DNA of 64,000 bases, taken from the NCBI GenBank assembly GCA_017554615.1, contig JAFZHY010000026.1:1-64000 (forward strand), read 5' to 3'. A program made the position numbers and the translations under genes. This document shows positions 1 to 64,000 of the stretch, in pieces (the first letter of the stretch is position 1; every line of letters starts with the position of its first letter). The stretch is from Clostridia bacterium. GTDB taxonomy: Bacteria; Bacillota; Clostridia; UMGS1840; HGM11507. Below the pieces are notes generated by a model. That model did not search any database. It saw only the letters and a program-made list of their open reading frames with translations, and was not told the DNA's origin.

Positions 1-141
1 CTTTATATATCCTTCTTCAAGTAATATTTCTGCTATTGATTTCTTTAAATTAGACGCCGGAATGTCAACTGAAAGATGTCTTGCTGAGTTAGCATTTCTT
101 ATTCTTGTTAACATATCAGCGATTGGATCTGTGATTTGCAT
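1..141 (-). CDS. rpsH: 30S ribosomal protein S8, N-terminal part (cut by window edge)
   Basis: The reading frame runs off the left edge, so only the first 47 residues are visible. They begin [18 protein letters not shown], the highly conserved start of S8, which binds the 16S rRNA central domain and in many bacteria represses the spc operon. The ATG at 139-141 is preceded by a good AGGAGG-type ribosome binding site at about 149-156. The gene lies directly downstream of rpsN, the normal spc-operon position. Confidence 0.95.
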
Positions 142-203
142 TCGTCATGCCTCCTTCCGTTTAAATAAGACTGTCAAGCCTTATCTCTTACGCAACATAA
201 TTT

Positions 204-389
204 TTACCAACTTGCCTTTTTAACACCAGGAATTTGTCCTTTGTAAGCTAATTCTCTGAAACAAATTCTGCAGATGCCAAATTTTCTAAGATATGCATGC
301 GGTCTTCCGCAAATTTTACATCTATTATAAAATCTTGTTGAAAACTTAGGTGTTCTTTGTTGTTTTAAAATCATCGCTTTTTTAGCCAC
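204..389 (-). CDS. rpsN: 30S ribosomal protein S14, zinc-ribbon type (type Z)
   Basis: This 61-residue protein has the short, zinc-binding form of S14. Four cysteines form C24-x2-C27-x12-C40-x2-C43 (CKIC and CRIC), the zinc ribbon that marks the C+ paralogue; the zinc-free form is about 30 residues longer and lacks these cysteines. S14 sits in the head of the 30S subunit. It lies between rplE and rpsH as in other Firmicutes. Carrying the C+ form in the main operon suggests it is the default copy. Confidence 0.97.
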
Positions 390-410
390 TATTAAGAACC
401 TCCCTTCAGG

Positions 411-953
411 TTAGTTTTTAGCAAATGGAGCGCCCATAAGAGTTAATAACTCTTTTGCTTCTTCATCTGTTTTAGCGGTAGTAACAAAATTGATGTCCAT
501 ACCTCTTAATTTTTCAATTTTATCGTATTCGATTTCAGGGAAAATAAGCTGTTCCTTAAGTCCCATAGAGTAATTACCTCTTCCATCGAATGAGTTAGGG
601 TTAATTCCTCTGAAGTCTCTAACTCTTGGTAGTGCTACGTTAAATAATCTGTCAAGGAATTCGTACATTCTCTTGCCTCTTAATGTAACTTTGCAACCAA
701 GTTTCATTCCTTCTCTAACCTTAAAGTTTGAAACTGATTTTTTCGCTGTTGTTATAATAGGCTGTTGACCTGTTATAATAGCAAGTTCTGAAACAGCAGC
801 ATCTAAAAGTTTGGAATTATCTTTAGAATCCCCGGCTCCGATATTGATTGTTATTTTATCAAGTTTTGGAATTTCCATAACATTTTTATAACCGAACTTT
901 TCTTTAAGTGCTTTCGCAACTTCGTTCTTGTAGTATTCTTCTAATCTTGCCAT
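411..953 (-). CDS. rplE: 50S ribosomal protein L5
   Basis: At 180 residues this matches the usual L5 length. The middle holds the conserved run ending in [20 protein letters not shown], followed by the family's FPEIEYDKI segment. L5 binds 5S rRNA and contacts the P-site tRNA from the central protuberance. It starts at an ATG with an upstream AAGGAGG and follows rplX by 26 nt, in standard spc-operon order. Confidence 0.97.
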
Positions 954-979
954 AATTGTAAATCCTCCTTCCCAAACTT

Positions 980-1306
980 TTAGTTATCAATAACTTCGTT
1001 ACATTTTTTACAGAATCTAACTTTTGTGCCGTCTGCAAGAACTTTTTTACCAACTTTTGCAGCGTTTTTGCACTTATCACAAACATACATAACTTTAGAA
1101 GCACTGATTGGAGCTTCCTGTTTAACGATACCGCCAACATCTCCCTGCTTTCTTGCTTTAGTATGTTTTGTAGCAATGTTGATACCTTCAACAATTACTT
1201 TACCTGTTTTAGGCATTACAACAAGAACTTTACCTTCCTTGCCTTTATCCTTACCGGATATAACCTTAACAGTTTCACCTTTTTTAACGTGAATTTTATT
1301 AATCAT
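980..1306 (-). CDS. rplX: 50S ribosomal protein L24
   Basis: L24 is an assembly-initiating protein at the exit of the peptide tunnel. The KOW motif is clear near the N-terminus ([16 protein letters not shown]). The frame is open 12 codons further upstream, but the ATG at 1304-1306 ([11 protein letters not shown]) fits both the family start and a GGGGGT ribosome binding site at about 1317-1322, giving 108 residues. The C-terminal half carries CDKC and CKKC pairs, so a zinc-ribbon-like tail is plausible. Confidence 0.95.
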
Positions 1307-1322
1307 CTCTAATTTACCCCCC

Positions 1323-1691
1323 TTACAGTACTTCAGGTGCAAGAGATAAAATCTTCATGTATTCTTTATCACGTAGTTCTCTTGCAACAGGGCCAAAAAT
1401 ACGGGTTCCTTTAGGGTTTTTATCATCTTTGATGATAACTGCCGCATTTTCGTCAAATTTTATATATGAGCCGTCGGCTCTGCCAACGCCTTTTTTAGAT
1501 CTTACGATAACTGCTTTAACAACTTCGCTTTTTTTCACAACTCCGCCGGGTGTTGCTTTCTTAACAGTAGCAATGATAACATCGCCAACGTTAGCGTACT
1601 TTCTTTTAGAACCACCCATAACTCTGATGCAAAGAAGTTCTTTAGCGCCGGTGTTGTCAGCAACTTTTAATCTTGTTTCTTGCTGGATCAT
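1323..1691 (-). CDS. rplN: 50S ribosomal protein L14
   Basis: This 122-residue protein starts [19 protein letters not shown], the conserved L14 N-terminus, and ends with the family's ARELRD...LAPEVL. L14 lies at the subunit interface of the 50S and is the docking site for RsfS. Full length with no anomalies. The next gene, rplX, starts 16 nt after its stop, and the rplX ribosome binding site overlaps the end of rplN, which suggests coupled translation. Confidence 0.97.
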
Positions 1692-1721
1692 AATTATCCT
1701 CCTTCTTTTACTAAGTTAGGA

Positions 1722-1979
1722 TTATTTTGCTTTTTCGATTATTGAAACTAATCTCCATCTCTTGTCTTTAGATAGAGGTCTTGTTTCCATAACCTTAATT
1801 CTATCTCCTACTTTACATTCATTGTTTTCGTCGTGTGCTTTAAGTTTATATGTTCTCTTAACAACCTTTCCGTATAAAGGATGCTTAACGCTATCAACCA
1901 CAGCAACAACAACGGTTTTGTCCATTTTATCACTTACTACTATACCTACTCTAGTTTTTCTGAAATTTCTTTCGGACAT
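1722..1979 (-). CDS. rpsQ: 30S ribosomal protein S17
   Basis: An 85-residue OB-fold protein with the S17 signature [10 protein letters not shown] near residue 20 and the [11 protein letters not shown] segment in the middle. S17 binds 16S rRNA early in 30S assembly. It sits between rpmC and rplN as expected, with a strong AGGAGG just upstream of its ATG. Confidence 0.97.
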
Positions 1980-1999
1980 TTTAAACCCTCCTTACTGAA

Positions 2000-2200
2000 T
2001 TAGTTAGCGTTTTTGATTTCCCTCTCACGAAGGACTGTTTTAATCTGCGCTATATTTTTCTTAACTTCCTTTATTCTCATAGGATTGTCAAGTTGGTTTA
2101 TTTCTAATTGGAATCTTAAATTGAATAATTCTGATTTAAGTTCAGCTAATTTTTGATTTAATTCAACATCAGCCATTTCAATAATTTCATTAAACTTCAC
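2000..2200 (-). CDS. rpmC: 50S ribosomal protein L29 (GTG start)
   Basis: L29 is a small helical protein beside the peptide exit tunnel. Here it has 66 residues, including [20 protein letters not shown], the family core. The frame is open nine codons further upstream, but the GTG at 2198-2200 is the better start. It gives the usual L29 N-terminus and has a GGTGGTG Shine-Dalgarno-like sequence six bases upstream. With this start the gene overlaps the end of rplP by 11 bp, pointing to translational coupling. The GTG choice is inference. Confidence 0.9.
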
Positions 2201-2627
2201 TGACTTCACCACCCTCTGATTGTTCACGAGCTATGATTTTACACTTAACAGGTAATTTATGCATAGCAAGTCTTAATGCTTCTCTTGCAACTTCTTCTGA
2301 AACCCCTGCAATTTCAAACATAACTCTTCCAGGTTTAACTACAGCCACCCAGTATTCAGGTGAACCTTTACCACTACCCATACGAGTTTCAGCAGGTTTT
2401 TCTGTTATTGGTTTGTCAGGGAATATTTTAATCCAAACCTGACCACCTCTTTTTATATAACGTGTCATAGCTATTCTGGCTGCTTCAATCTGATTTGAAG
2501 TAATCCATGAAGGTTCAGTCGCTACTAAACCAAAATCACCGTAAGCAACTTTGTTACCTCTTGTAGCAACACCTTTCATTCTGCCTCTCTGAACTCTACG
2601 ACGTTTAACTCTTTTTGGCATTAACAT
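2190..2627 (-). CDS. rplP: 50S ribosomal protein L16
   Basis: A 145-residue protein beginning [19 protein letters not shown], the conserved L16 start, with [18 protein letters not shown] in the middle. L16 organises the A-site region of the 50S. The conserved arginine-rich, glycine-rich segments are intact. The stop lies inside the predicted rpmC start region, so the two genes overlap. The start codon lies two bases from the rpsC stop. Confidence 0.97.
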
Positions 2628-2629
2628 TA

Positions 2630-3298
2630 TTATTTTCCTCCTTCCGCTTGAGCTTTTGCTCTCTTGTTTTCAGGAAGAACTTCACCTTTGTATATCCAAA
2701 CTTTAACGCCTATTTTACCATAGGTTGTATCTGCTTCCCAGAAACCGTAGTCAATGTCAGCTCTTAAAGTCTGTAGTGGAATAGTTCCTTCATGATAATG
2801 TTCACATCTTGCGATTTCAGCACCGCCTAAACGACCTGAAACTGCAGTTTTGATACCTTTTGCTCCCATTTTCATAGTTCTTTGCATACACTGTTTCATC
2901 GCTCTTCTGAAAGATATTCTCTTTTCAAGCTGAGCAGCAATGTTTTCTGCAACTAACTGTGCGTTCATATCAGGAACTTTGATTTCAACGATGTTTATGT
3001 GAACGTCTTTGCCGATTAATTTTTTAACATCTGCTTTTAACTTTTCAATTTCTGCTCCACCTTTACCGATGATGATACCAGGTTTAGCAGCATGAAGAGT
3101 AATTAATGTTTTTTCCTGTTTCTTTTCAATTTCGATTTTAGCAATACCGGAATTGAATAATTTTTTCTTTAAAAATTTTCTGATTTTATAATCTTCAACC
3201 AAACTGTCTCCGAAATCTTTGCGGTTAGCAAACCATTTGGAATCCCAGTCTTTGATTATTCCGACTCTAATACCATGGGGATTAACTTTCTGTCCCAT
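2630..3298 (-). CDS. rpsC: 30S ribosomal protein S3
   Basis: S3 forms part of the mRNA entry channel. The 222 residues begin [20 protein letters not shown], the universal S3 start. A KH domain follows, with its GxxG loop in [14 protein letters not shown]. The C-terminal domain has [10 protein letters not shown] and the [17 protein letters not shown] block. It follows rplV by 15 nt. Full length and ordinary. Confidence 0.98.
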
Positions 3299-3313
3299 AA
3301 TTTCGCCTCCTTA

Positions 3314-3649
3314 TTACTCTTTTTCTGCAACAACAACAGTTATATGGCTGGTTCTTTTGTTAATTCTGAACGCTCTACCCTGTGCTCTTGGCATAATTCT
3401 TTTAAGAATTGGACCAGGATTTGCATATATTTCTTTTACATATAAATTGTCAGCAGTCATATTGTGATTTGTTTCTGCATTTGCAATAGCAGATTTTAAT
3501 AATTTTTCAACAATTGGAGATGCAGCTTTAGGAGTTGTTTTTAAAATACCGATCGCTACTCCTACTGGCTTATTTCTGATTAAGTCTATTACTATCTTAA
3601 CTTTACGCGGAGAAATTCTCGCATAACTAAGCTTTGCTCTTGCTTCCAT
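3314..3649 (-). CDS. rplV: 50S ribosomal protein L22
   Basis: L22 lines the peptide exit tunnel. The 111 residues hold the N-terminal [16 protein letters not shown] segment and the tunnel beta-hairpin ending in [18 protein letters not shown]. Changes in this loop give macrolide resistance in other bacteria; none is obvious here. It lies in standard order between rpsS and rpsC. Confidence 0.97.
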
Positions 3650-3695
3650 TGTTTAGTCCTCCTTTCATAACCGTAAAAAATCAGTTAATCTTATA

Positions 3696-3971
3696 CTATC
3701 TAGCACCGGTTTTGGAACCTGCATGGCCTTTGAAAGTTCTTGTAGGTGCGAATTCACCTAACTTGTGTCCAACCATATCTTCGGTTACATAAACAGGAAC
3801 GTGTTTTCTGCCGTCATAAACAGCGATTGTATGTCCAATGAATTCAGGGAAAATTGTGGATGCTCTTGACCATGTCTTAAGCACTCTTTTTTCTCCTTGA
3901 GCATTCATTTCTTCTATTCTTTTATATAGTTTAGCGTCAACGAAAGGTCCTTTTTTCAAAGATCTACCCAT
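3696..3971 (-). CDS. rpsS: 30S ribosomal protein S19
   Basis: S19 sits in the 30S head and pairs with S13. The 91-residue protein starts [12 protein letters not shown] and contains the signature [16 protein letters not shown] near the C-terminus. Start and length match the family. A GAGAGGAGG-type ribosome binding site precedes the ATG. It lies between rplB and rplV. Confidence 0.97.
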
Positions 3972-4007
3972 TTGACAACCTCCTCTCTTATAAAAACCGA
4001 AAAGTTA

Positions 4008-4841
4008 TTATTTAGCATTTCTTGCCTTAACAATAAACTTACTACTTTGTTTTTTCTTACTTCTGGTTTTAAGACCAAGAGCTGGTTTACCCCAAGGAGT
4101 AACCGGTGCAGGTCTACCGATAGGTGATTTACCTTCACCACCACCGTGAGGGTGATCGCAAGGGTTCATAACAACACCTCTAACGGTTGGTCTCCAACCA
4201 AGATGTCTTTTTCTTCCGGCTTTACCGATAGAAACGTTTTCGTGGTCAACGTTACTAACCTGACCAATAGTTGCTTTACATACTGTAAGCACCATTCTAA
4301 CTTCGCCTGATGGAAGTCTAACCTGTGCATATTTACCTTCTTTAGCCATAAGCTGAGCAGAGTTACCTGCACTTCTTACTAACTGAGCGCCTTTTCCTGG
4401 TGCTAATTCAATGTTGTGAATTATTGTACCAACAGGAATGTTTGCGATTGGTAATGTGTTACCAGGTTTGATATCTGCAGAAGCACTTGAAATAACAGTG
4501 TCTCCAACTTTAAGACCGTTTGGAGCGATGATATAACTCTTAACTCCGTCTTCATACTGGATTAAAGCGATAAATGCGCTTCTGTTTGGATCGTATTCAA
4601 TAGTTAATACTTTTGCAGGAATATCTAATTTATTTCTTTTGAAATCGATAATTCTGTATTTTACTTTGTTTCCGCCGCCTCTGTGTCTTACAGTGATTCT
4701 ACCGTAAGAGTTTCTGCCGGCAGTTTTCTTTAAGTTAACCAACAATGATCTCTCAGGTTTTACCTTTGAAAGTTCAGAATAATCTGTAACTGTCATAAAT
4801 CTTCTTGAGGGAGTGGTTGGTTTATAACTTTTTATAGCCAT
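4008..4841 (-). CDS. rplB: 50S ribosomal protein L2
   Basis: L2 is needed for subunit association and peptidyl transfer. The 277 residues show the OB-fold/SH3-type domains and the C-terminal signature [18 protein letters not shown], including the histidine implicated in activity. The [16 protein letters not shown] segment near residue 45 is also typical. Normal length and position between rplW and rpsS. Confidence 0.98.
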
Positions 4842-4878
4842 AATTTTTCATCTCCTTATCTTATTTATAGGATTTATG

Positions 4879-5175
4879 CTACGCCATACTTTCAAAGAAT
4901 TCGATAGACTTACTGTCAGCAGTAAGAGTAACAATGGCTTTTTTGTAGCTTGGTCTTCTACCGGTATGAACTCCTACTCTTTTCATTTTACCGGTAACGT
5001 TAACGGTGTTAACGCTTTTTACTTTAACGCCTTTGAAAACAGTTTCGATAGCGTTTTTGATTTCTATTTTGTTAGCATCTTTAGATACTTCGAAAGTATA
5101 TTTCTTATCTGCGATACCTGACATACTTTTTTCAGAAATTATTGGTCTTCTGATAATATCGTGTGCATACTTCAT
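4879..5175 (-). CDS. rplW: 50S ribosomal protein L23
   Basis: L23 lies at the tunnel exit and is the docking site for trigger factor and SRP. The 98 residues start with [13 protein letters not shown] and carry the conserved segment [20 protein letters not shown]. The ATG overlaps the rplD stop by one base (TAATG), so translation of the two is probably coupled. Confidence 0.96.
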
Positions 5176-5798
5176 TATGCGTACACCTCCTCTAATTTCT
5201 TAACAGCATCAAGAGTGATAACAAACTGTTCGCAGTTTAATACATCATAAGTATTAAGTGAAGTAGAAAGAGTTGTTTTAACATCCGGAATATTGTTTGC
5301 GGATTTAACAACAAAATCATTCTTTTCATTTAAAACGATTAATGCTTTTTTATCAACTTTTAAGTTAGCAAGCATTTTAACCATTTCTTTTGTTTTGTAT
5401 TCTGCAACAGCAATATTATCAACAACGATAATGTTATTATCTATTACTTTGCTTGAAAGAGCAGATTTTAAAGCAACCTGTCTTAATTTTTTGTTTAAGC
5501 TGTATCTGTAGCTTCTTGGTTTAGGACCTAACGCAACACCGCCACCTGTCCACTGTGGAGCACGGATAGAACCCTGTCTTGCACGGCCTGTTCCTTTTTG
5601 TTTCCAAGGTTTGATACCGCCGCCTCTAACTTCAGTTCTTGTTTTAGTGCTTTGTGTACCCTGTCTGGAGTTTGCTAAGTGGTTAACAACTACAGCGTGC
5701 ATAGCATTGTTATTTATTTCAACGCCAAATACTTTATCGCTTAATTCGATATCTCCAATTACTTTACCTTCCATATTATATAAATCAACTTTAGGCAT
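5175..5798 (-). CDS. rplD: 50S ribosomal protein L4
   Basis: L4 lines the exit tunnel, and in several bacteria it is the autoregulator of the S10 operon. The 207 residues contain the tunnel loop with [19 protein letters not shown] followed by [19 protein letters not shown], typical of the family. The gene follows rplC by 27 nt and overlaps rplW by one base. Given the structured leader at 6863-7128, L4 is one candidate ligand, but this is inference. Confidence 0.97.
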
Positions 5799-5825
5799 GG
5801 TAATCCTCCTTTCTCAATTAATCAT

Positions 5826-6455
5826 TTATTTCTTAACTGAATCTTTTATAATTAAAATGCCGCCTTTAGGACCAGGAACTGAACCTTTAACTAATAATAA
5901 GTTTTTGTCAGCCATAACTTTAACTACATCAAGATTCTGAACTGTAACTTTTACATTACCCATGTGTCCAGGTAATTTCTTTCCTTTATAAACTCGGGAT
6001 GGAGATGAACAAGCACCCATTGAACCTGAGCTTCTGTGGAATCCTGAACCGTGAGTCATAGGACCTCTGTGGTTGCCCCATCTTTTGATAACGCCTGCGA
6101 AGCCTTTACCTTTAGAAGTTCCTGTAACGTCGATTTTGTCGCCGTCAGCAAAGATATCTGCTTTAACTTCGTCGCCAACGTTTAATGATGAGCAGTCATC
6201 AAGTCTGAATTCTCTTAAGAATCTTTTGTAGCCAACTCCTGCCTTGTCATAATGACCTTTAAGCGGTTTGTTAACTTTCTTTTCTTTCTTGTCGGAAAAA
6301 CCTAACTGTACAGCTTCGTAACCGTCATTTTCCACTGTTTTCTTTAAAACAACTGGGCAAGGACCAACTTCTACAACTGTTACAGGAATAAATTTTCCGT
6401 TTTCATCGAATAACTGGGTCATACCCAATTTTTTACCGATAATTCCTTTTTGCAT
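5826..6455 (-). CDS. rplC: 50S ribosomal protein L3
   Basis: L3 reaches toward the peptidyl transferase centre. The 209-residue protein starts [20 protein letters not shown] and carries the diagnostic [20 protein letters not shown] followed by [16 protein letters not shown]. Length and motifs are ordinary. It is the second gene of the operon after rpsJ, with 95 nt between them, the longest gap inside this ribosomal cluster. Confidence 0.98.
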
Positions 6456-6550
6456 TTTCTTTTACCTCCTTGGTTATTGGTTGACTTATGCCAACTTGAC
6501 CTTCGTGCCTTTCATAAAATATTTAAAAGGCATCGTTTAAACTTTAAAAA

Positions 6551-6862
6551 TTAAAGTTTGATGTTGATTTCTACACCTGCAGGCAAATCAAGCTTAGTTA
6601 AAGCTTCAAGTGTTTTAGGTGTTGGACTTAAAATGTCGATAAGTCTTTTGTGAGTTCTCATTTCGAACTGTTCACGAGAATCTTTATACTTATGAACCGC
6701 TCTTAAGATAGTTACTACTTCTTTTTTAGTTGGTAGCGGAATAGGTCCTGAAACCTTCGCTCCGGTTCTTTTAACAGTTTCAACTATCTTTTCAGCTGAC
6801 TGATCGATAAGCATATGATCGTACGCTTTAAGTCTGATTCTGATTTTTTCGTTTCCTGCCAT
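6551..6862 (-). CDS. rpsJ: 30S ribosomal protein S10 (NusE)
   Basis: S10 is both a 30S head protein and the NusE antitermination factor. The 103-residue product has the family core [20 protein letters not shown] and [17 protein letters not shown]. The frame stays open 53 codons upstream. However, the ATG at 6860-6862 (MAGNEKIR) fits the family length and has a strong GGGAGG nine bases upstream, so the upstream part is treated as leader. This is the first gene of the operon. Confidence 0.96.
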
Positions 6863-7128
6863 TTCTGTTATACCTCCCTTAAGATTATTAGGTACGACAG
6901 TAAAAACTAATAACTCCGCCGTGTGTTTCGCTCTCATCCATTTTAAAACCCGCTTTCGATTTAACAAGCGGGTAAGCATAGATAACGCGCAAAAAAGGCA
7001 TAGATTGCCTAATCGTTGCATGAGTTTATATAGTGCCTGCCGCCCGGTTTAAAATCGGACATACTCCATGGAAAAACCGGCTTTCGCCGCAACCTCCCAC
7101 TTCATCGCATAATATTTTTTACTAACCC
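6863..7128 (-). promoter_or_regulatory. Structured 5' leader of the S10 ribosomal protein operon
   Basis: About 260 nt separate the predicted promoter from rpsJ, and the region is more GC-rich than its surroundings. In the minus-strand transcript I see three stems. CCGGTTT (7080-7074) can pair with AAACCGG (7050-7044); a competing GGCGAAAGCC hairpin with a GAAA loop (about 7088-7079) shares its bases. ACCCGCTT (6973-6966) pairs with AAGCGGGT (6955-6948), followed by a short U run, so it could act as an attenuator. AGGCA/TGCCT (7010-6996) is a small third stem. Autoregulation by a ribosomal protein is plausible. The ligand is unknown. Confidence 0.55.
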
Positions 7129-7157
7129 ATTTTACCTTATATATCAAGGTTTTGCAA
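7129..7157 (-). promoter_or_regulatory. Predicted sigma-A promoter of the S10 operon
   Basis: On the minus strand TTGCAA (7157-7152) and TAAAAT (7134-7129) are 17 bases apart. An overlapping alternative uses TTGAAA further upstream with TGATAT. Either would place the start about 260 nt before rpsJ. Confidence 0.5.
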
Positions 7158-7266
7158 TAGTTTTTTCAATATTTTTTTAAAAAATATAAACTTTGTATAC
7201 TTGCACAATTATTTTCGCTATTTATATGTATTCTTTTGTGCATATTTACTATAATTTATTAAAAAA

Positions 7267-7295
7267 TTGATTTTTTATGGGTGTAATGTTATTAT
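7267..7295 (+). promoter_or_regulatory. Predicted promoter of the RluA-family gene
   Basis: TTGATT (7267-7272), a 17-base spacer, and TATTAT (7290-7295) with TGT just before it (extended -10). The rest of the divergent region 7158-7266 is AT-rich with no other feature I can support. Confidence 0.5.
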
Positions 7296-7329
7296 AATAT
7301 ATATAAAATGAAAAATAAAGGGTTTTATT

Positions 7330-8289
7330 ATGAAAAAAATAATTGTAAACTCGAATGATGCCAATCAGAGAGTAGATAAATTCTTAAGTAAATATTTAAA
7401 AAATGCACCGATGTCAGTTATATATAAAGCAATAAGGAAGAAAAGAGTTAAACTAAACTCTAAAAGATGTGATATATCCACAAGGCTTTCAGAGGGGGAT
7501 GTTCTTGAACTTTATATAAACGACGAATTTTTTGAAGTAAAAGAAAATGAAAGAGATTTTTTAAAAATTACTCCGAATCTTGATATCGTGTATGAAGATG
7601 AGAATATTATGCTTATAAATAAAAATCAGGGGATAATAGTTCACAGTGATGAAAAAGAAACTTTCAACACTCTTATAAACCATATTCTTTCATACCTATA
7701 TATAAATAAGGAATATGACCCCGACAATGAACATTCCTTTAAACCTGCTCTTTGCAACAGGATAGACAGGAATACTTCGGGAATTGTTATGGCTGCTAAA
7801 AATGCGAAGACGCTGAATTTAATGAATGAAAAAATTAAAAACAACGAAATTCAGAAATATTATCTTTGCATAGCACTTGGAAAATTTAAGAATAAATCAG
7901 GGATATTAAAAGATTTTCTTATAAAAGATGCTTCTACAAATACCGTTAAGGTTATAAAGGAATATAAAAAAGGAGCAAAAGAGATTATCACCGAATACAG
8001 AGTTTTAAAGGAAGCAAATAATCTTACTTTGGTTGAAGTGCATCTTATAACAGGAAGGACCCACCAGATACGCGCCCACATTGCATCCATCGGCCACCCT
8101 CTTTTGGGAGATACAAAATATGCGCATCTTTGTGATATGCCTGTTAAAAGCAGAAAACAATATCTTTGCTCGTATAAGACATATTTTGATAAAACAGATG
8201 AAGAAAATCATCTTTCATACTTAGAGGGAAAAACCTTTGAAATAAAAGACCCTCATATTTTAGGCGATTTTGAAAAATTTACCATATAA
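7330..8289 (+). CDS. RluA-family ribosomal large subunit pseudouridine synthase
   Basis: This 319-residue enzyme probably converts specific uridines of 23S rRNA to pseudouridine. An S4-like RNA-binding domain fills about residues 1-70, followed by the RluA catalytic domain. The active-site motif reads [15 protein letters not shown], with catalytic D146; the family usually has HRLD, so the preceding His is Asn here. The ligand-binding block [20 protein letters not shown] lies near the C-terminus. RluC and RluD cannot be separated by eye, so I give no symbol. It is followed closely by perR, which has its own promoter. Confidence 0.92.
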
Positions 8290-8295
8290 AAACTC

Positions 8296-8324
8296 TTGAT
8301 TTTAGTATGAATATATGTTATTAT
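8296..8324 (+). promoter_or_regulatory. Predicted promoter of perR
   Basis: TTGATT (8296-8301) and TATTAT (8319-8324), 17 bases apart, with a TGT extended -10 (8316-8318). The start point would fall within the Per-box-like palindrome that follows. Confidence 0.65.
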
Positions 8325-8339
8325 TAATAATAATTATTG
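8325..8339 (+). promoter_or_regulatory. Per-box-like operator over the perR start region
   Basis: The 15-mer TAATAATAATTATTG is a 7-1-7 inverted repeat. It agrees with the published Bacillus Per box (TTATAATnATTATAA) at all but three positions. It starts immediately after the -10 element, so bound repressor would block transcription. Autoregulation of perR is known in Bacillus; here it is inferred from the site. Confidence 0.55.
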
Positions 8340-8360
8340 ATACTGATAAGGAGAATACAT

Positions 8361-8750
8361 ATGATACAAAGAAGATTTTCAAAACAGAGGCAGATTATAT
8401 ATGATATGATAGTAAACAACCCTGTGCATCCCACTGCGGACTACATATATAATTTTTTAAAAGGGGAGTATCCTGAATTAAGTCTTGGCACAGTATACAG
8501 AAATCTTAATGTACTGACTGAAATGGGGCTTATATTAAAAATAACTTCCCAGTCTGACAGTGAGCATTATGACGCAAACACCTCCAACCATTATCATCTT
8601 ATGTGTGAGGAGTGTAATAATATTTTTGACTTATCCGTTCCATATCTTGACAAGATAGAAGAGGACGCACAAACAAACTGCAAACATAAAATAAAATATC
8701 ACAGCCTTGTGTTTACAGGAGTTTGCGAACATTGTATAAATGAAAAATAA
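8361..8750 (+). CDS. perR: Fur-family peroxide-sensing repressor PerR
   Basis: The 129-residue protein is a Fur-family winged-helix regulator. Its residues match Bacillus subtilis PerR with a constant offset of 14. H23, D71, H77, H79 and D90 correspond to the iron/manganese ligands H37, D85, H91, H93 and D104; C82, C85, C122 and C125 correspond to the structural zinc cysteines. Aspartate rather than glutamate at the last metal position favours PerR over Fur. It probably senses peroxide by metal-catalysed histidine oxidation and represses oxidative-stress genes. The ATG at 8361 follows AAGGAG. The eight codons open upstream are not used. Confidence 0.9.
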   Translation: MIQRRFSKQRQIIYDMIVNNPVHPTADYIYNFLKGEYPELSLGTVYRNLNVLTEMGLILKITSQSDSEHYDANTSNHYHLMCEECNNIFDLSVPYLDKIEEDAQTNCKHKIKYHSLVFTGVCEHCINEK

Positions 8751-8772
8751 ATACTACTAAAAGTAATATACA

Positions 8773-8802
8773 AAAAAGCCACAGTTTTCACTGTGGCTTT
8801 TT
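8773..8802. terminator. Bidirectional rho-independent terminator between perR and the first lipoprotein gene
   Basis: AAAAAGCCACAG (8773-8784), a six-base loop, and CTGTGGCTTTTT (8791-8802) form a perfect 12-bp stem. A T run on each strand serves the two convergent genes. Confidence 0.9.
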
Positions 8803-8812
8803 AATATTAAAA

Positions 8813-10417
8813 CTAAATTGTTAACTGGTCGTATCTTACCTGAGCGGCATTACATACTTCAACAATTTTATCAGCGCCTAATCTCTTCGCTTTTGCTACC
8901 CATTCGTTCCATTCTTTGTCACCTAAGTTATTAAGAACATATTTGGTTGCAAATTCTTCGGCTGCTTTAGAGATACCTGCTGAATACTGAGAACTGATTT
9001 TTCTTTCTTCAGGAGTGAAGCTTAAAACTGGGTCCTGCGGTAAGTATCCGCCACCCTCTTTATTATTCATCATATCCTGTGCTTCCTGTTCTCTTGCGGT
9101 AAAGTCATAGTAAGAACTTCTTCTGTCAAATCTCTTATACACACCTGAGATATACATACCATATTTTTCTTCAAGGTCGTTAATACTTACCCCTCTTTTA
9201 CCTTCAAAGCCGATATATTCAGCTCTTCCGTCTTCTCTTAGGTTATAAGTAACACCTTCTATACCCATTGTAAGAAGCTGAGCACCTGAATCAGATAGTA
9301 AGTAGTCGCATAATTTTAAGCTAAGAAGTTCAGTAGGACCTGATTTAATACAAGAGCCCATACCTGTTTTAGCCAATGTTACAACTTTTCCGCCGATAGG
9401 ATATCCGTATCTTAAATCATAGCCAGGAACAGTTGAAGAATCTGTGAACTGGTCAAGTCTTCCTATCCAGTCCCATGTAACAAACGCTTTGTCAGCCTGA
9501 GTCATCTTATTTGTCCAAGCATTCTGAGTTGCTGTTAAGAATTCAGGGTCTAACAGTCTTTCATTATATAATAATTTGATAAAGTCAAGAACTTCTTTAA
9601 ATTTAGGGTCTATACATCCGTATTTCCATGAACTTGTTTCTTCATCGAAATACATATTGTAACCGTTAAGTCCCCAGCTGTAACCGATATCTCTGAAAAT
9701 TGTTGTCTGGGTTTTTGATGCAAACGGTGTAGAGTTAGGATATAGTCTCTTAAGTTCTCTTAAAACTTCGATGAAACTATCTTTATCGTGCCACATCTCA
9801 ATACCGTGTTTATCAAAGATATCTTTACGGTAAAGCATACCGTGGTTTACATCACGGTTGATATCATAAATAGGGAACATATATAACTTTCCGTCAGGAG
9901 ACATATAGTTTTTAATTGTTCCTGCTAATCCTCTTTCTTCTGCTTCGTCAATAAATATCTTTTTAAAGTTAGGAAGGTCATCTTTATATGCTAAAGTGTT
10001 AGCAAACGCTCCCTGATGACCGAAATCATTAACTTCATCTGTTGAAAAACCTGATGGATATAAGATTTCAGGCATTTCTTCTTTAGTAGCGATAAGAACT
10101 TTTGCCTTTTCTTTATATGTAGCAACAGGAACAGCCTGAACCTGAACATTAATACCTGTTCTTCTTCTTAGTTCATTGATAATAACACTGTCGTTATTAG
10201 ATGTAACATCTGTTGCACAAAGGATACGGATAGTTGTACCCTCTTTGTCAAGCGGCAATTTTAAAGAACCATAGTCGCCGATTTTTGAAGGGCTTAGTTC
10301 GGATCTTGATGCTATTTCAATGCCGCCAACAGTTCTGTTACCTGCACAGCCTGCAAAAAGAGAAACAACCATTGCAAGACATACAAGAAGTAAAATTGCT
10401 TTTGAGAATCTTTTCAT
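8813..10417 (-). CDS. Family 1-like extracellular solute-binding lipoprotein (copy 1 of tandem pair)
   Basis: A 534-residue secreted lipoprotein with a basic N-terminus, a hydrophobic core and the lipobox LFAGC, so it should be tethered outside the membrane. The mature part has the long two-lobe form of carbohydrate-binding components of CUT1-type ABC importers. The ligand cannot be read from the sequence. The ATG at 10415-10417 (MKRFSK) is chosen because GGGAGG lies seven bases upstream and the downstream paralogue starts the same way; an ATG five codons upstream overlaps that site. No permease or ATPase gene lies nearby, so it must use transport genes elsewhere or act only as a binding or sensing protein. 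Confidence 0.85.
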   Translation of the reverse strand: MKRFSKAILLLVCLAMVVSLFAGCAGNRTVGGIEIASRSELSPSKIGDYGSLKLPLDKEGTTIRILCATDVTSNNDSVIINELRRRTGINVQVQAVPVATYKEKAKVLIATKEEMPEILYPSGFSTDEVNDFGHQGAFANTLAYKDDLPNFKKIFIDEAEERGLAGTIKNYMSPDGKLYMFPIYDINRDVNHGMLYRKDIFDKHGIEMWHDKDSFIEVLRELKRLYPNSTPFASKTQTTIFRDIGYSWGLNGYNMYFDEETSSWKYGCIDPKFKEVLDFIKLLYNERLLDPEFLTATQNAWTNKMTQADKAFVTWDWIGRLDQFTDSSTVPGYDLRYGYPIGGKVVTLAKTGMGSCIKSGPTELLSLKLCDYLLSDSGAQLLTMGIEGVTYNLREDGRAEYIGFEGKRGVSINDLEEKYGMYISGVYKRFDRRSSYYDFTAREQEAQDMMNNKEGGGYLPQDPVLSFTPEERKISSQYSAGISKAAEEFATKYVLNNLGDKEWNEWVAKAKRLGADKIVEVCNAAQVRYDQLTI

Positions 10418-10453
10418 TTTCATTCCTCCCATTTATTTAAAACTTGTAACCAT

Positions 10454-10492
10454 ATTATAACATACTGATTTTGAAAAGAAAAGAGTTTTTTA
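10454..10492 (-). promoter_or_regulatory. Predicted promoter region of lipoprotein copy 1
   Basis: TATAAT (10459-10454) with a TGT extended -10 lies 7 bases from a 26-base segment (10492-10467) that is almost identical to one at the same distance before copy 2. The -35 (TTTTCT) is weak in both, so the shared segment may hold an activator or other control site. Confidence 0.5.
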
Positions 10493-10512
10493 ACATTATA
10501 AATAAAAAAAGA

Positions 10513-10537
10513 AAAGGCACTCTTTAAAAGTGCCTTT
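10513..10537 (-). terminator. Terminator of lipoprotein copy 2
   Basis: AAAGGCACT and AGTGCCTTT form a 9-bp stem with a 7-base loop. On the minus strand it is followed by a long T-rich run, as expected at the end of the gene at 10556-12160. Confidence 0.85.
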
Positions 10538-10555
10538 CCATTTTTTATGATTAAA

Positions 10556-12160
10556 TTAGATGTCTAACTGGTCGTATCTTTCCTGAGCTTTGTTGTACTG
10601 TTCTGCAACTTTGTCTGCTCCAAGGCTCTTAGCCTTTTCAACCCATTCGTTCCATTCTTTTTCGCCATAGCCGTTAAGAATGTATTTAGTAGCGAATTCT
10701 TCAGACGCTTTTGCAAGGCCAGATTCATACTGAGATCTGATATCTCTTTCTTCTGCTGTGAAAGCAAGTACTGGATCGATTGGCATATAACCGTCTTCTT
10801 TACTGTTCATAAGATCCTGTGCTTCCTGTTCTCTTTCAGTGAAGTCATAGTAAGAACTTCTTCTGTCAAATCTGTGGTATACACCAGCGATATATAAACC
10901 GTATTTAGCTTCTAAGTCGTTGATACTTACACCTTTTTGTCCTTCAAAGCCGATATAGTCTGCTCTTCCGTCTTCTCTTGCATTGTATGTAACGCCTTCG
11001 ATACCCATTGACATAAGCTGTCCGCCTGAGTTAGATAGTAAGTAGTCGCAAAGTTGTAAGCAAAGAAGTTCAGCAGGGCCTGATTTAACAACAGAACCGT
11101 TACCTGTTCTTCCTAATGTAATAACTTTACCACCGATTGGGTTACCATATCTTAAATCATAACCAGGAACAGTTGAAGAATCTGAGAACTGGTCAAGTCT
11201 GCCTATCCAGTCCCATGTAACAAACGCTTTGTCAGCCTGAGTCATTTTGTTTGTCCAAGCATTCTGAGTTGCTGTTAAGAATTCTGGGTCGATAAGTTTT
11301 TCGTTATACATTACCTGAATGAAATCAAGAACTTCTTTGAATTTAGGATCTATACATCCGTATTTCCATAGACCTTCTGCTTCATCGTAGTACATTTCCA
11401 TACCGAATAAGCCCCAGCTGTAACCGATATCTCTAAAGATTGCAGTTTTTGTTTTAGATGCGAAAGGTGTAGAGTTAGGATATAATTTCTTAAGCTCTCT
11501 CATAGCATTAAGGAAACTTTCCTGATCGTGCCACATTTCAATACCGTGTTTATCAAAGATATCTTTACGGTAAAGCATACCATGGTTAACATCACGGCTT
11601 ACATCGTATACAGGGAACATAAATAACTGTCCGCTGGAAGCCATTGAGTTTTTAATAGCCCCTCCGATACCTCTTTCTTCTGCTTCATCAATATAATATT
11701 TTTTGAAGTTAGGTAATTCGTCCTGATATTTTAAAATGTCAACAAATGCGCCCTGCATACCTAAATCGTTGATTTCATCAGGATTGAATGTTGTAGGGTG
11801 GATAATTTCAGGCATATCTTCTTTAGTAGCGATAAGAACTTTTGCTTTTTCATTATAAGAAGCAAGAGGAACTGCTACGATCTGAACGTTAATACCTGTT
11901 CTTCTTCTTAATTCCTTAACAATTGGACTGTCATTATTAGTATCAACATCTGTTGCACAAAGCATACGGATTGTTGTACCCTTGTTGTCAAGCGGTAATT
12001 TTAAAGAACCGTAATCGCCGATAATAGCAGGATCAAGTTCTTCTTTTGATGCAGTTTCAATGTCAACATATTCAAGACCGTTATCTCCACAGCCTGCAAA
12101 CATTGAAGCAACCATTGCAAGACATACAAGAAGTAAAATTACTTTAGAAAACTTTTTCAT
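10556..12160 (-). CDS. Family 1-like extracellular solute-binding lipoprotein (copy 2 of tandem pair)
   Basis: A 534-residue lipoprotein with lipobox MFAGC. It is plainly a paralogue of the gene at 8813-10417: long stretches such as GCIDPKFKEVLDFI and TQADKAFVTWDWIGRLDQF are shared word for word, and length and start are the same. Differences cluster near the mature N-terminus and at scattered surface positions, which could tune ligand choice. GGAGG lies seven bases before the ATG. It has its own promoter and terminator, so the two copies are separate transcription units. No permease is adjacent. Ligand unknown; probably a sugar or oligosaccharide by family. Confidence 0.85.
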   Translation of the reverse strand: MKKFSKVILLLVCLAMVASMFAGCGDNGLEYVDIETASKEELDPAIIGDYGSLKLPLDNKGTTIRMLCATDVDTNNDSPIVKELRRRTGINVQIVAVPLASYNEKAKVLIATKEDMPEIIHPTTFNPDEINDLGMQGAFVDILKYQDELPNFKKYYIDEAEERGIGGAIKNSMASSGQLFMFPVYDVSRDVNHGMLYRKDIFDKHGIEMWHDQESFLNAMRELKKLYPNSTPFASKTKTAIFRDIGYSWGLFGMEMYYDEAEGLWKYGCIDPKFKEVLDFIQVMYNEKLIDPEFLTATQNAWTNKMTQADKAFVTWDWIGRLDQFSDSSTVPGYDLRYGNPIGGKVITLGRTGNGSVVKSGPAELLCLQLCDYLLSNSGGQLMSMGIEGVTYNAREDGRADYIGFEGQKGVSINDLEAKYGLYIAGVYHRFDRRSSYYDFTEREQEAQDLMNSKEDGYMPIDPVLAFTAEERDIRSQYESGLAKASEEFATKYILNGYGEKEWNEWVEKAKSLGADKVAEQYNKAQERYDQLDI

Positions 12161-12200
12161 TTTTCTTCCTCCTTTTTTACTTATAAAAAATTCTACTGTA

Positions 12201-12239
12201 ATTATATCACATAGATTTTAAAAAGAAAAGAGTTTTTTA
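12201..12239 (-). promoter_or_regulatory. Predicted promoter region of lipoprotein copy 2
   Basis: TATAAT (12206-12201) lies 7 bases from the shared segment (12239-12214), the same geometry as before copy 1. The two 26-base segments differ at one base. The -35 (TTTTCT) is poor. Confidence 0.5.
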
Positions 12240-12271
12240 TTTTTTATTTTCAAAATTTTTTAAAGACAATA

Positions 12272-12293
12272 AAAGCAGGCATCAGCCTGCTTT
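12272..12293 (-). terminator. Terminator of the DPD-like gene
   Basis: AAAGCAGGC and GCCTGCTTT flank an ATCA loop, a compact 9-bp stem. On the minus strand it is followed by a T-rich run. It lies 14 bp past the stop of the gene at 12307-14676. Confidence 0.85.
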
Positions 12294-12306
12294 CATAAAT
12301 GTTTTA

Positions 12307-14676
12307 TTATACTTTAACTCCTGTATTTACCATTTCTATATTCTTGTTAGGACATCTGTTAAAGCACATACCACAGGCAACACATTCATCACCGTGGATT
12401 TCTATTTTATCTTTTTTAGGGTTGTAAATTGCAAACTCACTGCAAATTGTTTTACATAGTTGGCATCCTTCTCCACAACCGCATTTTAAGCAACGGCTTG
12501 CTTCTTTTATAGCATCTTCACAAGTTTCGATTACTGATTCTGCTTTCTTGGTATCGCCAAGGTAACCGTTTCTCTTAAGTACGTTTTCTTTCTTAACAGG
12601 AGTAACACTTTCAACACCTGTAAGTACTGCTTTATCTCCCATTAGTTCTTTATCAACTCTTGCTGCTTCGTTAACACCTTTTGCACAAGCAGCAACTATT
12701 GTTGCATTTTTGCTCCATGCATCTCCGTTATAAACTTCGTCGCAATTAATTGTAACAGTTTCTCCGACTGAGCCTTTAAATGTTGCAACTTTACCATCAA
12801 ATGATACAAATTCAAGATTGTTGGCAAATTTAACGCCTTTGGCTTTTACTTCACTAATTAGTTCTTTAACGATTCCTCTGCCTTCTACCATACCGCTACC
12901 TGCGATAACAACAGAAGCAGCACCGTTAGATACAGCGTATAATGCTAAATCAAAAGCATTTTCGCCTTTGCCTGAAATAACAATGTTTTTTCCATTAACA
13001 ACTGTATCTTCACCCATAAGAAGACCATATCCGCATTTAACATTTTCATTTATTTTAACTTCATTAGGTAAAAATCCATTAACAACAGCATCAAAACCGT
13101 TTGAAACATCATCTTTTGAATTAACTTCAAATTTAACGCCTTTATTTTTAAGGTCGTCAATTATTTCATTTAATACACATTCAGGAAGTCTTCCACTTGC
13201 AACCATAGTATTTAAAGAGCCACCGATAACAGCCTGTTTTTCAAATACTGTTACATCATATCCTGCTCTTGAAAGATCACATGCAGCAGAAAGTCCCATA
13301 GGGCCTGAGCCTAATACAGCAACTTTTTTACCGTTTGCAGGGATTGTTTCTTCTTTTTTATCCCAGCCTTCTTTTTTAGCCATTTGGAGAACGAATTTTT
13401 TAAGTTCACGGATTTTAACAGGTTCGCCGCCTTCTCCTCTTACACAAGCATCTTCACAAGGATGAGCACAAACATATGCACAAGCACCCTGAAGAGCACC
13501 TTTGGAGATTATAAGGTCGTAGGCTTCCTTAAATTCGCCTTTAGCAATTTTTGAAACATAAGCCTGAACAGGAACATGAAGAGGACAAGCCGCTTTACAA
13601 GGACCTGCAAGGTTAGGATTTATAATCTGAGCATAACCGTCATAAATAGTAAGTTCAGGTGCAGTTTTAAGTTCAGGAACAATTTTTCCACAGAAATCAT
13701 CAATAGTTTTATATCCGTGTTTGTCCATATAGTCTTTCATACCTTTAATCATAGGACGAACAATGTCAAATCCACTGATTAGAGTTTCAGCACAAATACC
13801 AAGTAAGTTACCACCACAAAGTACCATTTCAACTGCGTCTTTCCAGTTTGTGATACCACCTGCAGCCATAATTTTAGGACCGTTACCGTTAACTTTTCTT
13901 ATTTCGTATGTATCTCTTTGAGCAAGTGGTTTTAACCAGTTACCGCAGTAACAACTCATACTTGCTTCGTCCTGAAGATGATATATAGCCTTTTCAGGAT
14001 GGTCTAAGTCTAAATCAGGAATACCAAGTCTGTTACCTGTACCACCGACTGCATCTGCCCCTGCTTCGTATAATGCAGCAGCGATTGTTGCAATCTGTCC
14101 GCCTTCAGGAGTTAGTTTTACAAATAAAGGAATAGAAATTACCTTTTTGATTTCACGAACGATTTCGGCAACTGCGTCCCCTTGCTGACCTAAACTTGCG
14201 CCTGTCTGTTTTGCAGCAGATTTACCTCCGCCACTTGTTAAACTAACATTATAAGACATATTAGGGCAACACATATTAAGCTCGATAATGTCTGCCCCTG
14301 CTTCTTCAAATTTTTTAGCCATATTAACCCAGCCTGAAACCCCTGCATCGCCTGCATATGTGATGTTTGCAAAAAGTTTAAGGTCTGTTAATACTTTTTT
14401 AGATTCTCTTACAAGTTCCAACCCCTGTTCAAAGGTAAGTCTTTTTTCTGCTGTAAATGCAAGTGCATTAGTTTCTTTGAACATTGCATAACGAGGTTTA
14501 CGGTTGATATACGGTGCAGGGTCAATAGAAAGTTTGATACTTGCAGCCGCCCAGCCTGTTTCTTCTATTCTTTTAAGTTGTGCAACAGATTTTGTTGTAG
14601 GACCTGATGCAACAAAAAACGGATTTTTAAATTCCACACCGCCAACGGTAACAGGAATTCTGATATCATTTAACAT
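12307..14676 (-). CDS. Dihydropyrimidine-dehydrogenase-like flavin/iron-sulfur fusion oxidoreductase
   Basis: A 789-residue fusion. Residues 1-340 are a dihydroorotate/dihydropyrimidine dehydrogenase-type FMN barrel (ELNMCCPNMS; GGTGNRLGIP; AAGGI). About 355-425 is a GltD-type iron-sulfur domain with six cysteines (CKAACP, then four in ACAYVCAHPCEDAC). About 450-715 is a Rossmann FAD part (AVLGSGPMGLSAA) and a degenerate NAD(P) part (SGKGENAFD). The end has two ferredoxin-like clusters (CLKCGCGEGCQLCKTIC and CVACGMCFNRCP). Animal DPD has the barrel after the FAD/NADPH part; here it comes first. The DPD active-site cysteine (in LACGQ) aligns with leucine in GASLGQQ. It probably reduces or oxidises an unsaturated compound, but pyrimidine is doubtful. 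It is the last gene of a TetR-led operon. Confidence 0.8.
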   Translation of the reverse strand: MLNDIRIPVTVGGVEFKNPFFVASGPTTKSVAQLKRIEETGWAAASIKLSIDPAPYINRKPRYAMFKETNALAFTAEKRLTFEQGLELVRESKKVLTDLKLFANITYAGDAGVSGWVNMAKKFEEAGADIIELNMCCPNMSYNVSLTSGGGKSAAKQTGASLGQQGDAVAEIVREIKKVISIPLFVKLTPEGGQIATIAAALYEAGADAVGGTGNRLGIPDLDLDHPEKAIYHLQDEASMSCYCGNWLKPLAQRDTYEIRKVNGNGPKIMAAGGITNWKDAVEMVLCGGNLLGICAETLISGFDIVRPMIKGMKDYMDKHGYKTIDDFCGKIVPELKTAPELTIYDGYAQIINPNLAGPCKAACPLHVPVQAYVSKIAKGEFKEAYDLIISKGALQGACAYVCAHPCEDACVRGEGGEPVKIRELKKFVLQMAKKEGWDKKEETIPANGKKVAVLGSGPMGLSAACDLSRAGYDVTVFEKQAVIGGSLNTMVASGRLPECVLNEIIDDLKNKGVKFEVNSKDDVSNGFDAVVNGFLPNEVKINENVKCGYGLLMGEDTVVNGKNIVISGKGENAFDLALYAVSNGAASVVIAGSGMVEGRGIVKELISEVKAKGVKFANNLEFVSFDGKVATFKGSVGETVTINCDEVYNGDAWSKNATIVAACAKGVNEAARVDKELMGDKAVLTGVESVTPVKKENVLKRNGYLGDTKKAESVIETCEDAIKEASRCLKCGCGEGCQLCKTICSEFAIYNPKKDKIEIHGDECVACGMCFNRCPNKNIEMVNTGVKV

Positions 14677-14692
14677 AATTTACACCCCTTAA

Positions 14693-15763
14693 TTATTTTA
14701 AATCAGGATTTACAATTTTAATTCCTTCTTTAGCAGATTTATAAATGTAATTAACAACCTTTAATATTTCAAGACCGTCAACGCCTCTTAAACCAACTTT
14801 TGCGTCTTTGTTGTCTCTTACACATTCCATAAAGTGTCTGATTTCTCCGATATAACCTAAGTTATATTTTTCGTCAACTGCAGGTCTTGACCAGCCTGTT
14901 GTAACTTCTGCTTTTTCAACTGTGTAGTTAGCGCCAGGGATAGAGTATAACTGAATTGGAGAAGAGAAGGTTAAGTCAACTGCCATTTTACCTTCTTTAC
15001 CATAAATTTCAATACTGTCTTCCATACCACCACATGCTAAGTAGTTTGCTTCAAGCAAAGCACTTGTACCGTCTTTGAATTTAATCATAACAGCAGCCCA
15101 GTCTTCGCCTTCCATAGATTTATGCCACATATTGTTTTCCAAACCGCCTGATGTCATAGCAACAAGTTCTGTCCATTCATTGTTTTTCATAGCAAGCATA
15201 AATCCGATTGGATGACATCCTAAGTGAATCATACTTCCGCCGCCGCAGAACTGAATTTTCTGAGCGAATGGAGAGTGAGAACCACAGTGGCATTCTCTTG
15301 CTCTTACATATGTCTGTTCGCCGATTGCGCCTTCTTTAACAAGTTCTAATGCTTTGTTAAGTGCAGGAGCGAAAAGCCAGTCTTCAGCATAGTATAATTT
15401 TTTACCTGCTTTTTCTGCTGCTTCTAACATTTCTTTAGCATCTTCCAATGTTGTTGCAATAGGTTTTTCTGTAATAACATTTTTACCTTTTGAGAAAGCA
15501 TAAACAGCGATGTCATGATGTAAAAAGTTAGGTAAGCAAATGTCAACCACATCACAGTCAACAGAATCGATTGCTTTATAAGCATCATCATAAACTTCTA
15601 CATCTTCAAGACCGTATCTTTTAATAATATCGTTTGCTCTTTCGGTTGCTTTATCACAAATAGCAACGATTTTTGCAACATCTGTACATCTTGCATATCC
15701 GTCCATATGTAAGTCTGCGCTGAATGCTGCCCCAACAACTAAAACTTTTACTTTGTTTGCCAT
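14693..15763 (-). CDS. Gfo/Idh/MocA-family oxidoreductase with altered cofactor motif
   Basis: At 356 residues this matches the family, which typically oxidises sugars, inositols or related alcohols with NAD(P). The N-terminal Rossmann half ends with the family signature EKP (residues 99-101), so the central lysine is present. Two sites are unusual. The dinucleotide loop reads VGAAFSADLH, lacking the second and third glycines of GxGxxG. The active-site block reads GGGSMIHLGCHPIGF, with histidine 180 where aspartate is usual; histidine 184 is kept. It lies 16 bp from the DPD-like gene and 19 bp from the TetR gene, so the three are co-transcribed. Substrate unknown. Confidence 0.8.
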   Translation of the reverse strand: MANKVKVLVVGAAFSADLHMDGYARCTDVAKIVAICDKATERANDIIKRYGLEDVEVYDDAYKAIDSVDCDVVDICLPNFLHHDIAVYAFSKGKNVITEKPIATTLEDAKEMLEAAEKAGKKLYYAEDWLFAPALNKALELVKEGAIGEQTYVRARECHCGSHSPFAQKIQFCGGGSMIHLGCHPIGFMLAMKNNEWTELVAMTSGGLENNMWHKSMEGEDWAAVMIKFKDGTSALLEANYLACGGMEDSIEIYGKEGKMAVDLTFSSPIQLYSIPGANYTVEKAEVTTGWSRPAVDEKYNLGYIGEIRHFMECVRDNKDAKVGLRGVDGLEILKVVNYIYKSAKEGIKIVNPDLK

Positions 15764-15782
15764 AACTTAAATCCTCCGATAA

Positions 15783-16391
15783 TTAATTATTTTTTATTTT
15801 AGATAATATCATTTCCGTAACATCTTCAACCCTTTTTAAAAAGTCAATATCCTCTTTTAAAAAGTTTGACATAGTGTGCCTGTTTGAAAAATAAGAAAAG
15901 GTAAATGTCATAATGGAAAACACAACCTGATTTTCATCAGTATCTTCTTTAAACTCGCCTTTTTGTTTCCCCTCCGAAAGAACTGAATACATATAGTCTA
16001 TAACCTTTGTTTTAATATCGGATAAATCCATTTCTTTAATATATTTACCCTCATTAAGATTTTCCCACAAAATAAGTTTGACATATGACGGATTGTTATT
16101 TAAAAACTCAAAATACATTTTAATAACATTTCCGATAGCCTCTTCACAGGTTTTATAAGGCGCAAAAATTTTACTTTCTGCATTTGTCATCTTTTTATAT
16201 GCCTTGTGAAGAACTGCTTTATATAGTTCTTCCTTTGAAGAAAATTCTTTGTAAATAAGCCTTTTGTTAACACCTGACAAAGCGGCAATTTCATCTACTC
16301 TTGCCCCAAAGAGACCTTTCTTTGAAAAAACCTCTTCTCCTGCTTTTAAAACAAGGTCTTTGTTGGTGTTTTTATTAGTTTCGCTCTCCAT
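15783..16391 (-). CDS. TetR-family transcriptional regulator
   Basis: This 202-residue protein has a TetR helix-turn-helix at about residues 15-60, with VDEIAALSGVNKRLIYKEFS as the recognition unit and FSSKEELYKAVL following. The C-terminal ligand domain is not diagnostic. The ATG at 16389-16391 has GGTGGTG five bases upstream; a TTG further upstream is open but less likely. It is first in an operon with the Gfo/Idh-like and DPD-like genes. A palindrome beside its -10 suggests that it represses the whole operon and responds to the pathway's substrate, which is inference. Confidence 0.88.
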   Translation of the reverse strand: MESETNKNTNKDLVLKAGEEVFSKKGLFGARVDEIAALSGVNKRLIYKEFSSKEELYKAVLHKAYKKMTNAESKIFAPYKTCEEAIGNVIKMYFEFLNNNPSYVKLILWENLNEGKYIKEMDLSDIKTKVIDYMYSVLSEGKQKGEFKEDTDENQVVFSIMTFTFSYFSNRHTMSNFLKEDIDFLKRVEDVTEMILSKIKNN

Positions 16392-16427
16392 TTTATCACC
16401 ACCAGACTTCAAACAGAATTCTCCACA

Positions 16428-16443
16428 GTAACTATTTGGTTAC
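16428..16443. promoter_or_regulatory. Putative TetR operator
   Basis: GTAAC (16428-16432) and GTTAC (16439-16443) form a perfect inverted repeat with a six-base centre. It abuts the -10 element of the TetR gene and covers the expected start point, the usual place for autorepression. Only one copy is seen. Confidence 0.5.
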
Positions 16444-16472
16444 ATTGTAGCACCAAAAAATTTTTTTGTCAA
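16444..16472 (-). promoter_or_regulatory. Strong predicted promoter of the TetR/Gfo-Idh/DPD-like operon
   Basis: A consensus TTGACA (16472-16467) and TACAAT (16449-16444), 17 bases apart, with TGC as extended -10. This is the best -35 in the window. A strong promoter next to a palindromic operator fits a tightly repressed, inducible operon. Confidence 0.75.
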
Positions 16473-16519
16473 TAGAAAAATTTAAAAATGGCACCCTTAA
16501 TTTCAAGGTAAAATAAGCC

Positions 16520-16547
16520 TTGCATTTTTTAAATTATATGCTATAAT
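16520..16547 (+). promoter_or_regulatory. Predicted promoter of the pheST T-box transcript
   Basis: TTGCAT (16520-16525), a 16-base spacer, and TATAAT (16542-16547) preceded by TGC (extended -10). Transcription would begin near 16554, just before the T-box stem I. Confidence 0.65.
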
Positions 16548-16553
16548 ATATAG

Positions 16554-16795
16554 GAATAATATTGAAACGTTTGTATTTAAGAAAGTAGGCTTATAAAAAG
16601 CATCAGAGAGAAAATGCCGTTGGCTGAAAGCATTTTTTGTATTTTTTTAAGTTGAAGTTCGCTTAAAGAGTTCTCCATAGGAAATGATGGGGCGTAAATT
16701 CTGCGTTAAAGAAGTAAGCGTCAATTTTTATTGAAAATTGGGTGGTACCGCGGGTTTAATATGCTCGTCCCTTTGTTGGGGCGGGTATTTTTTTA
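16554..16795 (+). ncRNA. T-box riboswitch leader of pheST
   Basis: The leader shows the T-box order. AGAGAG is followed by the stem I apical part (GCCGTTGGCTGAAAGC region). A TTC triplet at 16658-16660 sits at the specifier position and matches phenylalanine. The conserved antiterminator bulge GGTGGTACCGCGGG begins at 16741. A terminator follows, pairing about 16761-16771 with 16778-16788 plus seven Ts. Uncharged tRNA-Phe should stabilise the antiterminator and switch on synthetase expression. The family is well established; the specifier position is my reading. Confidence 0.93.
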
Positions 16796-16839
16796 TATAA
16801 TCTTAAAATTATGAGATATTTAAGAAAGGAATTTTAAAA

Positions 16840-17892
16840 ATGATTAACAAAGTCAGCGAATTAAGAGAAAATCTGATTTCAAAACTTTTAGTTGTATCCG
16901 ATATGGCCGAGATAGAAAACATAAGAGTTGAATTTCTTGGTAAAAACGGTCTCATTACAGGGCTTTTAAAAGGAATGAAAGACTTATCCATCGAAGAAAA
17001 GAAAGACTTTGGGGGAAAGGTTAACGAACTTAAAAATGAAGCAGGGGAACTTATCTTTAAGAAAATAAACGACCTTAAAGAAGCAGAAATCAAGGCAGAA
17101 CTTGAAAAAATGCCTGAAATTGATGTTTCTGTTCCACTTGATTTAAAAAGAGGGTCTTATCATCCTATTACATTAGTTCAAAGAGAGTTGGAAAAAATAT
17201 TTAAGTCTATGGGCTTTAATGTTGAAGATTACAGCGAGGTTGTTACCGACTATGAATGTTTTGAATCACTAAATATTCCAAAACATCATCCCGCAAGAGA
17301 TATGCAGGATACTTATTATTTAACCAACGGTCAGTTATTAAAATCTCAGACATCTGCTGCTCAGAATGCAATTTACAAAAAATATAAGGATGCATTATTT
17401 AACGAGGGGATGCCAATTAAAGCAATATTCCCAGGAAGATGCTTCAGAAACGAAGCAACAGATGCTTGTCATGAAAACACCTTCTTCCAGATGGAAGGGG
17501 TAATGGTGGATAAAGATATATCTATTTCCAACCTTATCTTCTTTATGAAGAGAATGTTATCCGAAGTTTTTAAAAAGGATATAAAAGTAAGATTAAGACC
17601 AGGCTTTTTCCCATTCGTTGAACCTGGCTTTGAACTTGATATAAGTTGTCTTATCTGTGGCGGGGAAGGATGCCCTTCTTGTAAGCACTCAGGCTGGCTT
17701 GAACTTTGCCCTTGCGGTATGATTCACCCTGAAGTGTTAAAGGCAGGGGGAATTGACCCTGAAGAATACACAGGCTTTGCTTTCGGTCTTGGTTTAACCA
17801 GACTTGCAATGATGAAATACGGGGTAAAAGATATAAGAGATTTAAACAGCGGAAACTTAAAATCATTATCCCAGTTTACATTTGACGAATAG
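16840..17892 (+). CDS. pheS: Phenylalanine--tRNA ligase alpha subunit
   Basis: The 350-residue catalytic subunit charges tRNA-Phe as an alpha2-beta2 enzyme. An N-terminal coiled coil covers about the first 90 residues. Class II motifs follow: HPARDMQDTYYL, RNEATDACHENTFFQMEG (motif 2) and GFAFGLGLTRLAMMKYGV (motif 3). A Cys-rich insertion (CLICGGEGCPSCKHSG) common in Firmicute PheS precedes motif 3 and may bind zinc. It lies 11 bp before pheT under T-box control. Confidence 0.97.
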   Translation: MINKVSELRENLISKLLVVSDMAEIENIRVEFLGKNGLITGLLKGMKDLSIEEKKDFGGKVNELKNEAGELIFKKINDLKEAEIKAELEKMPEIDVSVPLDLKRGSYHPITLVQRELEKIFKSMGFNVEDYSEVVTDYECFESLNIPKHHPARDMQDTYYLTNGQLLKSQTSAAQNAIYKKYKDALFNEGMPIKAIFPGRCFRNEATDACHENTFFQMEGVMVDKDISISNLIFFMKRMLSEVFKKDIKVRLRPGFFPFVEPGFELDISCLICGGEGCPSCKHSGWLELCPCGMIHPEVLKAGGIDPEEYTGFAFGLGLTRLAMMKYGVKDIRDLNSGNLKSLSQFTFDE

Positions 17893-17903
17893 GAGGTAGG
17901 CTA

Positions 17904-20264
17904 ATGTTATTATCAATGAATTGGATATCAGACTTTGTTGACTTAGAAGGTCTTGATAAATTAAAACTTATAAATCAGTTTTCTCTTTCTACTGCAGAAG
18001 TTGAAAACGAAATATTTTTTAAAGGCAGTGATATTTCAGGCATAGTTGTTGCCGAAATCAAAGAAGTAAACGACCACCCGGATTCAAAAAAACTTCATCT
18101 TTTAAAAGTTGATGCAGGAGACGGTGCGCTTACCGATGTTGTTTGCGGTGCTCCTAATGTCAGAGTGGGTATGAAAACTGCTTTTGCAAAAGTAGGCGCA
18201 AAAATAGGGGAAATAGAAATTGCTCCACGCGCTCTTGCAGGTTACACATCATACGGAATGTGCTGTTCTGAAAAAGAGCTTGGAATGTCTGACGATAACA
18301 GTGGTATTATGGACCTTCCAATAGAATTTAAAAACGGTACAGACTTAAAAGATATTTACGAAATAGAAGATATTGTTTTTGAAGTTGACAATAAATCTTT
18401 AACCAACCGTCCTGACCTTTGGGGGCATTACGGTATAGCAAGAGAATTTGCTGCTCTTTCAGGAAGAGAGTTAAAGCCACTGCCAAGTGTTGACTTATCT
18501 TTGTATAATAATCTTCCAAAAGTGGATATGAAGATTGAAGACCCTCTATGTTTAAGATATTCCTGTATTCAGGTTGAAAACATTACAAAAAATGTATCCC
18601 CTGTTAATATGAGAATAAGACTTTTCTATTGCGGTCAAAGATCAATAAATCTTCTTGCCGACCTTACAAACTATATGATGCTTGAAATGGGTCAGCCTAT
18701 GCACGCATTTGACTCAAGAAAAGTTGAAAAAATAAGAATTAAAAAGTTTGACAAACCGTTTACTTTTAAAACTTTAGACGAAGTTGAAAGAAATATTGAC
18801 GAAAATACTCTTATGATTTGCAACGATAACACTCCTGTTGCCATTGCAGGTATTATGGGAGGGTTAGAGTCCGAAATAGTTGAAGATACTACACGCCTTA
18901 CTTTAGAATCTGCAACTTTTGATTCAGTATCAGTAAGAAAATCTACCGTTCGCCTTGCTCACAGAACTGATGCGTCAATGAGATATGAAAAGAGCCTTGA
19001 CCCTGAAATGACAGTTCCTGCAATCGGAAGATTTTTAGATTTACTTCTTAAAATTGACCCTCAGGTTAAAGTTGTATCATCTCTTACTGACGAGTATGCT
19101 AAAAAATATGACGAAATCAACCTTGAATTTGATAAAGCATTTGTTGATAAATACACAGGTATCGAAATTTCAAATGAAACAATTTTAAATACTCTTAAAT
19201 CTTTAGGCTTTAAGGCAGAATGTGAAAATGATAAATTTAGAGTATCTGTTCCAAGTTTCAGAGCCACAAAAGATGTTACAATGAAGGCAGATATTATAGA
19301 AGAAATTACAAGAATTTACGGTTATGATAATTTTGATATAAATACTGCAAAATCACCTTTATATCCTGTAAGAGAAGATATTGAGAAAAAGGATGAAGAC
19401 AATATCAAGGATATTTTAGTTAAAAAATATTCTCTTCATGAACTTCATTCTTATATCTGGACATATAATGACGAATATAAGGCGTTAGGCATTGAAGTAG
19501 AAGACAACATAAAACTTTTAAATGCCACTAACCCTAACATTGAAACAATCAGAAATTCCATTATTCCTACTCAACTTTGCCAGATTAAATACAATACAGG
19601 CTTTTTACCGGAATTCGGCGTATTTGAAATAGGCAGGGTTATTGAAGGGCTTGATAAAGATAATATGTGCATAGAAAAGAAGAAACTTGCAGTTACTCTT
19701 TTCTCAAAAGAAAGCGATATTACCACTCTTTACCTTAAATTAAGAGATATAGTTGCTCTGTTATGCGACGAAATTAAACATCAGCAGGTTGTATTTAAAA
19801 AGGAAGAAGCAACACATTCTTTCGAACACATTAAAAACCTTAACGGAATTTATGTTAACGATATAAGGCTTGGAAAGATGGGAATTGTTCATCCTACTGT
19901 TTCTAAGAAGATTGATAAAAAGGCTTCCATTGTATTTTTTGAAATTGATGTGGAAGAATTTGCAAAACTTGATAATTTAAGTATTTCATACAGTGAACCA
20001 TCCCGTTTCCCTGAAATGGAAATTGACCTTTCATTTATTACAGATAAGTATGAACCTATTGGAAAAGCAATAGAAAAACAGGCTTGTCCGCTTATTAAAA
20101 ATGTAAAGGTAACCGATACTTATATAGACGAAAACGGAAAATCTATAACTGTAAGAATACTGTTTTCACACAGCGAAAGAACTCTTACAAGAGAAGAAGT
20201 TATGGAAATTGCAAACTCTATAATAAATGACCTTGCCAAAGAGGGAATAGAGCTTAAATCTTAA
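17904..20264 (+). CDS. pheT: Phenylalanine--tRNA ligase beta subunit
   Basis: This 786-residue subunit has the usual order. A tRNA-binding OB domain lies at about 40-150 (HPDSKKLHLLKVDAGDG; VVCGAPNVRVG). The B3/B4 editing region and the B5 domain follow, and the C-terminal FDX-ACB anticodon-binding domain begins near SRFPEMEIDLSFI. It hydrolyses mischarged Tyr-tRNA-Phe and positions the tRNA. It starts 11 bp after pheS with an AGGAGG site. No anomalies. Confidence 0.97.
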   Translation: MLLSMNWISDFVDLEGLDKLKLINQFSLSTAEVENEIFFKGSDISGIVVAEIKEVNDHPDSKKLHLLKVDAGDGALTDVVCGAPNVRVGMKTAFAKVGAKIGEIEIAPRALAGYTSYGMCCSEKELGMSDDNSGIMDLPIEFKNGTDLKDIYEIEDIVFEVDNKSLTNRPDLWGHYGIAREFAALSGRELKPLPSVDLSLYNNLPKVDMKIEDPLCLRYSCIQVENITKNVSPVNMRIRLFYCGQRSINLLADLTNYMMLEMGQPMHAFDSRKVEKIRIKKFDKPFTFKTLDEVERNIDENTLMICNDNTPVAIAGIMGGLESEIVEDTTRLTLESATFDSVSVRKSTVRLAHRTDASMRYEKSLDPEMTVPAIGRFLDLLLKIDPQVKVVSSLTDEYAKKYDEINLEFDKAFVDKYTGIEISNETILNTLKSLGFKAECENDKFRVSVPSFRATKDVTMKADIIEEITRIYGYDNFDINTAKSPLYPVREDIEKKDEDNIKDILVKKYSLHELHSYIWTYNDEYKALGIEVEDNIKLLNATNPNIETIRNSIIPTQLCQIKYNTGFLPEFGVFEIGRVIEGLDKDNMCIEKKKLAVTLFSKESDITTLYLKLRDIVALLCDEIKHQQVVFKKEEATHSFEHIKNLNGIYVNDIRLGKMGIVHPTVSKKIDKKASIVFFEIDVEEFAKLDNLSISYSEPSRFPEMEIDLSFITDKYEPIGKAIEKQACPLIKNVKVTDTYIDENGKSITVRILFSHSERTLTREEVMEIANSIINDLAKEGIELKS

Positions 20265-20299
20265 AGTAAAAAATATTTTTGATAATTATTCTAAAACTA

Positions 20300-20328
20300 T
20301 TGAAATAGCATTATAAATGATATATTAT
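20300..20328 (+). promoter_or_regulatory. Predicted promoter of ireB
   Basis: TTGAAA (20300-20305) and TATTAT (20323-20328), 17 bases apart, 22 bp upstream of the ireB start. This is one of the few promoters in the window without an extended -10 TG. Confidence 0.55.
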
Positions 20329-20350
20329 AAGTAAAAAAGGAGGGCTTATT

Positions 20351-20593
20351 ATGAGTGAAACAAGGTTAATTCCTAATTACAAAGAAGAAAAAGACCCAAG
20401 ATATATTATTGATACGGTTTTTAACGCCTTGAAAGAAAAGGGGTATAACCCTATCAGCCAGTTTACCGGATATTTAATTTCGGGAGACCCTACTTATATT
20501 ACCAGTCATAATAATTCCAGAGTTCTTATAAGTTCATTGGAAAGAGATGAAATATTGGAAGTTTTAATCAAGAATTATTTAGGTGAAGAATAA
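20351..20593 (+). CDS. ireB: IreB-family regulatory phosphoprotein (UPF0297)
   Basis: An 80-residue protein with the family core [20 protein letters not shown] and the C-terminal [17 protein letters not shown]. In Enterococcus IreB is phosphorylated by the Ser/Thr kinase IreK and restrains cephalosporin tolerance; it is widespread in Firmicutes. The gene usually sits before the Holliday-junction nuclease gene ruvX; here it stands with a hydroxyacid dehydrogenase instead. The site GGAGGG precedes the ATG. The N-terminus lacks the usual threonine pair near residue 4-7, so phosphorylation may differ. Confidence 0.88.
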
Positions 20594-20650
20594 TTTAAAA
20601 ATTTTTAAGATACTTTGTATATTTAATAAGAAGAAAAGGTTGTGTTTTAA

Positions 20651-21700
20651 ATGAAAGTTTTAATATGTTCAACAAAAGAATCTATGACCAATACCAGGGG
20701 AAATACAAATCCTGAATTTGTATTCTTCGGCGAAGAAAATATCAAAAAAGTTGAGAGTATGTTTGATGAAGTAATCTGGAACGAAACAGGCCGTCAGTTT
20801 ACTACTGAAGAACTTATTGAAAAAGTTAAAGATGTTGATGCTGTTATTACATGCTGGGGAAGTAACCAGTTTACAAAAGAAATTCTTGACAATGCTCCAA
20901 AACTAAAAATAATTGCTCATCTTGCAGGTTCAGTTGCAAGACAAGTTACAGAAGATGTTTATGACAGAGGCATTAAAGTTATAGGCGCAAATGACACTCA
21001 CTTCTCCGAATCTGTTGCAGAGGGTGCATTGGCTTATATGATGATGAGTTTAAGAGGATTAGACTCAATAGTTAAAATATTAGACGAACATAAAGACGAA
21101 GGTTGGGCAATAGTTAGACAAACTCCTGAAAGAAGAGGGGTTATGGACAGAACAATCGGTCTTGTTAGTTTTGGTGCTATTGCAGAGCATCTTGCAAGAA
21201 TGCTTCAGCCTTTCCACTGTAAAATAAAAGTTTATTCAAGAGCAATTTCAGACGAAAAACTTAAACAGTATAATATGGAAAGAGCAAGTTTAGAAGAAAT
21301 CTTCTCTACATGCGATATTATTTCTATACATACAGCATGGAATAAACATACTGAAAATATGATTTCAAAAGAACTTTTACAGATGATTAAAAAAGATGCA
21401 CTTTTAATCAATACTGCAAGAGGTAAGGTTATAGACGAACCTGCTATGATAGAAGAACTTAAAACAGGCAGATTTAAAGCAGTGCTTGACGTGTTCTGGG
21501 AAGAACCTCATCCATACGTTCCAGGTGGGCTTTATGACCTTGACAATGTTATCGTTGTTCCTCATCAGGGCGGTCCTACTACTGACAGATACAGATGGAT
21601 AGCAAATGACATTCTTGACGAAATCTACGGTTACTTAAAAGACGGTAAACCTCTTAAGAGTGAAATTCCTAAAGAACGTGCTATCAATATGACAATCTAA
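20651..21700 (+). CDS. D-isomer-specific 2-hydroxyacid dehydrogenase family protein
   Basis: A 349-residue NAD-dependent enzyme of the phosphoglycerate dehydrogenase fold. The catalytic triad is visible: arginine in INTARGKVID, glutamate in VFWEEP and histidine in VVPHQGGP. The dinucleotide motif reads GLVSFGAIAEHLA, with valine or serine where a glycine is usual, so cofactor binding may be atypical. There is no C-terminal ACT domain, so it is not the regulated SerA form. The substrate could be glyoxylate, hydroxypyruvate or a sugar acid. It follows ireB by 57 bp with only a weak ribosome binding site, and ends at a strong terminator. Confidence 0.85.
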   Translation: MKVLICSTKESMTNTRGNTNPEFVFFGEENIKKVESMFDEVIWNETGRQFTTEELIEKVKDVDAVITCWGSNQFTKEILDNAPKLKIIAHLAGSVARQVTEDVYDRGIKVIGANDTHFSESVAEGALAYMMMSLRGLDSIVKILDEHKDEGWAIVRQTPERRGVMDRTIGLVSFGAIAEHLARMLQPFHCKIKVYSRAISDEKLKQYNMERASLEEIFSTCDIISIHTAWNKHTENMISKELLQMIKKDALLINTARGKVIDEPAMIEELKTGRFKAVLDVFWEEPHPYVPGGLYDLDNVIVVPHQGGPTTDRYRWIANDILDEIYGYLKDGKPLKSEIPKERAINMTI

Positions 21701-21713
21701 AGAAATATTTAAA

Positions 21714-21749
21714 ACCCCTGAAATGACTTGAATCATTTCAGGGGTCTTT
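21714..21749. terminator. Bidirectional terminator between the hydroxyacid dehydrogenase and parC genes
   Basis: ACCCCTGAAATGA (21714-21726) and TCATTTCAGGGGT (21733-21745) form a perfect 13-bp stem with T-rich flanks on both strands, serving convergent genes. Confidence 0.9.
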
Positions 21750-21754
21750 TAATA

Positions 21755-23929
21755 TTATTCATCAGTTCCAAAAAGGCTTATCTGTGTTTCTTCGCTTTTC
21801 TGGAAACATCCAACAGCAGGAATATTTTTTGTTCTGTAATAATCAGGCTCTTTAAGCCTTGTTTTTGAAAGTTCTACAATTCGCTTTAGTTTTGCTCCTT
21901 TTTTAAGAGTCATAACATTAACCCCTGCAGAGTTCCTTGTTGCTTTAGGGCTTATACTTAAACTGTTAAATACCAAAATTTTTCCTATGTTTGAGTACAT
22001 TACCATATCGCAGTCTTCACTTAAATAAATAATCTTACAAAGTTTATCTTTTAAGCTGAAACTATTGATAAGTTTTTTACGGTTTGCCTTTGTTTCGTAA
22101 GACTCAAGTGGAATTTTTGCAATTTTTCCGTTTTCAAAGGCAAATAAAAACATTCCTTTATATTTATAACTTGGGAAAACATCTATAATTTCTTCGTCTG
22201 CTTCACATTCTAAAACGCTCTTTAGATATTCGCCCATCTGGCTTAACTTACAGTCAGGAATAGTGGAAATCTTAAGTTTATATACATTTGCTTTGGATGA
22301 AAAAACAATAAGTTCGCCAACATTTGTTTCGTCAAACTCTTTTATTACCTTGTCATTTTCCTTTAACTTATGCTCTCCTCCTGCACGAAGGGATACCAAA
22401 GGAATTTTCTTTAAATAGCCCTCTTTGGTAAGATAAATCTTTAAGTTATAGTCTTCTACTGCTTCTTCCTTAGAATATGTTTCCACACTGTCAGACGAAA
22501 GTATCTGGCTTTTTCTTTCCATACCGTATTTTTTCTTAATCTCGGTAAGTTCGCCTATTATAAGTTTTTTAATTAACTTAATATCGCCTAAAAGTTCGTT
22601 TAATTCTTCAAGTTCCCTCTTTAGTACATCTATATCGGCAAGACGGGTTAAGATATAGTTTTTATTAAGGTTTCTTAATTTTATTTCTGCAACATATTCT
22701 GCCTGAACCTTATCAATACTAAACCCTTTCATAAGGTTTTCAACAACCTGATTGTCGTCTTCTGTGTTTCTTACTATATCAACTGCTTTATCAATATCAA
22801 GAAGAATTTTCTTCATACCGTTTAAAAGATGCAGCCTTTCACTTTTAACGCCTATTTCATATCTTGTCTGGCGTTTTACGCACGAAATTCTAAAATCGCT
22901 CCACGCTTCGATTATCTCTTTAACACCTAACACCTGAGGCATTTCGTTAACCAAAATGTTAAAGTTACAAGGGAAACTGTCTTCAAGCGGTGTCATTTTA
23001 AATAATTTTAGCATAAGTGCATCAGGGTCGGTTGATTTTTTAATATCAATAGCAAGTTTTAAACCCTTGATGTCCGTTTCATCCCTTACATCGTTTATCT
23101 CTTTAATCTTACCTGCCTTAACAAGTTCGATTATTTTTTCCATTATTATTTCAATGCTTGTTGTGTAAGGAATTTCGGTTACTTCTATTATATTATTCTT
23201 CTTATCATACTGGTATTTTGCTCTTAGTTTAAAACTGCCTCTGCCTGTTCTTAAAATTTCTTCCATCTGCTCTTTTTCATATATAATATACCCTCCTGTA
23301 GAAAAGTCAGGGGCTTTTATATATTCCAAAATATCGCAGTCAGGATTTTTAAGGTAATTAATAACTGCATCACACACTTCGGATAGATTAAAACTTGAAA
23401 TGTTAGACGCCATACCTACTGCAATACCCTGATTTGCATTAACCAAAACAGTCGGGAAAGTAACAGGAAGTAAAACCGGCTCTTTCATTGTTCCGTCATA
23501 ATTATCTGTAAAATCAATGGTATCTTTATCTATGTTTTTAAAAATTTCTGCACAGATCGGTTCAAGTTTTGCTTCGGTATAACGGGGTGCAGCAAACGCC
23601 ATATCCCTTGAGTAAACTTTACCAAAGTTCCCCTTTGATTCAACCAAAGGATGAAGCAGGGTTTCATTACCTCGGGTTAGACGCACCATAGTTTCATAAA
23701 TTGCCATATCCCCATGCGGATTTAACTTCATAGTCTGCCCTACAATGTTTGCAGACTTTGTTTTTGTACCTTTTAAAAGACCCATTTTATACATTGTGTA
23801 TAAAAGTTTTCTGTGGGAAGGTTTAAAACCGTCAATCTCAGGAATTGCACGGGAAATAATAACGCTCATTGCATATGGCATATAATTTGTTTTAAGTGTT
23901 GATACAATAGATTTTTGAGTATAATTCAT
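21755..23929 (-). CDS. Type IIA topoisomerase subunit A (ParC-like)
   Basis: A 724-residue DNA breakage subunit. The winged-helix/tower part holds the catalytic tyrosine in AAPRYTEAKL (R116-Y117), and the GMASNISSFNL segment is typical. The C-terminal third is a beta-propeller-like region, but I do not see the GyrA box (QRRGGKG-type), so decatenation rather than supercoiling is expected. It is shorter than standard GyrA and ParC (about 800 residues) and its sequence is divergent. It lies 5 bp after its partner subunit on the same strand. The name ParC-like rests on lack of the GyrA box; a separate gyrAB should exist elsewhere. Confidence 0.88.
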   Translation of the reverse strand: MNYTQKSIVSTLKTNYMPYAMSVIISRAIPEIDGFKPSHRKLLYTMYKMGLLKGTKTKSANIVGQTMKLNPHGDMAIYETMVRLTRGNETLLHPLVESKGNFGKVYSRDMAFAAPRYTEAKLEPICAEIFKNIDKDTIDFTDNYDGTMKEPVLLPVTFPTVLVNANQGIAVGMASNISSFNLSEVCDAVINYLKNPDCDILEYIKAPDFSTGGYIIYEKEQMEEILRTGRGSFKLRAKYQYDKKNNIIEVTEIPYTTSIEIIMEKIIELVKAGKIKEINDVRDETDIKGLKLAIDIKKSTDPDALMLKLFKMTPLEDSFPCNFNILVNEMPQVLGVKEIIEAWSDFRISCVKRQTRYEIGVKSERLHLLNGMKKILLDIDKAVDIVRNTEDDNQVVENLMKGFSIDKVQAEYVAEIKLRNLNKNYILTRLADIDVLKRELEELNELLGDIKLIKKLIIGELTEIKKKYGMERKSQILSSDSVETYSKEEAVEDYNLKIYLTKEGYLKKIPLVSLRAGGEHKLKENDKVIKEFDETNVGELIVFSSKANVYKLKISTIPDCKLSQMGEYLKSVLECEADEEIIDVFPSYKYKGMFLFAFENGKIAKIPLESYETKANRKKLINSFSLKDKLCKIIYLSEDCDMVMYSNIGKILVFNSLSISPKATRNSAGVNVMTLKKGAKLKRIVELSKTRLKEPDYYRTKNIPAVGCFQKSEETQISLFGTDE

Positions 23930-23934
23930 ACTTA

Positions 23935-25911
23935 TTAACTGATATCAAGATATTCCATATAGTCCATACCGAAATCTCTGATATAATCCTTCCTTCCTTG
24001 AATATTATCTCCTAAAAGAAGTTCAAACATTTCCTGAGTAGTTTTTGCATCGTCAGGCATAACTTTTATAAGACGCCTTGTTTCAGGGTTCATTGTGGTT
24101 TTCCACATCATCTCAGGGTCATTTTCGCCCAGCCCTTTAGAACGCTGGATGGTATATTTGCCTTCGATTTTATCTATAATCTCATTCTTTTCTCTTTCGT
24201 TATAGGCAAAAAATGTGTCCTTGCCTGATGTAATCTCAAAAAGAGGGGACTCTGCAATATACACCTTTCCCTTTTCTATCAATGTTGGTGCAAGACGATA
24301 AATCATAGTTAAAATAAGAGTTCTTATCTGGAATCCGTCAACATCGGCATCGGTACATATTATAATCTTGTCCCATCTTAGTTTATCAATGTCAAAAGCA
24401 GATAAGTCTTTTGTATGCTTAAGATTTATTTCAACTCCGCATCCTAATACTCTCATTAAGTCGGTTATAATTTCGCTTTTAAAAATCTTGTCATATTCGG
24501 CTTTTAAGCAGTTTAAAATCTTACCTCGAATAGGCATTATAGCCTGAAACTCTGCATTTCTTCCCTGAACGCAAGATCCCTTAGCCGAATCACCTTCCAC
24601 AATGTAGACTTCTCTTTTTTCCACATCTTTTGTTCTGCAGTCTACAAACTTATTTACCTTATTTGTTATATCTATTTTGGATGTAAGTTTTCCTTTTATA
24701 TTAAGTTTGGCTTTTTCTGCATGTTCTCTACTCTTTTTATTTATAAGAATCTGCTCAACTATTTTTTCTGCTTCTTTTGGGTTTTCCACAAAATAAATTT
24801 CAAGTTGCTCTTTTAAAAAGTCGGTCATAGCATCCTGAATAAATTTATTGGTAATTGCCTTTTTAGTCTGATTTGCGTATGAAGTATAGGTGGAAAAAGA
24901 GTTGGAAACAAGAACTAAACTGTCTTCAATATCATTAAAGTTAATTTTCGAGTCGTTCTTTGTGTATTTGCCAACCTGTTTTATCTGTTTATCAATAGCA
25001 TAAACAAAAGCATTTCTTACTGCCTTGTCAGGAGAGCCTCCATGCTCTAAGAAACTTGAGTTATGATAATATTCTAAAAGATTGATATGATTATTAAAGC
25101 AAAATGCAAAGTGCATTTTAACCTTATAGTCCTGTTTATCGCTTCTGTCTTTCCCCATCCTTTCGCAGGAAATGGAATGAATAGAAGTAAACTCTTTATC
25201 TTCGTTTATCTCTTTTATATAATCTATAAGCCCGTCTTTATATTGAAAATCAAACTGCTCAAAACTTCCGTCTTCTTTTTCGTTAAATAATTTAAAAGTT
25301 ATACCAGGGTTTACAACTGCCTGTTTTTTCATAACAGTTATAAAATATTCAAGTTCAATATTTATATCGGTAAATACATCTAAATCAGGAAGCCATCTTA
25401 TTATTGTTCCTGTTTTTTTATCTTTTGGCTCGTGTTTTTTAAGCCCTCCGATATTTTCGCCCTTTTCAAAATGAAGGGTATAAAGAGTGTTATCCCTTTT
25501 AACAGTAACATCCATATATCTTGAAGAATACTGTGTTGCACAACTTCCAAGACCGTTTAAACCTAAAGAAAATTCGTAGTTTTCCCCGTCAGTATTGTTA
25601 TACTTACCACCTGCATAAAGTTCGCAGAATACAAGTTCCCAGTTAAATCTTTCTTCAACAGGGTTGTAATCAACCGGTATACCTCGCCCATGGTCTTCAA
25701 CCTCAATGGAATGGTCAAGATATCTTCTTACTTCAATTACTTTTCCGTAACCCTCTCTTGCTTCGTCTATTGAATTGGAAAGTATTTCAAAAAAAGCATG
25801 TTTGCAACCTTCGATATCATCCGAACCGAAAATAACTGCAGGTCTTTTTCTGACTCTGTCTGCCCCTTTTAAGGCAGAAATACTGGAATTACCATACTCT
25901 TCTTTTGCCAT
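23935..25911 (-). CDS. Type IIA topoisomerase subunit B (ParE-like)
   Basis: The 658-residue ATPase subunit has the GHKL fold with EILSNSIDEA and DHGRGIPV, the ATP-lid segment GLNGLGSCATQY, and a TOPRIM domain with EGDSAKGS and DADVDGFQIRTL. It pairs with the ParC-like subunit to cut and pass duplex DNA. The ATG at 25909-25911 (MAKEEYGN) is preceded by GGAGG at five bases; an ATG six codons upstream is open but lacks a site. Divergent from typical GyrB/ParE, like its partner. Confidence 0.9.
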   Translation of the reverse strand: MAKEEYGNSSISALKGADRVRKRPAVIFGSDDIEGCKHAFFEILSNSIDEAREGYGKVIEVRRYLDHSIEVEDHGRGIPVDYNPVEERFNWELVFCELYAGGKYNNTDGENYEFSLGLNGLGSCATQYSSRYMDVTVKRDNTLYTLHFEKGENIGGLKKHEPKDKKTGTIIRWLPDLDVFTDINIELEYFITVMKKQAVVNPGITFKLFNEKEDGSFEQFDFQYKDGLIDYIKEINEDKEFTSIHSISCERMGKDRSDKQDYKVKMHFAFCFNNHINLLEYYHNSSFLEHGGSPDKAVRNAFVYAIDKQIKQVGKYTKNDSKINFNDIEDSLVLVSNSFSTYTSYANQTKKAITNKFIQDAMTDFLKEQLEIYFVENPKEAEKIVEQILINKKSREHAEKAKLNIKGKLTSKIDITNKVNKFVDCRTKDVEKREVYIVEGDSAKGSCVQGRNAEFQAIMPIRGKILNCLKAEYDKIFKSEIITDLMRVLGCGVEINLKHTKDLSAFDIDKLRWDKIIICTDADVDGFQIRTLILTMIYRLAPTLIEKGKVYIAESPLFEITSGKDTFFAYNEREKNEIIDKIEGKYTIQRSKGLGENDPEMMWKTTMNPETRRLIKVMPDDAKTTQEMFELLLGDNIQGRKDYIRDFGMDYMEYLDIS

Positions 25912-25950
25912 AATTTCCTCCGTTAACATTAAAAAATATCCTTATATAGT

Positions 25951-25980
25951 AGTATAACATAACTTAAAACACAAAATCAA
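25951..25980 (-). promoter_or_regulatory. Predicted promoter of the ParE/ParC-like operon
   Basis: TTGATT (25980-25975) and TATACT (25956-25951) with an 18-base spacer and a TGT extended -10, on the minus strand. Confidence 0.5.
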
Positions 25981-26004
25981 GGGTTTTTAACATCTTAAAA
26001 AAGA

Positions 26005-26038
26005 GACTGTTCATAAAGTTGATACTTTTTGAACAGTC
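26005..26038 (-). terminator. Terminator beyond ppdK and its structured 3' region
   Basis: GACTGTTCA (26005-26013) and TGAACAGTC (26030-26038) form a 9-bp stem. Read on the minus strand it is followed by TCTTTTTT, so it would end the ppdK transcript after the repeat. Confidence 0.75.
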
Positions 26039-26054
26039 CTTTATTCGTTCATAT

Positions 26055-26291
26055 GGAGATAGGTAAAAATGTTTGGAATGGACAAACTTAGCCAAAGTTT
26101 TACTTTGGGTTACCCGACGCTGTATGAGATACAGCGAGTGGCTAAGTTTGTTCATAGCAAAAAGTTTTCAATTCCAAAGATTTTTAAGTTTCTTAAAAAT
26201 CTTTACCTTTTTACAATTACCCTTATATATTATGAATATTTAAATATTTAATTTTATTTACTTTTTGCGTTCCAGACTTTTTTAACATCTC
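26055..26291. repeat. Long structured repeat downstream of ppdK (long form)
   Basis: This 237-bp non-coding segment is full of inverted repeats. A 15-bp stem joins 26080-26094 and 26139-26153, with an inner perfect 8-bp hairpin (CGCTGTAT/ATACAGCG, 26118-26136). Outside it TTTGGAAT (26072-26079) pairs with ATTCCAAA (26171-26178). A perfect 11-bp hairpin with a TTT loop fills 26178-26202. Both ends match a short element after upp (51631-51692): the ppdK-proximal end agrees at 32 of 37 bases. It looks like a dispersed family with a palindromic insertion in this copy. Two short frames across it are not credible genes. Confidence 0.75.
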
Positions 26292-26294
26292 CAA

Positions 26295-28925
26295 TTATTT
26301 TGAGTCTTTTAGGGCTGCCTGTGCTGCCGCAAGTCTTGCAATAGGCACTCTAAATGGTGAACATGACACATAGTCAAGACCGATTTTATGACAAAATTCA
26401 ACTGATACAGGGTCGCCACCGTGTTCACCGCAGATACCACAGTGAATTTCAGGCTTAGTTCCCTTTCCTAATTTAATTGTCATTTCCATAAGTTTACCAA
26501 CGCCTGTCTGGTCAAGTTTGGCAAACGGGTCATTTTCGTATATTTTTTTATCATAGTAAGCGTCTAAGAACTTACCTGCATCGTCTCTTGAGAAACCAAA
26601 GGTCATCTGAGTTAAATCGTTTGTACCGAAACAGAAGAAGTCTGCTTCTTTTGCGATTTCGTCTGCTGTAAGACACGCTCTTGGAATTTCAATCATTGTA
26701 CCCACTTCATAAGAAAGGTCAATTCCTGAATTTTTGATTTCTTCATCGGCAGTAGCAACAACAATATCTTTAACATATTTAAGTTCTTTAACTTCGCCTG
26801 TTAAAGGAATCATAATTTCAGGCTTAACTGCCCAATGAGGATTCTCTTTTTTAACATTTATTGCAGCACGGATAACTGCCTTTGTCTGCATTTTTGCAAT
26901 TTCAGGGTATGTTACACTAAGTCTGCAACCACGGTGCCCCATCATAGGGTTAAATTCGTGAAGGGAAGCAATAATTGCCTTTATATCTGAAACAGATTTA
27001 CCCTGTGCATCGGCAAGTGCCTTGATATCTGCTTCTTCAGTTGGAACAAACTCGTGTAAAGGCGGGTCTAAAAATCTTATTGTAACAGGGTTTCCTTTTA
27101 ACGCTTTATAAAGTTCTTCAAAATCGCCCTGCTGATAAGGAAGAATTTTTTCAAGTGAGCGTTCTCTTTCTTCCAAAGTATCTGCACAAATCATTTCTCG
27201 AAATGCTGCAATTCTGTCAGCCTCAAAGAACATATGCTCTGTACGGCAAAGACCGATACCTTCTGCACCAAGTTCAACTGCTTTTTTAGCATCATAAGGT
27301 GTGTCTGCATTTGTTCTTACCTTAAGTGTTCTTACTTCGTCTGCCCACTGCATAATAGTTTTAAATTCTCCAACTATTTCTGCGTCAACAGTAGGGATAA
27401 TACCATCATATATATTACCTGTTGAACCGTCTATTGAGATATAATCTCCCTCTTTATAAGTTTTTCCTGATAGAGTAAACTTTTTGTTTTCTTCATCCAT
27501 AATTATATCGCCGCAACCTGATACACAGCAAGTTCCCATACCACGGGCAACAACTGCAGCGTGAGATGTCATACCACCTCTTACAGTTAAGATACCCTGA
27601 GCCGCTTTCATACCGGTTATATCTTCAGGAGAAGTTTCAAGTCTTACCAATATAACCTTTTCGCCTTTATTATTCCAAATTTCAGCATCTTCTGCAGTAA
27701 ATACAACCTTACCACACGCAGCACCAGGAGATGCGCCCAAGCCTTTTCCCATAGGAGTTGCAGATTTTATTGCTTTTATATCAAACTGAGGGTGTAAAAG
27801 TGTATCAAGGTTTCTTGGGTCAATCATTGCAACAGCATCATTTTTATCTATCATTCCCTCTTCTACTAAATCACAGGCAATTTTAAGAGCCGCTTTTGCA
27901 GTTCTTTTACCGTTTCTTGTCTGAAGCATATATAATTTTCCTGCCTGAATGGTAAATTCCATATCCTGCATATCTCTGTAATGGTCTTCTAAAGTTTCGC
28001 AAACTATATTAAACTCTTTAAACGCTTCAGGGAATTTATCAGCCATTTCACAAATAGGCATAGGAGTTCTGACCCCTGCAACAACATCTTCCCCCTGAGC
28101 ATTAACTAAAAATTCGCCCATAAGACCTTTTTCGCCGGTAGCAGGGTCTCTTGTAAAGGCAACACCTGTTCCGCAGTCATCTCCCATATTACCAAATGCC
28201 ATCATCTGAACATTTACTGCTGTACCCCATGAATAAGGGATATCGTTATCACGACGGTAAACATTTGCTCTGTCATTATCCCATGAACGAAAAACTGCTT
28301 CAACAGCGCCCATAAGTTGTTCTTTAGGGTCGGACGGAAAATCTTTTCCGATTTTCTTTTTATATTCTTCTTTAAATTTACCTGCAAGGTCTTTTAAATC
28401 GTCGGCAGTAAGTTCAACGTCTAACAAAACACCTTTTTCTTCTTTCATTTTATCAATGAGTTCTTCAAAGTATTTCTTTCCGACTTCCATAACAACGTCA
28501 GAATACATCTGGATAAATCTTCTGTAACAGTCCCACGCCCAACGAGGATTACCGCTTTTTGAAGCCATAACTTCAACAACTTCTTCATTAAGCCCAAGAT
28601 TTAGAATAGTATCCATCATACCAGGCATAGATGCTCTTGCACCTGAACGAACAGAAACAAGTAAAGGGTTTTCCTTATCACCGAATTTCATTCCGGTAAT
28701 ACCCTCCATCTTGTCAATATATTCCATAATTTCTGCCTGTATCTCATTATTTATAACTCTACCGTCTTCATAATATTTAGTACACGCCTCGGTTGTAACT
28801 GTAAACCCTTGAGGTACAGGAAGACCGATTTTGGTCATTTCTGCAAGGTTAGCACCCTTTCCTCCCAAAAGTTCACGCATTGAAGCATCACCTTCGGAAA
28901 ACAAATAAACATATTTTTTTGCCAT
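26295..28925 (-). CDS. ppdK: Pyruvate, phosphate dikinase
   Basis: The 876-residue enzyme interconverts pyruvate, ATP and phosphate with PEP, AMP and pyrophosphate, and often serves glycolysis in anaerobes. The nucleotide-binding half is N-terminal. The swivelling domain carries the phosphorylated histidine in GGMTSHAAVVARGMG. The PEP barrel is C-terminal with the catalytic cysteine region HCGICGEHGGDP. The ATG at 28923-28925 (MAKKYVYLF) has AGGAGG upstream; the 13 codons open further upstream are excluded. It stands alone with its own promoter. Confidence 0.97.
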   Translation of the reverse strand: MAKKYVYLFSEGDASMRELLGGKGANLAEMTKIGLPVPQGFTVTTEACTKYYEDGRVINNEIQAEIMEYIDKMEGITGMKFGDKENPLLVSVRSGARASMPGMMDTILNLGLNEEVVEVMASKSGNPRWAWDCYRRFIQMYSDVVMEVGKKYFEELIDKMKEEKGVLLDVELTADDLKDLAGKFKEEYKKKIGKDFPSDPKEQLMGAVEAVFRSWDNDRANVYRRDNDIPYSWGTAVNVQMMAFGNMGDDCGTGVAFTRDPATGEKGLMGEFLVNAQGEDVVAGVRTPMPICEMADKFPEAFKEFNIVCETLEDHYRDMQDMEFTIQAGKLYMLQTRNGKRTAKAALKIACDLVEEGMIDKNDAVAMIDPRNLDTLLHPQFDIKAIKSATPMGKGLGASPGAACGKVVFTAEDAEIWNNKGEKVILVRLETSPEDITGMKAAQGILTVRGGMTSHAAVVARGMGTCCVSGCGDIIMDEENKKFTLSGKTYKEGDYISIDGSTGNIYDGIIPTVDAEIVGEFKTIMQWADEVRTLKVRTNADTPYDAKKAVELGAEGIGLCRTEHMFFEADRIAAFREMICADTLEERERSLEKILPYQQGDFEELYKALKGNPVTIRFLDPPLHEFVPTEEADIKALADAQGKSVSDIKAIIASLHEFNPMMGHRGCRLSVTYPEIAKMQTKAVIRAAINVKKENPHWAVKPEIMIPLTGEVKELKYVKDIVVATADEEIKNSGIDLSYEVGTMIEIPRACLTADEIAKEADFFCFGTNDLTQMTFGFSRDDAGKFLDAYYDKKIYENDPFAKLDQTGVGKLMEMTIKLGKGTKPEIHCGICGEHGGDPVSVEFCHKIGLDYVSCSPFRVPIARLAAAQAALKDSK

Positions 28926-28964
28926 AATATGTTTCCTCCTATGTTTAAAATCTAATATTTCCAT

Positions 28965-28993
28965 ATTTTAACACAAATTGCACCTTAAGTAAA
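28965..28993 (-). promoter_or_regulatory. Predicted promoter of ppdK
   Basis: TTTACT (28993-28988) and TAAAAT (28970-28965), 17 bases apart, with a TGT extended -10, on the minus strand. Confidence 0.45.
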
Positions 28994-29033
28994 GGAAAAG
29001 ATAAAAGATTTTGAATTTCATTACTATAAACAC

Positions 29034-29062
29034 TTGAAAATCAAAGAAATTTGGTATATATT
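29034..29062 (+). promoter_or_regulatory. Predicted promoter of the lone trpB
   Basis: TTGAAA (29034-29039) and TATATT (29057-29062), 17 bases apart. A shifted -10 (TATATA, 29055-29060) with TGG before it is an alternative. No T-box or trp attenuator is visible in the 60 bp before the gene. Confidence 0.45.
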
Positions 29063-29121
29063 ATATGTTAGTGTAATATTTTTATTCTTTTTATATAAGT
29101 GTGAAAAGAGGAGTTATAATT

Positions 29122-30363
29122 ATGAACAAATACAGAGAGTTTGAAAACTATTTAAAAGAATTTCCTGATGAAAACGGATATTTCGGGGAATATGGCGGTG
29201 CATTTTTGCCTGATGAACTTATTCCAGCATTTAAAGAAGCAGATGAAGCCTATGAATCTATCTGCCATTCTGCGCAGTTTATAAATGAACTAAGAAGAAT
29301 AAGAAAAGAATTTCAAGGAAGACCGACTCCTGTTTATCACTGCGAAAGGCTTTCAAAGATTTTTTCAAACTGCCAGATATATTTAAAAAGAGAAGATTTA
29401 AACCATACAGGCGCTCACAAACTTAATCATTGTATGGGCGAAGGTCTTTTAGCCAAATTTATGGGCAAAAAGAAACTGATTGCAGAAACAGGTGCAGGTC
29501 AGCACGGGGTTGCCCTTGCTACTGCTGCTGCATACTTTGGTTTAAAATGTGATATATATATGGGGGAAGTAGACATTTTAAAACAGCATCCGAACGTTAT
29601 AAGAATGAAAATGCTCGGAGCAAATGTTATCCCTGTTACCCATGGGCTTAAAACTCTTAAGGAAGCAGTAGATGCAGCGTTTGATGCTTATCTTAAAGAA
29701 TATAAAGATGCTATTTACTGCATCGGCTCTGTTCTTGGCCCTCATCCGTTTCCTAAGATGGTAAGAGATTTCCAGACTGTTATCGGCTACGAAGCAAGAG
29801 ACCAGTTTTTAAATATGACAGGTATTATGCCTGACGCTGTATGTGCATGTGTGGGCGGAGGCTCTAATTCTATCGGTATGTTTACTCCGTTCCTTGCAGA
29901 CCCTGTAGAAATTTACGGTATTGAGCCTCTTGGAAAAGGGGAAAATGCAGGAGACCATGCAGCCACAATGAAATTCGGCACAAAGGGAAAACTTCACGGT
30001 TTTGAAAGTTATCTTCTACAGGACGAACAGGGAGAACCTTTACCTGTATATTCTATTGCAAGCGGTCTTGACTATCCTGGTGTTGGCCCTGAACATGCTT
30101 ATCTAAAAGATACAGGCAGAATTCATTATGAAGCAGTAACCGATGAAGAAGCAATGGAAGCATTCTTCCTGCTATCAAGATATGAAGGAATTATCCCTGC
30201 AGTAGAATCTGCTCACGCTGTTGCATTTGCTCTAAAATACGCGAAAGAGCATAAAACAGGCTCAATTCTTGCCTGTCTTTCAGGAAGAGGGGATAAAGAC
30301 ATTGATTATGTTTATGAAAACTACGGTTGCGGAGAAAAGTTTAAATTAGACTACAAAATATAA
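29122..30363 (+). CDS. trpB: Tryptophan synthase beta-chain-like enzyme, without trpA
   Basis: A 413-residue PLP enzyme of the TrpB1 type. The PLP lysine is K100 in HTGAHKLNH, the catalytic glutamate is E122 in [13 protein letters not shown], and the phosphate loop is GGGSNSIG. It should join indole and serine to make tryptophan. No trpA or other trp gene lies near, and there are family departures ([10 protein letters not shown] for HKINNALGQ). It may work alone as an indole-salvage enzyme or accept another nucleophile. The ATG at 29122 follows GAGGAG; an upstream GTG is less likely. The longer TrpB2 class is excluded by the HTGAHK motif. Confidence 0.88.
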
Positions 30364-30371
30364 TTTTTTAT

Positions 30372-30406
30372 AAAACCTCGTTATACTTTAGGTATTACGG
30401 GGTTTT
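30372..30406 (+). terminator. Terminator of trpB
   Basis: AAAACCTCGT and ACGGGGTTTT form a 10-bp stem with one G-T pair, ending in a short T run, 9 bp past the trpB stop. Confidence 0.75.
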
Positions 30407-30460
30407 AAATTTATCAGTATTTAACTTTATAAAAAATTAAATAAAAATTATAATTTTTTG

Positions 30461-30489
30461 TTGAAATCAGGGCAGAATAGTGCTATAAT
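30461..30489 (+). promoter_or_regulatory. Strong predicted promoter of the CofE-like gene
   Basis: TTGAAA (30461-30466) and consensus TATAAT (30484-30489), 17 bases apart, with a TGC extended -10. The leader is about 50 nt and the ribosome binding site is weak. Confidence 0.75.
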
Positions 30490-30546
30490 TGTATAGCAAA
30501 AAAATTTTGGTAAATTATTGAAATTTATATAGAAAGATGTGATTAA

Positions 30547-31746
30547 ATGAAATCATTTGAAAGAAGAGTGGGCACAGTTTCAAGAGGCATAAGATGCCCT
30601 ATTATAAGACAGGGGGACGACCTTGCAGCAATTGTTGCATCAAGCGTTCTTGAAGCAGCAGAGTATGAAAACTTTGAAATCAACGATAAAGATGTTATCT
30701 CTGTAACTGAATCAATAGTTGCGCGTTCACAGGGTAATTATGCTTCAATTGACCATATTGCAAAAGATGTTAAAGAAAAATTAGGCGGAGAAACTGTTGG
30801 CGTTATATTCCCTATACTTTCAAGAAACCGTTTTGCAATTTGCTTAAGAGGTATTGCAAGAGGTGCTAAAAAAATTGTTTTAATGTTAAGTTATCCGTCA
30901 GACGAGGTTGGTAACGGGTTAGTAAGCCTTGATAAAATAGACGATGCGGGAATTAACCCATATTCAGATGTATTATCATTAGAAAAATACAGAGAATTAT
31001 TCGGAGAAAATAAACACGAATTTACAGGCATTGATTATGTTGAATACTATAAAGGAATAATAGAAGAAGAGGGAGCAGAGGCAGAAATTATTTTTGCCAA
31101 CCATGCAAAAACTATTCTTAACTATGCCGACTGTGTATTAACCTGTGATATCCATTCAAGAAACCGTACTAAGAGAATTTTAAAAGAAAACGGTGCAAAA
31201 ACTGTTTGCGGACTTGATGATATTTTAACTGCATCAGTTGACGGTAGCGGTTATAACGAAAAATACGGTTTACTTGGCTCAAACAAGTCTACTGAAGATA
31301 CAATTAAACTTTTCCCTCAGGAATGCAAACAGTTAGTTTTAGACATTCAGGAAAAAATTAAAGATGCAACAGGAAAACACGTTGAAGTTATGGTATATGG
31401 AGACGGTGCTTTCAAAGACCCTCAGGGTAAAATATGGGAACTTGCAGACCCTGTTGTTTCTCCTGCATTTACAGACGGACTTATAGGTACACCAAGCGAA
31501 CTTAAACTTAAATATCTTGCAGATAATGACTTTAAAGATTTATCAGGAGATGAACTAAAAGAAGCAATTTCAAAAAGTATTCGTTCAAAAGATAACGACT
31601 TGGTTGGAAATATGGCGTCTCAGGGTACAACTCCTCGTCAGCTTACTGACCTTATCGGTTCTCTTTGTGATTTAACATCAGGCTCAGGGGATAAGGGAAC
31701 ACCTGTTGTACTTGTTCAGGGATATTTTGATAACTACACAAACTAA
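30547..31746 (+). CDS. CofE-like (coenzyme F420-0:glutamate ligase fold) protein
   Basis: A 399-residue cytoplasmic protein resembling the F420-0:gamma-glutamyl ligase family. It has the N-terminal DDLAAIVASSVLEAA and DVISVTESIVARSQG blocks typical of CofE, which adds glutamate to coenzyme F420-0 using GTP. It is much longer than archaeal CofE (about 250 residues) and continues with an extra half containing VYGDGAFKDPQGKIWELADP and NMASQGTTPRQLTDLIGSL. No other F420 synthesis gene is present here, and Clostridia are not known as F420 makers, so it may ligate glutamate to a different acceptor. It stands alone with a strong promoter. Function uncertain. Confidence 0.7.
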   Translation: MKSFERRVGTVSRGIRCPIIRQGDDLAAIVASSVLEAAEYENFEINDKDVISVTESIVARSQGNYASIDHIAKDVKEKLGGETVGVIFPILSRNRFAICLRGIARGAKKIVLMLSYPSDEVGNGLVSLDKIDDAGINPYSDVLSLEKYRELFGENKHEFTGIDYVEYYKGIIEEEGAEAEIIFANHAKTILNYADCVLTCDIHSRNRTKRILKENGAKTVCGLDDILTASVDGSGYNEKYGLLGSNKSTEDTIKLFPQECKQLVLDIQEKIKDATGKHVEVMVYGDGAFKDPQGKIWELADPVVSPAFTDGLIGTPSELKLKYLADNDFKDLSGDELKEAISKSIRSKDNDLVGNMASQGTTPRQLTDLIGSLCDLTSGSGDKGTPVVLVQGYFDNYTN

Positions 31747-31774
31747 TATTTAAAATTAAAAAGTCCGAAATACA

Positions 31775-31806
31775 GCCAAGTGTGCTTTTTGTACACTTGG
31801 CAGTTT
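31775..31806 (+). terminator. Terminator of the CofE-like gene
   Basis: GCCAAGTGT (31775-31783) and ACACTTGGC (31793-31801) form a 9-bp stem followed by AGTTTTATT. The same stem sequence recurs in the terminator at 32693-32731. Confidence 0.75.
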
Positions 31807-31809
31807 TAT

Positions 31810-31971
31810 TCGCCTTAATGCGAGTGATATTTACTTTGTAAGTGATATTGCTTTGCAGTGATATTGACTTCGTCAGTTTACAGGCGGATAAAATATCACT
31901 AAAACCAAAGGTTTTAATATCACTTTTAGATTATTAAAAATATCACTCTGCATAAAATGCAGAATATCACT
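31810..31971. repeat. Palindromic array of AGTGATATT units
   Basis: Three direct copies of AGTGATATT (31823, 31841, 31857) are followed by four copies of its reverse complement AATATCACT (31892, 31916, 31939, 31963). Between units lie small perfect hairpins: TACTTTGTA, GCTTTGC, GACTTCGTC, AAAACC/GGTTTT (31901-31915) and CTGCAT/ATGCAG (31948-31962). The whole can fold into one long branched structure. It has no coding frame. It fills most of the gap before the HAD gene. It resembles intergenic palindromic repeats I recall from other gut Clostridia, but the role is unknown. Confidence 0.85.
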
Positions 31972-32028
31972 TTTTCTATTGTTGTTTAGTTTTATTTAGT
32001 GGTCTACTTAATCAGAAAGGAAAGAAAA

Positions 32029-32682
32029 ATGATAAAACTTATGATTTTTGACCTTGACGGAACGGTGCTTGATACTATTTCAACCATTTCTTATTACGCA
32101 AACTTATCTTTAGAAAAGTTTGGATTACCCCAACTTGAAAAAGACAAATATAAATATTTTACAGGCGAGGGAGCAAAAAATTTAACTTTAAGAATGTTAG
32201 AAGATATTGGGGCATATACCCCCAATTTACATAAAAAACTATATGATTTTTATATGAAAAGTTATAATGAGGACCCTACATATAAAACTGCCATTTTCCC
32301 ATATCTTAAAGAAACGCTTGAAAAAATAAAAGAAAAAGGCATAAAAATAGCCATACTTTCAAACAAACCCCACTTTGCAACAGTGGATGTAACCAAAAAA
32401 CTATTTGGCAATGATTTTTTTGACCTTGTATTAGGGCAAAGAGAAAATACACCTCTTAAGCCTGACCCTCAGTCAGTTTATGAAATTATGGACTTTTTTA
32501 ATGTTAAAGACTATGAATGTATATTTATAGGCGATACATCAACCGATATTAAAACAGGGAAAAATGCAAATCTTTATACCGTGGGCGTTTTATGGGGGTT
32601 TAGAAACTTTAAAGAACTCTCCGATTCTGGTGCAGATGTAATAATAAGTAAACCTGATGCAATTCTTAAAGTATTAAATTAA
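32029..32682 (+). CDS. HAD-superfamily phosphatase, phosphoglycolate phosphatase-like
   Basis: A 217-residue HAD hydrolase with all core motifs: DLDGT (nucleophile D8 and acid D10), ILSNKPH (motif II serine), the motif III lysine in PLKPDPQSV, and GDTSTDIKTG (motif IV). The helical cap between motifs I and II gives subfamily I, as in Gph/PpaX. Likely substrates are phosphoglycolate or similar small phosphates. The ATG at 32029 follows AGAAAGGAAAG; ten codons further upstream are open but have no site. The gene lies alone between two terminators with a common stem, after the AGTGATATT array. Confidence 0.88.
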   Translation: MIKLMIFDLDGTVLDTISTISYYANLSLEKFGLPQLEKDKYKYFTGEGAKNLTLRMLEDIGAYTPNLHKKLYDFYMKSYNEDPTYKTAIFPYLKETLEKIKEKGIKIAILSNKPHFATVDVTKKLFGNDFFDLVLGQRENTPLKPDPQSVYEIMDFFNVKDYECIFIGDTSTDIKTGKNANLYTVGVLWGFRNFKELSDSGADVIISKPDAILKVLN

Positions 32683-32692
32683 ATTTATAATC

Positions 32693-32731
32693 AAATAGCC
32701 AAGTGTTTTCAAAGGACACTTGGCTATTTTT
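32693..32731. terminator. Bidirectional terminator between the HAD and UPF0182 genes
   Basis: AAATAGCCAAGTGT (32693-32706) and ACACTTGGCTATTT (32716-32729) form a 14-bp stem with T runs on both strands. Its core is the stem of the terminator at 31775. Confidence 0.9.
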
Positions 32732-32735
32732 AATA

Positions 32736-35417
32736 TTATCTTATTTTTTCTATTTCTTTTTCAAGTTCATCAAAGGCTGAGCCAAAGTTTTTCCAGTCGC
32801 CATTTTGCATTGAACTTTTAAGTTTATCATAAAGTTCTACCAGTATTTTAGTGTTGCCTGTTTCTTCGTTTTCTATATTTTCCTCCACTTTGTCATCCGG
32901 TATCAATACATTATCCATATTATAATCAAAAAGTTTAGACAGTGCTTTTTCCAAAGTTTCTTCCATAACTATTTCATTATTATATGCAACAATTATTCTC
33001 TTAAGTTCAGGCATAGAACTCTGAGTTCCTGAAGAAATATACACAGGCTCGATATATATAAGAGAATTTTTAACAGGGATAGTAAGCATATTTCCTCTTA
33101 TAACTGTACTTCCGCCTTGCCCCCATAGAGTCATTTCCCTTGAAATTTCAGGGTCGTTATCTATTTTATTTTCCATCTGCATAACACCGTAGATATTTTC
33201 GCCTTTAGGGAATGTGTATAAAATCATATCCCCATATCCCTCTTTATCGCAGTTAACAGCAAGCCAGCCAACTAAATTCTGTTTGCCGGACATTGTATAA
33301 GGAATCATTAAAACAAGTCCGCCATTTTCTTTAAAGGTAGTCATTATACTATAATAAGGGCTTACATTCTTTTCTTCTCCCTCATATTTTTCCTTTGCAT
33401 AACTCCATAGGTCTGTTTTATTATAGAATATTTCAGGGTTTTTTGTATGGTATCTTTTTAGTATTTCCGACTGTGCATTAAATATTGCTTCAGGATACTG
33501 AAGATGCTCACTTAAACTATGAGGTAAATCCTCATCTTCAAAAAATGACGGATAAATCTTTTTATAAGTATTGGCAATCGCATCATTTTTATCTGTAATA
33601 TAGAATTTAACATCTCCGTTATACGCATCTACAACTGCTTTTACCGATTCTCTTATATAATTTATTTCTTCGCCGAATATTATAAGAGATTTTGAATAAG
33701 GATAGTATCTTGTTTTAGTATAGCAGTTTACTATCCATTTAAGGCTTCCGTCTTTGTCAATAATCATATAAGGGTCATTATCAACCGATAAAAACGGTGC
33801 AACTTTTTTAACACGCTCACAGACATTACTGTTTATTAAAAGTTTTGAGTTTTCGTCTACATAGTTGGAAATTAAAAGTTGGAAATCGCCTAAATAAAGT
33901 GAATATAAAACTTTATTTAATGGTGTCATCCTTATCCCTGCACTTCCTGTGTAGGAATATTCAACATCGGTATCTCCTAAAGAATAGTCAAGTTCTTTAT
34001 ACTTAGAACCTGCAATTACATAGTCGTTATCCGTTTCTCCGAAATAAATTCTCGGCTGGGTAACATTAAGTTCTGAAACTGACGACTGAGATGGAATATC
34101 TTTTACAAAAAACTGAGGCTGACCCTCTTTTGTTACTGAATTTACAGAAACTGCCGCAATACCAAAACCGTGAGTAAATCTTAATCTTCTGTTTATAAAA
34201 GACTGAGCAGATTCCTTGATATTTTCAAGATTAAATTCTCTGGTGGCAATACCTACTGCAGTAGGCTCTCCTAAAATATCATATTTAACTATATCAAGGT
34301 CGTTAAATTTATAATAGTTTCTGATGCTTTGAACCTGATTTATAGCTTTTAAGGTTGACGGATAGTCAATTATTCTTGTATTAGATACTGTATTTTTTTC
34401 TTCGTTTAAATCCTCGGCTGTAAGATTATACTCAATAGGGAAGACTTCGTCTTTAATTTCATTAACCTTATACGCCGCTCTTGTATATTCTATATTTCTT
34501 AAAATATATTCTCTTTCTAATGAAATCTCAGACGGGTTAACAATAAAACTCTGGGTAAAAAAGGCAGTAACGCTAAAGCCTATATAAATTAAAGGATATA
34601 CTAAAATCATTGAAACTGCCAATTTCCTTTTTTTCTTAAAGTATAGAATAATACCCAAAACCAACGCAATAATTAAAGCATACGGAATAATATTATAATA
34701 ATGGCGCCAGATGTTTACGCTTGTGTACCCTGCACCTGTAAAGGATGCATTGTTATTATAAAGCATATTATAAGCATCAAATTTTAAGGAAATAACTTTA
34801 CATATCACAACTAAAATAAAGTTTACAATATTATGAATTATAATTTCCTTTTCGTTTAAGATATTTCCTATATCAGTAATTCCAAGTCTTAAGTATAAAA
34901 ATACATAAAGAATTAAAACCCCTGCAAATATAAGGAAGAAGACACCTGTTAAAGCGTCAAACACTGCAGAGTAAAAAGGCCATTTAAAAATATAATATCC
35001 CAAATCTTTATTAAATACAGGGTCAGAGACTTCTAAAAGTGAAGCATTTTTAAATAATAAGAACTTATCATAAACTGCCACCTGAAACATAACGCTTATT
35101 ACGCCTGACAAAAGGGCAGAAACAAGAAGAACTACGCTCTTTTTATTTAAAAAATCGTATAGCGAATCTATTTTTCTTAAATTCTTTGATAAGAATAAAA
35201 TACTCATAAAGGATAAGGCAAACACCAGAATAAAACTTAATGCTTGAAAAATAAGTTTTACTTTAAAATTAGTAAAGAAAACCTCTAAAAAGTTTTCGCC
35301 TATTTCTTTATAAGCATTATATTCAAAATAAATATTAAAGCATGATATCAAAGATATTAAAATAAGAGCAATTATTCCAAAAGTTATATAAACTTTTGCG
35401 GGAATTCTTCTTTCCAT
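32736..35417 (-). CDS. UPF0182 (COG1615) family multi-pass membrane protein
   Basis: An 893-residue protein of an uncharacterised family. The N-terminal third is hydrophobic with about seven membrane spans (roughly 9-31, 53-76, 94-117, 150-178 and three more before residue 300). A large, probably extracellular domain follows. The conserved family block RLRFTHGFGIAAVSVNSVT lies near residue 400, and VIRGNMLTIPVKNSLIYIEP near residue 770. The C-terminus is acidic and helical. It lies 18 bp after ftsY on the same strand, so it shares a transcript with the membrane-targeting receptor and smc. No catalytic motif is visible. Confidence 0.88.
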   Translation of the reverse strand: MERRIPAKVYITFGIIALILISLISCFNIYFEYNAYKEIGENFLEVFFTNFKVKLIFQALSFILVFALSFMSILFLSKNLRKIDSLYDFLNKKSVVLLVSALLSGVISVMFQVAVYDKFLLFKNASLLEVSDPVFNKDLGYYIFKWPFYSAVFDALTGVFFLIFAGVLILYVFLYLRLGITDIGNILNEKEIIIHNIVNFILVVICKVISLKFDAYNMLYNNNASFTGAGYTSVNIWRHYYNIIPYALIIALVLGIILYFKKKRKLAVSMILVYPLIYIGFSVTAFFTQSFIVNPSEISLEREYILRNIEYTRAAYKVNEIKDEVFPIEYNLTAEDLNEEKNTVSNTRIIDYPSTLKAINQVQSIRNYYKFNDLDIVKYDILGEPTAVGIATREFNLENIKESAQSFINRRLRFTHGFGIAAVSVNSVTKEGQPQFFVKDIPSQSSVSELNVTQPRIYFGETDNDYVIAGSKYKELDYSLGDTDVEYSYTGSAGIRMTPLNKVLYSLYLGDFQLLISNYVDENSKLLINSNVCERVKKVAPFLSVDNDPYMIIDKDGSLKWIVNCYTKTRYYPYSKSLIIFGEEINYIRESVKAVVDAYNGDVKFYITDKNDAIANTYKKIYPSFFEDEDLPHSLSEHLQYPEAIFNAQSEILKRYHTKNPEIFYNKTDLWSYAKEKYEGEEKNVSPYYSIMTTFKENGGLVLMIPYTMSGKQNLVGWLAVNCDKEGYGDMILYTFPKGENIYGVMQMENKIDNDPEISREMTLWGQGGSTVIRGNMLTIPVKNSLIYIEPVYISSGTQSSMPELKRIIVAYNNEIVMEETLEKALSKLFDYNMDNVLIPDDKVEENIENEETGNTKILVELYDKLKSSMQNGDWKNFGSAFDELEKEIEKIR

Positions 35418-35435
35418 ATCATTTTCCTTTCTTTT

Positions 35436-36341
35436 TTATACTAACGCTTTTGCAAACTCCCCGGAATCAAACTTCATAAAGTCTTCCTTTGCTTCTCCCA
35501 CTCCGATAAACTTAACAGGAATGTTTTTATCCTTACAGATAGAGAGAACAATACCACCTTTTGCAGTACCGTCAAGTTTAGTTAAAATTATTCCTGTAAC
35601 CTCTGTCTGTTTGGTAAATTCCTGTGCCTGAATAACTCCGTTCTGCCCTGTTGTAGCGTCAACTACAAGCAGGGTTTCTAAATCACTGTCGGGAAGTTCT
35701 CTTTTTATAATTCGGTATATCTTATTAAGTTCGTCCATAAGATTTTTCTTATTGTGCAGTCTTCCTGCAGTATCGCATATAAGTATATCAGTACCCTTTG
35801 CTTTGGCAGATGTGATAGCATCAAAGACAACTGCTGCAGGGTCTGCCCCCTCAGTATGCTTGACAATAGGGCAACCTACCCTGTCTGCCCATATTTTTAA
35901 CTGCTCGCTTGCTGCTGCTCTGAATGTATCTCCTGCCGCAAGCATTACAGATTTGCCCTCTTCTTTAAAAAAATGGGCAAGTTTACCGATAGATGTGGTT
36001 TTTCCCACTCCGTTAACCCCTACAACAAGGATAACCGATGGTTTTGTATTAAGTTTTAGAGTGTTATCATTTTCATTTAGTATTTCTGAAATAACTTCGA
36101 ATAATTCTTCTTTTACCTCTTCTGATTCGGTTAATTTATTTTCTTTTACTCTGTCTTTTAATATATCTATTATTTCCATTGAAGTATATGCGCCCACATC
36201 TGCTGTAATAAGCGCTTCTTCAAGTTCTTCATAAAGTTCTTCGTCTACCTTTTTAAACACCGAAAACACATCGTCAATCTTGCCTTTAATTGCGTTTCTT
36301 GTGTTTGTAAGGCCTGACCTTAATCTGTCAAAAAAAGCCAT
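35436..36341 (-). CDS. ftsY: Signal recognition particle receptor FtsY
   Basis: The 301-residue GTPase docks SRP-ribosome complexes at the membrane. The NG domain fills almost the whole protein: GVNGVGKTTSIGKLAHF (G1), DTAGRLHNKKNLMDEL (G3), TKLDGTAKGG (G4 region) and GVGEAKEDFMKFD at the end. The acidic A domain is nearly absent, as in many Firmicutes. The start overlaps the smc stop by one base (TAATG), so translation is coupled. smc-ftsY is a common Firmicute pair. Confidence 0.97.
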   Translation of the reverse strand: MAFFDRLRSGLTNTRNAIKGKIDDVFSVFKKVDEELYEELEEALITADVGAYTSMEIIDILKDRVKENKLTESEEVKEELFEVISEILNENDNTLKLNTKPSVILVVGVNGVGKTTSIGKLAHFFKEEGKSVMLAAGDTFRAAASEQLKIWADRVGCPIVKHTEGADPAAVVFDAITSAKAKGTDILICDTAGRLHNKKNLMDELNKIYRIIKRELPDSDLETLLVVDATTGQNGVIQAQEFTKQTEVTGIILTKLDGTAKGGIVLSICKDKNIPVKFIGVGEAKEDFMKFDSGEFAKALV

Positions 36342-39300
36342 TATTTTTTCTCTCCCTCTTTTTCAACTTCGTCAATGTTTAAAGAAATAAGTTTGGAAAC
36401 ACCCTTTTCCTGCATGGTAACACCGTACAAAGTATCTGCCGCTTCCATTGTACCCCTTCTGTGAGTGATAACGATAAATTGGGTGTTCTTTTTGAATTTT
36501 TCAAGATAATCGGCATATCTGTAAACATTGTTATCATCAAGTGCCGCTTCAATTTCGTCAAACAGGCAGAAAGGAGTAGGCTTAACCTTGATAATTGCAA
36601 ATAAAAGCGCAATAGCAGTAAATGCTTTTTCCCCACCTGAGAGAAGACTTATTGTAGTAAGTTTCTTTCCTGGCGGCTGAACTTCAATTTCAATGCCGCT
36701 TTCTAATATATTATCAGGCTCGGTAAGTTTTAACTCGCCTCGTCCTCCGCCGAAAAGTTCAATATATGTTTCGTTAAAAGAGTCGGCAATAAGTTTAAAC
36801 TGCTTACTGAATATATCCCTCATAAGTTTTACCATATCGGATATAATAGTTTCTAAATTATCCTTGGCAAGCATTAAATCATTTCTCTGGCCTGTTAAAA
36901 ATTCATATCTTTCGCTGACTGTTTTATATTCCTCAATGGCATCTATATTTATATTGCCAAGACCTCTTATTTTATTCTTAAGATCAGATATTTTTCTTAA
37001 GGCATCCTGAATTTTACCAATGTCTTTTCTCATTTCTTCTGCGCAAGTTATGGTAAGTTCGTAACTATCCCAAAGGTTACTCACAGTCTGCTCAATATCC
37101 GAGTTAATTTTATTATACTTAATCTCAAGTTTTGTATGTGCTTCGTTTTGTGTGATAAACTTTTCTCTTTCGTCTTTTGAAAGTTTCTGACAGGATAAAA
37201 GTTCACTCTCGGTAGTTTCTTTTTTAGCCCTGTTTTCCTTGATTTTTTCTTCAAATTCCTTAATGCTTTCTTTTGCATCGGTAATCTGATTTTTTCTAAA
37301 CTCTATTTCTTCGCCGATGTCTTCGATTTTTTCCCTTAACTTAAGAATCATATCATCTTTAATCTTAACATCGCTTAAAAATGCATCTTTTTGTGATGCT
37401 ATTAAGTTTATTTTATCAAGTTCATAATCAAGGTCTTTGCTCTTTTCGGCAATTTTAAATCTTAAACCGTTTATTTCTTCGTTTAGTGCGTCTCTTTCTT
37501 CATTAACCTTTAAAAAGCCTGAATCAAGAGTACCTATTTCCTTTTCAAGATATGAAATCTTTACATTGATTTCGTCTTTTTCTTGGTCAATCTCTGTTTG
37601 TTTTTTGTTATTTTCTTCTATTTTTTCTTCTATCCCTTTAATATCATCCTTGACCGACTTAATGTCTTCGGTAAGAGAATAATACATTTCCTTATTATAT
37701 TTAAGGGAGGAAAGAAGTTCAATTTTTTTCTGATTTAAATTCTTCTTTTCTTCTTCTTTTGCCAAAAGAATTTCCTTAGTTAATTCTGACTCTTCCTGAT
37801 ATTTTTTAATTTCCTCATCTAAGGCATCTTTTTTATCTAACAACTTTTCTAATTCTTTTTTAATTAAGTCAATTTCAGCCATTCTCTGCATTTTACCGGT
37901 GCTGTTTTTATATTCGCCGCCGGTTATGGAACCGCCTATATTAAATATTTCTCCGCCTAATGTAACAGCCTTAAAGGAATGTTTAAATTTATTTGTGGCA
38001 GAAATTGCACTGTCCATATCAGAAAAAACTGCAACTCTAAGAAGAAGACTGTCAACAATCTTCTCATATTTTTTATCAAATTCAACAAGGGTATTTGCCA
38101 TGCCGATAAAGCCCTTTTCCCCAGATAAATCTTCTTTTATAGAGGATGTGGCTTTTACAGAGTGCAAAGGCATAAAGGTAACTCTGCCAAGTTTATTTTT
38201 CTTAAGATAAGAAATCGATGCTTTTGCATCATTTTCATTTTCGCACACTATATTGGAGGCTGCTCCACCAAGCGCTGCGTCTACTGCTTTTGCATATTCA
38301 TTACTTGTTTTAATTAGGGATGAAACTGTGCCAAAGAGTTTTGCACCGTCAGGAAGTGTGTTTAAAAGTTCTTTAACCCCTTTAGGACTGCCTGAAAAAT
38401 TATTTTCAAGGTCCTTTAACATATCCAGTCTGTTTTTTGCTCTCTCGCTACTGTTTAAAACTTCGTTATAAGAAAGATTAAGTTCTTTTAATTTTTCTTC
38501 CTTTTTAATTTTAAGATTTAATTCTTTTTCAAGTTCACTCTTAAGATTTTTTTCCTTAGTGTCAATATCGTCAAGAGCGTTAGTAGCATTTTTAATCTCT
38601 TTATTTAACTCTTCAACTTTTTCTTCTTTTTCTTTTATGCCAACTAAATTAAGTTCTATTCTTTCTTTTAAAGACTCATTAAGAGTAATTATTGAAGATT
38701 TGTTTGCGCCTAAAGTTATAAGTTCACTGTTTAAGTTTACAAGGCTTAGTTTTAACTTAGAAAGATGTGAGTTATGAGATGTAATATCCAAAAGAACTTT
38801 ATTTAAACGCTCGGTAAGTTCATTTGCCTCTTTTTCAAGCGCTTCCTTTTCATTTCTTAAAAGGGTGGCTCTTTTTTCTAACTCTTCCTTATTTATATCA
38901 AAAGAAGAAACTTTAGTTAAAATTTCATCCTTTTCCCCACAAAGCCTTTTAATATTTTCTTCTTCGTGGCTGATATTGTTTTTAGAAATTTCTATCTGGT
39001 TTTCAAAAGTTTTTATATTATACTCTAAATTATAGTTTTCCCCTACAAGTTTATCATTTTCTTCCTGCAAATTACGGGACAAAACTGAAAGTTCTTCAAT
39101 TTTTTTGTCTAACTCTTCTAACCCTGATTTTGTAGACTCCAAACATTTTGAAGAATCTTCATAATCGTTTTTAATCTTATTTAAATTCTCTTTATATTCA
39201 TAGTAATTTCTAAGCCATACGTTAACTTCCAACTCTTTTAACTCGTCTCTTAAAACAAGGAATTTCTTTGCTCTTTCAGACTGAATTTTAAGAGGCTCTA

Positions 39301-39904
39301 ACCTTACTTCAAGTTCGTTTATAATATCGTTAAGCCTTGTTATATTATCATTTGTATTATTAAGTTTTCTTTCCGCTTCGTCTTTTTTATGATGGTATTT
39401 TGAAATACCACAGGCTTCTTCAAAAAAAGTTCTTCTTTCAGACGGTTTACCTGCAATAATATTATCGATCTTACCCTGACCTACTAAAGAATATCCGTCT
39501 TTCCCAAGCCCTGTATCCATAAAAAGTTCCTGAATGTCTTTTAGGCGGCATTGAGATTTATTTATGTAATACTCACTGTCTCCCGAACGGAAAATTCTTC
39601 TTGTAACTAAAACTTCATCAAAATCTATGTTAAGGCCCCTGTCTTTATTATCAACTGTAAGACTTACTTCGCAAAAACCAAGCGGTTTTCTTTTTTGAGT
39701 ACCAGAAAAAATAACATCTTCCATTTTTCCGCCTCTTAGGGTTTTGATGCTCTGCTCACCCATAACCCATCTTATAGCGTCGGAAATGTTACTTTTACCG
39801 CTTCCGTTAGGCCCTACTACACAAGTTATTCCTTTTTCAAAACTTAAATCGATTTTATCCGGAAAAGACTTAAATCCGGTCATTTCTATTGACTTAAAAA
39901 ACAT
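36341..39904 (-). CDS. smc: Chromosome segregation protein SMC
   Basis: A 1187-residue condensin subunit. The N-terminal head has Walker A in GPNGSGKSNISDAIRW. Long coiled coils flank a hinge at about 510-660 (FSGSPKGVKELL through FNIGGSITGGEYK). The C-terminal head has the ABC signature LSGGEKAFTAIALLFAI and Walker B CLFDEIEAALDD. It compacts and resolves newly replicated chromosomes with ScpA and ScpB, which are not in the window. First gene of the smc-ftsY-UPF0182 operon, with a near-consensus promoter. Confidence 0.98.
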   Translation of the reverse strand: MFFKSIEMTGFKSFPDKIDLSFEKGITCVVGPNGSGKSNISDAIRWVMGEQSIKTLRGGKMEDVIFSGTQKRKPLGFCEVSLTVDNKDRGLNIDFDEVLVTRRIFRSGDSEYYINKSQCRLKDIQELFMDTGLGKDGYSLVGQGKIDNIIAGKPSERRTFFEEACGISKYHHKKDEAERKLNNTNDNITRLNDIINELEVRLEPLKIQSERAKKFLVLRDELKELEVNVWLRNYYEYKENLNKIKNDYEDSSKCLESTKSGLEELDKKIEELSVLSRNLQEENDKLVGENYNLEYNIKTFENQIEISKNNISHEEENIKRLCGEKDEILTKVSSFDINKEELEKRATLLRNEKEALEKEANELTERLNKVLLDITSHNSHLSKLKLSLVNLNSELITLGANKSSIITLNESLKERIELNLVGIKEKEEKVEELNKEIKNATNALDDIDTKEKNLKSELEKELNLKIKKEEKLKELNLSYNEVLNSSERAKNRLDMLKDLENNFSGSPKGVKELLNTLPDGAKLFGTVSSLIKTSNEYAKAVDAALGGAASNIVCENENDAKASISYLKKNKLGRVTFMPLHSVKATSSIKEDLSGEKGFIGMANTLVEFDKKYEKIVDSLLLRVAVFSDMDSAISATNKFKHSFKAVTLGGEIFNIGGSITGGEYKNSTGKMQRMAEIDLIKKELEKLLDKKDALDEEIKKYQEESELTKEILLAKEEEKKNLNQKKIELLSSLKYNKEMYYSLTEDIKSVKDDIKGIEEKIEENNKKQTEIDQEKDEINVKISYLEKEIGTLDSGFLKVNEERDALNEEINGLRFKIAEKSKDLDYELDKINLIASQKDAFLSDVKIKDDMILKLREKIEDIGEEIEFRKNQITDAKESIKEFEEKIKENRAKKETTESELLSCQKLSKDEREKFITQNEAHTKLEIKYNKINSDIEQTVSNLWDSYELTITCAEEMRKDIGKIQDALRKISDLKNKIRGLGNINIDAIEEYKTVSERYEFLTGQRNDLMLAKDNLETIISDMVKLMRDIFSKQFKLIADSFNETYIELFGGGRGELKLTEPDNILESGIEIEVQPPGKKLTTISLLSGGEKAFTAIALLFAIIKVKPTPFCLFDEIEAALDDNNVYRYADYLEKFKKNTQFIVITHRRGTMEAADTLYGVTMQEKGVSKLISLNIDEVEKEGEKK

Positions 39905-39942
39905 AATTTCTCACTTTCAATCACTATATTTTTTCATCTTGT

Positions 39943-39971
39943 ATTATACCAAAAAAAACCTATCATTTCAA
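39943..39971 (-). promoter_or_regulatory. Strong predicted promoter of smc-ftsY
   Basis: TTGAAA (39971-39966) and consensus TATAAT (39948-39943), 17 bases apart, with TGG as extended -10, on the minus strand. Confidence 0.75.
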
Positions 39972-40030
39972 GTTTTTTTAATAATTTTGGGACAAATCAA
40001 ATATACATTTAAATATAAGGAGGAATGTGT

Positions 40031-40633
40031 ATGAAAAATAAAAAGAAAAGGGTAAAATCAAAGGTGGATAAAAAGCCTTTAAATTATAAAATGATAGGTG
40101 CAATAGTTTTACTTACAGTGCTTGTTTTTCTTAAATTAAGCCCTGTGGCTTTAAACAAAACCTTAAACGTTCTCTTTACTAATGACTGCGATTATACCCT
40201 TATGATAGAAGATATTAAAAAAACTGTCCGTTTTTACACTCTGGGGCAAAGGGTTTTTAACCTGCCTGTAAATGATGTTATAACCTCGCCTTTTGGAGAA
40301 AGAATGGACCCTGTAACAAACACACCCGCAATGCATCTTGGGATAGATATAAATGCACCTCTTAACACCGAAGTTTTCGCATCAGAAGAGGGTGTGGTTA
40401 CAAGGGTTGAAGAAAATGAGTATTACGGAAAATTTATAATGATAGACCACGGAAGAAATTTTGCCACTCTTTACGGTCATCTTTCTTTGCAAAAAGTAAA
40501 ATGCGGAGACAGAGTTGATAAAGACACAGTAATTGCTCTTTCAGGCTCAAGCGGAAAATCTACCGGCCCTCATCTTCATTTTGAAATAAGAAAAGAAGGG
40601 GAGCATCAGAATCCGGAGGATTATCTTAAATGA
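40031..40633 (+). CDS. spoIVFA: M23-family membrane-anchored peptidase, SpoIVFA-like
   Basis: A 200-residue protein with a basic N-terminus, one membrane span (about 22-40) and a LytM/M23 domain. The metal ligands are intact: H and D in MHLGIDINAP, H in YGHLS and HxH in GPHLHFEI. Its position directly before spoIVFB, overlapping by four bases, points to SpoIVFA, the partner that holds the SpoIVFB protease inactive in the forespore outer membrane. Intact ligands suggest it could also cut or bind peptidoglycan. The ATG at 40031 has GGAGG seven bases upstream; another ATG two codons earlier is too close. Symbol by context. Confidence 0.75.
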   Translation: MKNKKKRVKSKVDKKPLNYKMIGAIVLLTVLVFLKLSPVALNKTLNVLFTNDCDYTLMIEDIKKTVRFYTLGQRVFNLPVNDVITSPFGERMDPVTNTPAMHLGIDINAPLNTEVFASEEGVVTRVEENEYYGKFIMIDHGRNFATLYGHLSLQKVKCGDRVDKDTVIALSGSSGKSTGPHLHFEIRKEGEHQNPEDYLK

Positions 40634-41454
40634 AAAACATAAAGGTAAACCCTCTGTTTTTTCCTGTTCTTTTAATTTTTATACTTTTAGGATATTTTAA
40701 AGAGTTTTTTCTTTCCTTTGCAACCCTACTTTTTCACGAAGCAGGGCATCTTTTTATGATTAAAAAAAGAGGTATTTTACTAAGATACATAAAAATTGAA
40801 CCATTTGGAATTTCCATTAATCTTAAAGAAGATTTTTATAAAAATGAAAAGGATGAAATTTATGTTGCCTTTGGCGGACCGTTAGTAAACTTTATTATTG
40901 CGTTTTTTGCATTTTTATTTTTAAATAAGAGCCATTTTTTTATATATGCAAATCTTTCAGTTGCAATATTTAACCTTATCCCTGCCTATCCATTAGACGG
41001 AGCGCGTATTTTAAGGGCATATCTTACACCAAAAAAGGGATATATACTAAGTTTTCGCTTTTTGGTTATGCTGACTAAAATTATAAGTACAGTTCTTTTT
41101 ATTCTGGGTGTAGTTATTTTATATAAAACACGGTTTAATTTTTCGTATTGTATAATTTCCGCCTTTTTATTTTATAACCTTTTAGGCGAAAAAAATCATA
41201 CTCAGCGTTATTTACTAAAGGAAATATCAGAATATAAAGAGAAAAATAAGGATATTGAAAAAATACCTGTCAAATATATTGCAGTAAATAAAAATTACCC
41301 TTTAAGAAAGGTTATTTATGAACTTTCTTATATGAGATATCATATTTTTTCAGTAATTGACGAAGGAAAAATTGTAAAAACATTTTCAGAGGGGGAAATT
41401 ATAAAAGGGCTTATTGAAAAAGGGGGAAGAGCGAGAATTTCAGACCTTTATTAA
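40630..41454 (+). CDS. spoIVFB: Site-2-type intramembrane metalloprotease SpoIVFB-like
   Basis: The 274-residue protein is an M50 protease with several membrane spans. The zinc site is H36-E37-A-G-H40 in LFHEAGHLFMI, and the second metal motif is in PAYPLDGARIL. A C-terminal CBS-like domain (about 205-274, YIAVNKNYPLRKVIYELSYM) is typical of SpoIVFB and senses ATP in Bacillus. In sporulators it cleaves pro-sigma-K to start late mother-cell expression. ATGA overlap with the upstream M23 gene shows a tight operon. Confidence 0.88.
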   Translation: MKNIKVNPLFFPVLLIFILLGYFKEFFLSFATLLFHEAGHLFMIKKRGILLRYIKIEPFGISINLKEDFYKNEKDEIYVAFGGPLVNFIIAFFAFLFLNKSHFFIYANLSVAIFNLIPAYPLDGARILRAYLTPKKGYILSFRFLVMLTKIISTVLFILGVVILYKTRFNFSYCIISAFLFYNLLGEKNHTQRYLLKEISEYKEKNKDIEKIPVKYIAVNKNYPLRKVIYELSYMRYHIFSVIDEGKIVKTFSEGEIIKGLIEKGGRARISDLY

Positions 41455-41458
41455 AAAC

Positions 41459-41487
41459 TTGAAAATGTGTTCCTTATATGTTATTAT
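41459..41487 (+). promoter_or_regulatory. Predicted promoter of priA
   Basis: TTGAAA (41459-41464) and TATTAT (41482-41487), 17 bases apart, with TGT as extended -10, starting just after the spoIVFB stop. It would separate the following housekeeping run from the sporulation pair. Confidence 0.6.
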
Positions 41488-41519
41488 AATATATAATATT
41501 ATATTTAAGGACTGTTTTT

Positions 41520-43955
41520 ATGTTTGCAGATATAGTTATAACCAAAAAAGCATATGAACTTGACCGTCTTTTCTGTTACGAAGTGCCAAGTGAACTTGAA
41601 AATGACATAGAAGTAGGAAAAAGAGTTATAATCCCTTTTGGAAACTATGGAATGACCGAAGGGATTGTTTTTAATGTTTATAAAGAAAATGCAGACTATG
41701 AAAATGTTAAAAAAATAAAAGAGGTTATTGATAATTCTTCCGTTATTACAAAAACCGGCTTTAAAATCGCAGAGTTTATGCGTAAAAAATATTTATGCAC
41801 CTACTTTGATGCCTTAAAACTTAATATGCCAAGCGGCTTAAAAACTTTTGTTGACGAAAAGATTTATTTAAAAAACCCTGATGCTGCCCCTCTTAGTAAG
41901 AACGAAGAAGAAATAATATCAGTATTATATAAATATAACGGATGCACCTATAACGCTTTAAAAGAAAAACTTAAAATTAAGAAACTTCGTTCTCTTCTTT
42001 TATCAATGGAAGAAAGGGATATTATAGATATAAAAAGTATCCACGAAGAGTCTATAAAAGATAAGAAAATAAAGATTGTATCCAAAGAAAAAACAAATAA
42101 AGAGATCGACGAATATATTGAAAACAATAAAAGAAACAAACAGGAAATAAGGATACTTACTGCATTTACAAATACTAAAAGTATGACCTTATCCGATTTA
42201 AGAGGATATACCAAAGCATCTTATAATGCTATATTAAAACTTGTTTCTTTAGGGTTTTTAAGTATATCCGAAAGGGAAGTTTTAAGAAACCCATTTTTAG
42301 AAAGAGAGTTTATAAAAGATAAAAAGTTGCCCCCTACCGACGAGCAGAAAAAGGCTATTTATACAATATTAAAAAAAGAATTTGGAACCTATCTTCTGCA
42401 CGGAATAACAGGGTCTGGAAAGACGGAAGTTTATCTTCAGGTTATAGAAGAACATATTAAAAAAGGAAAGAATGCAATAGTTCTTGTTCCTGAAATTTCT
42501 CTTACTCCCCAGATGGTTACAAGGTTTTTTAACCGATTCGGCAAATGCGTTTGTGTTATTCATTCAGGGCTTTCCAAAGAGGAAAGATACGATCAGTATA
42601 AAATGATAAAACAGGGAAAAATCAATATTGTTATCGGTGCAAGGTCTGCCATATTTGCACCTATTGAAAATGTGGGCGTTATTGTTATTGACGAAGAGCA
42701 TGAAAACTCCTATAAGTCGGACACATTTCCTAAGTATGACACTATTGAAATTGCAAAAGTAAGGGCGAAAGCAGATGATGCAACTTTAATTTTAGCGTCT
42801 GCCACTCCGTCTGTTGTAAGTTATTATCACGCTGTTAATAACAATTATAAGCTTATAACACTTACAAAAAGAACAAATAATAAAAATACTCCCGAAGTTT
42901 ATATTGTAGATATGAAAAAGGAACTTAAAGAGGGTAATTTTTCTCCGTTTTCATCTTTACTTAAAAAAGAACTTGAAGAAAGAATTGATAAAAAAGAGCA
43001 AAGCATTCTTTTTATCAACCGAAGAGGATATTCCACTTTTGTAAGTTGCAGAAGTTGCGGTTATGTTGCAAAATGCCCTGACTGCGATGTTTCGCTTACC
43101 TATCATAATAACAGTAACCGTCTTATCTGCCACTACTGCGGATATGAAAGAGATTTGTTTTTAGAATGTCCTGACTGTAAGAGTAAATATATAAAGCATT
43201 TTGGAAAAGGTACTGAAAAAATAGAAGATGAACTTAAATTATTTTTTCCAAATTCCAGTATGATCAGAATGGATGCAGACACTACTTATAAAAAATTCTC
43301 TCACGAAAAGATTTTAACAAAGTTTGAAAATGAGAATATAAATGTACTCCTTGGTACTCAGATGATAACCAAGGGCCTTGATTTTAAAAATGTAACTCTT
43401 TCTGCAGTTCTTGCGGCAGACGGAGGGCTTTATATGGAAGACTACCGTTCACTTGAGAGGACATTTTCCCAGATTACTCAGGTAATAGGAAGAGCAGGTC
43501 GAGGAGATAAAAAGGGCATAGGAATAATTCAGACATACAGCCCAGAGCATTATGTTATCCGCCTTGCCAAAGACGGAAATTATGAAGAATTTTATAATAC
43601 AGAAATAAATTTAAGAAAAGAGATGAATTTTCCTCCTTTTTGTGATATAATAAACATAATTTGTCAGAGCGAAAATGAAGAACTTGGCAAAAAACTTATT
43701 AAAGACTGTTATAAAATTTTAAGAAACTCTAAAATTAATCTTAATTTAAGCGATGAAGAACTTAAAATTTATAAACCGAATTATGCTCCCCTGCCTAAAA
43801 TAAAAAAGAAGTTCAGATTCAGAATTTTAATAAAGGGGAAAGACTCTGAAAACTTAAATCATATTTTAGAGAGCCTTTATGTTTACTATAACAAAAACTA
43901 TAAAGTTAAAGATATTGGCTTATCCATTGATATTAACCCTGTTAGTATGTTATAA
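41520..43955 (+). CDS. priA: Primosomal replication restart helicase PriA
   Basis: An 811-residue 3'-to-5' helicase that reloads the replisome at stalled forks. The N-terminal fork-binding domain is followed by Walker A (GITGSGKTEVY), DEEH (VIVIDEEHENSYK) and the Cys-rich zinc insertion with four CxxC pairs (CRSCGYVAKCPDCD; CHYCGYERD; CPDCKSKY). Helicase motifs V and VI follow in LLGTQMITKGLDFKNV and QVIGRAGRG. The order priA-def-fmt matches other Firmicutes. Confidence 0.97.
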   Translation: MFADIVITKKAYELDRLFCYEVPSELENDIEVGKRVIIPFGNYGMTEGIVFNVYKENADYENVKKIKEVIDNSSVITKTGFKIAEFMRKKYLCTYFDALKLNMPSGLKTFVDEKIYLKNPDAAPLSKNEEEIISVLYKYNGCTYNALKEKLKIKKLRSLLLSMEERDIIDIKSIHEESIKDKKIKIVSKEKTNKEIDEYIENNKRNKQEIRILTAFTNTKSMTLSDLRGYTKASYNAILKLVSLGFLSISEREVLRNPFLEREFIKDKKLPPTDEQKKAIYTILKKEFGTYLLHGITGSGKTEVYLQVIEEHIKKGKNAIVLVPEISLTPQMVTRFFNRFGKCVCVIHSGLSKEERYDQYKMIKQGKINIVIGARSAIFAPIENVGVIVIDEEHENSYKSDTFPKYDTIEIAKVRAKADDATLILASATPSVVSYYHAVNNNYKLITLTKRTNNKNTPEVYIVDMKKELKEGNFSPFSSLLKKELEERIDKKEQSILFINRRGYSTFVSCRSCGYVAKCPDCDVSLTYHNNSNRLICHYCGYERDLFLECPDCKSKYIKHFGKGTEKIEDELKLFFPNSSMIRMDADTTYKKFSHEKILTKFENENINVLLGTQMITKGLDFKNVTLSAVLAADGGLYMEDYRSLERTFSQITQVIGRAGRGDKKGIGIIQTYSPEHYVIRLAKDGNYEEFYNTEINLRKEMNFPPFCDIINIICQSENEELGKKLIKDCYKILRNSKINLNLSDEELKIYKPNYAPLPKIKKKFRFRILIKGKDSENLNHILESLYVYYNKNYKVKDIGLSIDINPVSML

Positions 43956-44043
43956 TGATTTTGTATCATAACGAAGTTAACGAAAAGACATTAGCACTTA
44001 TCACACTATTATTTAAAAACTATATAAAGAAAGGTAAAAACTT

Positions 44044-44493
44044 ATGGCTATAAGAAATATTATAAAAGAGGGCGACCCTGTTCTTAATAAAAAATCACGC
44101 ATAGTAGAAAAAATAGATGAAAGAATTTTAACCCTGCTTGACGATATGAAAGAAACCATGTATGACGCAGACGGTGTCGGACTTGCTGCCCCTCAGGTGG
44201 GAATACTTAAAAGAGTGGTAGTAATAGATGTGGGAGACGGAGTTTTAGAACTTATTAACCCCGAGATAGTTTGCTCAACAGGCGAACAATATGAAGTTGA
44301 AGGATGTTTAAGCCTTCCTGGCGTGTCAGGCGTAACAGAACGCCCTATGAATGTTCAGGTTCGTGCTTTGGACAGAGAGGGTTACGAAGTTTTAGTTACA
44401 GGCACAGGCCTTTTAGCAAGAGCGTTATGCCATGAAATTGACCATCTTGACGGAATTTTATTCAGACAAAGAGTTACAGAATATTTAGAATAA
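44044..44493 (+). CDS. def: Peptide deformylase
   Basis: This 149-residue metalloenzyme removes the formyl group from nascent proteins. All three motifs are present: [10 protein letters not shown] (motif 1), EGCLSLPG with the cysteine metal ligand (motif 2) and HEIDH (motif 3). The ATG is preceded by AAGAAAGG. It lies 13 bp before fmt, whose product adds the formyl group to Met-tRNA. Confidence 0.97.
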
Positions 44494-44506
44494 TGAGGTT
44501 TTATAT

Positions 44507-45445
44507 ATGAAAGTTATTTTTATGGGAACACCTGATTTTGCAGTTGACTGTTTAGAAATGCTTATAAACGAGGGGTATGAAGTTCCTTTGGTTGTTTCCC
44601 AGCCGGACAGGCAAAGGGGAAGAGGCCATAAGGTAACATATTCTCCTGTTAAAGAATATGCACTTTCTAAAAACATTCCTGTTTTTCAGCCCGAATCTTT
44701 GAAAAACTTTGAACTTTCAGAGTATCTTAATGAAATAAAACCTGATGTGATAGTTGTTGTTGCATATGGCAAAATTCTTCCCGAATATATCCTTAACTAT
44801 CCGAAATTCGGCTGTATAAATGTGCATGGCTCTCTTTTGCCCAAATTAAGAGGCGCTGCCCCTATCCAGTGGAGTGTAATAAACGGAGATAAGGAAACAG
44901 GGGTTACCACAATGCTTATGGATAAAGGAATGGATACAGGGGATATACTGTATAAGGCATCTATTCCTATTGAAGAAAATGACACTGCGGGAACATTATT
45001 TGATAAACTTAAAGTTTTAGGTGCATCACTTTTAAAACATACCTTGCAAAAAATTAAAAACGGAAGTTATGTAAGAATACGCCAGAACGAAGAAGAAGCA
45101 ACATATGCGCCTATGATTATGAAAAAAGACGCTTTGATTGATTTTTCAAAGAGTCCAAAAGAAATTATAAATATGTTAAGAGGTTTAAATCCTGCGCCTG
45201 TTGCCTATACTTATTTAGACGGGAAAAAAATTAAAATATACGAAGGCTTTTTAGGCGAAGAAACAGACGATACCGACTATGGCAAAATATGGGGATATAT
45301 TGAAGACAAAGGCCTTGGAATTGTGTGTGGAGGAGGAATATTATATATAAAAGAACTTCACGCAGAAAATTCAAGAAAAATGACCGTTTCAGAATATATG
45401 CTTGGCCATAAACTTGAGCCTGGAGACCGTTTTACAAACTCTTAA
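44507..45445 (+). CDS. fmt: Methionyl-tRNA formyltransferase
   Basis: The 312-residue enzyme formylates initiator Met-tRNA using 10-formyl-THF. It starts MKVIFMGTPDFAV, and the catalytic core contains GCINVHGSLLPKLRGAAPIQ (Asn, His and the SLLP loop) followed by GVTTMLMDKGMDTGDIL. The C-terminal OB-like domain is complete. Its formyl donor can be made by Fhs, encoded 2.3 kb downstream. Confidence 0.97.
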   Translation: MKVIFMGTPDFAVDCLEMLINEGYEVPLVVSQPDRQRGRGHKVTYSPVKEYALSKNIPVFQPESLKNFELSEYLNEIKPDVIVVVAYGKILPEYILNYPKFGCINVHGSLLPKLRGAAPIQWSVINGDKETGVTTMLMDKGMDTGDILYKASIPIEENDTAGTLFDKLKVLGASLLKHTLQKIKNGSYVRIRQNEEEATYAPMIMKKDALIDFSKSPKEIINMLRGLNPAPVAYTYLDGKKIKIYEGFLGEETDDTDYGKIWGYIEDKGLGIVCGGGILYIKELHAENSRKMTVSEYMLGHKLEPGDRFTNS

Positions 45446-45460
45446 AAAAGGAGCAGATTT

Positions 45461-46147
45461 ATGTATAATTTATATATGGGGGATATTTACTATCTGATAC
45501 TTGTTATACCTGCGCTTATTTTCGCACTTGTTGCGCAAAGTTATGTTAAATCTACATTTAACAAGTATTCGCTTATTCCTACATCATTTATATCAAACGA
45601 TATTGTTGAGAAAATGCTTCATAAAAACGAAATATATGATATTTCAATCGTGAGCGTTTCAGGATATTTAAGCGACCATTTTAATTCAAGCAAAAAAATT
45701 ATAAGCCTTTCTCAGCCGGTTTATAATAATAATTCCATAGCAGCCCTTGGTGTTGCGTGTCATGAAGCAGGTCATGCCCTGCAGTATAAGGCAGGATACT
45801 TGCCTCTTAAAATAAGAAACTATATTCTTCCTGTTGTAAAATTTGCATCGGGTATGGCGCTTCCACTTGCCATTATAGGTCTTATGATATCTGATGCACT
45901 TGCAAAGGCAGGAGTTATACTGTTTTCTGTTACCGTGCTTTTTCAGTTGCTTTTACTTCCTATTGAATTTAACGCATCAAAAAGAGCAGTTAACGAACTT
46001 GACCTAAACTTATCAGATGAAGAATTAAAGGGAGTTAAAAAAGTTTTATTTTCGGCAGCCCTTACCTATGTTGCATCAAGTCTTGTTGCTGTTGCCAACT
46101 TTTTAAGAATACTTCTTATAATAAACGGAAGAAACAGGAGAGATTAA
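45461..46147 (+). CDS. YugP-like membrane zinc metallopeptidase
   Basis: A 228-residue membrane protein with a zinc-protease motif HEAGH in VACHEAGHALQYKAGY. A span at the N-terminus (about 8-25) and two or three near the C-terminus surround the active site. The family (B. subtilis YugP) is of unknown function. It starts 15 bp after fmt, with GGAG seven bases before the ATG. Placement after fmt is common in Clostridia, so it may belong to a protein-maturation run, which is inference. Confidence 0.85.
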   Translation: MYNLYMGDIYYLILVIPALIFALVAQSYVKSTFNKYSLIPTSFISNDIVEKMLHKNEIYDISIVSVSGYLSDHFNSSKKIISLSQPVYNNNSIAALGVACHEAGHALQYKAGYLPLKIRNYILPVVKFASGMALPLAIIGLMISDALAKAGVILFSVTVLFQLLLLPIEFNASKRAVNELDLNLSDEELKGVKKVLFSAALTYVASSLVAVANFLRILLIINGRNRRD

Positions 46148-46148
46148 A

Positions 46149-46382
46149 ATGAAAAAAGAGGATGTAATTCCTTTATGGACTCAGGAAACCCCCTCAATAT
46201 GCCGTTTTTGTGCATATGCTAAAAGGTTTTCTGCAACATGTGATATATACTGCGAAAAAAAGAAGAATTTTTTACACGAAGAAGAAAGTTGCAAAAAGTT
46301 TAAATACGATATTTTAAAAAAAGAATTAAGGCGAAACAGCCGACCTGTTAAAAAACATACGCCGGAGGAATTTAAAATATAA
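46149..46382 (+). CDS. Small cysteine-rich protein of unknown function
   Basis: A 77-residue protein I cannot assign. Five cysteines lie in a pattern C18-x2-C21-x9-C31-x3-C35-x12-C48, which suggests a small metal site or zinc ribbon. The C-terminal third is basic and helical (DILKKELRRNSRPVKKH). No signal peptide or membrane span is visible. It begins 1 bp after the YugP-like stop and ends 1 bp before the MATE gene, so it is translated in a tight operon. The close packing and clean start argue that it is real. Confidence 0.75.
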   Translation: MKKEDVIPLWTQETPSICRFCAYAKRFSATCDIYCEKKKNFLHEEESCKKFKYDILKKELRRNSRPVKKHTPEEFKI

Positions 46383-46383
46383 A

Positions 46384-47718
46384 ATGAATAGTTTTTATAA
46401 AAATTTTATTTTAATTGCTCTTCCTATGGCATTTCAGAATCTTGTAACAACCTCGGTAAGCCTTATTGACAATCTTATGATCGGGCGTCTGGGAGATGTG
46501 GCAATAGCGTCTGTCGGCCTTGCCAATAAAGTGTTTTTTATCTATGTTCTTGTAATATTCGGTTTGTGCAGCGGGGCGTCTGCCTTTATTGCACAGTTCT
46601 GGGGTAAAGAAGATTTAAAGGGGATAAAACAGGTAGTATTTATAAATACACTGGTTGCATTATCAGTATCATTTGTATTTGCGATTTTCGGCTTTTTTAT
46701 GCCGACTCACATAATGACTCTTCTTACCGATGATAAAGAGGTTATTTTTGAGGGTGCAAAATATTTAAAGATTATATCGCCGAGTTTTATATTAGTCAGT
46801 ATAATTCATGTGTGTTCTTACACTTTAAAAACTTTAGAGCATCCGAAAATTCCGTTATTTGCATCCCTGATTTCGATTATAATAAACGCATTTCTTAACT
46901 ACATATTGATTTTCGGGAAGTTGGGCGCACCCCGTCTTGGAGTATCAGGCGCAGCATTTGCTACCCTTAGCGCAAGAATCTTTGAAATGCTTTTTATAGT
47001 TTTGGCTACAAGAAAGAAACTTACTTTTCTTTTTTACGGCATTTCCCATTTAAAAGATATAAAAAAAGATTTTCTAAAATCGTTCTTTATAAAAGTTATT
47101 CCTGTTATATTAAATGAAACAATGTGGTCTCTTGCTACTACTATGATGGTTTCTATATATGCAAGAATTTCCACTCAGGCTGTTGCAGCAGTTAATGTTA
47201 TTACCATTTTAAGAGATTTAACAAGTGTGTTCTTTATCGGCGCAGGTAATGCGGCAGCCGTTTCGATAGGAAAACTTATAGGCCTTAAAAAATATGACGA
47301 AGCATATGAAAGGACATATCAGTTATCTATATATGTGCCAATATTTGCAGGAATTTTTGGGCTTTTAACACTTCTTGTATCGAAAAATTTCATAGGGCTT
47401 TTTAATATTTCCGTTGAGACTTTTAATATAGCAAACAGTTTATATATTACAGCAGTTATCTTTATGCCTTTTGCATCTTTTAATCATCTTAATATATGCG
47501 GAAGCCTTAGAGCAGGAGGAGATTCTTTCTACTGCCTTGTATCAGACGCAGGTTCAATCTGGGCAGTCGGAGTTTTCGGCTCGTTTATATCTGGTACAGT
47601 TTTCGGCTTGCCAATACTTTACGTTTACATAATTTCAAGATGCGAAGAAATTTTAAAGGCGATACTGTTGTTTATACGAATTAAAAAAAGAAAATGGATA
47701 AAAGATTTAGTTAATTAA
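46384..47718 (+). CDS. MATE-family efflux transporter
   Basis: A 444-residue protein with about twelve membrane spans in two similar halves, starting with the MATE pattern LIALPMAFQNLVTTSVSLID and containing NLMIGRLGDVAIASVGLANK. These transporters expel cationic or other compounds in exchange for sodium or protons. The closest feel is the NorM/DinF-like clade common in gut Firmicutes. The substrate cannot be read. It begins 1 bp after the Cys-rich gene. Confidence 0.92.
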   Translation: MNSFYKNFILIALPMAFQNLVTTSVSLIDNLMIGRLGDVAIASVGLANKVFFIYVLVIFGLCSGASAFIAQFWGKEDLKGIKQVVFINTLVALSVSFVFAIFGFFMPTHIMTLLTDDKEVIFEGAKYLKIISPSFILVSIIHVCSYTLKTLEHPKIPLFASLISIIINAFLNYILIFGKLGAPRLGVSGAAFATLSARIFEMLFIVLATRKKLTFLFYGISHLKDIKKDFLKSFFIKVIPVILNETMWSLATTMMVSIYARISTQAVAAVNVITILRDLTSVFFIGAGNAAAVSIGKLIGLKKYDEAYERTYQLSIYVPIFAGIFGLLTLLVSKNFIGLFNISVETFNIANSLYITAVIFMPFASFNHLNICGSLRAGGDSFYCLVSDAGSIWAVGVFGSFISGTVFGLPILYVYIISRCEEILKAILLFIRIKKRKWIKDLVN

Positions 47719-47739
47719 TTATAAAGGGGGCATTTATTT

Positions 47740-49410
47740 ATGTTATCTGACATAAAGATTGCGCAATCTGCAAAAATGGAGGGAATTTGCAAGGTAGCAG
47801 AAAGCCTTAACATTTCTTCCGATGAACTTGAACTATACGGAAAATACAAAGCAAAACTTTCTTTTGAACTTATTGACCGTGTGAAAAATAACAAGGACGG
47901 TAAACTGATATTAGTTACTGCTATTAACCCTACACCTGCAGGAGAAGGTAAAACAACTACAACTGTGGGCTTGGGACAAGCATTTTTTAAATTAGGCAAA
48001 AATTCAGTTATAGCCTTAAGGGAGCCATCTTTAGGCCCAACATTCGGTTTAAAAGGCGGAGCAGCAGGTGGCGGATATTCTCAGGTAGTGCCAATGGAGG
48101 ATATAAACTTACACTTTACAGGGGATATGCATGCAATAACCTCTGCAAATAACCTTTTATGTGCTATGGTGGATAATCATATACATCAGGGAAATGCACT
48201 TGGCCTTGACCCTAAAAGCATAAAAGTAAAAAGAGTTATTGATATAAATGACAGAAATTTAAGAAACATTGTAATAGGTTTAGGGGAAAAAACAGATGGA
48301 CAGGTAAGAGAAGACCATTTTATGATTACAGTTGCTTGTGAAATTATGGCAATTCTTTGTCTATCCTCTGATATAACCGATTTAAAGAAAAGACTTTCAC
48401 AAATTATTATCGGTTATTCATATTCAGGAAAAATTCTTACAGCAGGTGATATAAATGCGCAGGGAGCATTATGTGCACTTTTAAAAGATGCAATAAAGCC
48501 TAACCTTGTTCAGACACTTGAAAACTCGCCTTGTATTATCCACGGTGGTCCGTTTGCCAATATTGCTCACGGATGCAACAGTTTAATTGCAACAAAATTA
48601 TCTTTAAAACTTTGTGATTATGTTATAACAGAGGCAGGATTTGGTGCAGATTTAGGTGCTGAAAAATTCCTTGATATTAAATGCAGATTAGGTAATTTAA
48701 ACCCGTCTTTAGTAGTGCTTGTTGCTACTGTCCGTGCGCTTAAATATAACGGTGGCGTAGGAAAAGAAAACCTAAGCGAAGAAAATATAGATGCTCTTAA
48801 AAAAGGTATTGTGAATTTAGGCAAACATATAGAAAATATTAAAAAATTCGGTCTTCCTGTTGTGGTTGCGCTTAACCACTTCTTTACAGACACCGAAAAA
48901 GAAATTGAAACTGTTAAAGAATACTGCGCTTCGTTAGGCGTAAGGTGCGAAATTTCAAAATGCTTTGCAGAGGGTGGCGAAGGAACACTTGATTTGGCAA
49001 ACGCAGTGCTTTCAACTCTTGATAAAGACGAAGCAAACTTTAAGCCTATATACGAAGACAGTTTATCAATTAAAGAAAAGATAGAAAAAATAGTTAAAGA
49101 AATATACGGTGGAACTCAGGTAATATATGAGCCAAAGGCAAATAAGGAAATTAAGTTTTTGGAAGAAAACGGATTTTCCAATCTGCCTGTATGTATGGCA
49201 AAAACTCAGTATTCTCTTTCAGATAACCCTGCTCTTTTGGGAAGACCTGAAGGCTTTAGCGTTACCGTAAGAGATTTATATGTTAATGCAGGTGCAGGTT
49301 TTATCACAATTCTTACAGGAAAGATTATGACAATGCCCGGGTTACCTAAAGTTCCCGCTGCAGAAAAAGTAGATGTTGACGAATTTGGAGTTATAGATGG
49401 ACTATTCTAA
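47740..49410 (+). CDS. fhs: Formate--tetrahydrofolate ligase
   Basis: The 556-residue enzyme makes 10-formyl-THF from formate, THF and ATP. Its nucleotide loop is [17 protein letters not shown]. Family blocks [20 protein letters not shown] and [16 protein letters not shown] follow, with [11 protein letters not shown] near the C-terminus. It could feed fMet formation, purines or a Wood-Ljungdahl-type branch; no other genes of that branch are here. An AAGGGGG site precedes the ATG. Its end overlaps tsaE by 14 bp. Confidence 0.98.
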
Positions 49411-49831
49411 AATTACAGTAAATACACCCGAAGAAACCTTTAAGGCAGGTTATGAATTTGCAAAAACCTTAAAGGCAGGAGATATAATTACATTAGACGG
49501 AGACCTTGGCGCAGGAAAAACCGTTTTTACAAAGGGAATATGTCATTATTTTAATGTTACCGATTATGTTGTAAGCCCTACTTACACCATTGTCAATGAA
49601 TACAAAGGCGATATATCTGTTTATCACTTTGATATTTACAGAATAAATGATGAAGAAGAACTTTATAACATAGGCTTTTATGAGTACCTTGATAACGATG
49701 GCATTAAAATAATTGAATGGGCAAAGAATGTGCCTGAGGCTTTTTTGGGATATAATGTAAAAAAGATAGAGATAATAAAGGACAAAGACCTTATGTCTCA
49801 GAAAAGATATATTAAAATAAGGGAGGGGTAA
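49397..49831 (+). CDS. tsaE: tRNA threonylcarbamoyladenosine biosynthesis ATPase TsaE
   Basis: A 144-residue P-loop ATPase with Walker [14 protein letters not shown] and the family segment [13 protein letters not shown] followed by HFDIYR. It works with TsaB and TsaD to make t6A37 in ANN-decoding tRNAs. The start lies inside the end of fhs (14-bp overlap), and tsaB follows by 1 bp. The tsaE-tsaB pairing is usual. Confidence 0.95.
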
Positions 49832-49832
49832 A

Positions 49833-50519
49833 ATGATAATACTTGGCATTGATTCATCTTTTAAAACTGCATCTGTTGGAATTTTGGAAGATGATAAAGT
49901 TATAGTTTCATATACCCTTAACCATAAAAGAACTCACTCGGAAAAACTTTTAGAGATGATAGATATGGCTCTTAAAATTGCAAAACTTGATATTTCGGAT
50001 ATTGATGCATTTTGCGTTACTAAAGGGCCAGGCTCATTTACAGGGTTAAGAATAGGCCTTGCCACCATAAAAGGCTTATGCCATGCTCTTAATAAGCCTT
50101 GCTATCTTGTATCAACACTTGATGCACTTTATGAAAATGTATATGCACCCTATTTTGATGATATAATCTATGCTCCCATAATGGATGCAAGACGAGGGGA
50201 AGTTTACTGTGCAGCGTATAAGAATAATGAAAAAATAATAGAAGACTCGGCTCTTAATATAAACTTATTTTTAGATAAATTAAATAAATTTGAGTGTAGA
50301 AAAATTGTATTTACAGGAGACGGAGTTGTACCTAACAAAAATATAATTTCAGATAAACTTTTAGATAAATGCGAATTTGCACCCGAGCATCTTCTGTTTG
50401 GAAGCGGAGAAGCAGTTATTAGTGCAGGGCTAAAATACGGTAAAAAGGTTTTATATAATGATATTCTTCCTGAGTATCTTCGTATGTCTCAGGCAGAAAG
50501 ATTAAAAAATGAAATATAA
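49833..50519 (+). CDS. tsaB: tRNA threonylcarbamoyladenosine biosynthesis protein TsaB
   Basis: The 228-residue ASKHA-fold protein starts ILGIDSSFKTASVGIL and has the diagnostic KGPGSFTGLRIGLATIKGL. It is the scaffold dimer partner of TsaD. In many Firmicutes rimI and tsaD follow; here rpiB follows instead, so tsaD must be elsewhere. Confidence 0.95.
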   Translation: MIILGIDSSFKTASVGILEDDKVIVSYTLNHKRTHSEKLLEMIDMALKIAKLDISDIDAFCVTKGPGSFTGLRIGLATIKGLCHALNKPCYLVSTLDALYENVYAPYFDDIIYAPIMDARRGEVYCAAYKNNEKIIEDSALNINLFLDKLNKFECRKIVFTGDGVVPNKNIISDKLLDKCEFAPEHLLFGSGEAVISAGLKYGKKVLYNDILPEYLRMSQAERLKNEI

Positions 50520-50534
50520 AGGAGAAAAGAAAAA

Positions 50535-50969
50535 ATGAAAATAGCAATTGGAGCAGACCATGGAGCATTTGAATTAAAAGAAGTTTTAATACCATACCTA
50601 AAAGATAAAGGATATGAGGTAGAAGACTGTGGTACATATGATTTATCAAGCGTTGACTACCCTGATATAGCAGAAAAAACTGCTAAAAAAATTATTGATA
50701 AAGAATGTGAAAAAGGCATTCTTCTATGTGGGACAGGCATTGGAATATCTATTGCGGCAAATAAAGTAAAGGGTATCCGTGCTGCTCTTTGTGCTAATGA
50801 ATACAGTGCGAAAATGAGCAGAAATCATAATGACGCTAACATTCTTTGCATGGGTGCAAGAGTAACAGGGGTAGAACTTGCAAAATCAATTCTTGACACC
50901 TTTTTAAAAGAAGAATTTGAAGGCGGAAGACACCAAGTTAGAGTTGACAAAATAATGAATATAGAGTAA
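50535..50969 (+). CDS. rpiB: Ribose-5-phosphate isomerase B
   Basis: A 144-residue isomerase of the pentose phosphate pathway. The N-terminus IAIGADHGAFELKE carries the active-site D and H, and LLCGTGIGISIAANK holds the catalytic cysteine and anion hole. NANILCMGARV is also typical. It also resembles LacAB-type isomerases, but the CGTGIG motif favours RpiB. A GGAGAAAAG site precedes the ATG. Confidence 0.95.
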   Translation: MKIAIGADHGAFELKEVLIPYLKDKGYEVEDCGTYDLSSVDYPDIAEKTAKKIIDKECEKGILLCGTGIGISIAANKVKGIRAALCANEYSAKMSRNHNDANILCMGARVTGVELAKSILDTFLKEEFEGGRHQVRVDKIMNIE

Positions 50970-50998
50970 AATTATAGAAAAAAACGGAGGTATTTACT

Positions 50999-51628
50999 AT
51001 GGGTAAAGTTACTGTTATGGATCATCCTTTGATTATCCACAAAATGTCCCTTTTAAGAGATAAAAAAACTACAAGTAAAGAATTCAGAGAACTTGTTAAA
51101 GAAGTGGCAACTCTTATGTGCTACGAAACCACAAGAGACCTTCCACTTAAAGAAATAGAAATTGAAACACCTATCTGCACTGCTAAAACTAAGGTTATTT
51201 CAGGAAAAGCATTGGCACTTGTTCCAATTCTTCGTGCAGGGCTTGGAATGGTTGACGGTATGCTTACCCTTATCCCTGCTGCAAAAGTGGGCCATATCGG
51301 TTTATACAGAGACCCTGAAACTTTTAAACCTGTTGAATATTACTGCAAACTTCCTAATAACATTGAATTAAGAGATGTTATAGTGTTAGACCCTATGCTT
51401 GCAACAGGTGGTTCTGCCATAGATGCTATTTCACTTTTAAAAGAAAAAGGATGTTCAAACATTAAGTTTGTATGCTTATGTGCTGCTCCTGAAGGTATTG
51501 ATGCTCTGTCAAATGCTCATCCTGATGTTGATATATACTGTGGCGCTGTTGACGAAAAGTTAAACGACCATAAATATATAGTTCCCGGTTTAGGGGATGC
51601 AGGGGACAGAATATTTGGCACAAAATAG
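50999..51628 (+). CDS. upp: Uracil phosphoribosyltransferase
   Basis: The 209-residue salvage enzyme makes UMP from uracil and PRPP. It has [16 protein letters not shown] near residue 75, the PRPP loop [14 protein letters not shown] near residue 125 and the uracil-binding [13 protein letters not shown] at the end. rpiB-upp is a frequent pair, linking ribose-5-phosphate to PRPP use. It is followed directly by a short repeat and a terminator. Confidence 0.97.
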
Positions 51629-51630
51629 CA

Positions 51631-51692
51631 GTAGACGCTAAAAATGTCCGGAACGCAAAAAGTTAATAACTCCAAACATTTTATCTATCTAC
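51631..51692. repeat. Short form of the post-gene repeat, after upp
   Basis: Starting 3 bp after the upp stop, this 62-bp segment matches both ends of the element after ppdK (26055-26291). It agrees at 32 of 37 bases on the gene-proximal side (with GGAACGCAAAAAGT identical) and again over TCCAAACATTTT and CTATCT on the distal side. The roughly 185 bp of palindromes in the ppdK copy are missing here. In both places the element starts directly after a stop codon and precedes a terminator. Confidence 0.75.
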
Positions 51693-51709
51693 TAAATAAA
51701 TAAAAATTA

Positions 51710-51750
51710 AAGTCTGTTTAAATAGTTTTTTTAAACAGACTTATTTTTTT
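51710..51750 (+). terminator. Terminator of the upp transcript
   Basis: AAGTCTGTTTAAA (51710-51722) and TTTAAACAGACTT (51730-51742) form a perfect 13-bp stem followed by a run of seven Ts. Confidence 0.9.
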
Positions 51751-51770
51751 ATCAAAATAAATTATACGAA

Positions 51771-51800
51771 AAAAGGAACTTCCGTAAAAAACGAAGTTCC
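51771..51800 (-). terminator. Terminator of rpmB
   Basis: GGAACTTC (51775-51782) and GAAGTTCC (51793-51800) pair. On the minus strand the hairpin ends in TTTTTT, so it terminates rpmB. Confidence 0.85.
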
Positions 51801-51828
51801 CTGTAAATTCGAACATATTGTTAAAAAA

Positions 51829-52017
51829 CTATATAGCTCTGATAACTTTGTCAGAACGCATACACTTTGTGCAAACATTGATTTTTTTAGTCTGCCCGTT
51901 AACTATTGCTCTTATTTTTCTTACGTTTGGCTTCCAGGTTCTGTTGCTTCTTCTGTGAGAGTGAGAAACCTGAATTCCGAATACAGTGCCTTTACCGCAC
52001 ACTTCACATTTTGCCAT
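51829..52017 (-). CDS. rpmB: 50S ribosomal protein L28, zinc-ribbon type
   Basis: A 62-residue L28 beginning MAKCEVCGKG, with a second pair in VCTKCM, so it is the zinc-binding (C+) form. The central SHSHRRSNRTWKPNVRKI is the family signature. The ATG at 52015-52017 has AGGAGGTG upstream; a longer frame reaching 52080 is not used. It is a single-gene unit divergent from yunB. Confidence 0.96.
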   Translation of the reverse strand: MAKCEVCGKGTVFGIQVSHSHRRSNRTWKPNVRKIRAIVNGQTKKINVCTKCMRSDKVIRAI

Positions 52018-52083
52018 CGAAATACACCTCCTAATAACAAAAATTATATAATATAATTTTCTTTCTTCATTTGAATACATTTT

Positions 52084-52112
52084 ATTCTAACAAATATTTT
52101 TTAAAAAATCAA
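52084..52112 (-). promoter_or_regulatory. Predicted promoter of rpmB
   Basis: TTGATT (52112-52107) and TAGAAT (52089-52084), 17 bases apart, with TGT as extended -10, on the minus strand. The leader is about 60 nt. Confidence 0.6.
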
Positions 52113-52192
52113 GTCTTTTTTTTATTTTTTTAGCATTTTATTTTCAAAACCTTAAATTAAGACATATAATGTTATAAAAGGGAGTGAAAATT

Positions 52193-52906
52193 ATGAATTC
52201 CTATAAAATAAGGCGATACAAACAAACTGTCAGAGAGTCAATATCCAGAATTCACTTTTTTAAATGGATATCAATAACTGTTATAATCTTTTTATGCTTC
52301 TTTTTTATAAATATATATAACAATTCCTTTAAACCGCAGATAGCAAATCTTGCCGAATCAAAAGCAAATTACATACTTAATAATGCTGTTAACGAGGGTG
52401 TTAAAGAGGTTATAATGGCAAAAGAGATTACATATAACGAACTTGTATCTGTTATAAAAGATGACAGCGGAAAAATATCAGGAATAACTACAAATCTCGT
52501 AGCAGCAAACAGGCTAAAGTCAGATTTTACCATAAAAATAAACGAAAAAATAAACAGTCTTGAAGAAACCGAAATTTCTATTCCCTTAGGAAACCTTACA
52601 AAAATTAATACTCTCTCAGGCTTTGGCCCTAAACTTAAGATTAAACTTCTTCCGTCAGGGAAACTTTCCGTTAACTTTAAAAATGAGTTTAAAGAGGCTG
52701 GAATTAACCAGACAAGGCACGAAATATATTTAGAGGCAGTATCTTCAGCCTCCTTTTATTTGCCGACAGGAATTTATTCGGTTGCAGAAATTGTTTCAAA
52801 AATTCCCCTTTGCGAAAGCATAATTGTTGGAATTGTACCTGAAAGCCTTACAAGGCTCGAAACAAGGGATGAAACTTTAAGAGACGATATTTTAAATATA
52901 TACTAA
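52193..52906 (+). CDS. yunB: Sporulation protein YunB
   Basis: A 237-residue protein with one N-terminal membrane span (about 27-47, ISITVIIFLCFFFINIY) and an extracytoplasmic remainder. The segment LAESKANYILNNAVNEGV and the later IPLGNLTKINTLSGFGPKL are typical of YunB, a sigma-E-controlled sporulation protein in Bacillus. The ATG at 52193 follows GGGAGTG; a GTG three codons earlier is part of that site. Upstream is CATATAAT (52163-52170), which resembles a sigma-E -10 but also fits sigma-A, so control is unresolved. Confidence 0.88.
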   Translation: MNSYKIRRYKQTVRESISRIHFFKWISITVIIFLCFFFINIYNNSFKPQIANLAESKANYILNNAVNEGVKEVIMAKEITYNELVSVIKDDSGKISGITTNLVAANRLKSDFTIKINEKINSLEETEISIPLGNLTKINTLSGFGPKLKIKLLPSGKLSVNFKNEFKEAGINQTRHEIYLEAVSSASFYLPTGIYSVAEIVSKIPLCESIIVGIVPESLTRLETRDETLRDDILNIY

Positions 52907-52914
52907 AATATTAA

Positions 52915-52943
52915 AAAACGACTGGCAAGTTGCCAGTCGTTTT
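52915..52943. terminator. Bidirectional terminator between yunB and the nucleotidyltransferase gene
   Basis: AAAACGACTGGCA and TGCCAGTCGTTTT form a 13-bp perfect stem with a 3-base loop, between convergent genes. Confidence 0.9.
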
Positions 52944-52957
52944 CTTAAATTAAATTA

Positions 52958-53812
52958 TTATTTTAAGCCTGGATATAAACCTTGTTCGTCAAATTTTCTA
53001 AATGCTTCTTTAACTATGTCAGAGTCTTCTTTATAAGTAACACCATACCATCTGTCACTTGCAGGAAGCACTTTAACTTTAGCGCCTTCATTATGAATAA
53101 GATAGTCAATAAATTTAGGAATAAAGAATTCGCCTTTCATAGGGTCATCATTAGTTTTTAGAAAATCTACAAAACCTGCTTCTAATTTATCAAAGAAATC
53201 AGGAAGAAGTCCCCACATATTCATTGAAACAAGTGTATCAAGAGGAATACCGCTGTTTTTATCAATACTTGTCATTTCAACGATTTCGTCTAAATATCCG
53301 TCTTTAGTTTTGCACACACCTCTTGCAACGGTACCGTTGTCAGAAATTGTGTTTCCAAGAAGATATCCAGCCATACACATTTCGTTGTTATGAAGAATAT
53401 AATCGTGAATAAGTTTATATGCTGATTTTCCGTAATAGTCGTCTGCATTAACTATTGCAAAAGGAGTTTTAACAATATCCTTTGCAGTTAAAACTGCATG
53501 ACCTGTACCCCATGGTTTAACTCTGCCTTCAGGAAGAGTAAAGCCTTTTGGTAAATCGTCAAGTTCCTGGAAAGTATAGTTAACATCTACAATACCTTCA
53601 TATTTTTTACCAACAAGTTCTCTGAAATCTTTTTCTATTGATTTCTTGATTACAAAAACTATTTTATTAAATCCTGCTTCAATAGCATCATAAACAGAAT
53701 AGTCAAGTATAACTTCTCCATGTGGGCCTAAAGGCTCCATCTGTTTAAGACCGCCAAATCTGCTGCCCATTCCAGCAGCCATAACTACTAATGCACTATT
53801 TTTTGTATCCAT
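52958..53812 (-). CDS. Sugar-1-phosphate nucleotidyltransferase-like protein
   Basis: A 284-residue NTP-transferase. The nucleotide-binding start reads [20 protein letters not shown], and the metal site is in [10 protein letters not shown]. It probably joins UTP or another NTP to a sugar phosphate. It lies directly downstream of galE with a 17-bp overlap, so a role in making the UDP-sugar used by GalE is likely. It is not the standard GalU, whose motifs differ (GxGTRxLPxTK). The product sugar cannot be assigned. Confidence 0.8.
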
Positions 53813-54809
53813 TTCTGTTTCCTTCCTGCCATCTCCAAGTATCGCGGCACATATCTTCTAAGTTTTTAACTGCTTTAAAGCCAAGTTCTCTGTAGGCTTT
53901 TTCAGGGTCAGCAAAACATTCTGCAATATCGCCTGGTCTTCTTGGGGCAATTTTATAATTTATTTCTTTTCCGCTTGCCTTTGCAAACGCTTTAACCATA
54001 TCAAGTACACTGTAACCGTTACCTGTGCCAAGATTATAAGTAACTACACCTGATTTATTTAAAACCTTGTTAAGCGCTTTTAAGTGCCCGTCTGATAAGT
54101 CCATAACATGGATATAGTCTCTTACGCCTGTACCGTCATGTGTAGGATAGTCATCGCCAAATACTGATAAACATTCTAACTTTCCAACTGCAACCTGAGA
54201 AATATACGGAATAAGGTTATTAGGAATACCGTTAGGGTCTTCCCCAATTAGTCCGCTCTCATGTGCGCCGACAGGGTTAAAGTATCTTAAAATAGCAATA
54301 TCCCATTCGTTATCAGATACATATAAATCTCTTAAAATATCTTCAATAAATAATTTTGTTCTTCCATATGGGTTTGTACAAGAAAGAGGGAAATCTTCCT
54401 TGATAGGCACTGTGTGAGGGTCTCCGTAAACTGTTGCAGAAGAAGAAAATACCATCTTCTTAACATTGTGTTTTCCCATAATTTCTAAAAGTTTTAGAGT
54501 TCCTGAGATATTGTTTTCATAATATTTTAAAGGAATAGACACACTTTCGCCAACAGCCTTTAATCCTGCAAAGTGAATAACTGCATCTATTTTATTTTCT
54601 TCAAATACTTTTTCTACTCCTTCATAATCAAGAAGGTCTGTTTTGTAGAATTTAAAATCTTTACCTGTTATTTTTTTAACACGGTTTAATGATTCTTCAC
54701 AGCTGTTAGACAAATTGTCTAAAACAACTATATCATATCCTGCTTCCAAAAGCAATACTGATGTATGAGAGCCGATATATCCTGCTCCCCCTGTTACTAA
54801 AATGTTCAT
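53796..54809 (-). CDS. galE: UDP-glucose 4-epimerase
   Basis: The 337-residue SDR enzyme interconverts UDP-glucose and UDP-galactose. The NAD motif is [12 protein letters not shown] at residues 5-16, [11 protein letters not shown] holds the catalytic serine/threonine, and YGRTK the catalytic tyrosine and lysine. [18 protein letters not shown] is diagnostic. It overlaps the nucleotidyltransferase start by 17 bp. No other Leloir genes are in the window, so it likely supplies cell-surface sugars. Confidence 0.96.
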
Positions 54810-54842
54810 AAAATCATCCTTTCTAAAAATTTATAATTTATA

Positions 54843-55031
54843 CTAATCAATAGGCTGAGGCATAACAATAGCAGCAATAATATATGCTATTATTCCTGAA
54901 CCACCAAGAAGTGTAAATACAACCCATGCAAGACGCACTAAAGTAGAGTCAATTTCAAAATACTCAGAAACCCCACCGCATACTCCGCAAATTTTCTTAT
55001 CTGTTTTTGATTTAAATAATTTTTTCCTCAT
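54843..55031 (-). CDS. PspC-domain small membrane protein
   Basis: A 62-residue protein with a PspC domain: [20 protein letters not shown] followed by a hydrophobic C-terminal span ([20 protein letters not shown]). PspC proteins act in envelope-stress responses, but short stand-alone forms in Firmicutes are uncharacterised. It has its own strong promoter. galE begins 33 bp downstream and may be co-transcribed. Confidence 0.88.
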
Positions 55032-55071
55032 ATATTTTCCCCTTTCTATTGTGCCTTACTTTGTTAAATTC

Positions 55072-55100
55072 ATTATAACACTAATTTATATTTTTTTCAA
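55072..55100 (-). promoter_or_regulatory. Strong predicted promoter of pspC
   Basis: TTGAAA (55100-55095) and consensus TATAAT (55077-55072), 17 bases apart, with TGT as extended -10, on the minus strand. Confidence 0.75.
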
Positions 55101-55108
55101 ATAAAGTT

Positions 55109-56545
55109 TTATTTTTTCCATGTGTATTTTGAAAATAGTATAAGCATTGGGAAAATTTCAAGTCTTCCTGCTAACATATCAAATATTAAAACGAGTAATG
55201 AAAAATTACTGTAGTCTGAGTAATTTCCTGCAGGGCCAACAATATTTAAGCCTGGACCTATATTATTTAAGGTTGCCAGAACTGCTGTGGCATTTGTTGT
55301 AAAGTCTAAATTATCTATACTTATTAAGATAAGTGAAATTAAAAATATACTGATATAGGAAACCATAAATACATTAACTGCTCTTACAGTTTCGTGGTTT
55401 ATTGGTCTTCCGTTTAGCATTGATTTATGAGTGCTTTTAGGATGTGCGCAAACTTTAATTTCTTTTACTACCGATTTTAGAAGAATCAGTATTCTTGATA
55501 CCTTAACTCCACCACCCGTACTTCCTGCACAAGCACCTGCAAACATTAAAAATATTAGAATCATTTTTGAAAATTCAGGCCATACATTATAGTCGACAGT
55601 GGAATACCCTGTGGTTGTAATAAGTGAGCCTACCTGAAATGATATATGCCTTAGCGCATCAAAAATATTATCAAAAAGATTATAACAGTTAAGTGTAATT
55701 AAAATAATTGATGCTAAAATTATTCCTATATACGCTCTTACCTCGTCTGACCTTATAGCAGCCTTAAATTTCCTCATTATAAGAAAATAGTAAACAGTAA
55801 AATCAATACCGAATAAAATCATAAATATTGTTATTATCCATTGAACCTGAGGCGAGTAGGATGCAATACTTGAGTTTAAGATTCCAAACCCACCTGTACC
55901 TGCAGTACCGAATGTTAAAGTCAATGCTTCAAATAAATTAAGCCCGAAAATTAAAAGCAAGATGGCTTCAATAACCGTCATTGCAATATATATTAAATAA
56001 AGAATTGTTGTACTGCTTTTTACTCTCGGCACAAGTTTACTTACAGACGGGCCTGTGCTTTCTGCTTTAAGTAAATGAAGATTGCTTCCGCCAGATAAAG
56101 GCAACACTGCAACCAAAAGCACAAGAACCCCCATACCACCTATCCAGTGAGAGAAACTTCGCCAGAAGAGAATACATTTAGGAAGTGATTCCACTTCTTT
56201 TAAAACTGATGCTCCTGTGGTGGTAAAACCTGATACTATTTCAAAAAGTGCAGGGATAAAACCTTTTATTGCACCTGAAAGTATAAAAGGAAGACTTCCT
56301 ATTATACTCATCACTATCCAGCTTAAACTTACTATAACAAAGCCTTCTTTTGCAAAAATATTTTTCCTGTCAGGTTTTTTGAAAGTAAGTATCACAGAAA
56401 GGATAACACATATTACGGTACAAATTAAGAAAGTGTACCATTCATTTTCAAGATATATTATACCGCAAATCAAAGGGCAGAGCATAGCAAGTCCCTCTAA
56501 GCCTATGACCATACCCAAAGTGTAAAAAATTGTTTTATAATTCAT
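55109..56545 (-). CDS. TrkH/KtrB-family potassium transporter membrane subunit
   Basis: A 478-residue protein with roughly ten or more membrane spans and four pore repeats. Visible filter-like segments are SGFTTTGASVLKEV, GTAGTGGFGILNSS, TTTGYSTVDYN and LNNIGPGLNIVGPAG. With a TrkA partner immediately upstream (53 bp), it should take up potassium. TrkH proper is more likely than KtrB because the partner has two RCK modules and the length is near 480. Confidence 0.93.
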   Translation of the reverse strand: MNYKTIFYTLGMVIGLEGLAMLCPLICGIIYLENEWYTFLICTVICVILSVILTFKKPDRKNIFAKEGFVIVSLSWIVMSIIGSLPFILSGAIKGFIPALFEIVSGFTTTGASVLKEVESLPKCILFWRSFSHWIGGMGVLVLLVAVLPLSGGSNLHLLKAESTGPSVSKLVPRVKSSTTILYLIYIAMTVIEAILLLIFGLNLFEALTLTFGTAGTGGFGILNSSIASYSPQVQWIITIFMILFGIDFTVYYFLIMRKFKAAIRSDEVRAYIGIILASIILITLNCYNLFDNIFDALRHISFQVGSLITTTGYSTVDYNVWPEFSKMILIFLMFAGACAGSTGGGVKVSRILILLKSVVKEIKVCAHPKSTHKSMLNGRPINHETVRAVNVFMVSYISIFLISLILISIDNLDFTTNATAVLATLNNIGPGLNIVGPAGNYSDYSNFSLLVLIFDMLAGRLEIFPMLILFSKYTWKK

Positions 56546-56598
56546 ATAAACTCCCCTTAAGAGCCTTGTTTTAAATTGGTTAGTGCTGTACTACTGCA

Positions 56599-57963
56599 CT
56601 ACTCTAAATTCAAAATATCTCCGATATCCTGAAAACCCTTGTGTATTGTAACAATAACTACCGTATCTTTAGGTTTTATAACATCATAACCTCTTGGATG
56701 GATAATTGTTCCGTTACGGTTGATACATGCAATAAGAGTATTGTTCTTTAACTTTAATTTTTCAATAGGTATATTACATATTGAGAAATTCTCATTTATA
56801 TTAAATTCGAGTGCTTCTGCTTTACCGTCTAAGATATAATGAAGAGTTTCTATATTATTTCCAAAAGTATTTTTCTTTGCTCTTACAAATCTTAAAATAT
56901 ATTCTGCAGTTATTTCTTTTGGATATATAATTGTGTCAAGGTCCATATTATCTATAACTTTATCATAGGCAATACGGTTTATTTTTGTAACTATTTTTCC
57001 CTTAGTCAGTGTTTTTGCATATAGGGAAAGCATTATGTTTTCTTCGTCAATATTAGTAAGAGTTACTACCGATTCTGCTCTTTCAATGCCTTCTTCAATA
57101 AGCACCTTATTATCAGTTGCATCTGCACAGATAATTGTCGCTTTTGGAAGATTTTGTGCAAGATATTCGCATCTTTCAGGGCTTTTATCGATTATTTTAA
57201 CATCTATCCCTGTTCTAAGTAAAAGCCTTGCAAGGTAAAAAGCAGTTGCCCCTCCGCCTATAATCATGGCATCTTTAACCTTGTTTGTTCTAATTCCTAT
57301 TTTCTTAAAGAAAGGAGTTGCCTTTGTAGGCGCTGCAACTATGCTTACAAGGTCTTTTTCTTTAATTACAAAATCACCCGCAGGGATAAACGCTTCGTCT
57401 CCTCTTTCAATACCGCATACTAATATATCACAATTAAGTTTATTTACAATATCCGAAACTTTCATATCATTTAATATTGAATTTTCGGGAACTTTAAATT
57501 TTAATATTTCTACTCTGCCTTCTGCAAATGTGTCTATCTGAATTGCAGACGGAAATCTTAACGCTCTTGCAATTTCACTTGCGGCTGTATATTCAGGGTT
57601 AACTATCATTGTAAGACCCAAGTCTTCTTTTATAAGTTCTATTGATTTTCTGTACTGAGGCTGTCTTACTCTTGCGATAGTCTGGCAGTTACCTTTCTTT
57701 TTGGCAAGAAGACAGGTCATAAGATTTATTTCATCCGAGCCTGTTACAGCAATTAAAATATCTGCATCTTCTACTCCCGCTTCAATCAAAGTGTCAAGGT
57801 CTACACCACTGCCCACAACTCCCATAGCATCATATTCACTTATCACATCGGGAAGACTCTCTGCCGATGTGTCTACCACTGTAATATCATGCTCTTTTTC
57901 ATTGCTTAATTTTTCAAGCAGTTTCTGCCCTACTTTTCCACAACCTGCAATAATGATTTTCAT
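56599..57963 (-). CDS. trkA: Trk potassium uptake protein TrkA
   Basis: A 454-residue cytoplasmic gating subunit with two RCK modules. The first nucleotide loop is IIAGCGKVGQKLLEKL at the start; the second is MIIGGGATAFYLARLLLR near residue 230, with glycines partly replaced (GGGATA). Each is followed by an RCK_C domain. It binds NAD(H)/ATP and opens TrkH. It follows ftsK by 25 bp and may share its transcript. Confidence 0.95.
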   Translation of the reverse strand: MKIIIAGCGKVGQKLLEKLSNEKEHDITVVDTSAESLPDVISEYDAMGVVGSGVDLDTLIEAGVEDADILIAVTGSDEINLMTCLLAKKKGNCQTIARVRQPQYRKSIELIKEDLGLTMIVNPEYTAASEIARALRFPSAIQIDTFAEGRVEILKFKVPENSILNDMKVSDIVNKLNCDILVCGIERGDEAFIPAGDFVIKEKDLVSIVAAPTKATPFFKKIGIRTNKVKDAMIIGGGATAFYLARLLLRTGIDVKIIDKSPERCEYLAQNLPKATIICADATDNKVLIEEGIERAESVVTLTNIDEENIMLSLYAKTLTKGKIVTKINRIAYDKVIDNMDLDTIIYPKEITAEYILRFVRAKKNTFGNNIETLHYILDGKAEALEFNINENFSICNIPIEKLKLKNNTLIACINRNGTIIHPRGYDVIKPKDTVVIVTIHKGFQDIGDILNLE

Positions 57964-57988
57964 TATACTAACTCCTTTTTAAAGGTTT

Positions 57989-60391
57989 CTACTGATTATT
58001 AAATTCCATTTCGTAAAATTGTTCTTTAGTGATTAAAATCTGGCGGGGCTTACTGCCTTCAGACGGGCCTACAATACCCCTTTCTTCCATCTGGTCGACT
58101 ATTCTTGCCGCTCTGGAATAACCAAGTTTTAACTTTCTTTGAAGAAGAGAAACAGATGCCTGATTATTATCAAGTATTACTTCAATCGCCTGAGGAAGCA
58201 TTTCGTCTGCATCAAGTGCATTTTCCTCTTTTGATTTAACATCACCCTCAAAGGTCTGCTCTTTTTCTAAATGTTCTAAAATATCTTCGTTATATATAAC
58301 TTCCGAGTTGGCTTTAACAACATTTACAACTCTTTCAACCTCTTTGTCCACGATTAAAGAGCCCTGAACACGCATAGGCTTAGATTCGCCTGATGGGTAA
58401 TAAAGCATATCCCCTTTTCCTAAAAGTTTTTCAGCGCCACCCATATCAAGAATAGTTCTTGAGTCTATCTGGCTGGTTACTGCAAAAGCAATTCTTGATG
58501 GAACATTCGCTTTAATAAGCCCTGTAATAACATTAACCGACGGTCTTTGAGTTGCAATAACAAGGTGCATACCTGCTGCCCTTGCAAGTTGGGCAATACG
58601 ACAGATATATGATTCAACCTCTTTTGATGCTACCATCATTAAATCTGCAAGTTCGTCAATTATTATAACTATTTTTGGTAATTTTCCTTCTTCGTCGCCA
58701 TTTTCTTCGCAAAGGTTATTATATCCCTCAATATTTCTTACTCCTGCTTGAGCAAACAGTTTATATCTGTTTTCCATTTCCATAACTGCCCAGTTTAGCG
58801 CACCTGCTGCTTTTTTAGGGTCGGTTACAACAGGTATTAAAAGATGAGGAATTCCGTTATAAATTCCAAGTTCAACTACCTTAGGGTCAATCATAATAAG
58901 TTTAACCTCATTAGGTGTGGCTTTATAAAGAATAGATGTTATAAGAGTATTTATACATACACTCTTTCCTGAACCTGTTGCACCTGCTATTAAAACATGG
59001 GGCATTTTTGCAAGGTCGCCTATTATAGGGTTACCTGTAATATCCATACCAACAGTAAACGCAATGTTCGATTTATGGTTTTTAAATTGCTCACTTGTTA
59101 TAATATCTTTTATAAATACAGGGGTTGTTTTATCATTTGGAATTTCAATACCTACAACGGTTTTTCCAGGAATAGGAGAAATTCTGATGCTTGTTGCTGC
59201 AAGATTCATTTTTATATCGTCCTGAAGACTCTGAATTTTGGAAATTCTTACCCCTGATTTAGGCTGAAGTTCAAATCTTGTGATAGACGGACCTTTTTCG
59301 ATATTTACAACCTCTGCGTCTACGCCGAAACTTTCCAATATATTTTCAAGTTTAATGGCTTTTTCTTTAAGGTCGCCTACTCCGCCTGTTCTTACTGCTT
59401 TATTATCTTCCAAAAGTTCAACAGACGGGAATTTATATTCTATTTTTCTGTTTATAGTTTTTTTCGCAGGAGTTTCTCCGTCATTTTCTATTATATTTTT
59501 CTCCCCTGATAAGATATTGTCAAGGTTTTCTTTTTCGTTTAAAAGTTCCTGTTCAAGTTGAGTTCTCTCTATTAAAATAATATTATCTTCTATATCAAGA
59601 GTTTCTTTTTCCTCTTCATAAGAGGATAAAATCTCGTCAAACCTGTCAGGGCTTTTTTCAGTTTCAGGCTCATCATCATAAACAAGAGCGCCGCTTAGTT
59701 CTTCTAAGTCTTTAGGCTTTATATTTTCCTTAGGCTCAACTTCCTTTTTCTTTATTTCTTTATCCTTAAACTTAACCTGTAAATCTTTTTCTTTTTGTTT
59801 CAGATGCTCTGAAATTTTATTTAGAATAAGAGCATATAAAACTGATACCTGATCATAAAAGAATACAATTATAAGAAATATAAGAAGTGCAACGGATAAA
59901 ATAGTTGCTCCTACCGAGTTCATCATACTTTTTAAAGGCTCGGAAATAAAACTGCCTATAACCCCTCCGCCAATGCCTTTTGTACCGTTTTTATAAAATT
60001 CTTCTATAAGAAATTTTTCGCTTTTTGGAAGTATTGAAGAAAGCAGGGTGCTTACATTAAGCACAATAAGTGAAAGAAGGTAAAGTTTGGTATACCCCTC
60101 TTTTTTCTTCTTTTTTATAAAATAATAGAAAAATGCATATACAAAAATGAATGGAAGAAGATATGAAACCCCTCCGAACAGACCTAAAAATATATTTTTT
60201 AAGCCTGAACCAAACCCTCCTAAAAGGTTGGAATAAAAACTTAAAAAGGAAAATATCGTAAAAATAACATACAAAACTATAAAGCCGATAATTTTTAACG
60301 CCTTATTTTTCCCATTTGATTTTTTTCTCCTGTTAGACGAAGTTTTTGATTTTGTATTAACTTTCTTTGCCGACTTCTTTTTCTTGTTCAT
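57989..60391 (-). CDS. DNA translocase FtsK/SpoIIIE
   Basis: An 800-residue motor. A lysine-rich start is followed by four membrane spans (about 32-190), a variable acidic linker to about 320, then the RecA-like motor with Walker A GATGSGKSVCIN and Walker B VIIIDELADLMMV. The C-terminal gamma domain (LLQRKLKLGYSRAARIVDQM) reads polarity sequences. It pumps chromosome through the septum in division or into the forespore. FtsK and SpoIIIE cannot be told apart by sequence alone; spore genes nearby make SpoIIIE function likely. Confidence 0.95.
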   Translation of the reverse strand: MNKKKKSAKKVNTKSKTSSNRRKKSNGKNKALKIIGFIVLYVIFTIFSFLSFYSNLLGGFGSGLKNIFLGLFGGVSYLLPFIFVYAFFYYFIKKKKKEGYTKLYLLSLIVLNVSTLLSSILPKSEKFLIEEFYKNGTKGIGGGVIGSFISEPLKSMMNSVGATILSVALLIFLIIVFFYDQVSVLYALILNKISEHLKQKEKDLQVKFKDKEIKKKEVEPKENIKPKDLEELSGALVYDDEPETEKSPDRFDEILSSYEEEKETLDIEDNIILIERTQLEQELLNEKENLDNILSGEKNIIENDGETPAKKTINRKIEYKFPSVELLEDNKAVRTGGVGDLKEKAIKLENILESFGVDAEVVNIEKGPSITRFELQPKSGVRISKIQSLQDDIKMNLAATSIRISPIPGKTVVGIEIPNDKTTPVFIKDIITSEQFKNHKSNIAFTVGMDITGNPIIGDLAKMPHVLIAGATGSGKSVCINTLITSILYKATPNEVKLIMIDPKVVELGIYNGIPHLLIPVVTDPKKAAGALNWAVMEMENRYKLFAQAGVRNIEGYNNLCEENGDEEGKLPKIVIIIDELADLMMVASKEVESYICRIAQLARAAGMHLVIATQRPSVNVITGLIKANVPSRIAFAVTSQIDSRTILDMGGAEKLLGKGDMLYYPSGESKPMRVQGSLIVDKEVERVVNVVKANSEVIYNEDILEHLEKEQTFEGDVKSKEENALDADEMLPQAIEVILDNNQASVSLLQRKLKLGYSRAARIVDQMEERGIVGPSEGSKPRQILITKEQFYEMEFNNQ

Positions 60392-60416
60392 TACATTTAC
60401 CTCTTATGTATAAATA

Positions 60417-61256
60417 CTAACCTCTTAATTTTACAGTAATAAAAATCACTGCCATTATAACATTAACTATTACAAAACGCATTGTGTTATTATTTTTTAT
60501 GTTTGATTTAAAAAGATAAATACCGATATTACCTGTAAGAACTGCACCTAAAAATGCAAGGATATAATAAAATAAGCCATAATGCACTTTACTTAAGCCA
60601 CATACTGCAAGAATAAAATTTTTACTTAATAAAACAAAAGTCCAGATAAAAGTTATAAGATATGTAAGTTTTATTGTATAGTCTTTTTTAATTCCGTTTA
60701 TAAGCCCTGCAAAGTACATAATTCCCACTCCTGAAACTCCGGGAATTAAGCTAAAAATTTTAAAGAATGAAATAATCATCCCGTTAAGCACAGTTTCGTT
60801 TCTTTCTTTAAGGCTTTTTTCATTAACCCTTAAAGCCTTTATAAGTAAAAGGGAAGTTACCAAAAACCCTAATGATGCTACATACATATTAAACTGAAAC
60901 CTTTTTACAAGAAGATAAAATAAAGGTGCTAAAAGAAGTACAAACCCACAAAAAATAAAGGTCAGTGCCATTTTTTTATCTTCTTCTTTTGTGTTTAAAT
61001 CTAACTTCTTTTCTTTAATATCAGAAAATAAAGAGCCTAAACCGTTTAAAATCTTCGATAAGTCCTTTTTTAAAAAATACCATAACGGTATAAGCACACC
61101 GATTTGCATAACAAGGGGAAGGATATAGTCATATCCCTCCTCAGTTATATTTATATTTGTATAGTAAAAGAAAGCGTCAAGACCCTTTTCGGATAAGGGT
61201 AATAACATTGAAAAGGCATATGCAATTCCTTTAATTAAAGCATATATATAGACCAT
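60417..61256 (-). CDS. UppP/BacA-like membrane protein with degenerate active site
   Basis: A 279-residue protein with about eight membrane spans and the overall plan of undecaprenyl-diphosphatase UppP. The two catalytic motifs are altered. Near residue 10 the E-x3-E element of GxTEFLPISSxGH becomes GIAYAFSMLLPLSEKG with no glutamates. The PGxSRSxxT motif becomes IPGVSGVGIM, lacking arginine and serine. It is therefore unlikely to be an active pyrophosphatase of the known type. It may be a transporter or a partner. It lies 7 bp after a VanW-type protein gene and 25 bp before ftsK, in one array. Confidence 0.75.
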   Translation of the reverse strand: MVYIYALIKGIAYAFSMLLPLSEKGLDAFFYYTNINITEEGYDYILPLVMQIGVLIPLWYFLKKDLSKILNGLGSLFSDIKEKKLDLNTKEEDKKMALTFIFCGFVLLLAPLFYLLVKRFQFNMYVASLGFLVTSLLLIKALRVNEKSLKERNETVLNGMIISFFKIFSLIPGVSGVGIMYFAGLINGIKKDYTIKLTYLITFIWTFVLLSKNFILAVCGLSKVHYGLFYYILAFLGAVLTGNIGIYLFKSNIKNNNTMRFVIVNVIMAVIFITVKLRG

Positions 61257-61263
61257 TTTCTGT

Positions 61264-62982
61264 TTACTCCTTTATTTCTTCTACATTATCAGTAATTTGG
61301 TTATCAGTTGGTATAGTTATTTCTTCGATCTGTATATTATTTTCTTCTGTATCCGGTATTGTTATTTCTTCGCTTTCCACCTTGTCCACAGGGGTTATAA
61401 CCTCTTCTTCTAAAGGAGGAGGAACAATTTCTACGGTAGGCTGAATTTCGGGTGTAGGCCCTACTGCGACAATCTGAGTCATAGGGTTATACACATTTGT
61501 TCCTAAAGATTCTTCTCTTATAATATTTCCCAAAGAATCTTTTACAACTTTTGTTGCCAAAACCTTGTATCCGTAAGCACCGTTTTGTGTAATTTTTCTC
61601 TCGCCTGGTGCAAGTTCAGGGTTTTCCACCTCTTTTTCAGAAAAAGGATAACTTTCCAATACATTGGTATAAAGTTCAACCCTATAGTCATTTTCCTTTT
61701 TGCCATAGATAGACACGGTATGCTTTCCGCCCGAAGTATATGTTACGATTTTTATCGGACTGTTCATACTGTTTTCAAACTGAAAATCTATAAGACCGTA
61801 AGACACAGTAGCATCAAGACCGTTTCTTACATAAGAAACTGTATAAGAATGGTTACGCCTTTCAACTACTTTTAAGTCTGAATATAAAACTGCATTATAA
61901 AGTGCAGACGATACCTGACAAATACCGCCGCCAAGGGCGTCTTCCATGCCCTCTTTTGTATATACTGTTGCGGGTCTAAACCCTGCGGCGCCTGTTCTCG
62001 GGCCGACAGTATTGTTATAGGAGAATATATCCTTTGAGTTTAAAACTACTCCGTTTATTTTTGATGCGGCAAGAAAAACATTATGCGACCTTTCTTTATT
62101 CTGTGCATTAAAAGTGGTAGTGCATGTTCCAAGAAGGTCAGGGAAAAGTTCACCGTCTAAATCACTGATGTCTACTTCAGGGTAAACTCTTGTTATGGGA
62201 ACTGAAAATGTTTTTTTTCTAAGATTTAAATTTTCTTCTATATTAGAAATATCTACCAAAACGCCTACTTTCTCAGGAACAACATAGGTAATTCCATCTT
62301 TTTCGTAGGTATAGGCATCCTGTGGCTCTACATTTAAGAGTGCGTATATTTCTTTAGCACTCACACTGTCTTTATCTATAATATTTAAGTTTACTTTTCT
62401 TTCATCACTTTTTACAGCATTTAATGTATCAGCATAAAATGTATTAAAATCTATTGTAACAAACTTATCCTTTAAGGTAATTTGTGCATAATTTTCTTTA
62501 ACATCCAATATTACATTATCTATATCCAACCCGTTTGCTTTTGCAAGAGTATTTATTGTTTCTTTAAAAAGGTCAGTATTTTCATTATAAAATTCATAAG
62601 GGATAATATCCTTTCTTCCCCTGTAAAGAGTATAATATGCATTTTTAATATTGTTACTGCCTCTGCCCATATTAAAGGCATAGTCTGCAACCTTTTTAAA
62701 ATCAAAAGTTATACCTGCTTTTGACGGTGCAAAGTAAAAGGTTTTATCCTCATATACTACTTCTATGGGTTTATCAAGTATTGTTTCGCTTTTTTCAAGG
62801 ATTGATAAGGCTTCTTCTTTAGTAACGCCTCCAATGTTAATATCGCTAAAATACACATTGGATAATATTTTATCGGTTTTTATAAAATTGTTAATATTAA
62901 CCATGGTAAAAGTTACAAATGCAACCAGACTAAGAAGCATAAAAACAAATACACCAATAACAATTTTTTTAGTTAAACTCAT
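61264..62982 (-). CDS. VanW-family protein with peptidoglycan-binding-like and G5 domains
   Basis: A 572-residue envelope protein. One N-terminal span (about 6-28) is followed by a repeated region resembling the PF12229 peptidoglycan-binding-like domain, the VanW domain with GGGICQVSSALYNAVLYS near residue 350, and a G5 domain (NPELAPGERKITQNGAYGYK). The tail is rich in E, P, V, I and T. VanW domains accompany vancomycin-resistance clusters but are common in sporulating Clostridia with no known activity. The ATG at 62980-62982 (MSLTKK) is chosen; an ATG six codons upstream is possible. No strong ribosome binding site is seen for either. Confidence 0.85.
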   Translation of the reverse strand: MSLTKKIVIGVFVFMLLSLVAFVTFTMVNINNFIKTDKILSNVYFSDINIGGVTKEEALSILEKSETILDKPIEVVYEDKTFYFAPSKAGITFDFKKVADYAFNMGRGSNNIKNAYYTLYRGRKDIIPYEFYNENTDLFKETINTLAKANGLDIDNVILDVKENYAQITLKDKFVTIDFNTFYADTLNAVKSDERKVNLNIIDKDSVSAKEIYALLNVEPQDAYTYEKDGITYVVPEKVGVLVDISNIEENLNLRKKTFSVPITRVYPEVDISDLDGELFPDLLGTCTTTFNAQNKERSHNVFLAASKINGVVLNSKDIFSYNNTVGPRTGAAGFRPATVYTKEGMEDALGGGICQVSSALYNAVLYSDLKVVERRNHSYTVSYVRNGLDATVSYGLIDFQFENSMNSPIKIVTYTSGGKHTVSIYGKKENDYRVELYTNVLESYPFSEKEVENPELAPGERKITQNGAYGYKVLATKVVKDSLGNIIREESLGTNVYNPMTQIVAVGPTPEIQPTVEIVPPPLEEEVITPVDKVESEEITIPDTEENNIQIEEITIPTDNQITDNVEEIKE

Positions 62983-63016
62983 ATATTTAATACCTGCCAT
63001 TTCCAAGCTATAATTT

Positions 63017-63592
63017 TTATTCTTCTATGAAAAATTTAATAAGTTCCAGACGGAAAAGTGCCCAGTCCCTCCATCCACCCTCTATCTCGGACAAGGTTTT
63101 AGAAAGAGTTATAAGTTCATCATAGTCTATTTCTTTATAATCGGTTATTTCATCCTGAGTTGCGTCTTTAATAAGTTCGCCTGAAATTTCATTTATCACA
63201 AAGAAATAAGAATAAAATTTTATTACTTCATCTTTATAATAAATAGTATATTCCAAAAGTCCGTGAAAATTATCAATTTCAAACTTTATTCCAAGTTCTT
63301 CTTTAACTTCACGGTAAAGCGCATCTATCGCGCTTTCATCAAAATCTATTCCGCCTGTTGGAATTCTGAATGCAGTTTTAGGATATTTTTTAGAGCGTAT
63401 AACAACATACTTGCCGTTTTTTCGCTTAAGTAAAAAGCCCACTTCTCCACGACGGTTAGTTTCCAGAGTCTTTTTAAAATCGTAAAAATATTTTTCACTG
63501 TTAAAATTTAAAACAATACTTTTTACACGGGCGCTTTTATTATACTTAGAAGATAGTTTAACATACTCATTTTCAACAAATTTTTCAAGCAT
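63017..63592 (-). CDS. NUDIX hydrolase
   Basis: A 191-residue protein with a complete NUDIX box, GGIDFDESAIDALYREVKEE followed by LGI (G-x5-E-x7-REVxEELG). It should hydrolyse a nucleoside-diphosphate-linked compound. The N-terminal 60 residues lie outside the NUDIX fold. The substrate cannot be told. Upstream is the MtaD-like gene by 18 bp, so it may be in its operon. A GGGGGG site precedes the ATG. Confidence 0.88.
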   Translation of the reverse strand: MLEKFVENEYVKLSSKYNKSARVKSIVLNFNSEKYFYDFKKTLETNRRGEVGFLLKRKNGKYVVIRSKKYPKTAFRIPTGGIDFDESAIDALYREVKEELGIKFEIDNFHGLLEYTIYYKDEVIKFYSYFFVINEISGELIKDATQDEITDYKEIDYDELITLSKTLSEIEGGWRDWALFRLELIKFFIEE

Positions 63593-63610
63593 AATATTGC
63601 ACCCCCCTTT

Positions 63611-64000
63611 TTAGAATAATTTTTCTTTTATCTTTAAAATTTCAAATTTTACTTTTTCAATATCAATGCTTAAATACTCGCCCTTATCATAAAGAATTTT
63701 TCCGCCACAGACGGTAGTTTCCACTTCACAACCTGTTGATGCGTATACAATATTGTTAATAATATTATGATTCGGGTAATGATAGAGTTCATCAGTCTTA
63801 AGAATGATAAAATCTGCATCAAACCCTTCTTTTAAAAGCCCTTTTGTTTCTCTTCTTAATGCCTTTGCTCCGTTTAGAGTTGCCATTTTGAGTATTTCTA
63901 AAGGCGAAACCAAAGACGGATCGGAATTTTTATTGCACATAAGAAGCGCTGCATAATTAAGTTCTGAAAGCATATTAAGATTATTATTGCTTGATGCTCC
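63611..64000 (-). CDS. mtaD: MtaD-like amidohydrolase (5'-methylthioadenosine/S-adenosylhomocysteine deaminase family), C-terminal part
   Basis: Only the last 129 residues are inside the window; the frame is open to the right edge. It starts within GASSNNNLNMLSEL, the signature of MtaD/SsnA-type amidohydrolases just after the metal-binding aspartate. It ends with KMATLNGAKALRRETKGLLK and FDADFIILKTD, typical of these deaminases. The family turns adenosine-type purines into inosine forms; the substrate could also be a different cyclic amidine. Confidence 0.85.
   Translation of the reverse strand, partial: GASSNNNLNMLSELNYAALLMCNKNSDPSLVSPLEILKMATLNGAKALRRETKGLLKEGFDADFIILKTDELYHYPNHNIINNIVYASTGCEVETTVCGGKILYDKGEYLSIDIEKVKFEILKIKEKLF

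What the first reader, a model, noticed from the sequence alone, without database searches (positions are those of the whole stretch)
51631..51692. Same element in short form after upp
The ends of the ppdK element are joined here without the 185-bp palindromic middle. 32 of 37 bases match on the gene-proximal side, and the distal TCCAAACATTTT...CTATCT also matches. Both copies directly follow a stop codon in the same orientation relative to the gene. This suggests either insertion of a palindromic module into a pre-existing 3' element, or precise loss of it here.
Basis: seen in the sequence. Interest (0 to 1): 0.65.

Follow-up and report, generated by a model that had tools for sequence, protein, structure and literature searches.

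The report
Decayed copy of stop-codon-linked palindromic repeat
The 64-base stretch after the upp gene is a shrunken copy of an apparently undescribed family of folded DNA repeats that sits, nearly always facing the same way, right behind stop codons of unrelated genes in many uncultured gut Clostridia; the sister species still has a full-length copy at the same spot.

Summary
In detail: window 51630-51693 carries both ends of the ppdK element (26292-26055, minus strand), far above chance. It is not limited to two loci. A covariance model finds 11, 53, 2, 44, 32, 29, 14 and 28 copies in eight of nine genomes of the order (one has none); a pattern scan finds the family in at least 34 Clostridia assemblies. 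Full copies are about 200-250 bp: outer stem P1, inner arms P2 and P3, usually followed by an intrinsic terminator. Of 97 sampled copies with an upstream gene, 92 lie on that gene's strand; 73 start within 17 nt of its stop codon. Covariation is strong (521 double-changed cells against 148 expected), but A-C mismatches are as common as G-U, unlike tRNAs of the same assemblies: arms look maintained at DNA level. At upp the sister species has a full element and seven more distant genomes an empty site; four short forms have four different junctions. So the middle was most likely lost here, not inserted. No Rfam, phage or plasmid match and no paper found. Best reading: a non-autonomous palindromic repeat with unusually strict sense-strand, stop-adjacent placement. 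Mover and function are not shown.

The parts
51630..51652 (+). left arm of outer stem P1 of the shortened upp copy
   Evidence: matches left ends of G000 copies E1-E11
51653..51670 (+). remnant of P2 5' strand (CGCAAAAAGTTAATAA) joined to right arm; deletion junction
   Evidence: P2 3' strand and P3 arm missing here, present in full copies
51671..51693 (+). right arm of P1 of the upp copy
   Evidence: pairs with left arm, outer AGTAGA/TCTACT
51711..51741 (+). hairpin with T tract behind the upp copy, intrinsic-terminator-like
   Evidence: sequence; coordinates; fold
50999..51628 (+). host gene upp
26055..26292 (-). full-length copy after ppdK
   Evidence: CM 152.5 bits, E 4.8e-31
26268..26292 (-). 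P1 left arm, ppdK copy
26260..26268 (-). P2 5' strand, ppdK copy
   Evidence: pair columns supported by covariation
26157..26165 (-). P2 3' strand, ppdK copy
26140..26150 (-). P3 5' strand, ppdK copy
26083..26093 (-). P3 3' strand, ppdK copy
26055..26080 (-). P1 right arm, ppdK copy
26295..28964 (-). host gene ppdK

Best explanation
The stretch after upp is an internally deleted copy of a multicopy, non-autonomous palindromic repeat. The intact unit is about 200-250 bp: P1 closes a three-way junction carrying P2 and P3, and an intrinsic terminator usually follows. Shown: copy number, sense-strand placement right behind stop codons, covarying arms, an occupied or empty upp site in related genomes, internal deletions that keep the outer parts of both P1 arms in the four reduced copies read, and copies in G001 that are near-identical from the left end through the terminator. 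Inferred: the upp copy descends from a full element present in the ancestor of the genus; the repeat spreads or is homogenised as DNA, by gene conversion or a recombinase acting on the folded strand, together with its terminator; it persists where it is transcribed behind a gene and does no harm; it decays by losing inner arms. Its effect on the message is probably none or mild 3'-end protection.
For: Family and copy number. Placement: 92 of 97 copies with an upstream gene on that gene's strand, tandem gaps 47 sense to 3 antisense, 73 within -14 to +17 nt of the stop; in G000 ten of 13 start 2-12 nt after the stop. Covariation: 521 double-changed cells against 148 +/- 10 shuffled and 61-131 for slid structures, 94.5% against 78% paired. 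DNA-level pairing: G-U 30 (counted as G-T), A-C 48 in helices 1-3 against 25 and 2 in tRNAs of the fetched loci (Fisher p 8e-7). Deletion at upp: full element in G001, empty in G002-G008; four different junctions. Four host genes compared between G000 and G001 (upp, rny, a dehydrogenase, a DegV-like gene) bear an element or its left end in both. Unit with terminator: near-identical G001 copies share sequence through ACAGCCCC and then diverge. Not phage or plasmid borne in those collections.
Against: No mover was found. Only one candidate family was sought genome-wide: Y1 transposases occur in 6 of 9 genomes but not in G000 or G008, and no element lies near them. No target-site duplication: left end and terminator arm resemble each other by genome, not by locus. 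New insertion was not seen; shared host genes and subfamily replacement at one site fit gene conversion of old copies as well. The G001 upp copy belongs to another subfamily, so ancestry at that site rests on position. Such strict sense placement would also be expected of a functional 3'UTR RNA.
Confidence: 0.66

Rival explanations
1. A functional structured 3'UTR RNA, for example a binding site for an RNA-binding protein or the source of 3'UTR-derived small RNAs, kept by selection behind a set of housekeeping genes; short forms are minimal or decaying versions.
For: Almost always sense and stop-adjacent, hence transcribed; conserved unpaired stretches in A2 such as GACC, TAYRAA and TTC (though part of that stretch was fixed by the search pattern); host genes shared between species; strong covariation.
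Against: No wobble excess; presence differs between species at upp and rny; near-identical amplification in G001; hosts are unrelated genes; one copy sits inside rnpB. Template switching can also keep RNA hairpins perfectly complementary (abstract of PMC8794818), so the wobble test does not exclude this.
Confidence: 0.22
2. One reading: the 64-bp form is the older 3' element and the palindromic middle is a module inserted into it elsewhere.
For: The short form still folds into a P1 hairpin on its own, and a second palindrome really is nested in some copies.
Against: P2 and P3 are standard parts across genomes; the sister species has the full form at upp; short copies have different junctions; no duplication flanks the middle in the copies read.
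Confidence: 0.05
3. A classical MITE moved by a DDE transposase through its terminal inverted repeats, landing anywhere and surviving behind genes.
For: Short, non-coding, terminal inverted repeats, many near-identical copies in one genome.
Against: Outer repeats vary by locus with compensation instead of being a fixed sequence; no target-site duplication seen; 47 to 3 sense bias in tandem gaps.
Confidence: 0.09
4. A recombination site recognised as a folded single strand, working like an integron attC site.
For: Structure conserved more than sequence, located right behind stop codons in gene orientation, unpaired bases in the stem; attC sites are known to be recognised by structure (PMC2727003).
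Against: Hosts are housekeeping genes, not cassette arrays; ends lack constant AAC/GTT boxes; longer than the 57-142 nt reported for attC; no integrase was searched for.
Confidence: 0.05

Closest known systems
MITE-like and ERIC/Correia/bcr-type intergenic repeats (known to me; MITEAba12 and enterobacterial RU repeats listed)
   Same: short, non-coding, palindromic, tens of copies, internally deleted forms, no transposase inside
   Different: ends covary by locus instead of being fixed; near-exclusive sense placement at the stop codon; three-way junction; often carries its own terminator
REP/REPIN elements with RAYT transposases (PMC3733652)
   Same: palindromic, many copies, next to coding regions; GTAG REPs can even supply a stop codon
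   Different: about 160-250 bp instead of 20-40 bp; no GTAG or CGTC tag; no Y1 gene near copies
Integron attC sites (PMC2727003)
   Same: structure conserved more than sequence, behind the stop codon in gene orientation
   Different: no constant AAC/GTT ends, no cassette array, longer
Rfam families in general
   Same: covarying secondary structure
   Different: no family matches

Membership tests
MITE (DDE-type) | constant terminal inverted repeats | tested here: not met
   Outer bases differ by locus with compensation
MITE (DDE-type) | target-site duplication | tested here: inconclusive
   None seen by eye; left end resembles terminator arm by genome, not locus; no closely matched empty site was available
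MITE (DDE-type) | autonomous relative with the same ends | not tested
   Not searched systematically
REP/REPIN | GTAG or CGTC tag at one end, 20-40 bp unit | tested here: not met
   Copies have neither; definition
REP/REPIN | associated RAYT (Y1) gene | tested here: not met
   Y1 in 6 of 9 genomes, absent from G000 and G008; no element within the Y1 loci read
integron attC | AAC and GTT in R'' and R' boxes at the ends | tested here: not met
   Ends are of GGGGATGTAAAAA and CCTATCCCC type
integron attC | cassette array and IntI integrase | not tested
   Hosts are dispersed housekeeping genes; integrase not searched
known structured RNA (Rfam 15) | match to a covariance model | tested here: not met
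   No relevant match in window, G000 copies or eight named loci
RNA-level structure | G-U well above A-C at covarying pairs | tested here: not met
   30 vs 48 in helices 1-3; tRNA control 25 vs 2

The most novel reading that the evidence does not exclude
A DNA-structure-recognised element that is targeted to the gap between stop codon and terminator in transcription orientation, moving or converting as a unit with its terminator: a way of placing mobile DNA by gene 3' ends not known to me in bacteria.
Probability: 0.15. Interest if true: 0.85.

Novelty: new variant of a known kind. Interest (0 to 1): 0.55.

Why it matters
An order-wide, apparently undescribed repeat family with near-total sense orientation at stop codons gives a testable case of how selfish or domesticated DNA settles in 3' UTRs, and of covariation that carries no RNA-type wobble signal although it would pass for a structured RNA in an automatic screen.

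Tried and rejected
Rfam at gathering and E-value thresholds: no family. Target-site duplication of the terminator arm: similarity is by genome, not locus. RAYT/Y1 partner: patchy distribution, no element beside the genes. Phage and plasmid origin: no match in those collections; 3 of 2.9 million viral contigs hit the pattern. The ORF listing around the 80 named loci showed one 513-aa ORF overlapping the motif in L161; it was not read further, so an autonomous copy is not excluded. The pattern used to fetch the named loci fixes 27 positions, so conservation there in A2 is partly ascertainment. A bracket-based tRNA parse gave nothing and was replaced; a script on the Y1 loci stopped after the first.

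Full report
Observation. The upp gene (50999-51628) ends at TAG 51626-51628, and 51630-51693 holds AGTAGACGCTAAAAATGTCCGGAACGCAAAAAGTTAATAACTCCAAACATTTTATCTATCTACT. It matches the left and right ends of the element behind ppdK (minus strand 26292-26055); 32 of 37 proximal bases agree, against at most 24 in composition shuffles, and a 25-mer consensus hits the window only at these two places. Host genes were confirmed with NCBIfam.

Family. In the own genome (G000, 1.28 Mb) the same ends recur at a dozen or so places, from the 57-bp form at C2 to forms above 500 bp. Full copies fold into an outer stem P1 and two inner arms P2 and P3, with a terminator hairpin close behind most of them. Two of the longer ones carry an extra roughly 270-bp palindrome inside the P3 side. 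A covariance model from 42 named copies (A2, R1) counts 11, 53, 0, 2, 44, 32, 29, 14 and 28 copies in G000-G008. It does not match Rfam, phages or plasmids.

Placement. For 102 model hits read with their surroundings, the upstream gene lies on the element's strand in 92 and on the other in 5; in gaps between tandem genes the split is 47 to 3; 73 start between -14 and +17 nt of the stop codon (genes here are long ORFs from a simple caller). The named loci show the same. One exception is instructive: in G003 a copy sits in the P12 hairpin of an otherwise intact RNase P RNA.

Loss, not insertion, at upp. In the upp 3' ends of nine genomes, G001 has a full element of another subfamily at the same place, and G002-G008 have only a simple terminator. 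The reduced copies in G000 at upp, C2, C13 and C10 have four different junctions, and all four keep the outer parts of both arms of P1. Three other host genes compared between G000 and G001 (rny, a DegV-like gene, a dehydrogenase) also bear an element or its left end in both. I infer that the genus ancestor had elements at these sites and that the upp copy lost its inner arms. Because the G001 copy is of a different subfamily, this rests on position rather than on sequence of that copy; replacement by gene conversion would explain the difference.

DNA or RNA. Covariation is strong: 521 cells changed on both sides against 148 +/- 10 in shuffles and 61-131 with slid partners (the alignment was fitted to the model, which leans towards its structure). 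In helices 1-3 G-U cells number 30 and A-C cells 48, while tRNAs found in the fetched loci give 25 and 2 (Fisher p 8e-7, sequences not independent). So the arms are kept Watson-Crick perfect, as expected of palindromes maintained in DNA. Template switching can do that for RNA hairpins as well (abstract of PMC8794818), so RNA function is weakened, not excluded. Helix 4 varies on one side only and is not supported as a pair.

Mechanism. Left ends resemble terminator arms by genome, not by locus, so I see no target-site duplication. Y1 transposases do not track the element. What is shown is multiplication in one genome and conserved placement; how it moves is not. I favour a non-autonomous palindromic repeat spread or homogenised as DNA together with its terminator, tolerated only behind genes.

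Limits. MAG assemblies may hide copies at contig ends. The A2 motif was partly fixed by the fetch pattern. Few closely related empty sites were available.

Noticed in passing
G000 C17:11940-12446 and C12:26865-27367 (L026, L028); G001 L067, L077: A second palindrome of about 270 bp is nested inside some copies; G001 also has a 30-bp hairpin variant (TTAGCCGTCGG...CCGACGGCTAA) in the P2 loop.
   Followed up: partly
L287 (G003 C37): A family copy lies inside the P12 hairpin of RNase P RNA, which is otherwise intact.
   Followed up: yes
G000 C13:12500-12620 (L038): At an rpoD-like gene, about 30 bp of the gene end (AAAAARTTAAAAGATTTCCTTAATT) is repeated after a left-end fragment of the element.
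   Followed up: no
L150, L172, L144: In these named copies the right arm of P1 itself ends like a terminator 3' arm.
   Followed up: no
L274 (G000) and L329 (G005): Host genes 89% identical in protein across two families of the order both carry an element; possible gene transfer.
   Followed up: no
L161, around 2543: A 513-aa ORF overlaps the motif position; not read.
   Followed up: no
window 16561-16775, 31801-31869, 7037-7113: Rfam hits: T-box leader, Gut-1 RNA, S10-Clostridia leader.
   Followed up: no
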